This document shows, piece after piece, positions 1 through 64,000 of a stretch of 64,000 nt of DNA. The notes under the pieces are model-generated. The model ran no database searches. It was not told where the DNA came from and was given only the letters and a program-made list of their open reading frames with translations. Source of the DNA: Pseudovibrio japonicus (GTDB lineage: Bacteria > Pseudomonadota > Alphaproteobacteria > Rhizobiales > Stappiaceae); assembly GCF_014651595.1 (NCBI RefSeq), contig NZ_BMXE01000001.1, positions 248,001 through 312,000 on the forward strand, read 5' to 3'. The position numbers were made by a program, and so were the translations under genes. Every line of letters starts with the position of its first letter. Position 1 is the stretch's first letter.

Positions 1-69
1 ATACTCGTGCGCGAATACGCCAGCGCGCTTAACCAGAGCCTTAGCGAAGGTGAAACGGTCTTGTGACAT
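1..69 (-). CDS. N-terminus of an unidentified protein, cut by the window edge
   Basis: An ATG at 69 opens a frame that runs off the left edge, giving only 23 residues (MSQDRFTFAKALVKRAGVFA then HEY). An AGAGG-like ribosome site lies about 5 bases upstream. The small helical start with a pattern like AKxLVxxAG resembles the first helix of inositol monophosphatase-family enzymes, but 23 residues are too few to assign a family. It lies downstream of der on the same strand, separated from it by a hairpin terminator, so it probably has its own promoter in the 70-235 interval. Confidence 0.4.
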   Translation of the reverse strand, partial: MSQDRFTFAKALVKRAGVFAHEY

Positions 70-235
70 GGGGCCTCTATTTTCTATGTGGAATGCAAAT
101 AGTGGGTGCGATCAAAAGCAGTTTCAGGAGGAATTGCAATTTGTTGGCCGCACTATTGATACTTCTAGAGAAAAATTCGTCTGCACGCTAGTGGGCAGAA
201 CCCTGACGCATTTTATGCTCATTAAGTGGGCCACG

Positions 236-264
236 AAAAAGGGCAGCTGAATGCTGCCCTTTTT
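236..264 (-). terminator. Bidirectional rho-independent terminator after der
   Basis: A 7-bp perfect stem (GGGCAGC at 241-247, GCTGCCC at 253-259) with a 5-base loop has a T-run on both sides (five T on the minus strand at 240-236, five on the plus strand at 260-264). It lies about 20 bases beyond the der stop codon. Confidence 0.85.
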
Positions 265-283
265 GTAGTTCTTGGAACTGAAA

Positions 284-1690
284 TCAGTTTCTTTTCTTGT
301 GGTACGGGTTATCGCCTTTTCGATAGGACAGGCGAATAGGCGTGCCCTTGATATCAAAGCGCTCGCGAAGACCGTTCACAAGGTAGCGGGTGTAGCTCTC
401 AGGCAAATTGTCCGGCTTGGAGCTGAACACCACGAAGTGCGGCGGACGTGTCTTTGGCTGCGTCATGAAACGCAGACGCACACGACGACCGGAGACTGCT
501 GGCGGCGGATGGTGGATCAGAACCCCTTCCAGCCAGCGGTTGAGGCCGGATGTGCCAATGCGCTTGTTCCACATCTCGTAGGCCCGGAAGACAGCCTGCA
601 TGAGTTTATCAAGCCCCTGCCCGTTGATACCGGACATAGTGACAATCTCAACGCCGCGCAGCTGGTTCAGATAGCGTTGCTGGGCATCTTTAATGTGCCC
701 CCACGCATCTTCACGATCTTCGATCAGATCCCACTTATTGATGGCAATCACGATTGCGCGACCTTCACGAGCGCACAGATCGATGATCTGCAGATCCTGC
801 TTTTCAAAGGAGATGGTCGCATCAAGGGTGACGACCACGACTTCCGCGAACTTTACTGCGCGCAGAGCATCTGCAACGGAGAGCTTTTCAAGCTTTTCCT
901 GAACGCGAGCCTTCTTACGGATACCAGCGGTATCGAACACTTTGACGTGGTGATCCTGCCATTCCCACTCAACAGAGATACTGTCGCGGGTGATGCCAGC
1001 CTCAGGACCGGTCAGCAAACGCTCTTCACCCAGCATCTGGTTGATGAGTGTGGATTTACCAGCGTTTGGACGTCCCACAATGGCCATGCGTAAAGGACGT
1101 TCAACGGTGCCAACCGGCTCGTCGATCTCTTCGTCCTCTACATCCACGTCGGTGCGCGCTTCGGAAAACTCGGAGGAACTTTCCGCTTCCTCTGCCGCAT
1201 CAACAATCGGACGCAGGAAGTCATAGAGCTCTGAGAGGCCTTCCCCGTGTTCTGCAGACAGGGCGATAGGATCACCCAGTCCGAGTGTGAACGCGTCGTA
1301 AAGGCCACCATCGCCTGCCTTGCCTTCCGCCTTGTTGGCGCAAAGAATTACAGGGGTCTGGGCCCGGCGAAGAAGGTTCGCAAAGTGCTCATCGAGCGGC
1401 ATCAAACCTGCGCGTGCATCGATAAGGAATAAGCATGCATCCGCTTCCCGGATTGCTTCTTCTGTCTGGGCGCGCATGCGCCCCTCGAGGCTTGCTGCCT
1501 CTGCTTCTTCCAAGCCAGCAGTATCAACGATCTTGAATCGCAAATCGCCCAAGCGTGCATCACCGGACCTACGGTCGCGGGTCACACCTGGGGTATCATC
1601 GACAAGCGCTAGGCGCTTACCTACAAGGCGATTGAAGAGCGTCGACTTGCCAACATTAGGTCTGCCAATAATGGCGACTGTCGCAGTCAC
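284..1690 (-). CDS. der: Ribosome-assembly GTPase Der (EngA)
   Basis: Essential tandem-domain GTPase that acts in 50S subunit maturation in the cytoplasm. 468 residues. The first G domain has the P-loop GRPNVGKST at residues 9-17, DTPG near 32-35, DTAG near 56-59 and NKAE near 118. After an acidic linker (about 175-195) the second G domain repeats GRPNAGKST near 206, DTAGI and NKWD. A KH-like C-terminal domain with a basic tail completes the family layout. The start is a GTG with GGAG 7-8 bases upstream. It follows bamB by 28 bp, completing the yfgM-bamB-der order known from many proteobacteria, so co-transcription is likely. Confidence 0.97.
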
Positions 1691-1718
1691 GCGAATACTC
1701 CTCGTCTGGTCTACGGCG

Positions 1719-3065
1719 CTAGTTCAGCGCCGCAACCGCTCCGTCACTGGTGAGGACGATCATACGTCCACCAGCAACAATTGGTGATACAAATACGCCG
1801 TCAGTTACTTTCCGCGAAGCGGATGCCTGACCGGTTTTTGCATCCACTGATGCAAGATAACCGTTGCTGGACACGGCGTAGAGCTGGCCGTTGGCCAGAA
1901 TTGGACCTGCCCAGTTGACATTTCTGCCGCCACCTTCACCAGTTGGCAACTCGGTCGTCCAGAGAAGATTGCCGTTTCTGCTTGAGATTGCGTGCATCTT
2001 GTCATCCAGGCCAATCAGGAACACGGTTCCCCCGGAAACGACCGGCGTATGTACGGCCCCGAAATCAGCCTCCCATAGACGCTCGCCATCTCCCAATGAA
2101 ATGCCCAGTGTCCGGCCAGAAACGGAGGATGCCACAACCGTATTGCCAGCAATGACCGGGCTTGCGGAAACATCTGTCAAACCGGATACTGCGCGAGTAC
2201 GGAAGGACCGCGCAACGGTATCGATCCATTTAGGCTCACCGGTGTTAATGTCAAGCGCCATAACCTCGCCTGAGGAAAAAGGCACAACAACGGTGCTGCC
2301 GGAAATTGCCGGATTTGCGGAGGAAAGCAGGCCTGCGTTCTCTGCGATACCGGCGAAGGACCAGGCCTGCTCACCATTTGACTGATTCAGACCGATCACT
2401 TCGTTGTCTTGTGTTACAACCACGACCATGCCGTTGGAAGCAGCTGGAGCGCCGCGCGCCGGGGTATCCAGCGTCGTGGTCCAGAGAACGTTTCCGGCCT
2501 TATCAAGCGCGTACACATTGCGGTAGGCAGTCGCGACGAAGACCCTGCTTCCATCAAGCACAACGCCGCCGCCTGCTGCGACTTCCCCTTCGTTTCGCGG
2601 TCTGAGGTCTTTGGTGAAGACCTGAGCGCCACCTGTTGTCAGTGCAACAAGGTTTCCGTCTGACTTATAGACGTAGATGCGCTGCCCATCAGAAACCGGA
2701 CGCGCTGCTGTGCGCGGGTTGCTGGCACCAATACGGAAGAACCCTGCACGACGAACTTGGCCGATATTGGAGGACCATGCCACGTTACCGGTAACATTGA
2801 TCGCAATGTTGCCGGGATCATTATTTCGTGGTCCTGCAGCAGCTGGCCAGGTTGACCCACCTGTGGCAGCGCCAATGGTGGCGGCTGCACCTGATGCAGA
2901 AGACGTTACTGTGCCCGTATAAAGTGGCTGACGATCGCCCTCAAGGAATTCATCATCGCCGCCGAATGGATTTAAACTGGAAAGAGAAGAACAACCTGCC
3001 AGCGTCAGCGCTAGCGCGCTGGTTCCAATCAAAGTCTTCCAAGACTTTCTTTTGGTTTCGCCCAC
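1719..3065 (-). CDS. bamB: Outer-membrane assembly lipoprotein BamB-like, PQQ beta-propeller
   Basis: Lipoprotein partner of the BAM complex that folds outer-membrane beta-barrels; acts at the periplasmic face of the outer membrane. 448 residues with a basic N-terminus, hydrophobic core and lipobox LAGC near residues 22-25, then a Gly/Ala-rich linker and repeated WD-like/PQQ blades (for example [30 protein letters not shown]). The start is a GTG directly abutting the TAA of the upstream yfgM-like gene, which signals translational coupling. Position between the yfgM-like gene and der matches E. coli and supports BamB over a generic PQQ-repeat protein. It is longer than E. coli BamB (about 390), chiefly through the linker after the lipid anchor. 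Confidence 0.9.
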
Positions 3066-3737
3066 TTATTCAGTCCCCTTTTCGTCTTCGCCCAATGCAG
3101 AGGTAATCAGTTCAAGATAGATCTGTGCCCGCCCGGAAATATCTGATGGTGCTGCTGGATCACCAACAATTTCACTAAAGCGAGTGCGTGCTGCTTCCAG
3201 ATCACCAGCCTTGTATTCAGCTGCCCCCAGAATTTCCAGTGCTGAGAAGCGCCAAGTGTTGCCTGCAACGGCAAGTACTTCGGTGTTTTGCTTCACCGCA
3301 GCCAGATCGCCGCTGTCCAACAAAAGATATGCTGCGCGGATGTTTGCAAGACCCTTGTAGACTGTTGGAGTGGAGCTGTCAGCTGCGACATCTTCAAAAG
3401 CCTTGATCGCGTCTTCGTTTTGACCTTGCAGTGCCAGTTCAGTTCCGATGCGCATTCTGGCCATCATCGGATAGCCACCAATGCTGCTTTCCATGGAAAC
3501 GAAAGATGCTTGAGCTTCTGCATGATTGCCCGCCTCTGAAAGCTTCACGGCTTCCAGAAACTCTGCGCCAGCGGACTGAGACTGCTTGTTCTCCCAGTAT
3601 TCATAGCCGCGATACCCTGCAGTACCTACAACGATAAGACCTGCTGTCAGGTATACAAACGGAGCAAAGCGCTTCCAAAGCTTTGAAAACTGGTCGCTTC
3701 TTACTTCTTCATCGACTTCGCGAAAAATGTCGGACAT
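3066..3737 (-). CDS. YfgM-like TPR_21 membrane protein
   Basis: 223 residues: a short cytoplasmic N-terminus, one membrane segment at about 28-46 (FVYLTAGLIVVGTAGY) and a periplasmic TPR-like helical domain rich in Ala, Gln and Glu. This is the layout of the YfgM/TPR_21 family, which in E. coli associates with the SecYEG translocon and periplasmic chaperones; the role here is inferred from family and synteny. First gene of the yfgM-bamB-der operon; its TAA is immediately followed by the bamB start. The 226 bp upstream (3738-3963) must hold the operon promoter; no convincing -35/-10 pair was identified. Confidence 0.85.
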   Translation of the reverse strand: MSDIFREVDEEVRSDQFSKLWKRFAPFVYLTAGLIVVGTAGYRGYEYWENKQSQSAGAEFLEAVKLSEAGNHAEAQASFVSMESSIGGYPMMARMRIGTELALQGQNEDAIKAFEDVAADSSTPTVYKGLANIRAAYLLLDSGDLAAVKQNTEVLAVAGNTWRFSALEILGAAEYKAGDLEAARTRFSEIVGDPAAPSDISGRAQIYLELITSALGEDEKGTE

Positions 3738-3963
3738 AACTTCAAATGTTCCTGCAGCAACGATTCTTAGGTGTGTGGTATCCCAATGGGCGGCGTCACA
3801 TTAAAACCAACAGAGCCGCAGGCAAACCTCTTCCCCTACCTCTTTCAACCGATTAGTGGCATATTTAGGGCAAGAAAAGAGTTTTCCCACCTACATTTGC
3901 AAGAGCAAATGCAGGAGAGAACCACTTTTATATCTGTCTTGAAACCTTAACACATGCAAAAGG

Positions 3964-4542
3964 TCAAGCTACGATCGGCACACCGATCAAAATTGCATGT
4001 AGTTTCCACACGAACAGGCCATAAACAATCAGACCGAGGACAACGGAGATTACATCGTTTCTCACGGCATTTGGATAGTCGTGGACCGGCGGTGTGACCC
4101 GTTCGCGGCGGGCAATGGAGATTCTGACAATGATCGCCCAAATCAGGAATGAACCAAACAAAAGCACTGAATACGGTTCACCATTGGCGAACAGGTGCGC
4201 AACTGCCCAGAATTTTGTTGCGTTGATGAGCGGGTGCTTGGTGACACGGGTAATGTTGCCCTTTAGCTGAGAGGCAAAGAAAAGCGGAAAGACCGGCAGC
4301 ATCAGCAGCATGGTCACATGGCGGCCCCAGCTTGGTGCCACATACCACGGCGCATAGTCTCCATTCCATGCAACGCCAAAACCATAAATAGCGACAACCA
4401 GGCCACCCAGTGCAACGATTGTGTAAAGGCCTCGATACCCATTGAAAGAAAGACGCTCTACGAGTGTCTCTCTTAGTCCTGAGAAGGACGGGATCAGATG
4501 TACCAGAAGAAAAGCAGCAAGGCCGGAAATCAAATAAGTCAT
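3964..4542 (-). CDS. NnrU family membrane protein, copy 1
   Basis: Multi-pass inner-membrane protein of the NnrU family, members of which are found near denitrification genes or in carotenoid/15-cis-zeta-carotene isomerase-like groups; the role here is unknown. The open frame reaches 4584, but the internal ATG at 4542 is chosen because GGGAGAG lies 6-8 bases upstream and the resulting 192 residues align end to end with the second copy (MTYLISGLAAFLL versus MTLLLLGLFIFLG). Conserved features are HLIPSFSGLR at the N-terminus, about six hydrophobic segments, NGEPYSVLLFG and the C-terminal NDVISVVLGLIVYGLFVWKLH block. It lies downstream of copy 2, separated by a strong terminator, so the two are probably transcribed separately. 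Confidence 0.85.
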   Translation of the reverse strand: MTYLISGLAAFLLVHLIPSFSGLRETLVERLSFNGYRGLYTIVALGGLVVAIYGFGVAWNGDYAPWYVAPSWGRHVTMLLMLPVFPLFFASQLKGNITRVTKHPLINATKFWAVAHLFANGEPYSVLLFGSFLIWAIIVRISIARRERVTPPVHDYPNAVRNDVISVVLGLIVYGLFVWKLHAILIGVPIVA

Positions 4543-4628
4543 AAATTGTTCTCTCCCAAGATCAACCGGCACAACGTATTTCACGCAGATCTGAATTGCA
4601 AAACAAACTTTACCCTTACGAAAGGCTC

Positions 4629-4672
4629 AAAAAAAGACCGCCTGCATGACTGACAAGTCACACAGACGGTCT
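4629..4672 (-). terminator. Rho-independent terminator after NnrU copy 2
   Basis: Long hairpin: outer arms 4635-4644 and 4663-4672 (one mismatch) enclose an inner perfect TGACT/AGTCA stem (4647-4651, 4656-4660). On the minus strand it is followed by seven T (4635-4629). Confidence 0.85.
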
Positions 4673-4704
4673 GCGTTTGTTGCTTAGATTGGGAGACGCG
4701 CGAT

Positions 4705-5283
4705 TTATGTGAGGATCGGCATACCGATCAGCAGTGTGTGCACCTTCCACACGAATAGACCATACAGCAAGACGCCCAGGACTACGCTGATGATGTCATT
4801 GCGGAGTGCGTGGGGGAACTCCTCGGTCTCAGTGTTCTTACGGTTGAATTTCTTCAGAGAGATTCGTGCCCAAATTGCCCAGACAAGGAAGCCGCCAAAC
4901 AGGGCCACCGAATATGGCTCACCATTGACGAGCAAGTGTGAGATCGCCCAGATCTTTACAGCAAGGATCACCGGGTCCTTGGTCCACTTGGCGATATTAC
5001 CGCGAATGAATTTCGCAAAAACCAGAATGAAGACCGGCAGCAGCAGCGTCATTGCCAGATGGCGCATCCAGAACGGTGTTATATAGAGCGGGTACCAGTC
5101 CTCCTGACGTGCCAGAGCAAAGCCGTAGATCATGAAAAACAGACCAGTCAGCACGATCAGTGAATAAAATACTCTATACGGATTTAAGCCAATGCGCTGG
5201 ACAACGGAATCACGAAGCCCAGGGAATGATGGGAGGAAATGAATTCCCAAAAAGATAAAAAGCCCGAGAAGTAGCAGCGTCAT
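4705..5283 (-). CDS. NnrU family membrane protein, copy 2
   Basis: 192-residue multi-pass membrane protein, clearly paralogous to the gene downstream: shared HFLPSFPGLRDSVVQRIG start, GNIAKWTKDPVI loop, NGEPYSVALFGGFLVWAI, and NDIISVVLGVLLYGLFVWKVH end. NnrU is named from nitrite/nitric-oxide reductase gene neighbourhoods, yet no denitrification gene lies in this window, so that role is not supported locally; a heme- or isoprenoid-linked membrane enzyme is an alternative for this superfamily. A terminator follows 33 bp after the stop. Confidence 0.85.
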   Translation of the reverse strand: MTLLLLGLFIFLGIHFLPSFPGLRDSVVQRIGLNPYRVFYSLIVLTGLFFMIYGFALARQEDWYPLYITPFWMRHLAMTLLLPVFILVFAKFIRGNIAKWTKDPVILAVKIWAISHLLVNGEPYSVALFGGFLVWAIWARISLKKFNRKNTETEEFPHALRNDIISVVLGVLLYGLFVWKVHTLLIGMPILT

Positions 5284-5558
5284 CGAGTGAGCCTTTAGAT
5301 TTGTTTTTTACGTTTAAGCCCAAAGTTGAGCTTATGCACTTTTGCAATACGCTGTGAAATATCAATGGCCTCAATATTCCTTGCGTAAGCACTTACTACA
5401 TTTACCCAATTCTTTTTCAAAGAGCCCTTGAGATCCTAGAGGGTTTCTAGGTAAATCAGGATGGGTTATTTACCTGCATATATCATAACTTGACTGTGTG
5501 ACTCCTATTTTTTGATAGGTATTAGGTCCCTCAACAAAAACACCACTTGGAAAGTTCT

Positions 5559-5867
5559 ATGTCCGATAGTGATAGTGCAACAGCAAATGCTGAGCGTCGC
5601 CGGGCTTATCGCCGACGCACATTAAAGGAAGGACGCATTGTTTTCGCAAACCACACCATGGTTTTCGACTGCACTATTCGTGATTTATCCGATTACGGCG
5701 CACGCCTGAAGATGGAAACAACAATCGATGTGCCAGACGAGTTTTATCTCTATCTGGTTCATTTACGCCAGCGCGTGCAAGTTGAAGTGCGCTGGAGAAC
5801 TCCAGACTCACTTGGCGTTGAATTCGTTGGCGAAAAGCAAACCGTTTCCAGCCTGATGAAAATCTAA
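5559..5867 (+). CDS. Single PilZ-domain protein
   Basis: 102 residues. PilZ domains bind cyclic di-GMP through an RxxxR motif and a downstream D/NxSxxG motif; both are present here as RRRAYRRR (residues 13-20) and DLSDYG (42-47), so ligand binding is plausible. A stand-alone PilZ protein would act as a c-di-GMP adaptor in the cytoplasm, target unknown. The ATG at 5559 is preferred to the TTG at 5547, because GGAAAG (5549-5554) sits just upstream of it. A perfect terminator follows directly, so it is monocistronic. Confidence 0.85.
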   Translation: MSDSDSATANAERRRAYRRRTLKEGRIVFANHTMVFDCTIRDLSDYGARLKMETTIDVPDEFYLYLVHLRQRVQVEVRWRTPDSLGVEFVGEKQTVSSLMKI

Positions 5868-5878
5868 TGTGCCTTCCC

Positions 5879-5906
5879 AAACGCCCATTTTTGATGGGCG
5901 TTTTTG
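5879..5906 (+). terminator. Rho-independent terminator after the PilZ gene
   Basis: Stem AACGCCCAT (5880-5888) pairs with ATGGGCGTT (5894-5902) across a TTTTG loop and is followed by a T-rich tail (TTTTTG), 12 bp after the stop codon. Confidence 0.9.
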
Positions 5907-5975
5907 TTTTACTTGCGCAGCTTCTTCTTCCTCCCTCATACTGACTTCATCACGGATTGGGTGGGAGATGATCTG

Positions 5976-6317
5976 ATGGTACTGACCCTTGACGAAGCAC
6001 AGGGCTTACTTCTGGCGCGCAGGAAGGAGCTTAGTGAACTCTCCGAGATTTCCGAGGCAGACCGTGCAACCGTTGCCCTTGATCAGCAATCGGTTGGGCG
6101 CCTGTCCCGTATGGATGCCATGCAGCGCCAAGCCATGGCCCAAGCCAATGACCGTCAGCGAGCCAGAGAGCTACAGCGAATCGAGAGCGCCCTGCACCGG
6201 ATCAAAGAAGACGAGTATGGTTTTTGCCTGGAGTGTGGAGAAGACATTCCCGAAGCGCGCCTGCGCGCCGACCCGGCTGCTCTATACTGCGTCCCCTGCG
6301 CAAAATTATTTGGGTAG
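5976..6317 (+). CDS. TraR/DksA-type C4 zinc-finger protein
   Basis: 113 residues from the ATG at 5976, which has GGGAGA 8-13 bases upstream; the longer reading from 5904 overlaps the preceding terminator and is unlikely. An N-terminal helical hairpin rich in Glu, Arg and Gln is followed by a zinc finger with C84xxC87 and C105xxC108. This matches the small DksA/TraR-like proteins that bind RNA polymerase through the secondary channel; whether it acts as a ppGpp cofactor is inference. It ends next to the guaA terminator, convergent with guaA. Confidence 0.85.
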   Translation: MVLTLDEAQGLLLARRKELSELSEISEADRATVALDQQSVGRLSRMDAMQRQAMAQANDRQRARELQRIESALHRIKEDEYGFCLECGEDIPEARLRADPAALYCVPCAKLFG

Positions 6318-6341
6318 CTGGGCAGCCTCTTAAGCTCCTCA

Positions 6342-6374
6342 AGAAAAAAGCCGGGGTGGTACCACCCCAGCTTT
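6342..6374 (-). terminator. Terminator between the DksA-like gene and guaA
   Basis: Perfect 8-bp stem GGGGTGGT/ACCACCCC (6353-6368), with flanking AAAGC/GCTTT pairs beyond one mismatch. An A-run at 6342-6349 gives a T-run on the minus strand, so it mainly serves guaA; the plus-strand tail is weaker. Confidence 0.8.
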
Positions 6375-6382
6375 CAATCAGT

Positions 6383-7930
6383 TTATTCCCACTCAATGGT
6401 GCCTGGAGGCTTGGAGGTGACATCATAAACGACGCGGTTGATGCCGCGTACTTCGTTGATGATGCGGGTCGCTGCCCGGCCAAGGAATTCCATGTCGTAG
6501 TGATAGAAGTCTGCTGTCATTCCGTCTACGGAGGTTACTGCGCGCAGAGCACAGACGAACTCGTAGGTGCGGCCATCGCCCATAACGCCTACGGTTTGCA
6601 CCGGAAGCAGAACAGCGAAGGCCTGCCAGATGGCATCGTAAAGACCAGCTTTGCGAATCTCATCCAGATAGATGGCATCTGCCTGACGCAGAATATCCAA
6701 TTTTTCGCGGGTGATGCCGCCCGGACAACGGATCGCAAGGCCCGGTCCTGGGAATGGGTGGCGTCCAATGAAACTGTCTGGGAGACCAAGCTCACGACCT
6801 AAATCGCGCACTTCATCCTTAAACAGCTCACGTAGTGGCTCAACCAGTTGCATATTCATGCGCTCTGGCAAGCCGCCCACGTTGTGGTGAGACTTGATGG
6901 TCACAGATGGGCCACCCGTGAAGGAGACGCTTTCGATTACGTCAGGATACAGGGTTCCCTGCGCAAGGAAGTCTGCCCCACCCAGCTTTTTCGCCTCTTC
7001 TTCGAAGACCTGAATGAAGAGCTTGCCGATAATCTTGCGCTTTTCTTCTGGATCGGATTTACCCTCCAGTTCGCCGATAAAGAGATCAGAAGCATCGACA
7101 TGAATCAGCGGCAAATTATAGTGCTCGCGGAACATGGAGACGACCTGTTCAGTTTCACCAAGACGCATCAACCCATGATTCACGTAGATACAGGTGAGCT
7201 GGTCGCCAATAGCTTCGTGGATCAGTACGGCTGCAACAGAGCTGTCAACGCCGCCGGACAAGGCACAAATGACCTTGCCATCACCAACCTGATCACGGAT
7301 CGCCTGAATGGCCTGCTGGCGGTATTCCGCCATTGTCCAGTCGCCTGAACAGCCTGCGATCTTGTGGGTGAAGTTCTCGATGAGCTTTGCACCATCTGGA
7401 GTGTGCACCACTTCCGGGTGGAACTGAACGGCATAGAAGTGGCGTTTCTCGTCTGCAATTGCTGCAAACGGCGCGCCTTCTGAAGTGCCGATCACTTCAA
7501 AACCCGTCGGAAGGGAGACTACACGGTCACCGTGGCTCATCCAAACCTGATGGTTTGAGCCTTGGTCCCAGCAACCTTCGAATAAAGGAGAAGGCTTTTC
7601 AACTGAAACAAAGGCGCGACCAAACTCTTTATGGTCGGATGTAGCAACTTCGCCGCCCAACTGGGCACACATGGTCTGCTGACCATAACAAATTCCAAGG
7701 ACAGGGATACCTGCCTCGAATACGATCTGGGGTGCGCGCGGGCTCCCCATTTCAGTCGTGGATGCCGGACCACCTGACAGGATCACTGCTTTTGGATTCA
7801 TCTCCTTAAAAGCAGCTTCTGCAGACTGGAACGGAACGATCTCGGAGTACACACCAGACTCGCGCACGCGGCGCGCAATGAGCTGAGTGACCTGAGATCC
7901 AAAATCAATTATGAGGATGCGGTCAGTCAT
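6383..7930 (-). CDS. guaA: GMP synthase (glutamine-hydrolysing)
   Basis: Converts XMP, glutamine and ATP to GMP, the last step of guanylate synthesis; cytoplasmic. 515 residues, normal length. N-terminal class I glutamine amidotransferase with the nucleophile C81 in GICYGQQ and H171/E173 in HPEV. The ATP-pyrophosphatase domain follows with the PP-loop SGGVDSS near 225-231, and a C-terminal dimerisation domain ends in KPPGTIEWE as in the family. guaB lies 6 kb upstream on the same strand, with rsmB between them. Confidence 0.98.
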
Positions 7931-8045
7931 GCGCAGCTTCTACTCTGAACGCATTGATTTGGGAAGGTCTTTTGAACGGAAATTTCTGAGTTACGTAAAG
8001 AGCGCGAGGTGTTTTTCTGTGTGCAGTTGAAAGCGGCCCAGCCTG

Positions 8046-8540
8046 CTACAAAATCGACTGCTCATGTTCTTCGATTCTGCTCATCATTTGCCCCAATCTG
8101 ATGCGCTCCTGAACGTCCAGTTGTGGCAACAGATTCTTCTCAAGTTGTTTAAGCTGCGCCTCCAGTGCCCGCAGCACGACACGGCCATCCTCGGACAGGT
8201 TCAGGCGCACGAGGCGCCGGTCTCTGGGGTGCTCTTGCTTTTTAATCAGGTTTGCTTCGGTCAGGCGCTTAACCGCCCTGGACACAGCCACTGTATCCAG
8301 CCCGATCACCGGCCCGAGCTCGCGCACGGACACAGCACCCAGCCGTTCCAGTGCGCTGAGTACCAACCAGGACGGCAAAGACAAGCCATAGTGCTTTTGC
8401 AGATGCTCTGAGAGACGACGCTCGATGAAGCGGCCTGTTGCGATGATGCGCAAAGGCAGATAGTTGAGCAGCTCAACGTTGTGTTCGTCTTCAAACAAAC
8501 TTGCCTGTGTCGTTAATTTGGCACGGTATTTCTCCGCCAT
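8046..8540 (-). CDS. MarR-family transcriptional regulator
   Basis: 164 residues. A winged helix-turn-helix of MarR type is visible: LPSWLVLSALERLGAVSVRELG, then the recognition helix region LDTVAVSRAVKRL and the wing EHPRDRRLVRLNLSEDG, followed by a helical dimerisation tail. MarR proteins are ligand-responsive dimeric DNA-binding regulators, often of efflux or aromatic catabolism. It points away from the TPR gene with a 310-bp intergenic region between them; no target operator was recognised. It lies 115 bp upstream of guaA on the same strand, but functional linkage is unlikely. Confidence 0.85.
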   Translation of the reverse strand: MAEKYRAKLTTQASLFEDEHNVELLNYLPLRIIATGRFIERRLSEHLQKHYGLSLPSWLVLSALERLGAVSVRELGPVIGLDTVAVSRAVKRLTEANLIKKQEHPRDRRLVRLNLSEDGRVVLRALEAQLKQLEKNLLPQLDVQERIRLGQMMSRIEEHEQSIL

Positions 8541-8850
8541 AACCCTTTTGCCCTGCGTCGAATGCTTTGCTTCATTCCATTGCCCGGCAAGAAAACCGGA
8601 AAATGGTTAATCTGACTTGAATATTGGTGATTATTCCAAGGCACTAGTCCTTGAATGTGGTTTTGATGCGTTCAATATCATCTATCCACGCCTTCCTACA
8701 AGATCAACCCGCTCCACCTTTGACGCTGATTTGCCAAGCGCTTAGGCTTTGTGGTGCATAGGTACGAATTTGATTCGCAGAATTGCCTGTCAGCAGATCC
8801 ATCACACTGGATCTACGGACGGCACTGCCCAACAAGGGGGTCCGTAAAAA
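8541..8850. other. Intergenic region between divergent marR-type and TPR genes
   Basis: 310 bp with no convincing coding frame; small open frames here are shadows without ribosome sites. It must carry the two divergent promoters. The only clear signal is AAGGGGG at 8834-8840, the likely ribosome site of the TPR gene. Confidence 0.5.
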
Positions 8851-10077
8851 GTGACAGAGACACTGCGTGGAACGCCGGACACAAACACCCGGCAAGAGAA
8901 AATCAACGCCGCGCTGGATGCGGTTGCCTATCTGGAACAGGAAGAGCGCTTTGATGAAGTGATTCCTGTTTATCAGGATCTTGTTGGACGCTACCCCGAC
9001 GATGTGGAACTGCTCTTCAAGATGGCAACAATCATGTTGCGCAATGGCGACCTGCGAGAAGCTGTCGCGCACCTGCGCAAGGTGTTGTTTATGAAGCCAG
9101 AACACCTGGCTGCACGCGCCAATATGGGCAATGCGCTGCTTTTGCTGGGCTATTTGGAGCAGGCTAAAGAAGCCTTTGACGCTGTTGTGGAAGCTGAACC
9201 CAACAACCGCAATGCGCTTTACGGGCTTGCCACCATCTTGATCAAGATGCACGGACATGCAGAGGCAGAGCCTTACGCTCGGCGTCTGGTGCAGGAGATT
9301 CCCGGCAGTGCGGCTGCCCTCTCTCTTCTAGGGGATGCACTCAGCGCGGAGACCAAAGCCGAGGCGGCAACCCTGAATTACCGCGCTGCATTAAGAATTG
9401 ATCCGGAGTATGTCCCCGCCCTGCTCGGGATGGCAAAGCTTCTCATTATTCGCAAGAAGAGCGAGGAAGCACTGGAAACTTTGGAAAAAGCGCATGATCT
9501 ACAGCCGCGGAATGTGGAAGTTCTGATCGCGATGGGCCACGCCTATATGCTGGATGAAAACCACTCAAGCGCTGTTGAAAGTTTTGAACTCGCCCATGCG
9601 TGCGAGCCAGATAGCGCTGCTGCACTGGTTCATCTAAGCATTGGAAAGCGCAAGTTGGGGCTGGTTTATGCGGGCGTTTACCACGCTGCGGAGGCGTGGC
9701 GGCTTGCACCGGGTAACAAGCAGGTGAGCAATGCTCTTGGCGCTGCACTGGCTGCAGCTGGTGCCACTGATGCCGCTCGCGATGTGCTTACCTCCAAATC
9801 CAGAGGTAGCCAGTTCCTTGAGGCGACAAAGGCGGCGATCAAAGAGATTGAGTATCTCGCCGAGCAAGGGTATGAGCGGCCCGTTCGCGAAGAGAAGGCC
9901 GCCCCTCAGGTTTCAGAGCCGGATGAAACTACAGAAGAGCCGGTTGAGGAAGAGGCTGACAAAAGCCAAGTTGACGAGGCTCAGGCTGAAGAGACTGTTT
10001 CTGAAGAGGAAACTGCAGACGCAGCTGAAAGCGCACCAGCAGCTGCGGAAGAGCTGGAAGAGAAAGCCTCCAGCTAA
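8851..10077 (+). CDS. Tetratricopeptide-repeat protein with acidic C-terminal tail
   Basis: 408 residues starting at a GTG with AAGGGGG 10 bases upstream. No signal peptide is evident, so probably cytoplasmic. Residues about 15-300 form successive TPR-like helix pairs (for example RYPDDVELLFKMATIMLRNG, HLAARANMGNALLLLG, ALYGLATILIKMHGHAEAE, RNVEVLIAMGHAYML). The last 65 or so residues are a low-complexity Glu/Ala-rich tail, which looks disordered. TPR arrays mediate protein-protein contacts; the partner is unknown and I do not recognise a specific family. Confidence 0.85.
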   Translation: MTETLRGTPDTNTRQEKINAALDAVAYLEQEERFDEVIPVYQDLVGRYPDDVELLFKMATIMLRNGDLREAVAHLRKVLFMKPEHLAARANMGNALLLLGYLEQAKEAFDAVVEAEPNNRNALYGLATILIKMHGHAEAEPYARRLVQEIPGSAAALSLLGDALSAETKAEAATLNYRAALRIDPEYVPALLGMAKLLIIRKKSEEALETLEKAHDLQPRNVEVLIAMGHAYMLDENHSSAVESFELAHACEPDSAAALVHLSIGKRKLGLVYAGVYHAAEAWRLAPGNKQVSNALGAALAAAGATDAARDVLTSKSRGSQFLEATKAAIKEIEYLAEQGYERPVREEKAAPQVSEPDETTEEPVEEEADKSQVDEAQAEETVSEEETADAAESAPAAAEELEEKASS

Positions 10078-10099
10078 GGTTGATGGCGTCTGGCGTTAA

Positions 10100-10130
10100 A
10101 GGCATGTCGCATTTAACTGGCGACATGCCT
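10100..10130. terminator. Perfect hairpin between convergent TPR and rsmB genes
   Basis: 11-bp perfect inverted repeat (AGGCATGTCGC at 10100-10110, complement at 10120-10130) with a 9-base loop, centred between convergent stop codons. Neither side has a real T-run, so termination is inferred from position. Confidence 0.55.
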
Positions 10131-10155
10131 CTCAATAGCTCACAAATTACTGAGA

Positions 10156-11448
10156 CTAGCTTCGTTCCATCATGGCAATGAAAAAACCATCGGTGCCGGT
10201 GTGGTACGGTGTTAGCGTGATCATGCCGCCGTCCTTGAACAACGGGCGACGTGCGGTCACATCACCGAAATGCTCTTCCCAGACTGGTGCCAAGTCGACC
10301 AGTTTGAAGTCAGAGTGTCTTTCGAGGAACGCCAGGACTTGCAATTGGTTTTCTGCCGGGACCAGCGAGCAAGTCGCGTAAATCAACTTGCCGCCTTCGC
10401 GAACAAAACGGGTCGCTGTTTCCAGTACCTGCGCCTGATCTTCAACACGACCATTAAGCGCATTTTCGGTAACGCGCCATTTGGTATCTGGACGGCGGCG
10501 CCATACACCTGTTCCGGAACACGGCGCATCCACGAACACGCGATCCATCTTACCTTCGCAAATCTCCAATGAGCCGGTCTGCGGATCGATGGTCTGGATG
10601 TTTCTTACGCCGGCGCGGGCCATACGATCATAGAGCGGGGCCAGACGTGTTTTGTGAGCGTCAAAGGCATAGATCTGGCCTTTGTTCTGCATTTGCGCCG
10701 CAAGAGCGAGGCTTTTGCCACCGCCGCCGGCACAAAGGTCCAGCACCTGTTCTCCAGGCTGTGCACCAGACAGGATAGAAGCAATCTGCGAAGCTTCGTC
10801 CTGCAGTTCGAACCAGCCTTTACGAAAGCTTTCTTCCGCTTGTACATGCGGGGATTTGCGCGGACCGACAACTGGCTCCAGACGAACGCCAACGGGTGAG
10901 AGGCCGCTTGCTTCTGGATGAAGATGAGACAGGCGCTTGAGTACTTTTTCCTGAGAGCTTTTCAGCGTATTTACGCGCAGGTCAATTGGTGCGCGCTCGG
11001 ACAAAGACTGTCCAACGGCCAGCGCTTCCTCACCGAAGTTGTCCTGAAAATGCGGCCAGAGCCATTCCGGGATATTGGCGGATATCTGGTGGTTGTCACT
11101 GACCTGCTTGTTCTCGACAAGTGCGGTACGTTCAGCATCTGAAAGCGGCTCAGGTGCGTGGCGATCCTCTTCGATCACCTGATCCAGCTTTTCGACCGAA
11201 TTGCCCCAGCCCCAGATGTAGGTTGCCAAGACAAGCGCGCGGGCGGTGTCTGAGCCCATGGCCTGCGCATGGGACAATCTGTGGCGCAGCGCGTCGAACA
11301 CGAGATTGCCGATCGCGACGCGGTCGCCGGACCCTGCGAACCTGTGTTTATTGCCCCAATCCTTCAAGGCTTCCTGCACAGGACGGCGGCGCTCATTGAT
11401 CTCTGTCAGCACTTCAATTGCAGCCGCAATTCGTCCACCGTCGCGCAT
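10156..11448 (-). CDS. rsmB: RsmB/NOP-family rRNA (cytosine-5) methyltransferase
   Basis: SAM-dependent RNA m5C methyltransferase, probably acting on 16S rRNA. 430 residues. The N-terminal 150 or so are helical (NusB-like region in this family). The Rossmann domain shows VLDLCAGGGGKSLALA (SAM loop), then DAPCSGTGVWRRRPD with C310 (motif IV) and YATCSLVPAENQ with C360 (motif VI), the two cysteines used for catalysis and release. The ATG start has AGGAAA 5-6 bases upstream. Position beside guaB is a common neighbourhood in Rhizobiales-like genomes; the exact target site is inferred from the family. Confidence 0.9.
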   Translation of the reverse strand: MRDGGRIAAAIEVLTEINERRRPVQEALKDWGNKHRFAGSGDRVAIGNLVFDALRHRLSHAQAMGSDTARALVLATYIWGWGNSVEKLDQVIEEDRHAPEPLSDAERTALVENKQVSDNHQISANIPEWLWPHFQDNFGEEALAVGQSLSERAPIDLRVNTLKSSQEKVLKRLSHLHPEASGLSPVGVRLEPVVGPRKSPHVQAEESFRKGWFELQDEASQIASILSGAQPGEQVLDLCAGGGGKSLALAAQMQNKGQIYAFDAHKTRLAPLYDRMARAGVRNIQTIDPQTGSLEICEGKMDRVFVDAPCSGTGVWRRRPDTKWRVTENALNGRVEDQAQVLETATRFVREGGKLIYATCSLVPAENQLQVLAFLERHSDFKLVDLAPVWEEHFGDVTARRPLFKDGGMITLTPYHTGTDGFFIAMMERS

Positions 11449-11536
11449 GAATGTTTCCTAATTCCGTAAATTTTAATTTTTCGATTTATTCGTTTGGCAT
11501 TGCAGCGTTTAGGCCAATACTCAAGGCTTTTCAATA

Positions 11537-11833
11537 GTGCATAGCATGCGTGAGGCAAACCTCACAGAAACTCCTTCAACAATTTCTTGGGTGTTACCTT
11601 ATTGCGGCCAGCCTAGCTTAGGAGTTAACGACGCAAATACAGCGATTTACAGATCAAATCCGCAATCTCGTGACGCACAGCTCATTTCGCTGGAGGTTTC
11701 GCTCTGTTTAACTGAGCGATCTGAATTGCAGGTGCGCTCGCTTAAGGTGGGAAAGAATATGCACCTGCCATCTTCTGCGCGTCATTTTGAGTACCTAAAG
11801 CAACTTGTTGCCCGCTTCCACGAAGAACAGTGA
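11537..11833 (+). CDS. Unrecognised small protein, doubtful
   Basis: A 98-residue frame (alternative ATG at 11546) in the 434-bp gap between divergent rsmB and the acyltransferase gene. No clear ribosome site and no motif, signal peptide or membrane segment is visible. Two Cys occur at separate sites (YCGQ and LCLT). The frame uses mixed codons and does not lie antisense to another gene, which is the only argument for it. It may be non-coding. Confidence 0.3.
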   Translation: MHSMREANLTETPSTISWVLPYCGQPSLGVNDANTAIYRSNPQSRDAQLISLEVSLCLTERSELQVRSLKVGKNMHLPSSARHFEYLKQLVARFHEEQ

Positions 11834-11882
11834 AACCCTTCGACAGATAGAGGATTAAACAACGCGTAGAATAGTTGCCAGA

Positions 11883-13847
11883 TCACTGAGAAAACAGCAG
11901 TTCAGAAAGCACTTCATGCGCCACCTTAGACGAGCCTACCGAATTTAAATGGTTATAGTCATAGTAATAAATGGAATCACCTTCGAACGCAGAGCAATTC
12001 TGCCCTTCACAAAAGAGCTGCTTCACATCCGCAATAGTTGCTCGATCACTGTCACTGATCACATCACTTAGCCACTCATCCATCTTAAATTGCTCAGCGA
12101 TATGGTCTTCTTCATTCATGTTGCAATTCTTGGGTACATGATAGCCTTTCAGAAATTCCATCCGGCATTCACGCGCTTTATCATTCTCTTTGAATTGTGG
12201 CGCTTGAGTTACAACAATCACGCTTTTTTGTAGTCCAACAATCCTATTTATCGTCTGCGCCAGTTTTTCCCGCTCGACCAACCAGTCATCACCCAGACTC
12301 GAGACGGAATCGGCAATGTGGTGTTTCTCAGAGGCAACGAAAATTTCGTTATAACGAGACCAACGAGCAGCAAGAATTACAGTCTCTATCTTCTGATTGC
12401 TGGACAAGTAATCAAGGGCTAGGTTGCTATATCTCAGACATTTGCGGTTCTTTGTTTCATCTTGAAATTTAATATTCATGATAGGCGGACACCCGCCCTT
12501 GGAGATTGATATTGCAGCAGTGTTTTGGTTCCGCAAAATCTTGTTAAGACCATACTCGAGGTGTCCTGCATGAGAGTCCCCCCACAGCAAAATGCTTGGT
12601 GTCTCTGATTTTGCGCCTATCAAGCAAAATATTTCGTCATCGCGACATACAGTGTTGTACTCTTTTTCCAAGCGAACCATTTCCGTATATCGGTACGGAG
12701 TTACAAGAAGTAATAGGTCCTCATTCGTCACTAAAAAGCTGATCGGCAGGATTACAGTAAGGGCACTTATTGGGAGTACGGCACGCCATCGAACAGCTCC
12801 CAGTGGCGATCTGGTCCTGAGCGGGCATTCTACAAATTTGTATAAACAGAGTGCGAGCGCAATTGCGCTGACCAGCCCCGTTATCCGAAGCACATCATCA
12901 ATCTCCTCCTGCCTAAGATAAATATTTATGAAGACAACAATAGGCCAATGGACCAAATACAGACTATAGGAAATTGCTCCGACTGCTCGCAGAGGGCTGA
13001 GGCTCAGAAAGATCCGCGATAGGGAGTTTGGCATTTGCCCGGTTACCAAGAGAACAGCACAGGCCAATGTGGGGATTACTGCCTGAAAGCCAGGCCAAGG
13101 TGCGGATGTGGGTGTCCAAGCCATCACAAAGATCGTCGCGATCGCCAACAGTTGAATTAGGTTTATGAAATTGGACTGACTTGTAACTCTGTTTGTTTGC
13201 AGTAATAGCGCTGCAGCCGCTCCAAAGCCGAATTGCCAGAGACGGGTAAGGATCGAATAGTACGCAACTTCAGGGTCTGTCACTAACAGGATTTGCGCTG
13301 CAATGAATGACATAAGCGATACTACCGCGACCGCCTGAAACTTCCTGAGCAAACTCTTCGTGCGGATGAAGTAAAGAACAAGAGGCCAAAGGAGATAGAA
13401 TTGTATCTCAACCCCCAAAGACCAAAGGTGGAGCATGGGATTGGCGATTGCGTCTGTGCCAAAGTAATCAGCTTCGGATGGCGCCACGACATTGTATGAA
13501 AAGAACGCCGAAACGATCAATCCATCTGCGACCTTTCCCAGATTGAAATAGTAGGGATGGGATACGCATAAAACTACAATACCCAACAGCACCAAATAAT
13601 AGGCCGGAGCGATACGCCAGAAACGATTTTTGTAAAATCCGAATACGCCTGACAGGCTCCAGTCAAAGACTGGATTCACAATGATCTGAGTCATTAGGAA
13701 ACCGGATATAACGAAGAAGATGTCAACGCCAATAAAACCAGAGGATACCTTCAGCAAGTCGAAATGAAACAGAACAACCAAGAGGACTGCAATTCCTCTC
13801 AATCCCTCAATGTCTGTTCTAAACGCAGTACCCTTAGGTGTTGGCAT
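11883..13847 (-). CDS. OafA/YrhL-type O-acyltransferase with C-terminal SGNH domain
   Basis: Inner-membrane enzyme that would transfer an acyl (often acetyl) group to a surface sugar or peptidoglycan. About 654 residues from the ATG at 13847; the open frame extends to a TTG at 13928 but the family signature starts just after 13847 (FRTDIEGLRGIAVLLVVLFH). The acyltransferase-3 domain has about ten membrane segments, with the catalytic-type His in LFHF and GVDIFFVISGF. The extracytoplasmic SGNH domain has the block I motif LLWGDSHAGH and a late D-x-x-H in DYNHLNSVG. No glycan cluster lies near, so the substrate is unknown. It sits between rsmB and guaB and interrupts that neighbourhood. Confidence 0.9.
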   Translation of the reverse strand: MPTPKGTAFRTDIEGLRGIAVLLVVLFHFDLLKVSSGFIGVDIFFVISGFLMTQIIVNPVFDWSLSGVFGFYKNRFWRIAPAYYLVLLGIVVLCVSHPYYFNLGKVADGLIVSAFFSYNVVAPSEADYFGTDAIANPMLHLWSLGVEIQFYLLWPLVLYFIRTKSLLRKFQAVAVVSLMSFIAAQILLVTDPEVAYYSILTRLWQFGFGAAAALLLQTNRVTSQSNFINLIQLLAIATIFVMAWTPTSAPWPGFQAVIPTLACAVLLVTGQMPNSLSRIFLSLSPLRAVGAISYSLYLVHWPIVVFINIYLRQEEIDDVLRITGLVSAIALALCLYKFVECPLRTRSPLGAVRWRAVLPISALTVILPISFLVTNEDLLLLVTPYRYTEMVRLEKEYNTVCRDDEIFCLIGAKSETPSILLWGDSHAGHLEYGLNKILRNQNTAAISISKGGCPPIMNIKFQDETKNRKCLRYSNLALDYLSSNQKIETVILAARWSRYNEIFVASEKHHIADSVSSLGDDWLVEREKLAQTINRIVGLQKSVIVVTQAPQFKENDKARECRMEFLKGYHVPKNCNMNEEDHIAEQFKMDEWLSDVISDSDRATIADVKQLFCEGQNCSAFEGDSIYYYDYNHLNSVGSSKVAHEVLSELLFSQ

Positions 13848-14050
13848 AGGCCCAGATATACCGAACCCAGTAACCGCAACGTAATCCGCGCATATCCGTG
13901 GTGGGATATCTCGTAGCCCTGGCGGCAATCGTTAGGTGTGCTACCCAGAGTACCGCACCCGGTGATAGGGCAATTCATTGAACTACCAGACAGATCGCTC
14001 ATTGCCCCATCAGCTTGGAAAGCGAACTCCCTGCACATCGCAGGTCCCAT

Positions 14051-14091
14051 AAAACTTACGGCTACCTGATTTAACATCAGATAGCCGTAAG
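14051..14091 (-). terminator. Rho-independent terminator after guaB
   Basis: Arms CTTACGGCTA (14055-14064) and TAGCCGTAAG (14082-14091), plus inner CTGAT/ATCAG (14066-14070, 14076-14080); minus-strand tail TTTT (14054-14051). 44 bp past the guaB stop. Confidence 0.8.
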
Positions 14092-14134
14092 CCAATGTAA
14101 TCAAAAGAAGAGATTGTCGCTCAGCGCAACGGCG

Positions 14135-15966
<1,832 letters not shown>

Positions 15967-17367
15967 ATGCCACACCGCCTTCGAATGACGACTGTGATCG
16001 TTGGCATGACACTGTTGCTCATCCAGCTGGATGGCACGGTATTGGGCACTGCGATTCCCACAATCGCGCGAGACCTGGAGATCGACCCACTTTCCTTGCA
16101 TCTGACCATCTCGCTCTATCAACTTACGCTCGCAATCTTTATCCCCATGTCGGGCTGGGCGGCTGATCGGTTTGGATCGAAGCGTTTATACATTACAGCA
16201 GCCCTGCTGTTCTTAACTATGTCGCTTGCCTGCGCGTTTTCCGCCAACCTCACACAGTTACTAATTGCGCGCAGCGTGCAAGGCCTTGCAGGTGCGTTCT
16301 TGATGCCGATCGGTCGATTGACTGTCATACGGATGGCAGGGTCCAAAAACCTCGTTCAGGCGATGGTTTGGGTGGTCATACCGTCCGCATTCGGGACGGC
16401 CCTCGGCCCCTTCATCGGCGGCGTGATCGTAAATTACCTGAGTTGGAGATGGATCTTTTTGATCAATGTCCCAGTCTGCATTGCAGCCGGTATGATGAGC
16501 AGTTTCTATTTTCGCAACTACAAGAGCAAGGACAAAATACCCTTTGACTTTCTGGGTTTTGCACTACTTGGTAGCACTGCCGCGTTCCTGCTTTCCGGAA
16601 TCACAAACCTGATGAGATTTACCAATGATGCGTCAGTCCCAATCGGATTTTTCGGGGCCAGTCTGTTATGCGGCTTGGCGTTTACATGGCATTCGAAGCG
16701 CGCGCTCCATCCTCTAATTGATTTGAAACTCTTCGAAAACGCAAGTTACCGCCTTGCGAGTATGGGGCAGATCCCGTTACGCATCGGAGTGTCTTCTTTT
16801 GCGTTTGTTATGCCTTTAATCCTGCAAATCCTGATGGGGTACAACACGCTGGTTACTGGTCTGCTTATGGGGGCGGCTGCAGTTGGGGCCTTGCTTTCAA
16901 GAATCGTTGCTTACCGCCTGATCAAATCTCTCGGCTTTCGCGGCACATTGATACCATTCATAGCAGTGCTCTCCACGCTTACACTGGCCACCGGCTTTGT
17001 ATGGCTTACTAAATCAATTGCGGCTGTCGCGCTGCTCAGTCTACTTATTGGATTTTCTCGTAGTGTTGTGTTTACTTCATCCAATACGGTCAGTTACACA
17101 AATCTCACCCGAAGACTAGTCAATCCAGGTGTGAGCTTTGCAAGCCTTGTGCAGCAGCTTTCAATTGCGCTTTCCGTTGGTTTTGCGGCAGCGGTATTGC
17201 ATATCTTCCAGAGTATCACAGAAGAGCCCACACTTTCGGGACCAGACTTTATCTGGCTGTCCATCCTCACTGGTTCGATCACGTTGCTTTCGGTTGCGCT
17301 CTATTGGCTCCTGCCAGCAGAGCTTGGAAAGCATAAGCTGAACGATGAAGCATATATGCAGCAATAA
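15967..17367 (+). CDS. MFS transporter, DHA2 (14-TM drug exporter) type
   Basis: About 466 residues from the ATG at 15967; the frame opens at a TTG at 15934, and the ribosome site is weak for either. Motif A of the major facilitator superfamily is visible as GWAADRFGSKR after the second membrane segment, and LDGTVLGTAIPTIARDLE in TM1 plus LSWRWIFLINVPV after TM5 are hallmarks of the DHA2/EmrB-QacA group of proton-driven drug exporters. The substrate cannot be told. Divergent from guaB and convergent with rlmE across a shared terminator. Confidence 0.85.
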   Translation: MPHRLRMTTVIVGMTLLLIQLDGTVLGTAIPTIARDLEIDPLSLHLTISLYQLTLAIFIPMSGWAADRFGSKRLYITAALLFLTMSLACAFSANLTQLLIARSVQGLAGAFLMPIGRLTVIRMAGSKNLVQAMVWVVIPSAFGTALGPFIGGVIVNYLSWRWIFLINVPVCIAAGMMSSFYFRNYKSKDKIPFDFLGFALLGSTAAFLLSGITNLMRFTNDASVPIGFFGASLLCGLAFTWHSKRALHPLIDLKLFENASYRLASMGQIPLRIGVSSFAFVMPLILQILMGYNTLVTGLLMGAAAVGALLSRIVAYRLIKSLGFRGTLIPFIAVLSTLTLATGFVWLTKSIAAVALLSLLIGFSRSVVFTSSNTVSYTNLTRRLVNPGVSFASLVQQLSIALSVGFAAAVLHIFQSITEEPTLSGPDFIWLSILTGSITLLSVALYWLLPAELGKHKLNDEAYMQQ

Positions 17368-17369
17368 AG

Positions 17370-17391
17370 AAGGCTGGTCGAAACCAGCCTT
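17370..17391. terminator. Bidirectional hairpin between the MFS gene and rlmE
   Basis: Perfect 9-bp stem AAGGCTGGT/ACCAGCCTT with a CGAA loop, directly after the MFS stop and 9 bp from the rlmE stop. T-tracts are short on both sides. Confidence 0.7.
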
Positions 17392-17399
17392 CCAGATTG

Positions 17400-18101
17400 T
17401 TATCTGGAGCCTTTAAAGCCCTTAGCGAGAATAAACATCTCCGGGCTACCTTTGCGGCTTGCAGGTGGCTTGATGTGCACCACAGATTTGAATTCTTTTT
17501 TCAGCTCCTGAAGCAGCTTCGCCTCAGCACCACCAGCAAACACTTTGGAGAGAAAGGTTCCGCCTTCATTCAGGTTCTGACGGGCGAAATCGATGGCGAT
17601 TTCGAAAAGGTATGCGGTGCGCAGGTGATCTGTCTGACGGTGGCCTGTGGTAGGCGCTGCCATATCGGACATGACCAGATCAGGGCGGTGCCCACCCAGT
17701 GCTTTCATCAGCTCATCTGGTGCATCATCATCGAGAAAGTCCTTTTGCAGGATCACGACGCCCGGAATTGGCTCAACTTCCAGATAATCGATGCCGACCA
17801 CGAGCGGCTCATCGTCGGTGGAGCCAACAATCGGTGCGGTCAGCTGGGACCAGCCACCCGGGGCACAGCCCAAATCAACCACGCGCATGCCCGGCTTCAG
17901 GATTTCGTGCTTCTCGTTAATCTCAATCAGCTTATAGGCTGCGCGGGAACGATAGCCATCCACCTTCGCCCGGCGGACATAGGGATCGTTCAACTGGCGC
18001 TGCAGCCAAAGTGTTGAGGAATTGGACCGTTTACGCGCGGTTTTCACGCGCTGAAACATGCCACGGTCACCTGATCCACGACCACTTGAGTTGCGGGTCA
18101 T
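17400..18101 (-). CDS. rlmE: 23S rRNA (uridine-2'-O)-methyltransferase RlmE (FtsJ)
   Basis: Methylates the 2'-O of U2552-equivalent uridine in the 23S A-loop. 233 residues. Ser/Arg-rich N-terminus, then [16 protein letters not shown] (first catalytic Lys), the SAM loop [22 protein letters not shown] (catalytic Asp) and FLSKVFAGG (second catalytic Lys), matching the K-D-K-E tetrad layout of the family. Its start overlaps the ppx stop by 4 bp, so the two are translationally coupled. Confidence 0.95.
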
Positions 18102-19693
18102 CTGTTATATTCCTTTCTCGGGGTGCGTCGGCGCTTCTGGTTGGAGTTGCTCCAGACTTTGTCTGCCGCCATCATCTCCATCAAAATACCTTCACGCAGT
18201 CCTCTGTCGGCGACACGTAATCGCTGACAAGGCCACCTGCGGCGTATTCCTTCCAAAATTGCGCAGCCTGCTAGCACCAAATCGGCTCTGTCCTCACCAA
18301 TACAAGGGTTATCAACCCGTTCCTGATAGGACATATTCAAAAGCTGGTTAATCATGGCGGAAACATCTTCCTGCTCCATCCATGCTCCATCAACGCGGCG
18401 GCGGTCATAGCGCTTGAGGCCCAAATGGACCCCAGCCAATGTGGTTACCGTCCCGGATGTTCCCAGCATATGGACATTGCCGCGCTCTATAGCACGGGAA
18501 AGTTCATTGCCAAGAGGGAAATTCTGCAATCTCTCGGCAACATCACCAACCATTGCCTCAAAAACATCAGGTGTGACGTGTACGCCGCCATGGCGCTCGG
18601 CCAGATTGACGACCCCCAATGGTACGGAGGTCCATGTTCTGACAAAGCGCGTGAGCGCAAAACCGCGGGCGCCATATCTGTTGCGCAGGTCAAGCCAGAC
18701 AATCTCGGAGGAGCCCCCGCCGATATCAAAAAGCAGGACACCATCGGCCTCTGGGTCAACCAGTGACACGCAACCGGCGACAGCAAGGCGGGCCTCTGTT
18801 TCCTGACTGACAATCTCCAACTCCAGCCCCGCTTCGACCTTTGCGCGCTGGATAAACTCATCTCCGTTTTCGGCAGCCCGGCAGGCCTCCGTAGCGATGA
18901 GCCTTGCGCGCTGGACGCCGCGTTCTGAGATCTTTTGCTGGCACACCTGCAAGGCTTCAATGGCCCGGGATATGGCATCATCAGACAGTCTGCGGTGACG
19001 ACCAACCCCCTCGCCCAAGCGGACGATCTTGGAATAGGCATCAACCACACGGAACCCGCGCTGCTCAGGCCTGGCAATCAACAACCGGCAGTTATTGGTA
19101 CCAAGATCCAGGGCTGCATAGAGTTCTTGCGATCCGCCGACATGATGCCGGTGGCGCGTGGGAAAACGATGCGTTCCGTCACCGCGCATATCTGAGTGGT
19201 GACGGCGCCAATGTGTGTCGTTTTCACGAGACCGAAAGCCTTGTGCAGGACGTGGAGGGCTTTGCTCTGACGTTTTGCCGTGCTTCGCATGACCATGTCT
19301 GGATTGTGCTGGCTTTGTGTGTACTGGCGCGTGTTTCTTGGCCTCTTCCTTCGGTACAGGAGCAGGTTGCAAGACTTCTACCGACGTACCGCCCGGATCA
19401 ATATTGACGACGGGCGGACGTATTTTTTGGTTTAGGAGCGCACGACGTTCCGCCCGGTTAGGCTTCGCGCGACGCGCTTTCCTCTGCCGTTTAGCGCCTT
19501 CAGGACGAGAACTGCCAGTCTCTTCCGCAGTTCCTGCGGAATGACTAGCTTCAGCTTGGTGTGCAGACACATTTTTTGCATCTCCAGCCCTACGCTTTTT
19601 GTGGCGTTGCTTCCGTCTGCCTTTTTTGGGGCTTCCGGGTACGCCGGGCGTTCTCGCTCCATCCGAAGAGGACCGCTCACCCGTTTTCTTCAA
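18098..19693 (-). CDS. Ppx/GppA family phosphatase with long basic N-terminal extension
   Basis: Exopolyphosphatase/guanosine pentaphosphatase family (ASKHA fold), acting on polyphosphate or pppGpp. Of 531 residues, about 1-190 are low-complexity, rich in Lys, Arg, Pro, Ser and His, and look disordered. The enzyme domain starts at [18 protein letters not shown] near 190 and contains [24 protein letters not shown] and [11 protein letters not shown]. The start is a TTG at 19693 without a good ribosome site; a later in-frame ATG near residue 169 would remove most of the extension, so the N-terminus is uncertain. Four-base overlap with rlmE downstream. Confidence 0.88.
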
Positions 19694-20115
19694 GTGCTAT
19701 GCCTTTGTGCAGTCCATGAGGCATTTGCATGCGATCTGGACTGAAGTCATTTCAAGTTGGCAACATTGTAACAGTTTCATGGCAAACAGCAATCGCCCCA
19801 TTTCAATGTACAGTCCTAAATTTCAATGAATTCGCTTAAATTGCGGGAGACTCCAAGAGCTTATAGCAAGCCCCCGTTACCTTGACAGCAGGTTCGCTTG
19901 GCTGAAAGTCAGACGGTATCTGGGCATAAATACGCAGGTGTTATGGCCTTATTCACAAGCCAAGCGCAGGAAATCGGCTTTGACCACTGATTTTGTTAAA
20001 ACTCACGAGAACCAAGTTGACAAGGTACGGTACGGACACTAAAAGCCCTCTCACCGACGAATTGAGCGCCTTGCTTCAACTTGTTGGTCGGCAGTAGCTA
20101 ACGTGCTGTTATTGC
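19694..20115. other. Intergenic region upstream of the tRNA-Gln pair
   Basis: About 420 bp between divergent ppx and the tRNAs. No frame with a ribosome site was seen. It holds the putative tRNA promoter near 20017. Confidence 0.5.
20017..20045 (+). promoter_or_regulatory. Possible sigma-70-type promoter for the tRNA-Gln genes
   Basis: TTGACA (20017-20022) matches the -35 consensus exactly; 17 bases later comes TAAAAG (20040-20045), a weak -10. It lies about 70 bp before the first tRNA. The -10 quality limits confidence. Confidence 0.4.
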
Positions 20116-20189
20116 TGGGGATTAGTTTAATGGTAGAACAGCGGACTCTGACTCCGTCGGTCCTGGTTCGAGTCCAGGATCCCCAGCCA
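20116..20189 (+). tRNA. tRNA-Gln (anticodon CUG), copy 1
   Basis: 74 nt including encoded CCA. Acceptor arms TGGGGAT/ATCCCCA pair fully, discriminator G; D-loop TTTAATGG; anticodon loop CTCTGAC gives CUG; T arm GGTTCGAGTCC. Reads CAG codons. Confidence 0.97.
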
Positions 20190-20250
20190 ATTGCACGCAT
20201 GATCTAAAAGCTGAAGCTGCCGCGCAGGGAACACTTCCCTCCTGTTCTGC

Positions 20251-20324
20251 TGGGGATTAGTTTAATGGTAGAACAGCGGACTCTGACTCCGTCGGTCCTG
20301 GTTCGAGTCCAGGATCCCCAGCCA
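20251..20324 (+). tRNA. tRNA-Gln (anticodon CUG), copy 2
   Basis: Identical over all 74 nt to the copy 61 bp upstream, including CCA. The spacer is unrelated to the flanks. Probably one primary transcript processed into two tRNAs. Confidence 0.97.
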
Positions 20325-20445
20325 ATTTCTTCCAAACATTTCTATTAAAGCAACGGCCTGTTGCCGTTGTCATATTCCGCAGATTGACGGTCTTGTCTGC
20401 CTCAAGAACACTTCGCGCAGTCGTAATGCGCGCAAAGGTTCTACC

Positions 20446-21177
20446 ATGCCCTTCTCCCCTCAACGGATCGCCGTTTTTGGCGCAAGCGGTGCGATTGGCA
20501 CTGCTTTTGTGCATGAGTGTCTTGATCGCTTTGAGACGGCAAAAGTGTTTTGCTTTGCCCGCTCTCCAGACCGTATTCCTGTCCACGATCGGGTTGAGAG
20601 CCATGACTTGTCCTTAAATGATCTGGAGGGGCTCAAGGCCAGAGCGGAGGCGCTTAAAGCTAGCGGCGGGCTTGATCTGATCTTTGTCGCGACGGGACAG
20701 CTGCACAGTCCGACGGCCAAGCCGGAAAAAACCATACGCTCCCTTTCAATCAGCGGGATGGAAGAGACGTTTCATACGAATACAGTCTTGCCTGCAATGA
20801 TCATGAAATATTTCCTGCCACTTTTACCAAAGCAGCAAAAGGGCGTTTTTGCCGCTATCTCCGCTCGGGTTGGCAGCATTTCTGATAATTCTCTGGGTGG
20901 CTGGTACTCGTACCGTGCATCAAAAGCCGCGCTGAACATGCTCATCCGCTGCGCGGCGATTGAATTGCAACGTACCCATCAGAACTCTGTGGTGATTGGG
21001 GTTCACCCTGGTACGGTGGACAGTGAGCTGTCCAAACCGTTTCAACGGGGTCTTCCAGAGGGGCAATTGATGCGGCCAGTTAAATCAGCGGCACTGTTGC
21101 TGGATGTGATCAACAAGGTGGATCAGTCCCAGACAGGCAGGTGTTTTGCCTATGACGGGACCGAGATTGCACCTTGA
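20446..21177 (+). CDS. Short-chain dehydrogenase/reductase (C-factor-like)
   Basis: 243 residues, classical SDR length. Rossmann nucleotide motif GASGAIG at 12-18, NAG-equivalent region FVATGQL, and catalytic Y156xxxK160 in WYSYRASKAAL, with Ser in the ISARVGSIS block. The sequence type is near CsgA/C-factor-like SDRs; the substrate is unknown. AAGG lies about 8 bases before the ATG. Its stop is 6 bp from the convergent stop of the DUF2817 gene. Confidence 0.85.
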   Translation: MPFSPQRIAVFGASGAIGTAFVHECLDRFETAKVFCFARSPDRIPVHDRVESHDLSLNDLEGLKARAEALKASGGLDLIFVATGQLHSPTAKPEKTIRSLSISGMEETFHTNTVLPAMIMKYFLPLLPKQQKGVFAAISARVGSISDNSLGGWYSYRASKAALNMLIRCAAIELQRTHQNSVVIGVHPGTVDSELSKPFQRGLPEGQLMRPVKSAALLLDVINKVDQSQTGRCFAYDGTEIAP

Positions 21178-21183
21178 GGCTTA

Positions 21184-22215
21184 TCAGGCGTCGGCTTTGA
21201 CGTTGATGACGTATCTTTCAAAGACATCGCGGCTTTGAGTGAGCAGTGCCTCGCACCATTCAGGCGTATTAACAAAGAGCGCGTCTTTGAGCTGTTGGCG
21301 GATTTGCGCGGCAAGTTCCGGCGCGACGGTCTCGCGGTTGCGTTTGAGCCAGTTATCACGGCGATGGGCGTCCAGCACCTGATCAAACGGAATAGTCCCA
21401 AACTCAAGGATCAGTTTTGTCGGTGTGTGCTCAAGATCAAGAACATCCAACGTATCGCACATAAAGCCACCGATCAGGCTCCACTCAACATCTTCGCCTG
21501 GCTTTGAGCTCAGGTCCATCACTTCGCAAAAGCCAGCAGGCCCGACGCCGGTGTGCAAGTCGATGATGGTGGCGCGTTTTGCCCCTTGCCCGTGGCAGAC
21601 AATCACCTGTTTTAGCGTTTTCGTGGACCATGAGGTTTCGTTGCCGCCATAAAACAATCCCATGGGTACAGAATACTGCCCCTTGAGGACCTTTTGGGTC
21701 AGCGCCCCTGCCCCGTTCTTATCGGTGTAGGCTTTGATTGCAGCGTTGGCGGTGTCCCATTCTTGTCCGGTGATCTGGGGCGCACAAATGGCGGCGTGGA
21801 GTTCCTCGTAATCCGGGTTTTGCGGCAGCTCGCCCTCAAAGCTGATGGAGTTGCGGTTGTTGTCGACGTTGTTCTCATCTGTTCGCGTGAAAATCGCGCA
21901 GCCTGCCGGATTGACGGCGTGCACCCAGATCACCTTGGTGTTGTCAGGCACACGATCCACATAACGCTGCATCAAGTCCAACTGGATACCGGAGCCAGCC
22001 GTCAGCTCCGTGCCGTGGACACCGGAGGTTACGAAGACCACATGTTCGCTGTCCGGATTGCCTTGCCGAGCCACGGTCATCTGAACCGGGCCTTCATCAC
22101 TCCAGAAAGTTGGGTGAGGCATGACTTCCGTCTCAAATCCAAGGCGACTGGCCAGATCGACAAAGCGCTGTTGAGCTTGGAAATAGTCCTCGGAGAAAAT
22201 GGGGTTTGCAGGCAT
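21184..22215 (-). CDS. DUF2817 family M14-like metallopeptidase/deacylase
   Basis: 343 residues. The zinc-carboxypeptidase/aspartoacylase fold is suggested by GVHGTE (zinc-binding His and Glu) near residue 70 and a third His in IDLHTGVGP near 220, with a conserved VNPAGC segment between. DUF2817 proteins are thought to hydrolyse amide bonds, substrate not known. No signal peptide, so cytoplasmic. Start ATG at 22215. Divergent from the nucleoside hydrolase gene with a 215-bp intergenic region. Confidence 0.8.
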   Translation of the reverse strand: MPANPIFSEDYFQAQQRFVDLASRLGFETEVMPHPTFWSDEGPVQMTVARQGNPDSEHVVFVTSGVHGTELTAGSGIQLDLMQRYVDRVPDNTKVIWVHAVNPAGCAIFTRTDENNVDNNRNSISFEGELPQNPDYEELHAAICAPQITGQEWDTANAAIKAYTDKNGAGALTQKVLKGQYSVPMGLFYGGNETSWSTKTLKQVIVCHGQGAKRATIIDLHTGVGPAGFCEVMDLSSKPGEDVEWSLIGGFMCDTLDVLDLEHTPTKLILEFGTIPFDQVLDAHRRDNWLKRNRETVAPELAAQIRQQLKDALFVNTPEWCEALLTQSRDVFERYVINVKADA

Positions 22216-22430
22216 TTCGTACTCTTCAAAAAAAGGATGAGACTGTGATATATTGGCAAGGCATATTACACAAGTAATTGACCTAGCAAGAATAATTTAG
22301 TCTGTTATTCCTTATCGCCTTTTCTCGCGGCACGCGCAAGTTTCCAGACTCGTGCGATGGTGCATCTTCAAATCAGGCTGCCGCTGCGCCTTCACCGTGT
22401 TAGCAGCGACTGACTTCCCGGGAGCAAATA

Positions 22431-23387
22431 ATGAAAAGAAAACTGATACTAGACGTGGACACCGGCACCGATGATGCTGTTGCCATTATGCTGGCTGCTT
22501 TGCATGAAGATTTGGACCTGGTTGGCATCACCACGGTGAACGGGAATGCTGAAGTGCATTATTGCACAGATAATTCATTGCGTGTGCTCGACTGGATCGG
22601 CAAGCCAGAAATTCCGGTTCATGAGGGCTGTTTCAAGCCGCTGGTGCGGAACGACTTTCCCGTGCCACGCTCCAAGGGTGATCTGACCGAGAAGATCCAC
22701 GGCAAGCACCTGCCCTTGCCTGAGACATCCTTGAAAGCACAGGAACAACACGCGATTGAGTATCTGGTTGAGACGTACCGCAACACGACCGATCCGATCA
22801 CACTGGTTCCAACTGCACCGCTGACCAACATTGCGGCTGCCCTTGCTGTTGAGCCGAAACTGGTGGACCTTATTCCGGAAGTGGTGATCATGGGTGGTGG
22901 CCATGATGTTGGCAATATTACGCCTTCAGCCGAGTTCAACATCTGGGCCGATCCAGAAGCCGCTCACGCTGTCTTTAATGCTGGCTTTGAAAAACTGACG
23001 CTGGTTCCATTGGATGCCACTCACAAGGCGTTAATCACTGCAACGCAATGCCGTCAGTTTCAACAGCTGGGCACGCCTGCCGGCACAGCTATGGCAGATT
23101 GCACGGCGCACCGCATCGGCGTTCATGACAAAATCCAGCGAATGGATATCGAGCATAGTGCGCCTGTTCATGACGCTGTATGTGTAGCCTATCTCATTCA
23201 GCCAGAGGTGATTACACTTGAAAGGTATCCCGTCGACATTGAAACCCAGGGGGCGCTGACGGTTGGCCGGACGGTCGTCGACAAGGCCCATCGTGGCACC
23301 AGACCAGACAATTGCAATGTGGCGTTTGATGCAAATGCAGCGCTATTCGTTGACATCATGATGAAGACGTTCGCCAAGACTGCCTAG
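22431..23387 (+). CDS. Inosine-uridine preferring nucleoside hydrolase family protein
   Basis: Splits ribonucleosides into base and ribose for salvage; cytoplasmic. 318 residues, typical length. The Ca-binding N-terminal motif DVDTGTDDA (8-16), VNGNAEV loop, LVPTAPLTNIAAAL, MGGGHDVGN and the catalytic-type His in APVHDAVCVAYL are all visible. GGGAG lies 7 bases before the ATG. With the DUF2817 enzyme it may form a small catabolic locus, but only by position. Confidence 0.92.
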   Translation: MKRKLILDVDTGTDDAVAIMLAALHEDLDLVGITTVNGNAEVHYCTDNSLRVLDWIGKPEIPVHEGCFKPLVRNDFPVPRSKGDLTEKIHGKHLPLPETSLKAQEQHAIEYLVETYRNTTDPITLVPTAPLTNIAAALAVEPKLVDLIPEVVIMGGGHDVGNITPSAEFNIWADPEAAHAVFNAGFEKLTLVPLDATHKALITATQCRQFQQLGTPAGTAMADCTAHRIGVHDKIQRMDIEHSAPVHDAVCVAYLIQPEVITLERYPVDIETQGALTVGRTVVDKAHRGTRPDNCNVAFDANAALFVDIMMKTFAKTA

Positions 23388-23436
23388 GCCTTCGAGCGCC
23401 GGTGGTCTCTCGCCCTCGGCGCTTATTCATGTGTGG

Positions 23437-23784
23437 TTATTTTGTGAAGGCCGCTTGCTTGACATTACCCAGCAGCCAGCGGGTTCCAAACTGGTCTATG
23501 GCGACGCAGCTGGCAGCTGTATCTGATCCGAACATCAGGCATTTCACTTTAACTGCGGTGGCAAGCTGCCTGCGCAGAGAATAGTGACTTTCGGCAGGCC
23601 ACATGAGGCCGACGCGCGCGATGCCGTGCGGGTGGTATATATTAAGTTGCCGCTTATCAATAACTTCCGCCCGGCCAGTCACTTCTGTCAGGCGCGGTAT
23701 ACCCAGCGCCTTGTTTGCCACAGCCGGTGTCAGCATTGTTGTCAGGCTGGCGAGCATCAGTGCTAAATGCCTGAGTGAGCGCAT
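23437..23784 (-). CDS. Small exported protein resembling a degenerate staphylococcal-nuclease-like fold
   Basis: 115 residues with a strong ribosome site (AAGGGGGG, 5-6 bases before the ATG). Signal peptide MRSLRHLALMLASLTTMLTP with a likely cleavage after AVA. The rest echoes SNase-like exported proteins: VTGRAEVIDKRQLNIY in place of the usual VIDGDTLxI, HGIARVGL in place of the usual IRLxGIDAPE, and CVAIDQFGTRWLLGNV in place of DRYGRxVAxC. The acidic and Arg catalytic positions seem lost, so nuclease activity is unlikely. The homology is my reading of patterns, not a search result. Confidence 0.65.
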   Translation of the reverse strand: MRSLRHLALMLASLTTMLTPAVANKALGIPRLTEVTGRAEVIDKRQLNIYHPHGIARVGLMWPAESHYSLRRQLATAVKVKCLMFGSDTAASCVAIDQFGTRWLLGNVKQAAFTK

Positions 23785-24024
23785 ATCTTCCCCCCTTCAT
23801 CACACCTAAAATCCCACCAAGGAAAGTTCAGTTTACCATAAGAAAGGCGCATTCAATGCGCTTTATTATCTTCCTGTGGTATTTGAGGGGGAACCTGGAG
23901 CGATCTGGCCCAACTCTTAAGCAGCCCTTACCTCCAATTTTATCATTTGGTTTTGAAGGGAAATCAGGTTTTTAGCTTAAACTACGCTCCGGAATTCTCA
24001 CCCGAAAGGTTGGAGATTGAGTCG

Positions 24025-24372
24025 ATGCTTCGCTCCACTGTGCATCAGCTGTTCGATCAGGTTGTCTCCTGCGAGCAGTTTCTTGAAAATTGCGGAGAGC
24101 AGATGTGGCGTGACAAACTGTGCCAGACCCGTGTGGTTGATGCTGCCGGAAATGAAGCGCTGGATCTGGATCTCCTGCTCTCGTACTTTTCTCAGAGTGA
24201 GGCATTTTTTGATCTGGAGCTTTCGAAAGTGCACGGCCACCGTGTTGATGAATCCACGGAAGCTGGAGCGAACTCCCATCTGGTTAGTTTACGCCTTGAC
24301 ATCTATTACCTTGCACAAAAATGCCGAGACGAAAACAACGCAAGCATTGTGATCATCTCGGCATACCCTTAG
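24025..24372 (+). CDS. Unrecognised small cytoplasmic protein
   Basis: 115 residues from the ATG at 24025, with GGAG 9-12 bases upstream; the frame continues back to a TTG at 23947, which would add 26 residues. The composition is Glu/Leu/Asp-rich and looks soluble and helical, with no signal or membrane segment. Three cysteines are present (SCEQ, ENCGE, KLCQT) plus a late QKCRDE, too scattered for an obvious metal site. It is convergent with the RND permease gene, 6 bp between stops, with no terminator visible in the gap. Confidence 0.55.
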   Translation: MLRSTVHQLFDQVVSCEQFLENCGEQMWRDKLCQTRVVDAAGNEALDLDLLLSYFSQSEAFFDLELSKVHGHRVDESTEAGANSHLVSLRLDIYYLAQKCRDENNASIVIISAYP

Positions 24373-24378
24373 CGGATT

Positions 24379-27300
24379 TTACTCTGCCGGTGTCTGGCTC
24401 TGGCTCGTGCCCAGCGCATGATCAAGTTCAGAATGAAGCTTGTCTTCAGCGGCCTTACGCGGCTTCGTGTAGCGCATCAGTAGCAGATATGCTGCAGGCG
24501 TCACGAACAGCGTGGAGAGTGTTGCAAAGCCCAGACCGCCAACAATCACCCAGCCCATCTCGATACGCGCTTCAGCACCTGCACCGAAAGCCATGACCAG
24601 CGGAACACCGCCAAGCACCGTGGAGACCACAGTCATGACAACAGGGCGGAAGCGGACGAGGCAGGCATCATGCACAGCCTCAAACACGGTGCGCCCTTCT
24701 TCGCGCAGCGCGTTGGCAAACTCGACGATGAGAATGCCGTTCTTCGCCATCAGCCCGACGAGCAGAATGATCCCAATCTGGGAGTAGATGTTGATCGAAC
24801 CTCCTGTCAGACCAATCGAGATAATCGCCGCTGCAATCCCGAATGGAACTGTGCAGAGAATGACAAGAGCACTCATGAAGCTCTCGAACTGCGCGGAAAG
24901 TACCAGGAAGACGACAAGGATTGCAAAGAGGAAGGTCATGTAGACGTTGGAGGTCGTGCTTTCCAGTACGGCTGCCTCACTCAGCAATGTGACATTGTTT
25001 CCTTCAGGCAGAACCTCCGCGGCCACTTCCCTCATGTCGGAAATTGCCTGACCAAGGTCATAGCCGTCATTGAGAGAGATGGTGACCGGAACGGCCCGCT
25101 GCTGCTCTTCGCGTGTCAGGTTTGGCGCCACGCCTTCTTCCTCGATGGAAACGATGGAAGACATTGGCAGCATGGTGCCGTCACTGGTCTTGAGGAAGAT
25201 GTTTTCCAGATCGCGGGTCGAGCGCATTGGCAGACCGCCCGCTTCCATGACCATTGGAATACCGGTATCCTCAACAAACAGATCAGCAACAGAGGAACCA
25301 TCCAGCAGCATACGCAGGTTGGAGGCGATGCGGTCAGACGACAGACCCAAATCGTTTGCGCGCTCCCGATCGACACTCACTAACAGCTGTGGCTGTGTGG
25401 TCTCATAGGAAACGGATGCGGACCCGACCTGATCGCCATGGCGAGCCTGCATTTCTTCGACGATCCTATCTGCACTTTCAGCCAGCTGGTCGTAGTCGGT
25501 GCCGGTTACCGCGAAGCGCAAACCCTGCCCCGCGCCGCGAATACCAAGTGTATTTGGCTGTCTTACGCGAACTTCAAGACCAGGGATCCGGGAGGCACTG
25601 CGCTGTAATTCACGCACGATCTCCTGCTGAGAGCGATCGCGTTCTGACCAGTCCTTCAGAGACATGACGAGGAAACCACGGTTGACCTGTCCGCCCATAC
25701 CGACGAGGCTCAAAACACTGTGTGCTTCGCCACTATCAACGTATGGCCGAGCCATCGATTCCAGCTCACTTACTTTGCCAGCAGTATATTCCAAGCTCGC
25801 CCCTTGTGGTGTGGAACCGATCATGACGATAGTACCCCGATCCTCGGTTGGAGTAAGCTCCTGCGGCAGGAAGGCATACTGGGAGGCGCCATAGACAACA
25901 AAGAGGGTAGCAACGCCCAACAGAAGCATCGGGCGGCGCAGTGTCCAGTCCAATGCCTGAGAATAGGCGCGTTCGATCGCAGACCCCATTTTGGTAATGG
26001 CAAGCCATGCACGAGAGGGTTTGTGGGTGTCCTCATAGTTCTTAACACGTAGCAGACGTGAGGCCATCATAGGCGCGAGTGTCAGCGCAACAAACGAGGA
26101 CAGCATAACGCAGATTGCAAGCACAAAGCCGAACTCGGAGAACAGCTTGCCCACGCTGCCGGGCAGGAATGAAATTGGGATGAAGACCGCGGCCAGTGTG
26201 GCTGTGGTTGTGATGACGGCGAAGAAGACCTCACGGGTACCCAGGATCGCCGCGGCACGCGGCCCCTGCCCCTTTTGAACGCGCTTGGAGATGTTCTCCA
26301 GCACAACAATAGCGTCATCTACGACCATGCCGGTTGCCAGCAACAAGGCGAGCAATGTCAGCACGTTTGCTGAGAAGCCTGCCAACCAAATCCCAACCAA
26401 TGCGCCGACCAAAGCCACCGGCACGGTCACCGCTGGAATGAGCGTGACACGAATAGACCCGAGAAACAGCAGCATCACGCCGATGACAATGCTGGTGGAG
26501 AGAAAGAGCGAGAACACCACTTCCTCAATCGCACCGCCAATAAAGATAGCGTCATCACTGCTGATATTGATTGCAATATCCGCTGGCAACTGTTCCTGCA
26601 TGCGCTCGATTTCAGCGCGTACTTTGTTTGAGACATCAATCGTATTGGAGTTTGCCGCAAGGATAACACCCATACCAACAGCGCTTTTGCCGTTATAGAA
26701 TGCGCTAGATGACGCGCGTTCCGGGCCGTAGCTTACGAAGGCGACGTCACGAATTCGCGTGGTGTCGTTGAGCTTTACCATGCCGATCTGTTCGGCGGTT
26801 TCCACGTCAGAGTTTGCACGAACAAAAAGCTCCTGAGCGCCGGTTTCCAATGAGCCGCCAGAGGTATCGAGGGCCAATTCTTGTAAAACAGAGCGCAGGT
26901 CGTCAGGGATCAGTCCGCGCGATGACATGGCTGGAACGTCAATGGCAATCCTGAAAACTGGCGTTTGGGAGCCGTACAATTCAACGCTGGCAATGCCGGG
27001 TACGGATGTAATGCGATCAACAATCTCGTCATCAACGTACTTGCTCAACTCTTCGATGCGCAGCTCATCGGAGGTCACCACAAGCCGCATGACCGGGTCA
27101 GCATCTGCATCAGCCTTCACGACCATAGGCGTGTCGACGTCTTCAGGAAGGAATTCTACTGCTCCGCCGACAGCATCACGAATGTCATTGGCCGCTTCAC
27201 TCACGTCCACACTGTCATCAAACTCAACAGTAATGCGGCTGTTGCCGTATTTGGAGGAGGATGAGATGGATTCAATGCCGGATGTGCGGGAGATTGCCTT

Positions 27301-27543
27301 TTCCAGCACACTCGTCAGTTCAGCATCTGTTACTTCCGGTGGTGCACCAGAATATGTGGTTGTCACAGTTACGACAGGTCGGTCAACGTTGGGCATTTCG
27401 CGCACTTCAACGCCAAGCATCGCTGCGATACCTGCAACAATAATGAGAAGGTTGAGGGTGATCGCCAGCACCGGACGGCGCACGCAAAGCGCATAAAGTC
27501 CGCTTAAGTGACTTTCCCGCTCAGAGTTTTTATCGTCTTTCAT
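24379..27543 (-). CDS. RND multidrug efflux permease (HAE1/AcrB type)
   Basis: Inner-membrane proton-driven pump subunit of a tripartite exporter. 1054 residues, standard size, with 12 membrane segments in the 1+5+1+5 layout and two large periplasmic loops. The proton-relay acids are present as GMVVDDAIVVLEN (D409, D410) and the TM10 Lys in GLMAKNGILIVEF (K934), so it should be active. Ribosome site AAAGGTG before the ATG. Transcribed with the adaptor gene 23 bp upstream; no outer-membrane channel gene is in the window, so it must use one encoded elsewhere. Confidence 0.95.
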   Translation of the reverse strand: MKDDKNSERESHLSGLYALCVRRPVLAITLNLLIIVAGIAAMLGVEVREMPNVDRPVVTVTTTYSGAPPEVTDAELTSVLEKAISRTSGIESISSSSKYGNSRITVEFDDSVDVSEAANDIRDAVGGAVEFLPEDVDTPMVVKADADADPVMRLVVTSDELRIEELSKYVDDEIVDRITSVPGIASVELYGSQTPVFRIAIDVPAMSSRGLIPDDLRSVLQELALDTSGGSLETGAQELFVRANSDVETAEQIGMVKLNDTTRIRDVAFVSYGPERASSSAFYNGKSAVGMGVILAANSNTIDVSNKVRAEIERMQEQLPADIAINISSDDAIFIGGAIEEVVFSLFLSTSIVIGVMLLFLGSIRVTLIPAVTVPVALVGALVGIWLAGFSANVLTLLALLLATGMVVDDAIVVLENISKRVQKGQGPRAAAILGTREVFFAVITTTATLAAVFIPISFLPGSVGKLFSEFGFVLAICVMLSSFVALTLAPMMASRLLRVKNYEDTHKPSRAWLAITKMGSAIERAYSQALDWTLRRPMLLLGVATLFVVYGASQYAFLPQELTPTEDRGTIVMIGSTPQGASLEYTAGKVSELESMARPYVDSGEAHSVLSLVGMGGQVNRGFLVMSLKDWSERDRSQQEIVRELQRSASRIPGLEVRVRQPNTLGIRGAGQGLRFAVTGTDYDQLAESADRIVEEMQARHGDQVGSASVSYETTQPQLLVSVDRERANDLGLSSDRIASNLRMLLDGSSVADLFVEDTGIPMVMEAGGLPMRSTRDLENIFLKTSDGTMLPMSSIVSIEEEGVAPNLTREEQQRAVPVTISLNDGYDLGQAISDMREVAAEVLPEGNNVTLLSEAAVLESTTSNVYMTFLFAILVVFLVLSAQFESFMSALVILCTVPFGIAAAIISIGLTGGSINIYSQIGIILLVGLMAKNGILIVEFANALREEGRTVFEAVHDACLVRFRPVVMTVVSTVLGGVPLVMAFGAGAEARIEMGWVIVGGLGFATLSTLFVTPAAYLLLMRYTKPRKAAEDKLHSELDHALGTSQSQTPAE

Positions 27544-27566
27544 AGAAACACCTTTGGGTCAGTCAA

Positions 27567-28955
27567 TCAGGAGCTGGAGCGTTCGGCATCGTCACGCGAT
27601 ATGCCGGAGCGAGGACCGGAGCTTTGCACCGGTTCAACCTGCGGGTTTTGGTCGGCCTCAGCCTCTACCGGGTTGCTCCTGCCCTGCCCGCGGCCCTGTC
27701 CTCGTTGCTCTCCTGCAGCCTCACCTTCAGCGCCTTCCGTATGGCTGATCATCGGCTGATCGGTATCTTCGGGGAAAACCAATGCAAAGCCCGGCTCAGG
27801 GGAAAGCTGAAGTTTGGTTCCCTCGCGCAGATCCCGGGTGGTTTCCGTGATGACGATATCACCGTGCTCAATTTCACCTTCAACCAGGACCCGATCAGCA
27901 CTTCTTTCAATGACCATGACGTCAGTCCGCTCTGCCTGACCATCTACGGCAGTCCAGACATGCGGACCGGTCCGGTCCCACTTAAGCGCGATCGGCGGAA
28001 TGGAGGGCCATTCTTCGCCTTCCAGCTGTACGCGGGCATCAAACGCGATACCTGAGCGGAGCAGGTCATCGGGATTTGCAACGGTTGCCTGTACTTTAAG
28101 GGTACGGGAGTCTGAGTTGACGCGGTTTTCCATGGCCGTCAGCTCACCGCTGAAGACCTGACCGGGCATAGCTTCGGTACGCAGTTCAACCTTATCACCA
28201 CGCTTTACCTTATTGGCAAACCGCTCCGGCACAACAAATTCCACTAGAATGCTGGAACGGTCATCCAGCCCAGTAATACGGGAAGACTGAGTGACATAAT
28301 CACCAACCTCCACGTCCATAATGCCAAGAACACCATCAAACGGTGCCTTCACCAAGCGGCGGTCCAGTTCAATATTGGCTTTATCAAGATCAAGGCGAGC
28401 CTGATTTGTTGCCAACACTGCATTTTGCATCTGAACAGTGGAGATCGTTTGGGAGCTCATGAGCTGTTCGTAACGCTCAACCTGATCTTCAGCATCCTTC
28501 AGTGCAAGCCTTGCACGGTCGACAGCCAACCGCTCTTCCACATCATCCAGACGCAGAACAACATCTCCCGCAGCGACGCGGGTCCCAGCGGTGAAAGGCA
28601 GCTCCTGAACGCGCCCTGAGCTTTCCGGGAACAGGTCAGTCATTTTGGCGGCCCGTCCGGTGCCAATGGCCCGAACGAACGTGTCCGTTACGCCTGTGGT
28701 GACATTTCTGGCGCGGGCCAGAATTTCCTGATTGCCACCAAATCCACGATTTCCGCCGCCACGTGCGCCGGGTTGCCTTGTAGCGTTGCCTTTGACAGCA
28801 ACTTCAGCCGTATCGGCAGGCCAGAGCGTTAATCCAAGTGATGCGAGGACCGGGACCGGCTCTGCGAACAGCACCGGTTTACCAATATATAATCCTGCCA
28901 CACCAATTGTAACGGCGATCAGGCCAGCTTTTACAGCCTGTTTAGAACGGGACAT
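27567..28955 (-). CDS. RND periplasmic adaptor (HlyD/AcrA family)
   Basis: Membrane fusion protein that links the permease to an outer-membrane channel. About 462 residues. N-terminal signal anchor (VKAGLIAVTIGVAGLYIG), unusual Gly/Arg/Asn-rich stretch (QPGARGGGNRGFGGN) before the core, then the lipoyl-like half-motifs (TGRAAKMTDLFPESSGRVQELPF ... VKAPFDGVLGIMDVEVGDYV) flanking an alpha-hairpin, a beta-barrel domain, and a Glu/Gly/Gln-rich C-terminal tail. The start could be this ATG or the GTG two codons earlier, both served by AGGAG. First gene of the operon. Confidence 0.92.
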   Translation of the reverse strand: MSRSKQAVKAGLIAVTIGVAGLYIGKPVLFAEPVPVLASLGLTLWPADTAEVAVKGNATRQPGARGGGNRGFGGNQEILARARNVTTGVTDTFVRAIGTGRAAKMTDLFPESSGRVQELPFTAGTRVAAGDVVLRLDDVEERLAVDRARLALKDAEDQVERYEQLMSSQTISTVQMQNAVLATNQARLDLDKANIELDRRLVKAPFDGVLGIMDVEVGDYVTQSSRITGLDDRSSILVEFVVPERFANKVKRGDKVELRTEAMPGQVFSGELTAMENRVNSDSRTLKVQATVANPDDLLRSGIAFDARVQLEGEEWPSIPPIALKWDRTGPHVWTAVDGQAERTDVMVIERSADRVLVEGEIEHGDIVITETTRDLREGTKLQLSPEPGFALVFPEDTDQPMISHTEGAEGEAAGEQRGQGRGQGRSNPVEAEADQNPQVEPVQSSGPRSGISRDDAERSSS

Positions 28956-29052
28956 AAACACCCAACTCCTACAAGATTTCGCATTACTTCCGGCTCGTTG
29001 GGCCCACTGTATCAGGGAAGGGCCTCATGGCGGTATCAAGTATGCTTGAAAG

Positions 29053-29073
29053 AACACTTTAGTTGAGAGTGTT
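29053..29073. promoter_or_regulatory. Operator-like inverted repeat upstream of the first RND operon
   Basis: AACACTTT and AGAGTGTT form 8-bp arms with one mismatch around a 5-base spacer, about 100 bp before the adaptor start. Suggests a dimeric repressor site; no regulator gene is adjacent. Confidence 0.35.
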
Positions 29074-29203
29074 TTACATTGCTTTTGTGAGACGTGCGCA
29101 TTTTGATGCGAACAAAAAAGTAATCGTCTTGTCGAAACTGGCGGTTTGGTACAGTCTGTTACATTTTTTTCGCCAGCCTTGCCTTACCTAAAGGCAAACA
29201 CAC

Positions 29204-29233
29204 AAAAGGCCTGACAGTATTATCAGGCCTTTT
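29204..29233. terminator. Terminator after the L,D-transpeptidase gene
   Basis: Perfect 11-bp stem AAAAGGCCTGA/TCAGGCCTTTT with an 8-base loop; the A/T ends give a T-tract in both directions. 26 bp past the minus-strand stop at 29259. Confidence 0.85.
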
Positions 29234-29258
29234 GGTCGTTTCCGCAACAGCTGTTTAG

Positions 29259-30032
29259 CTAGATGCCAATCACTTCTACCGGGTTGCTGGCATGGCGTAC
29301 AACCACGCGAGAACCGTCTGGTACGCGATTATACAGGTCAATGGCGTCCTGATTAAGCAGGCGGATACAGCCGCTTGATACGTTCCGGCCGATTGACCAA
29401 TTCTCATTAGTCCCATGCAGGCGATACAAAGTATCCCTTCCGCCTTGGAACAGATAGAGCGCACGGGCGCCCAGCGGGTTGGACAGGCCCGGTTCCATAC
29501 CAGTGCGATATGGTTCCAGCTCTGGCTGACGAGCGATCATTTCCGCAGGCGGGGTCCATGTAGGCCACGCACGCTTGTACTGAACGACAGCATCACCATT
29601 CCAGTTGAAGCCTTCACGCCCGACACCGACGCCATAACGCATCGCTGTGCCGTCACCGCGCACCTGATACAGGAAGCGGTTGCCAGGATCGACTACGACC
29701 GTGCCGCCCTCTTCCGGGCCTGTGTAGTTTACGACCTGACGAAGATAGCGTCCGTCGGAGATTTCATCGAGGTTGACGGCCGGGATCGGGAATTGTTCTT
29801 CCGGCAACGCGGCATAAACGCTCCTATAGTAAGGGTCGTGACGAAGGTCAGCGCCCCGGCGCGGGGCAACAGGTGCTTGACCGGACGTCATTGGTCCGGG
29901 AGCAACACCATAACCGGCTGACTGACAGCCAGCCAAGGCAAGCGCTGCTGATCCGACCATAAACCCGCGTCTGGATAGTTTATTATCGCGACAAGACCGT
30001 GCCGTCTTGGCAGTTGCACTCAATAAGCTCAT
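29259..30032 (-). CDS. L,D-transpeptidase (YkuD), lipoprotein-type signal
   Basis: Periplasmic enzyme that forms 3-3 peptidoglycan cross-links or anchors proteins to the wall. About 258 residues from the ATG at 30032; the frame extends to 30080. The N-terminus has SRRGFMVGSAALALAGC, which combines a Tat-like twin Arg with a lipobox (LAGC). The YkuD domain carries the HGT motif (RLHGTNENWSIG) and the catalytic Cys (C222) in SSGCIRLLNQDAIDLY. The spacing and conserved residues indicate an active enzyme. Monocistronic, with its own terminator. Confidence 0.92.
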   Translation of the reverse strand: MSLLSATAKTARSCRDNKLSRRGFMVGSAALALAGCQSAGYGVAPGPMTSGQAPVAPRRGADLRHDPYYRSVYAALPEEQFPIPAVNLDEISDGRYLRQVVNYTGPEEGGTVVVDPGNRFLYQVRGDGTAMRYGVGVGREGFNWNGDAVVQYKRAWPTWTPPAEMIARQPELEPYRTGMEPGLSNPLGARALYLFQGGRDTLYRLHGTNENWSIGRNVSSGCIRLLNQDAIDLYNRVPDGSRVVVRHASNPVEVIGI

Positions 30033-30342
30033 GGTCACCCTATTATTTTTCCTTACGTTATATTGCCGAGCATAATGCAATAGGCATACCGCATAGCCAA
30101 TTGGCGTTCTTCTAACTTGTCTCTATCAATAAGCAATTGAGGAAGACAGGTGGTCACGACAATTTGAAGCCATGCATTGTTCACCATGTGGATTCAAACT
30201 GTGTGATCCGTGAGGCAATAACGGGCGGGTCTGGCCGGTAAATGGCTGGATTGCGGCCAGTTCAAGACAATATGAGTTTTTTCGCAAGTAAAAGGCCCCC
30301 TCCCACCTGTTGGGAGAGGAAAATTCCCTATTTTAAAGGGTT
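30033..30342. other. Intergenic region upstream of the L,D-transpeptidase gene
   Basis: 310 bp without a supported gene. A 6-bp stem CTCCCA/TGGGAG (30300-30316), just beyond the puuE stop, may be a weak terminator for puuE (minus-strand TTTT at 30293-30290). Confidence 0.4.
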
Positions 30343-31245
30343 TTATGGCTTGTGGTATGCATGCCAGTGACGTGCAATATCGATGCGACGGGGCACCCAG
30401 ACATCTTGTTTATGGGAAACATAATCTAAAAATCGGGCCAAAGCAGCGGTTCTGCCGGGTCGTCCGGAGATCCGGCAATGCAGACCAACGGACATCATTT
30501 TAGGCGCACCAGCCTCGCCTTCAGCGTACAGCGTGTCGAAGCTATCTTTCAGGTAGGTAAAGAATTGGTCACCGCAATTGAAGCCCTGCGGGGTTGCAAA
30601 GCGCATATCATTAGCGTCGAGAGTGTATGGAATGATCAGGTGCGGGCCCTTGGGGCCCTCGACCCAGTAAGGCAGATCATCTGCATAGCTGTCTGAGCTG
30701 TACAGAAAGCCGCCTTCTTCCATGATCAAAGGCAGGGTATTGACGGAGGTCCTACCCGTATACCATCCGTAGGGACGCTCCCCCGTCACCTCCTCGTGGA
30801 TCTTGATTGCCTGTTGCAGCTGCCATCGCTCGTCTTCAATGGAGAAGTCCTTGTACTCAATCCATTTGAGCGCGTGGGAGGCGATCTCCCAGTCAGCCTC
30901 TTTCATGGCTTCCACTGCGGCAGGGTTTCGTTCCAGTGCGGTTGTTACGCCATAACAGGTGACTGGTTGCTGGTATTTCTGGAACAGGCGCCATAGACGC
31001 CAGAAGCCCGCACGGGAGCCGTACTCGTATATGGATTCCATGTTCATGTGGCGCTGGTTCAACCATGTCTGCGCACCTATGATCTCGGAGAGATAGGCTT
31101 CTGATCCAGCATCGCCATGAAGAATGTTGTTTTCGCCGCCTTCTTCATAATTGATAACAAACTGAACCGCGATTTTCGCATTACCCGGCCATTTGGGATC
31201 CGGCGCGTTGCGCCCATACCCAATCATATCGCGTGCGTAATCCAT
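30343..31245 (-). CDS. puuE: Polysaccharide-deacetylase-family allantoinase, PuuE type
   Basis: 300 residues from the ATG at 31245 (AAAGG 9 bases upstream); the frame opens further at 31278. The NodB-like barrel shows NYEEGGENNILHGD (metal/ligand region), EIASHALKWI with the His pair region, RPYGWYTGRTSVNTL, and SVGLHCRISGRPGR near the C-terminus, which match the cofactor-independent PuuE allantoinase (allantoin to allantoate). No other urate or allantoate gene lies nearby, so related deacetylase substrates remain possible. Confidence 0.85.
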   Translation of the reverse strand: MDYARDMIGYGRNAPDPKWPGNAKIAVQFVINYEEGGENNILHGDAGSEAYLSEIIGAQTWLNQRHMNMESIYEYGSRAGFWRLWRLFQKYQQPVTCYGVTTALERNPAAVEAMKEADWEIASHALKWIEYKDFSIEDERWQLQQAIKIHEEVTGERPYGWYTGRTSVNTLPLIMEEGGFLYSSDSYADDLPYWVEGPKGPHLIIPYTLDANDMRFATPQGFNCGDQFFTYLKDSFDTLYAEGEAGAPKMMSVGLHCRISGRPGRTAALARFLDYVSHKQDVWVPRRIDIARHWHAYHKP

Positions 31246-31522
31246 AACATAAACCTTTATGACGTTAACCGGGCCCACTTCACCTTAAAACAGCAAGACA
31301 AGACAAGTAGCTTTGTGCAGAAATCCAGAGCACAACGCAGCCTTCCGCGGAGAAAACTAGAATATTTTGCTACAGTGGCCACATTATTTCGAATAATATT
31401 CATTAAATTTTATGGGTGACCATTGAAATTCTGAGCGCAAGAACAACTTGAAGTTATGTGGCGAGATTGGGACATCCTGCTACATTTCTACATTTGACAG
31501 TTTCCAAAGCTTTAAGTAAAAG

Positions 31523-31553
31523 TTCGTTATATATCGAGTAGATATATATCGAA
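31523..31553. promoter_or_regulatory. Operator-like dyad upstream of padR and the second RND operon
   Basis: 13-bp arms TTCGTTATATATC and GATATATATCGAA, one mismatch, 5-base spacer GAGTA. It lies 110 bp before the padR-type start in a 417-bp gap otherwise without features. The likely ligand is the PadR protein itself, controlling its own gene and the pump genes behind it. Confidence 0.6.
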
Positions 31554-31662
31554 CGGAAGCAGACTTCTACTCAAGTTGATTTAAAGTCTTTATCGTTCAG
31601 TAGCTTATCCGAATCCACGATTATGTGGGTTCTCTTTTGCACTCGGGTTCATGTGGTGAGGA

Positions 31663-32211
31663 ATGAGCACACGAAAATTTTGTCTTGCCATTTTATCCAG
31701 CGGAGACGCAACCGGATACGAAATTCGCAAGGCCGCACAAGAAGGGCAGTTTAGCCATTTCATTGAAGCAAGTTACGGGTCGATTTATCCGTCCCTTGCC
31801 AAGATGGAACAAGAAGGTCTTGTGACGTGGCGCGAAGAGCTTTCCTCAGGCAAACCTTCCCGAAAGATCTACTCCATTACGCAGCTGGGCCGCGATGCTT
31901 TTTTAAAAGAGCTTTTCGAAACCCCGGTGGAAGACCTGTTCAGGTCCCCTTTCCTCCTACTTGCTCTTTACTGCCGGTGGGTTGGTCCTGAGTTCATCTC
32001 TAAGGAGATTGACCGGCGTATGGAAAATCTGGAGCTCAAGATTGCGGACATGAAGCATGAGCTTGAGATTAACGAAGACCCTGCAAGCGCCTGGACATTG
32101 GAATACGGAATTACGGCGTACAGCGCCTCCCTCAATTATTTAAAAATGAACCGAAGCAAACTTGAGCGTATCGCCAGCGAGCCTGTCTCCCACGCTCAAG
32201 CAGCTGAATAA
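31663..32211 (+). CDS. PadR-family transcriptional regulator
   Basis: 182 residues, class I PadR length. The winged helix spans about 1-85: CLAILSSGDATGYEIRK, YGSIYPSLAKMEQEGLV (recognition helix) and the wing LSSGKPSRKIYSITQLGRDAF. A C-terminal dimerisation helix bundle follows. Such proteins repress efflux operons and lift off on drug binding. GTGAGGA is an ideal ribosome site before the ATG. The adaptor gene starts 26 bp after its stop, so regulator and pump probably share a transcript under the dyad upstream. Confidence 0.92.
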   Translation: MSTRKFCLAILSSGDATGYEIRKAAQEGQFSHFIEASYGSIYPSLAKMEQEGLVTWREELSSGKPSRKIYSITQLGRDAFLKELFETPVEDLFRSPFLLLALYCRWVGPEFISKEIDRRMENLELKIADMKHELEINEDPASAWTLEYGITAYSASLNYLKMNRSKLERIASEPVSHAQAAE

Positions 32212-32236
32212 ACGCCCAGAACAGGCGGAGAGAAAA

Positions 32237-33340
32237 ATGGCAATTCGATTTTCACATATTCTGGCTTTGGGGCTTACTGCCGGAATCGGTATTTGGATGG
32301 CGACCGGCACCAGCGTTGTTATGGGTCAGGGTACGAGCGAGGATTCTCCTCCACCACCGGCTGATAGGGTTAAAGCTCTGGGCGATGTTCCATTTGCCGT
32401 AAAAGTGGAGACACTTACAGCAACCGAGCGTACTCCTTATTTGGAAATGCGCGGACGGACGCAGGCTGCAACCCGCATTGAGGTGCATGCAGAAACGGCT
32501 GGGGTGGTTCGCGCACGCCCGACAAGCGAAGGCATGTTTGTGCGCAAGGGCGACCTACTCTGCTCGCTTGACCGCGGGGCCCGCGAAGCACGGGTTCTTC
32601 AGGCAAACGCATTGCTGGCACAGGCTAATATTGATTTTGAAGCAGCTGGAAAGCTGAAGGACCGCGGTTTTTCTGCCGCAAACCGTGTGATTGCCCTTAA
32701 GGCCACGCGTGATGCAGCCAGTGCTCAGCTTCAGGAAGCTGAGCTAGAACTGGAGCGTACGGAAATCCGTGCGCCCATTGACGGCATCATCGAAGCGCCT
32801 CTGACAGACGTGGGCGCCATGCTGGGCGTTGGCAAAGTGTGCGCGACCATTATGGCACCGGATCCAATGCTTGCCATTGGTGCGGTTTCTGAATCCAACA
32901 TTCAGGCTGTAAAGGTTGGGCAGAGCGCAGTTGTCAATCTGGTGACCGGCCAGTCGGTTGAAGGAAAAGTCAGCTACATTGCAAGTTCAGCTGATCCGGA
33001 CACACGCACATTCCGCGTGGAAGTGGAGCTGCCGAACCCGAATTTTGACTTGAAAGACGGTGTCACCACCAGCACGCAGCTGCGTCTTGGCAAAGAAAAA
33101 GCGCACTTTGTTTCTCCGGGTATTTTGACCCTGGCGGACAACGGAGACATTGGCCTGCGCGGCGTTGATGCTGACAACAAGGTTGTTTTTTACCCTGTTG
33201 AGATGATTGGCGGGGACACAAAGGGCGTCTGGCTTAAGGGGCTGCCTGAGAAAGTGACCATTATTACCGTTGGTCAGGACTTCGTTAAAGAGGGCCGCGT
33301 CGTTCACCCCGTTTTTGAAACCGCGGAGGTTTCACAATGA
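32237..33340 (+). CDS. RND periplasmic adaptor of the PadR-linked pump
   Basis: 367 residues from the ATG at 32237 (GGAG 6-9 bases upstream; the longer reading from 32162 overlaps padR). Signal/anchor HILALGLTAGIGIWMATG, then the lipoyl half-motifs around AETAGVVRARPTSEGMFVRKGDLLCSLD and IRAPIDGIIEAPLTDVGAMLGVG with a short alpha-hairpin between, and a beta-barrel domain. HlyD/AcrA family. Its stop overlaps the permease start by 4 bp (ATGA), so translation is coupled. Confidence 0.92.
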   Translation: MAIRFSHILALGLTAGIGIWMATGTSVVMGQGTSEDSPPPPADRVKALGDVPFAVKVETLTATERTPYLEMRGRTQAATRIEVHAETAGVVRARPTSEGMFVRKGDLLCSLDRGAREARVLQANALLAQANIDFEAAGKLKDRGFSAANRVIALKATRDAASAQLQEAELELERTEIRAPIDGIIEAPLTDVGAMLGVGKVCATIMAPDPMLAIGAVSESNIQAVKVGQSAVVNLVTGQSVEGKVSYIASSADPDTRTFRVEVELPNPNFDLKDGVTTSTQLRLGKEKAHFVSPGILTLADNGDIGLRGVDADNKVVFYPVEMIGGDTKGVWLKGLPEKVTIITVGQDFVKEGRVVHPVFETAEVSQ

Positions 33341-36300
33341 TTTCCATGCTGGAAGGGGTGCTCCATCGCCCCAAAACAGTTTTTGTGATGATGCTGTTCA
33401 TGGTGATTGCAGGGATTATGTCCTACATCGCAATCCCCAAGGAAGCGGCTCCTGATATTGATGTTCCATTCTTTTATGTCTCTGTCGGCCAGTCCGGTAT
33501 TTCTCCTGAGGACGGGGCGCGGCTGATCGGGCAACCCATGGAGACCGAACTGCGCGGTCTTGAGGGACTGAAGGAGATCACCACGATTGCCGCAGAAGGT
33601 CATGTGGGGATCCTGCTCGAGTTCGACATCGGCGTCGATAAAGACAAAGCTCTGGTTGATGTTCGTGAAAAAGTGGATACGGCAAAAAGCAAGATCCCGG
33701 CGGACGCCAACGAGCCGACTGTCAGCACGCACAATATGGCTTTACAGCCGACAATGACCATCGCCCTTTCCGGTGATGTGCCAGCACGCACGCTGTACCG
33801 TATTGCGGATCGCCTGAAAGACGAGATCGAATCCATTGCCTCGGTCAAAGAGGTTGAACTTACTGGTCAGCGCGATGAACAGCTGGAAGTGATCATCGAT
33901 ACGCTCAAGATGGAAAGCTATTCCATTAGTCAAAATGAGCTGATCAATGCGCTTCAGATGAACAACCAGCTGATTGCTGCGGGTTTCATTGACGGCGGTG
34001 CTGGGCGTTTTAACATCAAGGTTCCGGGCCTGATCCTTGATGCAGATGACGTTTATTCACTGCCGGTGAAACAATCGGGTGAAGGCGTCGTCACTCTTGG
34101 CGATATTGCCTCAATCAAGCGCACCTTCAAGGATGCAAGCACCTTTACACTGGTGAATGGTCAGCCTGCTGTTTCTCTGGATGTGGTCAAGCGTATTGGC
34201 GAGAACATCATTGAGAACAACGCAGCTGTGCGCGCGGTTGTTGCGGAGGTTACCAAGGATCTGCCGCCAACGGTGACCATCAGCTATATGCTGGATGTGT
34301 CGGATAATATCTTCAAGGTTCTGAGTTCGCTTGAATCGTCCATCATGACAGCGATCTTCCTCGTGATGATCGTTGTGGTGGCAGCGCTTGGGCTGCGCTC
34401 AGCTGTTCTTGTTGGTCTTGCTATCCCAACCAGCTTTATGCTGGGCTTCCTGACGCTGACAACAATTGGCATGACCGTGAACAACATGGTGATGTTTGGC
34501 CTTGTGCTGACGGTTGGTATGCTGGTTGACGGTGCCATCGTGATGGTGGAGTACGCGGACCGCAAGGCGGCTGAAGGCATGCCACCGCGGGATGCTTACA
34601 TCCGCGCCGCCAAGCTGATGTTCTGGCCGATTGTCTCGTCAACCGCCACAACACTGGCAGCCTTCCTGCCCATGTTACTGTGGCCGGGTGTGATCGGCGA
34701 GTTCATGAGTTATCTGCCGATCATGGTGATCATCGTTCTGTCCGGCTCCTTGCTGACGGCAATGGTGTTCCTACCGGTAACCGGCGGCATTCTGGCCTCT
34801 GTATTTGCCTTCATCGGCAAGTATGGTGAGTACATCCTGAGCGGCCTTGTCGCTCTGATCAGTGCCATAATCGTGGTAACATTGCCGCCCGTTAGGTCTG
34901 TTTGGGGCGGGATGCATTTGCTGCTCATGATCCCGACCATACTTGTCATTGGTGTACCAATCTTCGTTGCGGTATTCCTACCAGCTCTCAAGCTATTCAA
35001 ACCCGTCCTCAAGTATTCCCGTGCCCGTGTTGAGCGTCGCAAAACAGCAGAGCTGGAAGCAGCAAAGGTCTTTTCCGGGCATGGTCCGTTTGACACCTCA
35101 AAGCTGCGGGGCATTACACGGGTTTACATCGGTGTACTGGAGGTACTGGTTCGCAAGTGGTGGGCGGGTGTTGCTGCCATGGTTACTCTGCTTACCATTT
35201 GCGCGGTTATCGTCGTAACCTTCATGAGCAACAACGCAGGAACCGAGCTTTTCGTTGACGAGGAGCCGGAGCAAGGTCGCTTTTATGTGACGGCTCGCGG
35301 CAACATGTCGGCTACTGAGGCTCTTGCGCTTGTTACTCAGGTAGACAAGGTCATTCTGGCGGAACCGGGCGTCAAAAATGTTGTAACGAGAGCCTTCCCC
35401 GTTGGTATTCGCGGTGGCGGTGGCAACAACGCGCCTGCTGACCTGATCGGGTCTATCGACATTGAGTTTGTTGACTTCTGTTGCCGTAGTTCAGCACGGG
35501 AAATCTTCAACAGCATTCGCGAGAAGACCTCCCTGCTTCCAGGCATCAAAGTCGAAGCCCGAAAGGTGGAAGGTGGCCCGCCAACTGGTAAAGACATCCA
35601 GCTGCAGATTACCTCAAACGATTATGATGCAGCTGTTGCAGCCGCTGGCCGCATTCGCACCTACCTCGATACTGTTGACGGGTTGCGCGATCAGGAAGAC
35701 AGCCGTCCGCTGCCCGGCATTGACTGGGAGCTGACCATCAACCGCGATAAGGCAGCGCGTTACAAAGCCGATATTGCAGCCGTTGGTGCTATGGTTCAGT
35801 TGGTGACCAATGGTGTGTTGATTGGTGACTACCGCCCGTCGGATTCCGAGGATGAAGTGGATATCAGAGTTCGTCTTCCTGAGGGGGAGCGCACGCTGGA
35901 TAAGTTCGATGAGCTGCGTCTTCGTACTCCGCTTGGTCAGATCCCGCTTTCAAACTTTGTGGAGCGGACACCAAAGCAAAAAGTTTCCTCCATGACACGC
36001 CGGAACGGTCTGTTCTCGATTGATATCAAGGCGGGCGTCAACAAAGACAAGTATCTGATCACGGAGAAGGAAACTGAGATTCAGGAATGGCTTGACTCTC
36101 AGACATGGCCTGAAGGTGTATTTTACAAGTTCCGCGGTTCCAACGAGGAGCAGCAGAATACACAGTCCTTCCTTGGCAAGGCGATGATTGGTGCCCTCTT
36201 CCTGATGTTCATCATTCTGCTGACCCAGTTCAACAGCTTCTATCAGACCTTCCTGACGCTCTCGACCGTGGTTATGAGTATGTTTGGCGTGGTGCTGGGA

Positions 36301-36840
36301 ATGTTGGTCACCGGGCAGAAGTTCTCGGTCATCATGACTGGCACGGGCATTGTGGCGCTGGCGGGTATCGTGGTGAACAACGCGATTGTACTCATCGATA
36401 CTTACAATCGCTTCCGTGAAGATGGCCAGAGCCCGGTAGATGCGGCGCTACGCACCAGTGCACAGCGTGTGCGTCCGGTGATGCTGACCACCATCACAAC
36501 GATTGCTGGCCTCATTCCAATGGCGACACAGATCAGCTTCGACTTTGCCAATCAGGTCACCACCTTTGGCAGTGTCACTGGAAGCTGGTGGGTGCAGCTC
36601 TCTACTGCTGTGATATCCGGTCTGGCATTTTCGACCATGCTGACGCTGGTTATGATCCCGATTGCTCTGGTGTTGCCAATGCATATCAGGAATGGCTGGG
36701 GTTACTTCAGAGATCGCGGTCAGGTTGGAATGCCCGCAGGCCAGTATGCTGTTGCAAACGGTGGTCTGGGTCTGCAAGAGCCAAGCTTTGGCGATGCCAA
36801 AGCGGACGAAGGCAAGCGTGTTCCTGAAGCTGCCGAGTAA
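33337..36840 (+). CDS. RND efflux permease, enlarged, with altered proton-relay residues
   Basis: Inner-membrane pump subunit, 1167 residues, some 120 longer than AcrB. The two-fold RND layout is clear (TM1, large periplasmic loop, TM2-6, TM7, second loop, TM8-12). Between TM6 and TM7 there are two additional hydrophobic stretches at about 497-517 and 526-551, followed by a charged linker (RARVERRKTAELEAAK). In TM4 the usual Asp-Asp is VDGAIV (D398, G399), and the TM10 Lys position is Asn (N1014 in VVNNAIVLID), so proton coupling differs from AcrB. Substrate unknown. Last gene of the padR operon, followed by a strong terminator. Confidence 0.92.
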   Translation: MISMLEGVLHRPKTVFVMMLFMVIAGIMSYIAIPKEAAPDIDVPFFYVSVGQSGISPEDGARLIGQPMETELRGLEGLKEITTIAAEGHVGILLEFDIGVDKDKALVDVREKVDTAKSKIPADANEPTVSTHNMALQPTMTIALSGDVPARTLYRIADRLKDEIESIASVKEVELTGQRDEQLEVIIDTLKMESYSISQNELINALQMNNQLIAAGFIDGGAGRFNIKVPGLILDADDVYSLPVKQSGEGVVTLGDIASIKRTFKDASTFTLVNGQPAVSLDVVKRIGENIIENNAAVRAVVAEVTKDLPPTVTISYMLDVSDNIFKVLSSLESSIMTAIFLVMIVVVAALGLRSAVLVGLAIPTSFMLGFLTLTTIGMTVNNMVMFGLVLTVGMLVDGAIVMVEYADRKAAEGMPPRDAYIRAAKLMFWPIVSSTATTLAAFLPMLLWPGVIGEFMSYLPIMVIIVLSGSLLTAMVFLPVTGGILASVFAFIGKYGEYILSGLVALISAIIVVTLPPVRSVWGGMHLLLMIPTILVIGVPIFVAVFLPALKLFKPVLKYSRARVERRKTAELEAAKVFSGHGPFDTSKLRGITRVYIGVLEVLVRKWWAGVAAMVTLLTICAVIVVTFMSNNAGTELFVDEEPEQGRFYVTARGNMSATEALALVTQVDKVILAEPGVKNVVTRAFPVGIRGGGGNNAPADLIGSIDIEFVDFCCRSSAREIFNSIREKTSLLPGIKVEARKVEGGPPTGKDIQLQITSNDYDAAVAAAGRIRTYLDTVDGLRDQEDSRPLPGIDWELTINRDKAARYKADIAAVGAMVQLVTNGVLIGDYRPSDSEDEVDIRVRLPEGERTLDKFDELRLRTPLGQIPLSNFVERTPKQKVSSMTRRNGLFSIDIKAGVNKDKYLITEKETEIQEWLDSQTWPEGVFYKFRGSNEEQQNTQSFLGKAMIGALFLMFIILLTQFNSFYQTFLTLSTVVMSMFGVVLGMLVTGQKFSVIMTGTGIVALAGIVVNNAIVLIDTYNRFREDGQSPVDAALRTSAQRVRPVMLTTITTIAGLIPMATQISFDFANQVTTFGSVTGSWWVQLSTAVISGLAFSTMLTLVMIPIALVLPMHIRNGWGYFRDRGQVGMPAGQYAVANGGLGLQEPSFGDAKADEGKRVPEAAE

Positions 36841-36861
36841 TGCTGGTATCAATTCAAACGC

Positions 36862-36890
36862 AAAAGAGGCTGCTTCGGCAGCCTTTTTTA
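36862..36890 (+). terminator. Terminator after the PadR-linked RND operon
   Basis: Stem AGGCTGC/GCAGCCT (36867-36873, 36878-36884) with a TTCG tetraloop and T-run to 36889, 27 bp after the stop. Confidence 0.92.
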
Positions 36891-36987
36891 TTGCCTGCAC
36901 CTGTGTGACGGAAGCAATTGCCTCCAGAGTTGTTTGACCTATGCGAGGGGCCGGACCGTTCTCATGTCATGTTCAGGTGTAAGCCCA

Positions 36988-37020
36988 CAAAAAAGGCCGC
37001 GGGGTGAAGCGCGGCCTTTT
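36988..37020 (-). terminator. Terminator after pssA
   Basis: Perfect 11-bp stem AAAAGGCCGCG/CGCGGCCTTTT (36991-37001, 37010-37020); the minus-strand side ends in a run of six T. 22 bp past the pssA stop. Confidence 0.9.
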
Positions 37021-37041
37021 CTTTCAGGTGGGACAGGACCT

Positions 37042-37989
37042 TTAGTCGCCATCCTTGTCCTTATTCAGTTTTGGATCGGGAACACCAGCTTTTGCGATAT
37101 CTTCGAGGCTGACTTTCAACGAGGCCTTGTCCTCAGAGACACTTTCCTCGTCAATCTCGGTGGTCACCACGTTACAATCTTCGGGGCGTCCTTTGCCGTC
37201 AAGACAATGTTTCTTGTAAGAGCGCCATGCAAACGGGATAGAGGCGAGATAACCGAGACTGATAATGGTCAAACACTCAAACGGATAGCTGGCGCCAAGA
37301 GCGATAATGCCAACGGCGACCACGAACAGCGGCAGGACCCATTCGCGGCGGATGTGGGTGCCGATCTGCTTGCCGGAAAAGGTTGGCAGCTGGCTGACCA
37401 TCAAGAGCCCGATGAACATGGTGTAGAGTGCCACAGGCGCTGCCAGCTCTTCCCAGTGCGGCACACCCAGCCGTTCGAGATAGATTGGCAACAGAACTGT
37501 CAGAGCGCCTGCCGGAGCGGGGACGCCGGTGAAGAATTTACTTACCCACTTCGGCTTATTCGGATCGTCCAGCGCCACGTTAAATCGGGCCAGTCGCAGT
37601 ACCATGCAAATGGTATACAGCAGTGAGGCGATCCACCCCAGAGATCCGGCATCCTGTAGTATCCACGCGTAGAGGATAATGCCCGGTGCAACGCCGAAAT
37701 TGACAAAGTCGGCCAGCGAATCCAGTTCAGCGCCAAACTTGGAAGTGCCTTTGAGCATGCGCGCGACACGACCATCCAGAGCATCGAGAATGGCTGCCAG
37801 GAAGATGGCTGCGATTGCCATGTCCCATCTGGCTTCCATGGCCATGCGAATGGCAGTCAGGCCAGAACACAGCGCCAGCAATGTGACGACGTTTGGCAGA
37901 ACGATACGAAGGGGAATGCGTTTGCGCGCCGCCCCTTTGTCATTGGCGGTTTGACCTCCCGGTTCATAGGGAGGAAATGGATTAGTCAC
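37042..37989 (-). CDS. pssA: CDP-diacylglycerol-serine O-phosphatidyltransferase
   Basis: Makes phosphatidylserine from CDP-diacylglycerol and serine in the inner membrane, the step before psd. 315 residues with about eight membrane segments. The CDP-alcohol phosphotransferase signature DGxxAR-x8-GxxxDxxxD is complete (DGRVAR ... GAELDSLAD, about residues 73-94). A hydrophilic N-terminus and a 45-residue charged C-terminal tail extend beyond the core. Start GTG at 37989 with AAGG upstream, 11 bp after the psd stop; the two form an operon. Confidence 0.95.
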   Translation of the reverse strand: MTNPFPPYEPGGQTANDKGAARKRIPLRIVLPNVVTLLALCSGLTAIRMAMEARWDMAIAAIFLAAILDALDGRVARMLKGTSKFGAELDSLADFVNFGVAPGIILYAWILQDAGSLGWIASLLYTICMVLRLARFNVALDDPNKPKWVSKFFTGVPAPAGALTVLLPIYLERLGVPHWEELAAPVALYTMFIGLLMVSQLPTFSGKQIGTHIRREWVLPLFVVAVGIIALGASYPFECLTIISLGYLASIPFAWRSYKKHCLDGKGRPEDCNVVTTEIDEESVSEDKASLKVSLEDIAKAGVPDPKLNKDKDGD

Positions 37990-38000
37990 TCTATACTACC

Positions 38001-38702
38001 TTAAGAAACGCGGGCAACCAGGTCGCCTGCTTCTTGATCTTTTAGATTTGCCAGAACACTTTCGCCTGCAATCATGGTCTGGCCCAACGCTACTTGTGGC
38101 TTGGTACCATGCGGCAGGTAGACGTCAAGACGAGATCCGAAGCGGATCAGACCGAAGCGATCACCTACCGAAATATTTTCGCCTTCTTTGACGAAGCACA
38201 CAATACGGCGTGCTACGAGGCCAGCGATTTGTACAACGCCGATACGCGCGTTGTCGTTTTCGATGATCAATCCGTTGCGCTCGTTGTCCTCACTTGCCTT
38301 GTCCAGCTCCGCATTGACAAATTTTCCGGCCTTGTAGGCAACGCGTGTGACGCGGCCAGTCATTGGCGCACGGTTTACGTGGCAATTAAAGACGCTCAGG
38401 AAGATACCAACACGCATCATAGGCTGATCGCCCAGATCCAGTTCACGCGGCGGTACAACGGAGCCCATCTGGCAAATGGTGCCATCTGCCGGAGAGACAA
38501 TCAGTCCATCTTTAACAGGAGTTACGCGTGGCGGATCGCGGAAGAAGTAACAGACCCATCCGGTGAGAAAGAGGCCGATCCAGAAGAGCACAGACCAAAA
38601 CCATCCCAGAATAATAGTCGTGACTGCTGCAATGGCAATAAAAGGGTAGCCTTCTTTATGAATAGGAACCAGTGCCTTGGAAATGCTGTCCGCCAAAGAC
38701 AT
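38001..38702 (-). CDS. psd: Phosphatidylserine decarboxylase, short proenzyme type
   Basis: Decarboxylates phosphatidylserine to phosphatidylethanolamine at the inner membrane. 233 residues from the ATG at 38702, which has AAAGGTGG 5 bases upstream; a GTG three codons earlier would overlap that site. N-terminal hydrophobic anchor ([20 protein letters not shown]), then FFRDPPR and SPADGTI (family markers), [13 protein letters not shown], and the self-cleavage Gly-Ser in [11 protein letters not shown] that yields the pyruvoyl group. Followed directly by pssA, so both PE-synthesis steps are coexpressed. Confidence 0.95.
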
Positions 38703-38722
38703 AATTACCACCTTTGCTAGAG

Positions 38723-38749
38723 TGAGGGGTTCAGCTATTGAACCCCTCA
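38723..38749. other. Perfect hairpin just upstream of the psd ribosome site
   Basis: Arms TGAGGGGTTCA and TGAACCCCTCA (11 bp, perfect) with a 5-base loop. It lies between the ABC exporter stop (38859) and psd. No T-run follows, and the psd ribosome site begins about 10 bases beyond, so it may be an mRNA structure or a U-less terminator. Confidence 0.6.
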
Positions 38750-38858
38750 GACGTTAAGTTTCTGCTCATAGAGCAACTCGGAGAGCTGCGTGCAAGCGAC
38801 TCTAGCTTATTTAAACAGAGATTCCTCTCATTGGGCGCAGTGCAATCACTTCACCCCA

Positions 38859-40799
38859 CTATTTCTTCTCGGTTATGCCCTCTATTATGCTTTCCTCGGC
38901 ACTTTTGCCCCGGGAAATGAAACCCTCATCATTCTCACGTATTTCAGCAAGACGAGCTTCGGCTTCGCTGACTTCACGCTGGCGGCTCCACATGGAGGCG
39001 TAAAGGCCGTTGTTGGCCATCAATTCAGCATGGGTGCCCTGCTCTACTGCTTCACCAGCTTTCAGGACAAGGATCTGGTCTGCATTGACCACTGTTGAGA
39101 GGCGGTGGGCAATGACGAGCGTAGTCCGGTCTTTGGAGACCACGTCCAGCGCAGACTGGATTTCCTGCTCGGTATGAGTGTCCAGAGCAGAGGTTGCCTC
39201 ATCAAGTATAAGGATTGGCGGGCTTTTCAAGATGGTGCGAGCAATCGCAACGCGCTGCTTCTCACCCCCTGAGAGCTTCAGGCCACGTTCGCCCACTTCA
39301 CTGTCGTAGCCGTGCGGGAGTGCGTCGATGAAGTGGTCGATCTGCGCAAGCTTTGCGGCGTGTTTGACCTCTTCATCGGTTGCATCCACGCGTCCATAGC
39401 GGATGTTGTAGGCGATGTTGTCGTTAAACAGCACCGTATCTTGCGGTACCATGCCGATGTGATGGCGCAAGGATTTCTGGGTCACATCCCGCACGTCCTT
39501 GCCATCAATCGTGATGCGGCCCGAGGTGACATCATAAAAGCGGAACAACAGGCGGGAGATTGTGGACTTACCTGCGCCGGAAGGGCCAACAATTGCTATG
39601 GTGCTGCCAGCGGGCACTTCGAAATTCACACCTTTCAGGATCGGGCGTTCTTCATCATAGTGGAAGTGCACATCCTCAAACTTGATCGTGGCTTCCTTGA
39701 CCTGCAAGTTTTCTGCTAGTGGGTCGTCCTGGATTTCCGGTTCAACGGCCAAAACGGAGAACATGGCTTCCAGATCGGCGATGCCCTGACGGATCTCGCG
39801 ATAGATGAAGCCGATGAAGTTGAGCGGAACAGACAGCTGCATGAGCAACGCGTTGATCATGACAAAGTCACCGATGCTCTGCTCTCCGCGCTGAATTGCC
39901 ATTGCGGACATGACCATACAGGTGGTCATACCAACACCAAGGATCAGGGCCTGACCGAAGTTGAGCCACGACAGCGAGGTCCAGGTTTTGATCGCCGCGC
40001 GTTCATAACCACGCATGGCCTTATCAAACCGGCCACGCTCCATTTCCTCGTTACCGAAGTACTTGACGGTTTCGAAGTTCAACAGGCTATCAACGGACTT
40101 GCTGTTTGCATCGTTATCCGCGTTGTTCATGTCGCGGCGGATCTGGATACGCTTATCGGAGGCGACAACGGTGTAATAAACGTAGGCGAAGACTGTTGCG
40201 CCAACTACGACCACATACCAGAAGCCAAACTGGAACCAGATCACGAGCGCCATCATTGCAAACTCAACGACGGTCGGGATGCCACTGAGGATGGTGAAGC
40301 GGACGATGCCTTCGATGCCTTTTACGCCGCGGTCGATAACCCGGGTCAAGCCGCCGGTCCGGCGGGACAGGTGGTAGCGCAGAGACAGAGCGTGCAGGTG
40401 CTGGAATGTCAGGTTGGCAAGTTCACGAACCGCATGCAGGCCAACGCTTGAAAAGATCGCATCGCGAATCTGGTTGAAGCCGACAGCCATTGTTCTGGCC
40501 AAGTTGTAGGCGATCACCAGCATAACTGGCGCAATGAGTATTGGGGGCAGCCAGTCTGGCAGTACACCGTTGTCGGTGAGCGCATCTGTTGCCCATGCAT
40601 AAAGATAGGGTGCGAAAACGGTAATGATTTTTGCGATAATCAACGCGGCTAGAGCCAGAACGACACGCTTTTTCAGCTCCGGTCTTGCATCCGGCCACAT
40701 GTAAACCCAAAGAGTTTTAAGTGAACGAAATAAGCCTTTATCGTCTGCATCCAAAGCAGGAGCGGATTTTTCCTGCCGTTTTTTGCTTGTTGCAGTCAT
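38859..40799 (-). CDS. Atm1/HMT1-type ABC exporter (fused permease-ATPase)
   Basis: 646-residue half-transporter. Six-helix ABC membrane domain (about 40-330) and an ATPase domain with Walker A GPSGAGKST, Q-loop PQDTVLFNDNI, signature LSGGEKQRVAIAR, Walker B ILILDEATSALD and H-loop IAHRL. The sequence type is Atm1-like: these exporters move glutathione-based or sulfur compounds linked to Fe-S cluster supply and heavy-metal tolerance. It would work as a homodimer in the inner membrane. Located 148 bp before psd on the same strand with a hairpin between. Confidence 0.92.
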   Translation of the reverse strand: MTATSKKRQEKSAPALDADDKGLFRSLKTLWVYMWPDARPELKKRVVLALAALIIAKIITVFAPYLYAWATDALTDNGVLPDWLPPILIAPVMLVIAYNLARTMAVGFNQIRDAIFSSVGLHAVRELANLTFQHLHALSLRYHLSRRTGGLTRVIDRGVKGIEGIVRFTILSGIPTVVEFAMMALVIWFQFGFWYVVVVGATVFAYVYYTVVASDKRIQIRRDMNNADNDANSKSVDSLLNFETVKYFGNEEMERGRFDKAMRGYERAAIKTWTSLSWLNFGQALILGVGMTTCMVMSAMAIQRGEQSIGDFVMINALLMQLSVPLNFIGFIYREIRQGIADLEAMFSVLAVEPEIQDDPLAENLQVKEATIKFEDVHFHYDEERPILKGVNFEVPAGSTIAIVGPSGAGKSTISRLLFRFYDVTSGRITIDGKDVRDVTQKSLRHHIGMVPQDTVLFNDNIAYNIRYGRVDATDEEVKHAAKLAQIDHFIDALPHGYDSEVGERGLKLSGGEKQRVAIARTILKSPPILILDEATSALDTHTEQEIQSALDVVSKDRTTLVIAHRLSTVVNADQILVLKAGEAVEQGTHAELMANNGLYASMWSRQREVSEAEARLAEIRENDEGFISRGKSAEESIIEGITEKK

Positions 40800-40948
40800 G
40801 CTAGTGCCTTGTTGCCCGGCACGCTTCTTGAGACAAAGAAGCGGTTTGGCGAATTTGGAATGTCATATCAGAAAAGCAGCGCCTTGAAGAGGCCATTGCC
40901 ATCAGATTGGAAAGGGCTGCGAACCCTGTTTGTAGATTGCAGACCAGA

Positions 40949-40978
40949 GAAAGCGCCGGATTTTCATCCAGCGCTTTC
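40949..40978 (-). other. Hairpin downstream of the LysM gene
   Basis: GAAAGCGC (40949-40956) pairs with GCGCTTTC (40971-40978), with an inner GGAT/ATCC. About 60 bp past the LysM gene stop; no T-run, so a terminator role is only possible. A second imperfect dyad (TTCTCTTC at 41001-41008, GAAGAGAA at 41024-41031) precedes it. Confidence 0.4.
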
Positions 40979-41040
40979 CTAAGGGTCAATCTGGAAAGCT
41001 TTCTCTTCTTAAATAGGACGTTCGAAGAGAAGAATCCAGA

Positions 41041-42561
41041 TCAGTTATTAATTGTTTTCCAATTCAGGTCCGCCACAGGCAGCATAAACACTTGTCCCGG
41101 GAAGATCAGGTCCGGATTGTGGATCTGCTGGCTGTTTGCCTGATAGATGGTGGTGTATCGAGTACCCTTGCCATAAAGGCGGCGGGAAATGCTCCAGAGG
41201 TTATCACCACGGCGGATAATTACATTTGGTAGTTCTCCGATACCGACAGATGCTGAGGCGCCTTTGGACCCGGACCCTTCCGCAACGAGGCGAACAGGGA
41301 TCATGGCCACATCTTTTTCGCCTTTGGTGAAGACGACCTGAGCGCGGGCTTCAACTTTGCCCTCGGCGTTTTCGACTTTGTCTGCTCTGATCTCAACATT
41401 GCCAGCAGGAATTGTTTTTTCTGCCTCAACGAGCCAACGGCCTTTGTTGCCAGCTTTTGCTTCACCGACAAAGTCTTCGCCAACATAAACACGCACCTGC
41501 GCGCCTGGCTCACTTTCACCGGCAACAAAGACCTTGCCCTGCTCTGTTTCAACTGCTTTCACAGTAAGAGCTGGATCTTGCGCTTGCGGCGCGGCGGCTG
41601 TTACCGGAGCCTGAACTTGCGTTGGTGTCTGGGTCTGCGTGGCGGTCTGGGTCGGCATCTGAACTGGTGCAGGCGCAGCTGGTGTAGCTGCTTGTGGCAT
41701 TGTTGGTGCCGGAACAGCAGACTCACCTACAGGAGTTGGCGTCTGATTGACGACGACCTTTGTTTCTACCGGTGTCTCATTGACAGCAACCTGCGTTTCA
41801 GCAGGTGTCACGGCTGGCGCTTGCGTTGGTGCTTCAGCAGCAGCTTCAACCGGGGCAGTGGCCATTGGTTTTGCGCCGATTTCCGGAGCTACGGCAACTT
41901 TAGCAGGCGCAGCAGGTGCTGGCTCATCTGCCGGTACTATTGTCACCGGTTCTGCGGTCACAGGCGTTTCTGGCAGCTGGAGGATTTTGGAGGGTTCGTT
42001 TGGTGCGTTGAGGACAACCAGAACCTCGCCAGTTTCGTCTTCAGGGACGGAGACTGCGATGTGTTCCTGGGAATCGTTGGTTTCCTGTGTTTCCTGATTG
42101 GTGGCCTCAAGGCTCACGTCGTGGTCGCCCGGCTTGAGCGGCTGGTCAAGCACGATAGCGAACTCACCACGGCTGTTCGCGATGCCTTTGCCGACCACAT
42201 CCCCGTTGGAGATAAGCGCGACAATGGAGCCAGCTTCAGCGCGGCCTGCGACGACCGCGTCCCCTGATGGCTCAACGCGCATGACATCAAAACTTGGAGC
42301 ATCATCCACTGCGACACCAGCTGTCTCAAGCTCGGTGGTGGTACCGGACGCCGGATCAGCAACAGCCTCAGCATTTTGTGCGCCTGATGTACCAAGCTGG
42401 ACTTTGCCGTTTGCAGCTGCCTCCAGCTTTGCAACGGCTTTTTCCGCTTCTGCCACAACCGACGTGTCTTCTTTGCTCAGGTAGTACGCCCCCGCACCGA
42501 TTGCGCCCGCAGCAACAGTTACAGCAACTGTCAGCAACCAGTTCATCCCCAATTTCGACAT
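41041..42561 (-). CDS. Membrane-anchored LysM protein with Pro/Ala-rich linker
   Basis: 506 residues from the ATG at 42561. N-terminal anchor NWLLTVAVTVAAGAIGAGAYYL, then Ig-like/carboxypeptidase-like modules (DAVVAGRAEAGSIVALISNGDVVGKG at about 95-120 and a similar VFVAGESEPGAQVRVYVGEDF later), separated by a long Ala/Pro/Val/Thr-rich linker (about 180-330). The C-terminus is one LysM domain (RRGDNLWSISRRLYGKGTRY) that binds peptidoglycan. Many alphaproteobacteria have such LysM anchors near LOG or ABC genes; no catalytic domain is present. Probably spans inner membrane to wall. Confidence 0.88.
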   Translation of the reverse strand: MSKLGMNWLLTVAVTVAAGAIGAGAYYLSKEDTSVVAEAEKAVAKLEAAANGKVQLGTSGAQNAEAVADPASGTTTELETAGVAVDDAPSFDVMRVEPSGDAVVAGRAEAGSIVALISNGDVVGKGIANSRGEFAIVLDQPLKPGDHDVSLEATNQETQETNDSQEHIAVSVPEDETGEVLVVLNAPNEPSKILQLPETPVTAEPVTIVPADEPAPAAPAKVAVAPEIGAKPMATAPVEAAAEAPTQAPAVTPAETQVAVNETPVETKVVVNQTPTPVGESAVPAPTMPQAATPAAPAPVQMPTQTATQTQTPTQVQAPVTAAAPQAQDPALTVKAVETEQGKVFVAGESEPGAQVRVYVGEDFVGEAKAGNKGRWLVEAEKTIPAGNVEIRADKVENAEGKVEARAQVVFTKGEKDVAMIPVRLVAEGSGSKGASASVGIGELPNVIIRRGDNLWSISRRLYGKGTRYTTIYQANSQQIHNPDLIFPGQVFMLPVADLNWKTINN

Positions 42562-42827
42562 GGTTCTCAATTGCTCCTGAAGCAGCCCAGCCTTCACTCG
42601 ACACGGCCTGCTTTGAAATAATAACAGATTTTCCGGATATCAGTTTATCCGGCTGTCTCTTTTGCCTATAACTTAGCAATAAGGACAGACTTTAATCGTG
42701 TTTGTTATACTTGTTTAACCCAAGGGGCAAGGTGCACCATGTCAGGCAAGTTGTGCGTGAGGTGAAGTTAACCTCATTTTGCGAGCCTTGCTTGACGTTC
42801 ACTCCAGCCTAATGCGACAGAATACCT

Positions 42828-43418
42828 ATGAAAACCTTGAAAAGCATCTGCGTATATTGCGGTTCCAACGCCGGGAGCCAGCCGCTGTTTGAGAAAGCAG
42901 CTATTCAACTTGGCGAATTGTTAGCACGTGAAGGGATTCGGCTCGTTTATGGCGGCGGGTCCATTGGACTTATGGGGGCTCTTGCAAAGACTGTTTTGCA
43001 AAATGGAGGTGAAGTCACCGGCGTCATTCCGGACTTTCTGAAAGAACGGGAAGTGATGCTGGAGGAGGCTCATGAACTGATCGTCACGCGGGACATGCAT
43101 GAGCGCAAGCGCACCATGTTTGAAAAAGCTGATGCGTTTATTGCCCTGCCCGGCGGGATCGGTACCCTAGAGGAACTTGTGGAGATGCTGACCTGGGCAC
43201 AGCTTGGGCGGCACGATAAGCCGATGTTGCTGCTCAACCTCGGCCAGTTCTGGACACCATTGGTGGAACTGCTGGACCACATGAGAGATTTGGGTTTCAT
43301 TCACCCGGACAGAGACATCAATTACGAGATCACCGAGGATGTTGCGCAAAGCGTCGATATTCTTTGCAGAGCCATAGAGGGCTGCAAGATTGAAAACCCT
43401 GATTTGAATGCGATGTAA
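42828..43418 (+). CDS. LOG-family protein (cytokinin riboside monophosphate phosphoribohydrolase-like)
   Basis: 196 residues, cytoplasmic Rossmann-type hydrolase. The family hallmarks are visible: VYCGSNAG at the N-terminus, LVYGGGSIGLMG, MHERKRTMFEKADAFIALPGGIGTLEE (the PGGxGTxxE active-site loop). Bacterial members cleave nucleoside monophosphates such as AMP to base and ribose phosphate. Divergent from the LysM gene, and followed by a terminator that starts at its stop codon. Confidence 0.92.
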   Translation: MKTLKSICVYCGSNAGSQPLFEKAAIQLGELLAREGIRLVYGGGSIGLMGALAKTVLQNGGEVTGVIPDFLKEREVMLEEAHELIVTRDMHERKRTMFEKADAFIALPGGIGTLEELVEMLTWAQLGRHDKPMLLLNLGQFWTPLVELLDHMRDLGFIHPDRDINYEITEDVAQSVDILCRAIEGCKIENPDLNAM

Positions 43419-43419
43419 A

Positions 43420-43457
43420 AAATGGCCGCTGCAAACACAGTGGCCATTTCTATTTTG
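43420..43457 (+). terminator. Terminator after the LOG gene
   Basis: Stem AAATGGCCGCT (43420-43430) with AGTGGCCATTT (43439-43449), one G-T pair, then a T-rich tail. Nearly the same hairpin recurs at 44625-44658. Confidence 0.85.
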
Positions 43458-43470
43458 TTCTGAGATACGC

Positions 43471-43536
43471 TTAGGCCAGCCTTGCAACTCGCCGTTTGGT
43501 GATCACGTGGTCTATCGTAAATATGGCGAACGAAAA
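43471..43536 (-). pseudogene. Remnant of a rarD-like 3' end
   Basis: On the minus strand, 43536 to 43471 reads FSFAIFTIDHVITKRRVARL then A and TAA, matching the end of rarD (FSLAIFTVDGMITKRRVAKL then A) at 44673. The codon before it is TGA where rarD has TGG (Trp), and no homology continues further upstream. The adjacent terminator and the CTTAGGCCAG-like spacer are duplicated too. It is a non-functional fragment of a second copy of this gene end. Confidence 0.8.
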
Positions 43537-43679
43537 TCAACTATTGTCAGCCCGCAAAGAAACGGCCTTCTGCATCAAAGCCCTAATATCGCCATGAGTT
43601 ATTATGACAGTGCGGCAAAATTCTTTTCTTCAAGATCAGATTTGATCCCCAAGTACGAGATTAATCGTCGGCGAAAGAT

Positions 43680-44573
43680 TTGACGCAAGCACAACAAATA
43701 TCAGAAAAAGCCTACGGCATTACTGGGCAAGTCTCGTCACTCACGTTAAACGCTCTTTCTGTTGTGGCTGCCAAAGTCGCGCTTGGAGGGATGGACCAGC
43801 TTAGCTTCCTGATCGTTTATCAAGCCTGGATTTTAATCCTCACAGCGTTCTTTATCACGCGTGGATCTCTTTGGAGATTTCTTGCCAACAAATGTGGTAT
43901 TGGCGTTGTCGCTGCAATTGTGATCAGCAACCTTGCCTATTATTACGGCCTTCAGCACCTGGACCCTGCATCACACTCCCTGATTGTGCGCAGCTACGTT
44001 ATCTACGGCATGCTGATCTCGGTTCTGTTTTTGGGTGAGAAACTGACCGGCTTTAGAGCTACGCTTGGTCTATTATGCGTTCTTGGAACAATCCTGTGCG
44101 CGTGGCCAGATAGCCCCGATCCGCTGAGGTGGATGGCCGCAGCAATCACTAGCTTTGCCGCCCTCATGTTTGCGGTCTACTCCGCTTTGCTGCGAGCAAT
44201 GCCGGGAGGCGCTTCTGTGTTTTCGGCCCTCTTTTTATCCAGCGTAATGCTTGTTCCCAGCCTATACATTTATACAGGAAGTACCATCAGTGATGTCGCC
44301 GGTAGTATGGTAAATCTCCCAGCTTTTTTAGCGGCGCTTTTCTTTACCAGCTCCCTTTATGTCTACAATATCTCAGCAAGATATATGGATTTTTTCGGGG
44401 TTAGTGCCTTAAGAGCCGGATCACCTATCGCAGTAATGATACTTGCCTATCCCATATTTGGTCTAAGCTTAACGTGGTTTGAGTTTCTCGGCATAATAAT
44501 CGTAATAGTGAGCCTGTGGGCGCTCTTTTCAGAACATCAGCTGACCCGCTTTATGCGGTCATGTCTGAGGTGA
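43680..44573 (+). CDS. DMT superfamily (EamA-type) transporter
   Basis: 297 residues with about ten membrane segments in two EamA-like halves (about 15-140 and 150-285), as in drug/metabolite exporters. The only usable start is a TTG at 43680, since the next Met lies beyond TM1; the ribosome site (GCGAAAGA) is weak. The sequence is distinct from the RarD-type neighbour, though both are DMT proteins. It lies between the remnant and the intact rarD 3' end, which suggests it was brought in by recombination. Substrate unknown. Confidence 0.8.
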   Translation: MTQAQQISEKAYGITGQVSSLTLNALSVVAAKVALGGMDQLSFLIVYQAWILILTAFFITRGSLWRFLANKCGIGVVAAIVISNLAYYYGLQHLDPASHSLIVRSYVIYGMLISVLFLGEKLTGFRATLGLLCVLGTILCAWPDSPDPLRWMAAAITSFAALMFAVYSALLRAMPGGASVFSALFLSSVMLVPSLYIYTGSTISDVAGSMVNLPAFLAALFFTSSLYVYNISARYMDFFGVSALRAGSPIAVMILAYPIFGLSLTWFEFLGIIIVIVSLWALFSEHQLTRFMRSCLR

Positions 44574-44624
44574 AAGATAAGAGGCGACTAAATCGAGCAG
44601 CCTGATCTGAAAGCTACGTAAAAG

Positions 44625-44658
44625 AAATGGCCGCTGGATTGTCAGCGGCCATTTTTTT
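44625..44658. terminator. Bidirectional terminator between the DMT gene and rarD
   Basis: Perfect 12-bp stem AAATGGCCGCTG/CAGCGGCCATTT with a 6-base loop and T-run to 44658 on the plus strand. Closely similar to the hairpin at 43420. Confidence 0.88.
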
Positions 44659-44672
44659 GTCCTGAGGTATAC

Positions 44673-45614
44673 CTAGGCCAGTTTTGCTACTCGCCGTTTG
44701 GTAATCATGCCGTCTACGGTGAAAATGGCGAGTGAGAACCAAATCATTGCAAATGCAAACAGTCCGTCCGATGAGAGCTCTTCTTCAAAGAGCCAGACTG
44801 CGCTGATGAAGTGCAGAGATGGCGCGATGTATTGCAGGAAGCCAATATAGACCAGAGGTAACCGACGGGCTGCAAACGCGAAGACGACCAAAGGCACAGC
44901 GGTGATGACGCCGGTGAACAGCAATAGAGCCAGGAACCAGGGATGTTCGGTTGGGATTGCCGGATAGATGCCACCGGAGCCAACTTGGGCAAAGTACGAG
45001 ATGGCGCCAAGCGCAAAGGGCGTCACAAGCAGAACTTCCACAAGCTGGCCCGCAACAGCGCCTACAGGTGCTTTCTTGCGCACAAATGCATAGAGCGCGA
45101 AACTGAGTGCAAGAACCACGGAAACCCACGGAAGCTCGCCCACCTGAAACGTTTTATAGCACACAGCAAAGATGGTCACTGCCAGAGCCACAAACTGGGC
45201 CTTGGTTAGTCGTTCAGAAAGCAGCACGACACCGAGACCGACACTTACCAAAGGATTGATGAAATACCCAAGGCTCGCGTCAAGTACCCTGCCCGTTTCA
45301 ACGGCCCAAATGAAGATGGTCCAGTTGATACTGATCAGAAATGCGGAGACGATAAGGTATCTGAGGCGCGAGAAGTCACCCAGTATGCCGAAGAGTTCCT
45401 TGCGCAAGTTTGTCATAAACAAAAAGGCACCAAGGAACAGGACGGAGCCAAAGACCCGATAACAAATCACGATGATTGCCGGCATGTCTGCTGTCAGCTT
45501 GTAGTACATGGGCGCAAAGCCCCACATCAAGTAAGCAGAAATTGCTGCAATCAGACCAGCCTTGAACGCCTCAGGCGTGTTTAGCTGATCAGCAGCGGAT
45601 GCTGACTGGCTCAT
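44673..45614 (-). CDS. rarD: RarD-type EamA permease
   Basis: 313 residues from the ATG at 45614 (GGGGAT 5 bases upstream). Ten membrane segments; the RarD signatures are ISAYLMWGFAPMYYKL at the start, YRVFGSVLFLGAF, NWTIFIWAVETGRVLDASLGYFINPL and the late YIAPSLHFISAVWLFEE. RarD is named from chloramphenicol sensitivity, but its substrate is unsettled. Same strand as cimA upstream, with 188 bp between. Its 3' end is partly duplicated 1.2 kb away. Confidence 0.92.
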   Translation of the reverse strand: MSQSASAADQLNTPEAFKAGLIAAISAYLMWGFAPMYYKLTADMPAIIVICYRVFGSVLFLGAFLFMTNLRKELFGILGDFSRLRYLIVSAFLISINWTIFIWAVETGRVLDASLGYFINPLVSVGLGVVLLSERLTKAQFVALAVTIFAVCYKTFQVGELPWVSVVLALSFALYAFVRKKAPVGAVAGQLVEVLLVTPFALGAISYFAQVGSGGIYPAIPTEHPWFLALLLFTGVITAVPLVVFAFAARRLPLVYIGFLQYIAPSLHFISAVWLFEEELSSDGLFAFAMIWFSLAIFTVDGMITKRRVAKLA

Positions 45615-45801
45615 ATAATCCCCATAGTACAAACAAAACGCGCCAGAGACCCTGACGCGATGAAAAGAAAAAAAGGTGGTCTGAGTGTGTCAGCCCTATA
45701 TCTTGCAGGGCGTGCCCATCTTTGTGTACAGCGACGAGCCACGCTCAAGCATTGAATTAAACAGTCTTGCCATTCGAGTGCGCGACCCCAATGGCACAGG
45801 A

Positions 45802-47406
45802 TCAAACGGTTTCCAACTCATTTGCTTTGAAAATGCAATAGCGAATGGAATCGACCAGTGCCTGGAAGGAAGCATCTACAATATTTTCAGAAACGCCAAC
45901 CGTAAACCAGCGTTTACCGGTTTTTGTGTTCTGGCTTTCGATCAGAACGCGGGTGATCGCGCTGGTCCCGCCATTCAAGATGCGCACCTTATAGTCGATC
46001 AGTTCCAGATCAGCTATCAGGCTCTGGTACTTGCCCAGGTCTTTGCGCAGAGCCAGATCCAGTGCGTTCACGGGACCATTTCCTTCTGCCACGGACATAA
46101 TGGTCTCGCCATCGACTTCGACCTTCACAACCGCATCCGAGACCGTTACGCGCTCACCCAGAGCGTTATAGCGGCGCTCAACGCCTGTACGGAAAGACAG
46201 GACGTCGAAATAATCCGGTACGGAGTGGAGACGTCTGCGTGCAAGCAGCTCAAAGGAGGCATCTGCTGCTTCATAGGCAAAGCCCTGTGCTTCCAGTTCT
46301 TTAACCTCGGCCAGCAAACGGTCCAGACGCGGATCGGCCTTATCGGCTTCAACACCAAGGCGCTTGAGTTCGTTGACCAGGTTGGATTTACCTGCCTGAT
46401 CGGAGACAAGCACACGGCGCTGGTTGCCGACGAGCTCTGGTGGAATATGCTCGTAAGTGTCCGGGTTCTTCAGGATTGCAGAGGCATGGATGCCTGCTTT
46501 GGTAGCAAATGCATTTGCACCAACATACGGGGCATGGACGTTCGAAGATCGATTCAAGATCTCGTCAAAACCCCTTGATATTGCAGTCAATTCCGTCAGG
46601 TCTTCAACCTTGATGCCCAGCTCGACCAAATTGCAATACGGCTTTTTCAGCAGCATGTTCGGGATCAGAGTGATCATGTTCGCATTGCCGCAGCGCTCGC
46701 CGATGCCGTTCAGCGTGCCTTGCACCTGGCGCACGCCGGCAACCACGGCGGCAAGGGTGTTTGCCACTGCATGGCCGGTGTCATCGTGGGCATGGATTCC
46801 AAGATGTGCACCTGGCACCACCTGTTTCACCGCAGTGACGATTTCGGTCACTTCATTGGGGAGCGTGCCGCCATTGGTGTCGCACAGGACCACCCAGCGT
46901 GCACCAGCTTCAAACGCGGTCTGTGCGCAGGCAAGTGCATAATCCGGGTTTGCCTTGTAGCCATCAAAAAAGTGCTCACAATCAATCATGGCTTCCTTGC
47001 CAGCAGCGATTGAGGCTTTGACGGTGTCTGCGATGCTTTCCAAATTTTCTTCGTTGGTGCACTTGAGTGCAACATCAACGTGATAATCCCAGCTCTTGGC
47101 CACGTAACATGTGGCATCTGCTGCGGACTGTAGGACCATCTGGACGCCGGGGTCGTTGCCAATGGAACGTCCGGCGCGTTTGGTCATGCCGAAGGCTGTA
47201 AAGGTCGCCTTCTTTGTTCTCTTTTGGGAGAAAAACTGCGTGTCAGTCGGGTTTGCACCGGGATAGCCGCCTTCGATGTAGTCGACACCCAGTCTTTCCA
47301 GCAGGGCGGTAATGGCAATTTTTTCGTCCACGGAGAAATCAATACCGGATGTCTGTGCGCCATCCCGCAGTGTCGTGTCGAAAAGATACAGACGCTCTTT
47401 CGTCAT
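45802..47406 (-). CDS. cimA: (R)-citramalate synthase
   Basis: Condenses pyruvate and acetyl-CoA to citramalate, giving a threonine-independent route to isoleucine. 534 residues, full length. HMGL-like barrel with LFDTTLRDGAQTSGIDFSV (8-26; catalytic Arg-Asp), YIEGGYPGANPTD, GIHAHDDTGHAVANTL (metal His) and NGIGERCGNANM. The C-terminal LeuA-type regulatory domain holds the feedback site. The tight match to CimA rather than LeuA comes from the GAQTSGIDFSV and GGYPGANPTD blocks. A GCCTGAG/CTCAGGC hairpin lies about 25-40 bp before the start (47429-47448). Confidence 0.93.
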   Translation of the reverse strand: MTKERLYLFDTTLRDGAQTSGIDFSVDEKIAITALLERLGVDYIEGGYPGANPTDTQFFSQKRTKKATFTAFGMTKRAGRSIGNDPGVQMVLQSAADATCYVAKSWDYHVDVALKCTNEENLESIADTVKASIAAGKEAMIDCEHFFDGYKANPDYALACAQTAFEAGARWVVLCDTNGGTLPNEVTEIVTAVKQVVPGAHLGIHAHDDTGHAVANTLAAVVAGVRQVQGTLNGIGERCGNANMITLIPNMLLKKPYCNLVELGIKVEDLTELTAISRGFDEILNRSSNVHAPYVGANAFATKAGIHASAILKNPDTYEHIPPELVGNQRRVLVSDQAGKSNLVNELKRLGVEADKADPRLDRLLAEVKELEAQGFAYEAADASFELLARRRLHSVPDYFDVLSFRTGVERRYNALGERVTVSDAVVKVEVDGETIMSVAEGNGPVNALDLALRKDLGKYQSLIADLELIDYKVRILNGGTSAITRVLIESQNTKTGKRWFTVGVSENIVDASFQALVDSIRYCIFKANELETV

Positions 47407-47539
47407 AATATGCCTACCCTGCTTATTGGCCTGAGCTTAATCTCAGGCTCCCCTCATGTGACAGAAGTTTTTCCCGTGTACTCTGCGATGAAGATTGGTT
47501 CCCACTTTCCGGGAACACGCTTTTCAACTCAGTGTTGGT

Positions 47540-47570
47540 TCTCAAGGCGCGTCCTACACGCGCCTTGAGA
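47540..47570. other. 13-bp perfect hairpin between cysS and cimA
   Basis: TCTCAAGGCGCGT and ACGCGCCTTGAGA pair without mismatch around CCTAC. 97 bp beyond the cysS stop and about 134 bp before cimA; no T-run on either side. Could be a U-less terminator or an element of the cimA leader. Confidence 0.6.
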
Positions 47571-47666
47571 AAACTCAGCAACCCTAACGGGTTATGCCGG
47601 ACAGAACCATGGAGCAGACTTCAAGTTTCCTTGTGGTAACTGCGTTGTTCAGGGTCCCGTCCGGGG

Positions 47667-49118
47667 TTAAGCGCAGGACCAGGTGGTTTCGATTTCACCT
47701 GTTTCCTTGTTTTTCATGTCTTTAAGCACAATGCCGTCAGCGGCCAGCTCGTCGCGGATGCGGTCGCCTTCTGCAAAGTCTTTGGCCTTGCGGGCTTCCA
47801 GACGTTTTGCGATCAGCTCTTCCACTTTGGCTTTTAGCTCTGGAGACACCTCTGCTTCAGCTTTTTCCAGCGTCTGTGCTTGGGAAAATGATTCAAGATC
47901 AATGCCCAAGAACTTGATAGAATTAGCCAATTTCTGTGCAGCGGCTTTGTCTCCACCACGAGCATCACGGGCTAGCTTATGAAGAGCGGCGAAGGCGCGC
48001 GGGGTGTTCAGGTCGTCTTTAAGACCTTCCAGAACGCCCTTATCCACGGCTCCCTCATCCTCTGCGGTAACACCGTTCTTCTTCAGAAGTTCCGCCCAGC
48101 GAGTGAGCTGCTTTTCGCCTTCCGCCAGACTTTTGAAGGTAAAGTCGATTGGCTGGCGATACTGGGTCTGAAGCAGTGCGTAGCGGATGGCCTGACCAGA
48201 CCATTTGCGTCCGCCGCCTTCTTCGGTGTCCAGCAGCTGGTGCACAGTGAAGAAGTTGCCCAAAGACTTGGACATCTTCTCGCCTTCCACCTGCAGGAAG
48301 CCGTTGTGCATCCACACGTTTGCCATGGCATTTGTGCCGTGAGCACATCTGGACTGGGCAATTTCGTTTTCATGGTGCGGGAAGGTCAGATCGATCCCGC
48401 CGCCATGAATATCGAAGACTTCGCCCAGATGCTTTTCTGACATTGCAGAACATTCGATGTGCCAGCCCGGACGGCCCGGTGTTTTAATAGCGCATGGGCT
48501 TTCCCAGCCCGGTTCGTTCTCTTTGGATGGCTTCCACAGAACGAAGTCGGTCGGGTCTTTTTTGTAGGAGGCCACTTCCACACGTGCACCGGAGATCATC
48601 TCGTCAAGGGTGCGGTTGGAGAGCTGGCCGTATTCCGGCATGCTTGGCACGTGGAAGAGGACGTGCTCGTCGGCCACATAGGCATTGCCTTTGGCGACGA
48701 GAGTTTCGATCATCGCCTTCATCTCTTCGATGTGCTCGGTTGCCCGTGGCTCAATGTCCGGAGCTTCCGCGCCCAGAGCCGCCATATCCGCATGATACTG
48801 GGCTGCGGTTTTTTCAGTCAGCTCCCGAATGGAGATGCCTTCGTTTGCCGCTCGTTCGTTGATCTTGTCGTCTACGTCGGTGATGTTTCGTACGTATTTG
48901 ACATGCTCTTTGCCGTAGAGGCGGCGCAGCAATCTGGCCAGAACATCAAAAACGACGACTGGGCGCGCATTACCGATATGGGCGTAGTCATACACGGTGG
49001 GACCACACACATACATGCGCACGTTGGATGCATCCATTGGCACAAAAGCTTCTTTTGTGCGTGTCAAAGTATTGGTGAGCAGAAGTCCCTTATCGCCGTG
49101 GGCGGTGTCTGCGCTCAT
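47667..49118 (-). CDS. cysS: Cysteinyl-tRNA synthetase
   Basis: Charges tRNA-Cys. 483 residues. Class I motifs are present: the HIGH box as AHIGN in [16 protein letters not shown], and KMSKS near 280 in [11 protein letters not shown]. Zinc ligands are the Cys in [10 protein letters not shown], the Cys and His of WHIECSAM and HHENE. The anticodon-binding helical bundle ends the protein, with a short tail ([14 protein letters not shown]). Start ATG at 49118 (MSADTAHG...). Divergent from the L,D-transpeptidase across 277 bp with no other feature seen. Confidence 0.97.
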
Positions 49119-49395
49119 AGTGGTTCGTCTCCTGGCCAGCTGGCCGGGCGTTCATCACACGCAGAATACAAGCAGGATTGAACGGCCACAGCCAGCGTTG
49201 TCGCTAGCTGCAAATAATGATGGTGCAAGAAGAAGTGTGCATCGCCGTTCTCATATGTAGCTTTTCGCCGATTGTGGCGAACAGGTCAAGTCTTAGTCTC
49301 ACCAGATCACCCACATTTCTAACTAAGTTAAATACAAAATTTCTACCTGAAGATGCAATTCTAAGGGAAAGACAAGAAAAACAGGGAAGTTACAC

Positions 49396-51216
49396 GTGCC
49401 TCACAAGAGTATCTGTGCCGCCGTTCTCGCTGCAAGTTTGGTTGGATTGAGTTCACCGGTCGGCGCAACCGTGAACGTAACCCTCTCTGTGATCCTGAGA
49501 GAGCCGTCAAACTATAGCGAATTTATGGCTCCCCCTCCCCCTGATACCCCTGGCCTGACCGGACCGGCAGGGCAAGTTTTGCTGCCTGCTCGAGTTTTGT
49601 CGGAGCTGGAACAGACCATTCGGGAACTGGTCTTTTCAAGAAATGCGATGGCAAAAGCGGGTTTCAGAGGCGCGCACGTGGAGGAGCTGGCGCGGGCTTA
49701 TGCTTTGCGCACCTTCCGCCCAGTCTGGTTTGAGGACCAGTCCCTGACACCTTTGGCCAAGCACCTGATTGACGAGCTTGGCAAAGCATCTGACCATGGG
49801 CTTGATCCGCAAGCTTATGGTGTGCGGCAGCTGGCTTCCAGTTTATACGACATGGAGCGTTCCAACACCTCCGCCAGCCTCTATGAAATTGCGATTGTGG
49901 AACTGCAGCTCACACGGGCCTTTGCCACCTTTGGTGGGCATCTTGCAGGCGGTGTATTGACGCCAGACACGCTGCTGGATGATGTTTATATCTCACCCCA
50001 TGTACCAGCGCTGAAAGAGATGCTCGCACAGCTGGAAGAGCGCGGCTCGGTTGAAGAGTTCTTCACCACGCTGGAGCCGGAGGCCCCCTCCTATGCTATA
50101 CTGAAGGAGCAGTTGGTCCGGTACAACGAGGCGCTGACTTCAGATCTCCCTGTCTATCTTAACGACGGTCCCAACATCGAGTTTGGCGATAAGGGGGAGC
50201 GGGTTGCTCAACTTGAAAAGCGACTGATCGCGGAAGGGTATACGTCTTTCCACCATGGCTATTCAGGAGCAATTGAACTGGAAGCCCCGCCACTGTTTTA
50301 CAACAGTGACATGCAGGAGGTGGTCAAGCGTTTTCAGAAACGTCATGGACTGGACAGCGATGGTGTTGTTGGCAAGAAGACACGGGCGGCGCTTAATGTC
50401 TCCCTGCTGGAGCGGCGCAATCAGATCATCGTCAATCTGGAGCGGATGCGCTGGGATGATCCGGTCTCCGCAGGCCGCTATGTGAAAGTGAATGTGGCGG
50501 AACAGATGGTACGGGTCATGGAAGGCACGCAAGTGCTTTATGAAACACGTAGTGTGGTGGGCCAGCCTAAAAATGCGACGCCGCTTTTCTCAGACACGTT
50601 TGAGTATGCGGAGATCAATCCGACCTGGGGCGTACCGTGGTCCATTGCCACCAACGAATATCTGCCGAAACTGCGCAATAACCCCGCAGCTTTGTCGGGC
50701 ACAGGCATTAATATTTACAAGAATGGCAGGCAGATCGATCCGGTGACGGTCAACTGGAACGCGGTCAGCAAGCGTCAGTTCAGCTACCGGCTGCGTCAGA
50801 AAGCGGGACGCAAGAATGCTCTGGGTGCTGTGAAGTTCATGTTCCCGAACAAACACAACATCTATTTGCACGATACCCCGTCCAAGCGATTGTTCAATGA
50901 GGATCAACGCGCTTTCAGCCATGGCTGTATCCGCGTACAGGATCCTTTCACCTTTGGCGAGGTTCTGCTTGCTCCTTCCGGTCACAGCCGGGCGAAGATG
51001 GAGAAGTTGCATGCCCGTGGCAAAACGGTGCGGCTTGATTTGAGCGAAACGGTTCCGATCCACCTGCGTTACTACACAGCCTTTGCCGGAGCTGACGGGG
51101 ATCTGCAGTTTCGTGAGGACATCTACAGGCAAGACAAAATCATCTATGATGCACTGATGACGCTACAACATTCGGCAAGGGTGAGAATGGCTGCAGGCTA
51201 CCCTTCTGAAAACTAG
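49396..51216 (+). CDS. YcbB/LdtD-type L,D-transpeptidase
   Basis: 606 residues. Start is a GTG with GGGAAG 6-7 bases upstream. Signal peptide (SICAAVLAASLVGLSSPVGA), a scaffold domain (about 60-250), a peptidoglycan-binding domain (VVKRFQKRHGLDSDGVVGKKT, about 310-335) and a C-terminal YkuD domain with HDTPSKRLFNED and catalytic C511 in SHGCIRVQ. This order is typical of the large periplasmic LdtD group, which forms 3-3 cross-links and can bypass penicillin-binding proteins. It is the second YkuD enzyme of the window; unlike the first it has no lipobox. Confidence 0.93.
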   Translation: MPHKSICAAVLAASLVGLSSPVGATVNVTLSVILREPSNYSEFMAPPPPDTPGLTGPAGQVLLPARVLSELEQTIRELVFSRNAMAKAGFRGAHVEELARAYALRTFRPVWFEDQSLTPLAKHLIDELGKASDHGLDPQAYGVRQLASSLYDMERSNTSASLYEIAIVELQLTRAFATFGGHLAGGVLTPDTLLDDVYISPHVPALKEMLAQLEERGSVEEFFTTLEPEAPSYAILKEQLVRYNEALTSDLPVYLNDGPNIEFGDKGERVAQLEKRLIAEGYTSFHHGYSGAIELEAPPLFYNSDMQEVVKRFQKRHGLDSDGVVGKKTRAALNVSLLERRNQIIVNLERMRWDDPVSAGRYVKVNVAEQMVRVMEGTQVLYETRSVVGQPKNATPLFSDTFEYAEINPTWGVPWSIATNEYLPKLRNNPAALSGTGINIYKNGRQIDPVTVNWNAVSKRQFSYRLRQKAGRKNALGAVKFMFPNKHNIYLHDTPSKRLFNEDQRAFSHGCIRVQDPFTFGEVLLAPSGHSRAKMEKLHARGKTVRLDLSETVPIHLRYYTAFAGADGDLQFREDIYRQDKIIYDALMTLQHSARVRMAAGYPSEN

Positions 51217-51328
51217 CAGTAATTGCCACGTACTTAATCAGGGCTTTGCCTAATAGTGCATAATTGAATCAACTGTGCTAATATATCCCCCATCGAGTAG
51301 TGTTTCCTAATTGGCATGGGGATCAATT

Positions 51329-51424
51329 ATGCTGAAGCAGACTATGGGTGCAATGATCGTGGCAAGCGTTATTTCAAGCCCGATCCTTTTCCTTGCGGTA
51401 TACTTGTCTATGAACTCCTTGTGA
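51329..51424 (+). CDS. Possible 31-residue single-pass membrane peptide
   Basis: ATG at 51329 with GGGGAT 5 bases upstream encodes 31 residues: a short MLKQTMG start and one hydrophobic stretch (AMIVASVISSPILFLAVYLS), ending in NSL and TGA. The combination of ribosome site and single membrane helix suggests a small membrane protein. It sits alone in the gap after the transpeptidase gene, with nothing else supported between 51425 and 51772. No family recognised. Confidence 0.4.
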   Translation: MLKQTMGAMIVASVISSPILFLAVYLSMNSL

Positions 51425-51772
51425 GTACCAGTCCACCCTATCTGGTGGTTCTGAAAAACTGAGAGTTTCGGAATGCGTAGGTGCGCCCTTTGTGCTGCCT
51501 TTTTCTTCGCGTGAATTTCGTAACGCAGGAGAAATTCTCTTAGTTGACCCGCTGACAACTGGACGAAGATGCAATTGTGCTTTTCCGTGCAGACTGCTCA
51601 TATTTACGAATACTAGGGCGAACCAACTTTCAACTACAAACTTTATTGTGAATACAAATACGTAATTTTATCAATTTGAGATTGCATTGCACTAGTCTCC
51701 ATCGTGTTGCGACGGTCTGCCGTATCGGCTTCTCATTGCAATCTTAGCTCCACTTCAATGTACCTTTATGGA

Positions 51773-52195
51773 ATGGAAACACAGTCAATGTTCTGGCGCT
51801 GGTTCGTAAAAAAAACTTTTTATTACAAAGTGATAAGTGCGCTGAAACTCTGGGGTGTTTATGCAATTGTCTTACAATTTGCTTCCCGTGGAATTCTACA
51901 TGGGATGCTTGCAAAATTCTGCGTGTTTGCATTGGCCGTTGCCTACGCGTGGATCATATCAATACTCATCTCGATATTCTACGACATCGATTCCAATTTT
52001 GCGCTTAGCAACACTCTCTTTCTAGTGTTTATAGCTCCAGTATTCTTGTGGAGCGGAGCTTTGTCTATTGAGCTATTTACAGTGGCAATACGCGCTCGAA
52101 AAAATCCTTTCCCTTGGAATAATTTCTACAGTGAGAAATTTAGCAAGGAAGTACAAGAGTATATCAGTTGGGTGCGGGAGCAACAGGGTCACTAA
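51773..52195 (+). CDS. Unrecognised membrane protein in an AT-rich stretch
   Basis: About 140 residues from the ATG at 51773; the frame opens upstream at 51704 and other Met codons occur at 51758 and 51788, none with a good ribosome site, so the start is unsure. A basic N-terminus (WRWFVKKTFYYK) is followed by three or four hydrophobic segments (LWGVYAIVLQFASRG, FCVFALAVAYAWIISILISIFY, TLFLVFIAPVFLWSGALSIELF) and a charged tail rich in Lys, Glu and aromatic residues. Its base composition is lower in GC than its neighbours, hinting at acquisition. No function assigned. Confidence 0.5.
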   Translation: METQSMFWRWFVKKTFYYKVISALKLWGVYAIVLQFASRGILHGMLAKFCVFALAVAYAWIISILISIFYDIDSNFALSNTLFLVFIAPVFLWSGALSIELFTVAIRARKNPFPWNNFYSEKFSKEVQEYISWVREQQGH

Positions 52196-52713
52196 TTCAA
52201 CAAGCCTGAGATTTTTCGAAAAACTTATCCCCCTCACCCCAATCCGCCCCTATTCTGAATCCCGTGCCCACGCATTCGGGCAGGGATGGACCGTCCGTCC
52301 CTCGGCGTGGGTGGGGTTGGGCTACCGGCATGAGGTAACGTATCGTGTCGGGAGGTCCGGTGAAGCGTCCCCTTTTGAGACCGCAGTGGTATAGGGGGAA
52401 TGAGATCGTTCCGAAGGGCGTCCGGCGGTGGCAGGAAACTGCCAATGGCACAGCAATGTGTCAGTCACGTCTGTTCGAGAAGGAACCCGCGCGTTCATGA
52501 TAAAAGGCCCGGGCGAGGCGAGCAGCCAATGCCGAAGACTCATATCTAACAAGTAGCGCAGGCACTGCCTGCTTGCCTTGCTCCACCCGTTTTCTCGGAA
52601 GTTTAACGCAAACACCGCCGGGATTGCCCAGCGGTGCTACAGGTGGTTGAGTGGCTGACGGCCGAAACACTTACCTTGCCGAAGAAACGAACACCACGCA
52701 TCCGGCAGGCGTA
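52196..52713. other. GC-rich non-coding segment with strong local structure
   Basis: 518 bp with no credible gene: the open frames lack ribosome sites and recognisable protein features. A hairpin at 52267-52311 has outer arms CCCACGC/GCGTGGG and inner AGGGATGGA/TCCGTCCCT (one G-T pair). CACCGC/GCGGTG pairs at about 52612-52636. I compared it by eye with RNase P RNA, tmRNA, SRP RNA and 6S RNA and found none of their conserved motifs. May be a repeat family or a structured RNA. Confidence 0.45.
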
Positions 52714-53253
52714 TTAGTCCTCCAGATAGTCAGCACATTTTTCCGGTGCCTGATTGCCCCATGGCATGATTGGAACCGTGGAGGTGGAGTTCTTTGGGCT
52801 GCCTTCAACCAGTTTGTCGGAGTAGACCAGATAGACCAGCACGTTTCGCTTGGCATCACAGCCGCGGACGATGCGCATTTTTTTGAAGAACAGGGAGCGA
52901 CTTTGACGGTAGACTTCATCGCCCTGCTCGAATTTTTCTTTGAACTTGATCGGGCCTACCTGACGGCACGCCAACGAGATGTCGGAGGTTTCTTCTTCCA
53001 GTCCGAGCCAGCCGGAGAAGCCGCCCTTTTCCGGTACGGTGAAATGACAGGCCACGCCTTCGACTTCCGGGTCATCCAGTGCGTAGGTTGCCAGCTTGTG
53101 GTCCGGGCTCATGAACTTCCAGACGGTGGATTTTTTGAAGATCAGATCCGGGGACTGAGCATGCGCAACTGTTCCCAGCGCTCCGAGCGCTATTCCAAGC
53201 GCCATACATGCGGTGCCCACCGATTTAAGAACTGACTTTCCGAACGTCGACAT
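52714..53253 (-). CDS. creA: CreA family periplasmic protein
   Basis: 179 residues from the ATG at 53253, chosen because GGGAGGGG lies 9 bases upstream and a signal peptide follows at once (KSVGTACMALGIALGALGTVAHA, cleavage after AHA). The frame opens at 53391, but that adds an unlike leader. The mature part carries the CreA pattern: DPEVEGVACHFTVPEKGGFSGWLGLEEETSDISLACRQVG and FKKMRIVRGCDAKRNVLVYLVYSDKLVEGSPKNS. CreA is a conserved periplasmic protein of unknown role. Cysteines at ACHF, LACRQ, RGCDA and EKCADY may form disulfides. Confidence 0.9.
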   Translation of the reverse strand: MSTFGKSVLKSVGTACMALGIALGALGTVAHAQSPDLIFKKSTVWKFMSPDHKLATYALDDPEVEGVACHFTVPEKGGFSGWLGLEEETSDISLACRQVGPIKFKEKFEQGDEVYRQSRSLFFKKMRIVRGCDAKRNVLVYLVYSDKLVEGSPKNSTSTVPIMPWGNQAPEKCADYLED

Positions 53254-53441
53254 GTGCAAGGCCCCTCCCTTTGCAAAGAAACAATTTGAATCACAGTCGA
53301 TATAAGCTGTTTTTTGATCGCTGCCAGCAATAGAAGAGGAGAAATTTGCAAAACCTAACGGAAACCATTGGTTTTGCCCCAATAAGGCCATAGAATACCT
53401 TATCTCTATGACAACTCTGACTAAACCTAGTATTGCGGGCT

Positions 53442-54671
53442 ATGACCATTTCCAGACTTTCTTTCGCTCAATCATGCGCAGTGGCGGCTTTTGCCCTTGG
53501 TGCATCCGCTGTATGGACCGAGACTGCCTTTGCGCGCCCGTTGGTGTGTGATCAACTGGAAACGGAATTTGTTGAGCTTTCGCAGCAGCTGGAAAACAGT
53601 GGCGCTTCCGATAACAGCTGGCAGAACGCTTATAACGAACAGCTGATGCATATCCAGAATGTGGAATCCCAGATGTTCAACTTTGGCTGTGACGGGTCTT
53701 TTGGTCCACCACAATGCCAGCAGCTGAATGGTTCGCTGCAACAGATGAACGAAAATCTGATCTATCTTGATAGCCAGAGGCAGCAGGAACTTTATTCCGG
53801 CGCACAGCAGAACAGGCTTCGGGAAGTCGAACAGGCACTCACAGACCTGAACTGCGCGGGCATCCCGAACGGTCAGATCCAACAGCAGACGCCTCCACCG
53901 GGACAAGCCAATCAGCAATTTCAGCCACAAGCACCGGTGCCAGGTCAGCCCAATCAGCAGTTTCAGCCGCAAGCACCAGTGCCAGGTCAGCCCAACCAGC
54001 AATTTCAGCCGCAAGCACCGGTGCCAGGTCAAGCCGATCAGCAGTTTCAGCAACAGACACCTCCACCAGCGCAAGCCAATCAACCGTTGCAGCTGGAGCC
54101 TCGCTCAAGCGCGGGCGTGACCAGTGGCGGTCAACAGTACGCGACCATGTGTGTTCGGAAATGTGACGGATATTATTTCCCGATCAATCCAAATTCCAGT
54201 GCTGACGATCTGGCGGAAGATGAGGAGATTTGTCAGGCGCTGTGTCCAACTCAGGACACCGAGCTTTACGTGTTTCAGGTTCCTCAGGAAACTCCCGCAC
54301 AGATGCGCTCCTTGGCTGGTGCACCTTACACCTCGCTTGCCAACGCCTATGAGTTCCGGCAGCAGAGCAACCCGGCTTGTTCTTGTGACGCAGCAGGTGG
54401 GCAGCCCGGCGGCCAGTTGCCCGCAACTGCCTTGCCATCTCTGGATCAGGCGATCCCGGGCAGTGATCTGGAAGACCTGACACCGGGCGCAACTGCGACC
54501 TATCCTGCTATTCCACTGGAGAGTGAGCGGCGCCAGACTGCAGATGCAATAGAGGCCCAGAGTGACAACTCTGAGCCTCCACTTGTGCAACAGAAATTTG
54601 TGCCTCACGAGGTTGAGCCTCGTACAGGTCCTATCAGGAAAGTCGGTCCAAAGTTCTTTCCCGACCGATAA
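53442..54671 (+). CDS. DUF2865 exported protein with Gln/Pro tandem repeats
   Basis: 409 residues from the ATG at 53442 (a TTG lies three codons earlier). Signal peptide ending near TETAFA. An Asn/Gln-rich helical domain (about 35-140) is followed by five 14-residue repeats of the type [14 protein letters not shown] (about 145-214). Then comes the DUF2865 core: [32 protein letters not shown] and NPACSC, with Cys likely in disulfides. Known in Rhizobiales-like bacteria; function unknown. Its last 38 bp overlap the 3' end of the convergent gltX. Confidence 0.88.
53874..54083 (+). repeat. Five 42-bp tandem coding repeats
   Basis: Units start at 53874, 53916, 53958, 54000 and 54042. The three central ones are nearly identical at the DNA level; the outer two are diverged (PPPGQANQ and PPPAQANQ versions). 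The length is a multiple of three, so copy number can change without frameshift. Confidence 0.9.
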
Positions 54672-55998
54672 GCGGTAGCATGTTCTTCAGGTCTGGTCCG
54701 TGGGCCAGACCTGTGATTGCCTTACGCAGTGGCATAAACAGGCCTTTACCTTTGCGGCCAGTCTCACCCTTCACGGCCTTGGTCCACTCCCCCCATGTGG
54801 CTTCGCTCCACGGCTCTTGCGGCAGCAGATCTTTGGCCTGAGTGATGAACTCCTTGTCTTCCTCGGCAATGTCCGGGGTGACTGAGCCCACTACCAGCTC
54901 CCACCACTTCTTAGCATCACTGACAGTAGAGCAGTTTTCTTTTACCGCTTCCCAGAACGCTGCATCCCCTTCAACACCATCGGCCTGCAAACGCGCGGCA
55001 ACATCAGCAAAGCTCATGGAGTGCACAAGTTTTGCGGTCAGGTGACCCACATCTTCCGGGTCAAACTTGGCAGCAGACTTAGAGATGCCGGAGAAGTCGA
55101 GCATGTCTGCCAGAGCTTCCATGGTCGGCGCTGGTTCAACTGCGTGGCTAGTGCCTGTGAGCACGGCAAGGGAGCAAACAGCCATTGGCTCGTAGCCCTC
55201 TTCACGCAAGGAGCGGATGGAGAGTGCGCCTGAGCGTTTGGATAAGCCCTCGCCTGAGGCGGTGGTCAGCAGGTTGTGGTGACCGAACTCAGGAACTTGT
55301 GCCCCCAGTGCTTGGAATATGGCAATCTGTACACCGGTGTTGGCAATATGGTCTTCGCCGCGAATTACGTGGGTGATGCCCATATCCGCATCATCCACGA
55401 TGGATGGCAGGGTATAAAGGTATGTGCCGTCTGCGCGGACCAGAACCGGATCAGACAGGGAGGCAAGATCAACAGTCTGACGACCACGGATTACATCGTC
55501 CCAGTGAACTTCGGTTCTGACGAAGGAGAATGCATCATTTTCCGCGTGGTTTGGCAGTTTGAAGCGCCAATGTGGTTTGCGGCCTTCTGATTCATACGCG
55601 GCGATCTGCTCGTCAGTGAGCTTCAGGCCAGCACGGTCATAAACAGGGGGACGCCCCAGAGCACGGGCGCGGTTGCGGCGGCGCTCAAGTTCCTCAGGTG
55701 TTTCATAACACGGGTAAAGGAGGCCAGCTTCTTTCAGCTTGGCAGCAGCTGCATCATAGAGGGCAAACCGCGCGGATTGCTTTTCCACGCGATCAGGGTT
55801 GATGCCCAGCCACTTCAGATCTTCTGCGATGCCCAGAGCATACTCTTCTTTAGAGCGCTGAATGTCGGTATCGTCGTAACGCAGAACGAAGTTGCCGCCC
55901 TGCTTTTTAGCAAAGAGATAGTTGAAAAGCGCCGGGCGCACATTGCCGATATGGATGTGACCAGTCGGAGATGGCGCGAAGCGAACAGTAACACTCAT
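54634..55998 (-). CDS. gltX: Glutamyl-tRNA synthetase
   Basis: 454 residues. Class I motifs: [25 protein letters not shown] at the N-terminus (HIGH box as HIGN) and KLSKR-type [16 protein letters not shown] near 240. The helical anticodon-binding half is complete to ERTLDRLS. Alphaproteobacteria often have two such genes, one of which prefers tRNA-Gln; from sequence alone I cannot say which type this is. Note the unusual proximity to a convergent gene, overlapping by 38 bp at the 3' end. AGAAGG lies about 7 bases before the ATG. Confidence 0.95.
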
Positions 55999-56129
55999 GG
56001 CTGAGCCTTCTCATCAATAAACAAGTTTGACACTCGGGTATCGCGTTGGCAGGTACGGGTCAACCAGCCAATCTGGAATACCTACGGAATATCTCGGGTT
56101 TTGTTTTGACCTAACGGCTCTTGTTAGTG

Positions 56130-57350
56130 TCAGGCCGGAGAGCGCACCAGCATCAATTGCGGCTTTACGGCAAGCAAAACCAAGCCAAGGCCAAAGCAAT
56201 AGACGCTGGAGAAGGCAAACTGGGTGTCCAGATCAATGCCGTGATCCAACAGGACGCCCATGAGGCCGGGAGCCAGTGCGGAGGCGAACACCATCATGGC
56301 GGAGAAGACGGCACGAATGGAGCCCAGATGGGCCGTTCCATACAGCTCTGCCATGACAGCGGAGGCAATAGCGCCCCAGGACCCAACGGTCATGGCAAGG
56401 ATGGCGAACGCAACCGGCACGAAATACTCCTCACCGGCAAAGGCGAACACAAGCACGCTAACGCCCAGAGGCACAACCGAGAGCGGGAGTAAGGAGACTG
56501 CGGAGAAGCGGTCAATCAGCATACCGGCAAGCATGGAAAACACAGCACCAGCAGCTGCATAGAGTGGCAGATAGGACGGAAGGACGGTGCGCTCCCAGCC
56601 CTTGGCTTCCATGAAATGGACCTGATGGAACATAAGGCCAGTGACAAGGAACGGGACAGCAAGCACTGCGACCATGACCACCCAGAAGCGCCAGTCGGCC
56701 ATGACCTGCTTTATGGTCCAGCTAACTGCAGGGCCTTTTGATCGAGACGATTCAAGCGGATTTTCGGGCGTGCGGTCTTTCCTGAGTGTCAGGTAGGCCA
56801 GAGGAAGAAAACACACAAGAAGCGTGATGCCTGCTGCGGACCACAGGTCTCGCCATGACAACACGGCCATCAGGGAAACAGCTGCCAGTGGAAGCAGTGC
56901 TTCGCCAGCCATGTTGCCAAATGAGGCGAGGCTCAAAGCTTTGCCGCGTGAGCCATGGAACCAGCGGGACATGGCAGTGAGAGAGGTATGCGGCAGCATC
57001 CCCTGCCCGAACAAGCGCAAACCGTAGAGGCAAATAGCCAGTAATATAAGGGAGTTATGCCAGCTCATTAAGAAACTGAAACCGGCAAGAATGACTATTG
57101 CAGCGCAGCCGACGACTACGGGGCGATAATAATCGACCACTCTGCCCAGATAGATCAGCGTGGCGGCACTTGCCAGCGTGGCAAACATATAAATGGAGCC
57201 GAAGTCACCATGAGAGAGGTTATAGGTCTCGCGGATCTGGGAGGAAAATTGTGCAATGAAGAACGTCTGGCCAAAGCTGGAGCCAAAGCCGAGCAGAAAC
57301 CCGCCCGCGACCCAGCGCAGGTTGCGCTGGATAAAATCAAACAAAGTCAT
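56130..57350 (-). CDS. MFS transporter, 12-TM
   Basis: 406 residues with twelve predicted membrane segments in two halves. Motif A is weak in the N-half (LGRVVDYYRPVVVG) and seen again in the C-half (GMLIDRFSAVSLLP). GQGMLPHTSLTAMSRWFHGSRGKALSLASFG is the conserved TM4-5 region of monocarboxylate-type or OxlT-like MFS porters, so an organic anion is a possible substrate, not established. AGGTTAAG precedes the ATG. A perfect inverted repeat lies 30-57 bp upstream. Confidence 0.85.
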   Translation of the reverse strand: MTLFDFIQRNLRWVAGGFLLGFGSSFGQTFFIAQFSSQIRETYNLSHGDFGSIYMFATLASAATLIYLGRVVDYYRPVVVGCAAIVILAGFSFLMSWHNSLILLAICLYGLRLFGQGMLPHTSLTAMSRWFHGSRGKALSLASFGNMAGEALLPLAAVSLMAVLSWRDLWSAAGITLLVCFLPLAYLTLRKDRTPENPLESSRSKGPAVSWTIKQVMADWRFWVVMVAVLAVPFLVTGLMFHQVHFMEAKGWERTVLPSYLPLYAAAGAVFSMLAGMLIDRFSAVSLLPLSVVPLGVSVLVFAFAGEEYFVPVAFAILAMTVGSWGAIASAVMAELYGTAHLGSIRAVFSAMMVFASALAPGLMGVLLDHGIDLDTQFAFSSVYCFGLGLVLLAVKPQLMLVRSPA

Positions 57351-57379
57351 AGACTTAACCTAAAAAGTGTAGAAAGCGA

Positions 57380-57407
57380 TTCAGGCAAGGCGGTGTGCTT
57401 GCCTGAA
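57380..57407. other. Perfect 10-bp inverted repeat between nadE and the MFS gene
   Basis: TTCAGGCAAG and CTTGCCTGAA around an 8-base loop, 68 bp past the nadE stop and 30 bp before the MFS start on the same strand. No T-run, so it could be a nadE terminator or an operator/leader hairpin for the transporter. Confidence 0.5.
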
Positions 57408-57474
57408 CACGAGAGATCAAGTCCAGCGTGCGGCTTGCTGGTTCTTAAAGTAAGATCTCAAGCCGCGCGTCACT

Positions 57475-59145
57475 CTAGGTTCGATCCCGGAAACGGTTGG
57501 TGATTGGGTAGCGACGATCACGCCCGAAGTTTTTAAGTGTGATCTTGACGCCCGGCGCAGCCTGACGACGTTTGTACTCCGCAACGTAAAGAAGGTTTTC
57601 GACTCGGTGGATGGTTTCTACAGAGTGGCCGCGCTTCTTGATTTCGTCAAGGCTCAACTCCTGCTCCACCAGACAGTGGAGGATATCATCCAGAACATCA
57701 TATTCAGGCAAGCTGTCCTGATCGGTCTGGTTTTCGCGTAGCTCTGCAGTAGGAGCTTTGACGATGATGTTGTTGGGGATCACCTCACCTGCCGGGCCCG
57801 TAACACCTGCCGGATGGTGTTTGTTGCGCCAGTCTGACAGGCGGTAGACCTCGGTTTTGTAAAGGTCCTTGATGGGGTTGAAGCCGCCGTTCATATCGCC
57901 GTAGAGGGTGGCATAGCCGACTGACATTTCTGACTTGTTGCCCGTGGTCACGACCATGGCGCCAAACTTGTTGGAGACTGCCATCAGGATCACACCACGG
58001 GACCGGGACTGGAGGTTTTCCTCGGTGACACCGCTTTCGGTGCCTGCAAATACACCGGCCAGCGTCTTCTGGAAGCCCTCAACGGGTTCGGCGATTGGAA
58101 TGGTGTCGTACTGCACGCCAAGAGCATCGGCGCAGGCTTTCGCGTCCTTGATGCTTTCCTCGGAGGTGTAGCGGTATGGTAGCATGATGCAATGGACACG
58201 ATCTGCACCCAGCGCATCAACGGCCATTGCAGCACAGATGGCGCTGTCAATACCGCCGGACAGGCCCAAAACCACGCCGGGGAAGCCGTTTTTGTTTACA
58301 TAGTCTTTGAGGCCAAGGACGCAAGCAAGCCAGTCCGCTTCCTGTGTGTCTGGCATTGGAGCGATGCGAGTTGGCTTTGCAAACCAGTTTTCGTCTGCGT
58401 CCCTCTTGAAATCGAGGTATTCGGTATCCTCGATGAATTGCCCTAGCTGCATGGCCAGTGAGCGGTCATGATTGAGCACGAAGGAGGCACCATCAAAGAC
58501 AAGCTCATCCTGGCCGCCGACCTGATTGCAATAAACGAGTGGCAGGCCGGTTTCGACAACCCGGGTGAGCATGAGTTGCATGCGCTCGTCCATCTTGTCG
58601 CGGTGATAAGGAGATGCGTTTGGTACCATAAGGATCTCGGCACCGGTCTCTGCAAGACACTCGCAGACTTCATCCGTCCAGGTATCTTCACAGATCGGAA
58701 CGCCGATGCGCACACCGCGGAAACCCATTGGGCCAGGATTTGGGCCTGCATCGAAGACGCGTTTTTCGTCGAAGACGCCGTAGTTTGGCAGGTCGACCTT
58801 GCAGCGCACGCCTTCGACTTTGCCGTTATCGAGCAATGCAACTGCGTTGTAGAGTTTCCCGGCTTCTGCCCATGGCAGGCCAACAAGGAGTGCGGGACCG
58901 CCATCTGCGGTTTCGCTGGCCAGCGCTTCCAGTTCACGCTTGCACGCCTCAACAAAGGATGGTTTCAAAACCAGATCCTCTGGCGGATAGCCAGCCAGAA
59001 ATAGTTCGGAGTACAAGACCAGATCAGCGCCTTGCTCGGCAGCCAGCTTTCTGTGGTGCCGGATTTTTTCAGCGTTACCGGAGATATCACCAAGGCAAGG
59101 GTTGGCCTGAACAACGGCCAGGCGGAACTGGTCTTTAATCATCAT
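57475..59145 (-). CDS. nadE: Glutamine-dependent NAD+ synthetase
   Basis: Converts nicotinate adenine dinucleotide to NAD+ using glutamine or ammonia. 556 residues. The N-terminal nitrilase-type glutaminase holds the triad E47 (YSELFLAGYP), Lys near 117 (CKVDLPNYGVFDE) and Cys near 153 (PICEDTW). The C-terminal synthetase has the PP-loop LGLSGGIDSA near 297 and ends with the fold seen in the family (KITLKNFGRDRRYPITNRF). Two adjacent ATG codons (59145, 59142) can start it. Complete and typical. Confidence 0.96.
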   Translation of the reverse strand: MMIKDQFRLAVVQANPCLGDISGNAEKIRHHRKLAAEQGADLVLYSELFLAGYPPEDLVLKPSFVEACKRELEALASETADGGPALLVGLPWAEAGKLYNAVALLDNGKVEGVRCKVDLPNYGVFDEKRVFDAGPNPGPMGFRGVRIGVPICEDTWTDEVCECLAETGAEILMVPNASPYHRDKMDERMQLMLTRVVETGLPLVYCNQVGGQDELVFDGASFVLNHDRSLAMQLGQFIEDTEYLDFKRDADENWFAKPTRIAPMPDTQEADWLACVLGLKDYVNKNGFPGVVLGLSGGIDSAICAAMAVDALGADRVHCIMLPYRYTSEESIKDAKACADALGVQYDTIPIAEPVEGFQKTLAGVFAGTESGVTEENLQSRSRGVILMAVSNKFGAMVVTTGNKSEMSVGYATLYGDMNGGFNPIKDLYKTEVYRLSDWRNKHHPAGVTGPAGEVIPNNIIVKAPTAELRENQTDQDSLPEYDVLDDILHCLVEQELSLDEIKKRGHSVETIHRVENLLYVAEYKRRQAAPGVKITLKNFGRDRRYPITNRFRDRT

Positions 59146-59399
59146 ATAAACTTCAAAGGCTTTTAGTGCGTATTGCGCTCATTTTCTATTTACGCCCCAC
59201 GCTCTAAATATCAATTTGAATGCGCATCCTGCTCCGAGAACCGAAATGGCTTGTCGAGGATACGCACTGGGTGAAAGGGGTGGCCCCAATTGTTTCGAGC
59301 TTGAATCTCTGTGCTTCTCATGTACAGCGTTTTTTCGCCCGAGAAAAGCCGGTCTGTCACATAGTGGCGCCTTGCAGGAAAGGATTCACAGACGCCGTC

Positions 59400-59984
59400 T
59401 CAGTCAGAAGATCTCTTCTTCACTGCACCGGAATCTTTTGCTTTTGCCATAACATCCAGATGTTGCTGCAGCCGTGTACCCATTGGTATCTGAGCCATGT
59501 CTCTGGCCTGAATGGGTTCATCACCCTGCATGACGATGGCCTTGAGGCGGTCATAAAGGATTGCCGGGGCAATTGGCTTAGCGAGGAAATAGTTCACACC
59601 GGCATTGCGGGCGGCAACAACCACCGACCGGCGGGCATCTGCGGTGATGACGATCACGGGAGTCTTGGCGATATCGGAATCTTCGTCCTGCCGCACGATG
59701 CGCAGGAAATCGTTGCCGTCGATTGGGCGCATGATCCAGTCGCACAGGACGATGTCCGGTCTGCGGTCGAGCAGGATTGCGATGGCGTCGGCACCATCGG
59801 CGGCCTCATAGATCGAGCGCACGCCAAAGCCGGAGACCATGGTGCGCAGAATGGAACGCATGAAGTTGTTGTCATCCACAATGAGGATGGAATAGCCAGA
59901 CAACAATGAATCGCTCTGAAGCAACAAACTCTCCCTGAGGGCGCCAACCCTAGAAACACATCGAGGTCCTGAAAACGGGAGCAC
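59400..59984 (-). CDS. Single receiver-domain response regulator
   Basis: 194 residues if begun at the GTG at 59984; an AGGGAGAG site just before TTG codons at 59927/59924 suggests a start about 20 residues later. The CheY-like receiver (about 31-150) is complete: acidic pair D37/D38, phosphoacceptor D82 (VLCDWIM), T114 and K136 (FLAKPIAP). A 45-residue tail (IPMGTRLQQHLDVMAKAKDSG...) carries no output domain. It would act by protein contact, as in chemotaxis or stress phosphorelays. No histidine kinase is nearby. Confidence 0.88.
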   Translation of the reverse strand: MLPFSGPRCVSRVGALRESLLLQSDSLLSGYSILIVDDNNFMRSILRTMVSGFGVRSIYEAADGADAIAILLDRRPDIVLCDWIMRPIDGNDFLRIVRQDEDSDIAKTPVIVITADARRSVVVAARNAGVNYFLAKPIAPAILYDRLKAIVMQGDEPIQARDMAQIPMGTRLQQHLDVMAKAKDSGAVKKRSSD

Positions 59985-60024
59985 ACTGTTACAATTTCTG
60001 TGTGCTTCACATACGGGTTTCTAT

Positions 60025-60059
60025 CAAAAAAATAGGGGTCGCACAATGTGCAACCCCTA
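60025..60059 (-). terminator. Terminator after aroG
   Basis: TAGGGGT/ACCCCTA (60033-60039, 60053-60059) with an inner GCAC/GTGC stem. The minus-strand tail is a run of T (60032-60026, one A). 28 bp past the aroG stop. Confidence 0.85.
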
Positions 60060-60086
60060 CTCTCAATTTGAATACTCTAGATAGAA

Positions 60087-61457
60087 TTATGCGTTTACTG
60101 CAACGCGAGAGTCAGATTCTTTTCTGAGATTCTCTGCGATTGTAAACGCAAGTTCCAGAGCCTGATCCGCGTTCAAACGTGGATCACAATGGGTGTGGTA
60201 ACGGTCGCCAAGCTGATCTGCTGACAGTGCACGCGCGCCACCGGTACATTCAGTCACGTTGCGGCCTGTCATTTCGACGTGGACGCCACCTGCGTGTGTG
60301 CCTTCAGCGCGATGAACCGCGAAGAATGCTTCCACTTCACCCAGAATGCGTTCAAACGGGCGGGTTTTATAACCGTTTGCGGTGATGGTGTTGCCGTGCA
60401 TCGGATCACAGGACCAGACCACTTTCTTACCTTCACGTTCAACCGCACGGATCATGGCCGGCAGGTGCTGGAACACCTTGTCGTGGCCGAAGCGGGTGAT
60501 CAGTGTCAGACGACCTGGTTCGTTCTCTGGGTTGAGAACGTCAATCAGCTTGATCAGCTCTTCAGGATCAAGAGATGGGCCACACTTGAGGCCGATCGGG
60601 TTCTTGATGCCACGGAAGAACTCAACGTGTGCGTGATCGATCTGGCGTGTGCGGTCACCGATCCAGAGCATGTGGCCGGATGTTGCATAGTATTCGCCAG
60701 TGGTCGAATCGACGCGGGTCATAGCCTGTTCGTAGCCCAAAAGCAGTGCTTCGTGGCTGGTGAAGAACTCGGTGGACCGCAGCTGCGGTGTGTTATCCGG
60801 GTCGATACCGCATGCGCGCATGAAGGAGAGCGCGTCAGAGATGCGATCTGCCATTTCCTGATAGCGGTGCGCCTGCGGGCTGTCTTTCACGAAACCGAGC
60901 ATCCATTGATGCACGTGATCCAGATTAGCAAATCCACCTTGTGCGAACGCGCGGATCAGATTGAGCGTTGCTGCTGACTGACGGTATGCCTTCGCCTGAC
61001 GTTCAGGATCAGGAATACGCGACTTTTCAGAGAACTCAATGCCGTTGATGATGTCACCGCGGTAGCTTGGCAGCTCAACACCGTCGATCTTCTCGATATT
61101 GGAAGAACGAGGCTTGGCGAACTGACCAGCGATACGGCCAACTTTTACAACTGGTTGCTGTGCACCATAGGTGAGCGCAACAGCCATTTGCAGGAAGACC
61201 CTAAAAAAGTCGCGGATGTGATCAGCGTGATGCTCTGCAAAGCTCTCCGCACAATCACCACCTTGCAAGAGGAATCCACGCCCCTCGGCAACATCAGCGA
61301 GCTGCGCTTTCAACTTGCGCGCCTCACCTGCAAACACGAGCGGCGGATAAGATGCGAGGCGACTTTCAACGTCAGCCAATGCTTCCTTATCTGGATAGTC
61401 CGGTACCTGCGCGATCGGTTGTGACCGCCAGGAATCCGGTGTCCATTTCTCCGCCAT
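60087..61457 (-). CDS. aroG: 3-deoxy-7-phosphoheptulonate synthase, class II
   Basis: Condenses phosphoenolpyruvate and erythrose 4-phosphate, the first step of the shikimate pathway. 456 residues, the plant-like class II type: [13 protein letters not shown] at the start, [11 protein letters not shown] near 80-90 (metal Cys), [12 protein letters not shown], the [11 protein letters not shown] block, [22 protein letters not shown] (metal His) and [15 protein letters not shown] near the end. No sign of a fused chorismate mutase. Ribosome site GGAG before the ATG; terminator downstream, so monocistronic. Confidence 0.97.
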
Positions 61458-61626
61458 TTTGTAACTCCATTAGTACGGGATGCTGCGAGCGCGCCCTATG
61501 CGCTTACAATCGCAGCGTTTATTCGTTCGAGCCGTTTTCATTTTCAGACAAACGCCCAGAAAGGCTTATACACGCCACCTGTTTATCTGACTAGGGGTAC
61601 GTATACGTTGATTTATCGTTGTCGGT

Positions 61627-61647
61627 TGAGGACACCTCAGTTTTTTT
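61627..61647 (+). terminator. Orphan terminator-like hairpin in the aroG upstream gap
   Basis: TGAGG-ACA-CCTCA stem (61627-61639) followed by seven T (61641-61647) on the plus strand, where no plus-strand gene ends. The surrounding 352-bp gap (61458-61809) holds no supported CDS. It may end a small RNA starting near 61480-61560. Confidence 0.45.
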
Positions 61648-61809
61648 GGTTCCTATGACAATCCATCAAAGCACACATCTGGGGCGCTACTATATTCCAA
61701 CTTGCCCAACAAATTTAGATAAATATTTCGAGCCGCAATTTCAATGCGCTGATGAAGACTTGTGCAAAGATACATGATGCCTTCACAGGCAGCCAAAACG
61801 AACCTTGTT

Positions 61810-62436
61810 TCAGCGCGTTAAATATTGAGCATTCACTGATTTGAGCAGATCATCGATGGTAGCAGTAAGCGTTTGGGAGAGAACAACTGCACGCGGGTAA
61901 ACCGGCTCTGCGCGGTCGGTTAGTATTGGTACACGGTCCCAGCCATCGGTAGTTTCAACGAAGTGCTCCAGCCCCTCCTGCCCCCATAACCGATGAAAGC
62001 CTGCCATGACGCAATCCACGTAGCTTTGCAGGATCGGGTGCTCTTCATCTCCCCAGTAGGCATGCTGATCCTGCGCCTGATAGAGGAAGGTATCTGAGGG
62101 CATCTGCCTGCCGCAGTCCGGCAGGAACCTGTCCTCCTGCAATGACTTTCGCGAATAGTGCCACTCGCGTTTGTCCAGAGCTGGCAGGTTCGCTTTTGTG
62201 TCCAGCACCATGGCGCCACGGATCACGGAGTCCTCATCGCGCCGTACGCCCAGTGCACACTTGCTCATTCCAGCAAAGCCATCATGACCTGCTTTGCCTT
62301 TTGAGCAAGCGCGCCATTCCCGTTTCCATCCACTCAGTTGCCCGGCAATAACTGTTGTTCCAGCAGGCAAGGTTTCTTCATTTACGAGTGAACCATAGCC
62401 AAAGTAGCAAATCTGGTCGGTGGAGAGATCAGTCAC
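61810..62436 (-). CDS. Gamma-glutamylcyclotransferase-family protein
   Basis: 208 residues from a GTG at 62436 with AGGAAGA 5 bases upstream; the frame continues to 62481, adding 15 residues. The fold marker CYFGYGSLVNEETLP near the N-terminus is the substrate-loop YGSL motif, and a conserved Glu-type region REWHYSRKSLQ with DTKANLPALDKRE follows. Family members cyclise gamma-glutamyl amines (glutathione turnover, or BtrG-like). Its neighbour gor also acts on glutathione, but the link is only positional. No signal peptide. Confidence 0.75.
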   Translation of the reverse strand: MTDLSTDQICYFGYGSLVNEETLPAGTTVIAGQLSGWKREWRACSKGKAGHDGFAGMSKCALGVRRDEDSVIRGAMVLDTKANLPALDKREWHYSRKSLQEDRFLPDCGRQMPSDTFLYQAQDQHAYWGDEEHPILQSYVDCVMAGFHRLWGQEGLEHFVETTDGWDRVPILTDRAEPVYPRAVVLSQTLTATIDDLLKSVNAQYLTR

Positions 62437-62484
62437 GGGTCTTCCTATTAAACTCTTGGGATGGCGAGGGTTATACACCACAAA

Positions 62485-62514
62485 GAAAAAAGCTGCCAGC
62501 GGGTGCCGACAGCT
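62485..62514 (-). terminator. Terminator after gor
   Basis: AGCTG/CAGCT stem (62491-62495, 62510-62514) with an inner CGG/CCG; the minus-strand tail is TTTTTTCT (62490-62483). 24 bp past the gor stop. Confidence 0.7.
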
Positions 62515-62537
62515 CTTTCAAGAAAATGGTTTCAGAT

Positions 62538-63917
<1,380 letters not shown>

Positions 63918-64000
63918 AACAGCCCACCTTTGTTTGCAATAGACCCTTATGCAGCGACGCTTCGTTACGCCCTAAGGTCTTATTTTATAAAAGTTAGGCA

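Follow-up and report, generated by a model that had tools for sequence, protein, structure and literature searches.

The question raised by this locus is whether an RND permease of Pseudovibrio japonicus has more membrane segments than the textbook member of its family. A sequence-only reading of the window (the whole stretch of 64,000 nucleotides analysed, contig NZ_BMXE01000001.1, positions 248,001 to 312,000) had described a PadR-linked permease of 1167 residues, longer than AcrB, with two extra hydrophobic stretches before TM7. It had proposed 14 membrane segments and asked whether the insert marks a clade. Here, the insert is compared with AcrB and relatives, its likely topology and history are considered, and possible roles are weighed.

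The permease gene and its insert

The features needed below, in window coordinates and permease residue numbers, are as follows.

31663..32211, + strand: PadR-family regulator gene, the first gene of the presumed operon (PF03551, 60.1 bits against a cut-off of 27)
32237..33340, + strand: gene for the periplasmic adaptor (membrane fusion protein; TIGR01730, 145 bits, cut-off 94.9)
33337..36840, + strand: RND permease gene with the extra hairpin (ORF of 1167 aa)
34702..34776, + strand: TM6, residues 456-480, closing the N-terminal half (insertion scale, at 456-478, and AcrB alignment)
34798..35046, + strand: the extra insert, residues about 488-570 (absent from AcrB, seven paralogues of the genome and insert-less relatives)
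34822..34884, + strand: first extra hydrophobic segment, residues 496-516 (hydropathy, insertion scale)
34918..34986, + strand: second extra hydrophobic segment, residues 528-550 (hydropathy, insertion scale)
34999..35106, + strand: basic stretch 3' of the hairpin, residues 555-590, presumably cytoplasmic (57 family sequences, charge counts)
35113..35154, + strand: alpha6-7 helix, residues 593-606, with Y597 at the place of AcrB Y527 (AcrB alignment, AlphaFold2)
35158..35229, + strand: TM7, residues 608-631, opening the C-terminal half (insertion scale, AlphaFold2)

The adaptor start is the ATG at 32237 chosen here; the ORF list gives a TTG at 32162, and the profile search was run from the latter. 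Convergent to the pump lie pssA and psd (37042-38711, - strand), both above an NCBIfam cut-off, followed by a gene whose best match, below the cut-off, is an MsbA-like ABC exporter. The order pump-pssA-psd is also found in deep relatives, including L054, L067, L076, L092, L106, L115 and L125, and a link of the pump to lipids through these neighbours is possible. A second RND permease gene, of ordinary length and lacking the insert, is situated at 24478-27495 (- strand).

The protein belongs to the AcrB/AcrD/AcrF family of RND permeases (PF00873, ACR_tran), as judged by the profile in both halves and by the predicted fold. PF00873 scores 532.5 bits (cut-off 28) in two stretches with a break near the insert, and in the genome search the two parts score 330.8 and 207.6 bits. 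The structure model matches AdeB with Z 46.6 (990 of 1020 residues aligned, rmsd 3.6) and AcrB with Z 45.7 at 20% identity, and Foldseek gives an E-value of 3.1e-59. Among the named NCBIfam RND subfamilies (RND_permease_1/2, TIGR00914, TIGR00915), none reached its cut-off, the best score being 417.6 bits against 1250. D407, R971, T978 and Y527 of AcrB are matched in the alignment by D398, R1044, T1051 and Y597, and D408 and K940 are replaced by G399 and N1014. D398 and G399 (34528-34533) and N1014 (residues 1014-1015, 36376-36381) hardly vary across 105 rows; where AcrB has the pair D407-D408, a single aspartate (D398) is present in the subfamily.

P480 aligns with AcrB P490 at the end of TM6, and Y597 with AcrB Y527 in alpha6-7 (AcrB sequence from the E. 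coli MG1655 record). These positions are 117 residues apart here versus 37 in AcrB, which gives 80 extra residues with alpha6-7 following them; most of the further length beyond AcrB comes from a C-terminal tail (pLDDT below 50 at 1132-1167). Seven further RND permeases encoded in the genome have linkers no longer than that of AcrB and lack the insert. The possibility that the two stretches are simply the normal TM6 and linker, which the sequence-only reading had allowed, is ruled out by the alignment with AcrB and insert-less relatives, in which they are additional to TM6 and alpha6-7. A frame artefact is also ruled out, the frame being open through the insert in the genome itself and in 64 further genomes of the family. 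Differences from the insert of the nearest relative (WIN-L012) fall almost all at silent sites (dN/dS 0.03); this value, together with the recurrence of two hydrophobic segments in 88 of 90 linkers of the same length, indicates that the insert is not a product of chance. An extra insert with two hydrophobic segments is thus confirmed. The earlier description was borne out in its essentials, with a shift of borders: the interval 34825-35165 that it gave corresponds to residues 497-610, and the insert proper lies at about 34798-35046.

Pfam and NCBIfam scans found no known domain above cut-off in the insert. The best Pfam match was DUF6338 for a Rhodobacteraceae hairpin (E 0.0022, 18.1 bits against 26.5), and the best NCBIfam match was SoxB for the window hairpin (E 0.012, 14.6 bits against 700). 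The AcrZ profile did not match the window hairpin alone, for which the one Pfam match (E 0.58) is to a different family.

Predicted topology

Kyte-Doolittle hydropathy over 19 residues peaks at 499-517 (2.31) and 528-546 (2.75). The hydrophobic moments of the two segments, 0.17 and 0.18, are non-amphipathic and rule out amphipathic surface helices, the other alternative that had been named. On the Hessa/von Heijne insertion scale, residues 496-516 have an energy of 0.72 kcal/mol and residues 528-550 one of -0.27 kcal/mol; the ten ordinary TM helices detected in the permease span -1.99 to 1.44, a range that includes both values. The scale finds 12 segments here, ten of them canonical, and misses TM5 and TM11. 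For the control, AcrB, it detects 11 segments of the 12 TM helices, and all 11 fall on TM positions.

The linker was then surveyed in 174 rows (112 for the window and its relatives, AcrB, the seven paralogues and 54 further family rows). At the looser cut-off, linkers shorter than 60 residues are free of TM segments in 62 of 62 rows and those of 82-125 residues contain two in 88 of 90, the exceptions being L018 and L089, the latter apparently another RND frame of its locus picked wrongly. Linkers of 233-254 residues contain four segments in 17 of 18 rows and five in L146, and four irregular rows with linkers of 136-147 residues have 3, 3, 3 and 2. At the stricter cut-off, 62 of 62, 76 of 90 and 18 of 18 rows are as expected, and 14 of the 90 single-hairpin rows show one segment only. 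For the second half of the permease to keep its orientation, an insertion into the membrane must add an even number of TM segments. Three segments are predicted in L041 (genome G004, linker of 147 residues), as in L090 and L099; the odd count in L041 implies that the second half is flipped unless one segment does not span the membrane.

All 88 of 88 single-hairpin rows have more K and R residues flanking the hairpin than in its loop, the flanks being counted over a greater length. The K+R density points the same way in the two large clades: family rows (n = 58) have on average 0.17 K+R per loop of 11.2 residues versus 6.43 over the 30 residues that follow the hairpin, and for Rhodobacteraceae rows (n = 21) the values are 0.24 per loop of 14.6 residues versus 6.43. 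In two-hairpin rows (n = 17) the stretch between the hairpins holds a mean of 8.24 K+R, and the loops hold 0.29 and 1.0. Two small clades, of 5 and 4 rows, show a weak bias, and the 30 positions following their hairpins contain more acidic than basic residues. Within the basic stretch, P556, S561, R564, A576, S580, F585 and D586 are conserved in the 57 family sequences. The even counts and the charge pattern argue for in-out-in hairpins, that is, for predicted 14-TM and 16-TM forms.

AlphaFold2 gave a model with pLDDT 77.4 from 30 sequences and one with pLDDT 87.9 and pTM 0.83 from 105 sequences; over the insert, the latter predicts one helix at 451-515 and another at 528-580, and block pLDDT there is 77-94. 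Both monomer models join TM6 to the first extra segment in a single unbroken helix, 451-515, neither model reverses direction near 484-497, and a literal reading would have the hairpin run out of the membrane domain. This helix is the main counter-evidence to the predicted re-entry of the chain into the membrane after TM6. It fits a hairpin that prolongs TM6 into the cytoplasm and forms a hydrophobic bundle under the membrane in the trimer, as do the DSSP assignment of the following helix to 528-579/580 in both models and the confidence of the second model. We consider such an arrangement very improbable, however, because the segments are uniformly hydrophobic and non-amphipathic, the loops are poor and the flanks rich in K/R in the two large clades, and the segment counts go in twos; furthermore, AlphaFold2 has no membrane. 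Sequence, charge and comparison all favour membrane-spanning hairpins, and the 14 membrane segments proposed by the sequence-only reading are strongly suggested as a predicted topology. The two additional predicted segments depart from the textbook 12-TM topology, which describes the solved members and is no part of the definition of PF00873.

Distribution, origin and exchange

Among 41 genomes (the genome itself and 40 relatives), 34 match at 1e-60. The match runs in one piece through the insert in 24 of these, G004 has a longer insert, eight genomes from other families lack the insert (with the gene of G033 split over two contigs), and one matches only via a 27% paralogue. When 87 genomes of the family were searched, 85 matched at 1e-120: 65 in one piece through the insert (57 of these copies were read and eight left unread), 18 with a linker of 233-254 residues, G004 with a longer one, and G041 without an insert. 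This insert-less copy (L164) has the same gene order and a frame of 1114 aa. The contig scan named the best 80 of 588 loci, and among these best 80 there are 34 with two segments, 45 with a short linker, and the misread L089. The 34 consist of one Rhodobacteraceae clade of 24 and ten other alphaproteobacterial or unplaced proteobacterial records; no insert was found in records titled gammaproteobacterial among these best 80 of 588 loci. The Rhodobacteraceae loci L078, L119, L128 and L131 sit in an insert-less clade. In many loci with and without the insert, pssA and psd are convergent to the pump (pssA was found in 29 of 116 permease loci, a good number of which are too short to include it), and the shared pssA/psd neighbourhood supports the orthology of pumps with and without the insert.

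Other RND families were surveyed for the insert in 26 genomes of the same class, and a break of PF00873 at profile positions 488/489 was seen only in the window gene and in G124:C1:1146540; this survey was read by eye, and an insert bridged by the profile would escape it. An RND permease of 1154 aa outside the window (G000:C9:109212-112472; L005, L009) has its break at 783/785, and G106, G113 and G116 have one at about the same place. Judged from the profile positions, a separate group of RND permeases thus has its insertion at another site.

On a tree of 109 rows built without the linker columns (L089, L015 and L016 left out), 4 changes are required to account for the rows that have the insert, and at least 3 of them are forced by starred branches. 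A 164-row tree, from which L089, L015, AcrB and the seven paralogues were left out, again needs 4 changes, 3 of them forced, and 2 changes for the two-hairpin state; with 34 chosen rows, 7 changes are needed, or 6 without L164. AU tests on the 34 chosen rows reject a single clade of all insert rows (p 2.6e-84) and one insert clade of the family plus Rhodobacteraceae (p 2.7e-4). They do not reject a clade of the family's insert rows without L164 (p 0.19), so that L164 need not represent a loss. By these trees and tests the insert marks several clades, not the single one about which the earlier reading had asked.

Several independent gains of hairpins would be the likeliest history. When the hairpin profiles of four clades were compared, hhalign gave probabilities of at most 1.35% for all six pairs, whereas the first hairpin of two-hairpin rows matches the hairpin of its own family at 99.57%. 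One ancestral hairpin followed by many losses is unlikely in the light of these values, even if the count of 4 changes cannot separate gain from loss and a fast-diverging hydrophobic sequence may outlive detectable homology. The second hairpin was also considered as a copy of the first, and this was rejected, as it reaches only 1.59% against the family hairpin; a 93% match between both hairpins of two-hairpin rows is an artefact of overlapping slices, with 12 columns of shared flank. Compared with its counterparts in the remaining two-hairpin rows, the second hairpin of L146 shows a weak match (24% across 96 columns).

Comparison of close relatives bears on the exchange of the region. L016 and L041 are 91-100% identical in 25-codon windows outside residues 500-649; over 500-624 identity is 37-68% with pS of 0.80-0.94, versus pS of 0-0.43 elsewhere, and L014 compared with L041 agrees. 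Between L158 and L163, pS is 0.69-0.81 over residues 500-574 versus 0-0.52 elsewhere, with a smaller rise at 650-699. In these two pairs the median synonymous divergence is 0.09 outside the hairpin region and 0.7-0.9 inside it, a pattern which indicates that the hairpin region alone has been replaced by recombination. L152/L154 against L156/L162 give a similar pattern, made less decisive by a raised background. A search for the donor of the L041 segment found none; its best matches came from linkers within the same genus, the nearest nine at 38-44%. In 54 close pairs, picked from their cores with the insert disregarded, synonymous spikes are most frequent at residues 481-600 (up to 16 of 54), counts that serve as a guide because the pairs share species, are not independent, and have an uncertain hairpin alignment. 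A second, lower peak lies at residues 31-150 (window 33427-33786), in up to 10 of 54 pairs.

Possible roles and comparison with known pumps

The locus probably encodes an ordinary RND engine with a peripheral, lipid-facing accessory hairpin of two helices, making 14 TM segments in all. The engine would be a proton-driven, HAE-1-like pump, and the hairpin would be inserted in the linker that joins the halves, following TM6 and preceding alpha6-7. The chain would enter and leave the hairpin on the cytoplasmic side, with the short loop in the periplasm, so that the two halves would keep their orientation. The hairpin may lie at the periphery of the transmembrane domain, facing the lipid and adjoining alpha6-7, and act as a built-in element that stabilises or tunes the membrane domain, not as a proton relay or a passage for substrate.

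The extra segments have no conserved helical face (permutation p 0.61 and 0.75) versus p 0.04 for TM6 and 0.002 for TM7. The lack of a face is compatible with a lipid-facing position, and may partly reflect alignment noise. A proton-relay role was rejected, as no conserved charged residue is present inside the segments (means of 0.6 and 1.26 charged residues per segment, 58 rows). The lack of a conserved face or charge makes it unlikely that the segments relay protons or carry substrate.

The hairpin evolves fast, with a mean entropy of 2.05 and 2.46 bits in the extra segments versus 0.34 in TM6. This low constraint, the replacement of the hairpin between relatives and the insert-less family copy L164 would suit a nearly neutral insertion at a permissive site, having no role and retained since its excision must be exact. 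We find that explanation doubtful: of 85 family genomes, 65 have the insert in one piece, 18 and G004 have a longer linker, and only one is without; the hydrophobic pattern and the basic flank are retained, and insert-bearing rows are spread over several clades. The insert dN/dS of 0.03-0.48 (10 of 13 pairs computable) also speaks against neutrality, though it is mostly above that of the cores.

Alternatively, the hairpin might be a recognition element whose target is a lipid, another membrane protein as partner, or an attacker (a phage or a peptide, for example), with selection diversifying it through exchange. The replacement of the hairpin region alone in L016-L041 and L158-L163 and the peak of synonymous spikes at the hairpin are what this would predict. 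Such recognition is nevertheless unlikely, given the weaker second peak at residues 31-150, the shared species and uncertain hairpin alignment behind the spike counts, a dN/dS below 1, and the fact that no partner gene was found. A wider proposal, which we offer tentatively, is that the junction of the halves could be a modular slot that hairpins enter independently, in one or two copies, and at which cassettes are exchanged under selection for recognition.

For the preferred accessory hairpin, the role may perhaps be like that of AcrZ. AcrZ adds a TM helix in a hydrophobic groove of the AcrB membrane domain, with a proposed allosteric role (PMC13095208). It is a separate, 49-residue, single-helix partner of AcrB and not a hairpin, and is likened to the insert in role, not in descent. 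The AcrZ profile (PF10766) has 0 matches in the P. japonicus genome, and E. coli is the only positive among 14 control genomes.

The RND family itself is well known; a permease of this type carrying an additional hairpin, and likewise the form with two hairpins, are new relative to the open-licence PMC literature searched, in whose titles and abstract openings neither a 14-TM RND permease nor a TM6-TM7 hairpin was recognised. The AcrB/HAE-1 permeases (PF00873) share with the window permease the fold, the matched D407, R971, T978 and Y527 and an adjoining adaptor gene, but have D408 and K940 in place of G399 and N1014 and lack the 80 extra residues with their two segments. The nearest solved sequences by family profile are 6vej (TriC), MdtB and MexK (E 3e-124 to 8.6e-122), with 1022-1040 aa versus 1167 aa here. 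Among 60 of the 83 listed PDB matches, lengths are 1022-1069 aa, which, judged from length alone, suggests that these carry no 80-residue addition.

If the predicted topology is true, tripartite RND pumps can differ in how many TM helices they have. In AcrB, replacement of alpha6-7 by Gly-Ser repeats abolished activity (PMC5546932); a site beside this essential helix would then accept whole membrane hairpins. There would be a natural series of none, one or two hairpins in one orthologous gene, which could be used to test what the membrane periphery contributes to assembly, lipid contact and regulation, the same question that AcrZ raises for AcrB.
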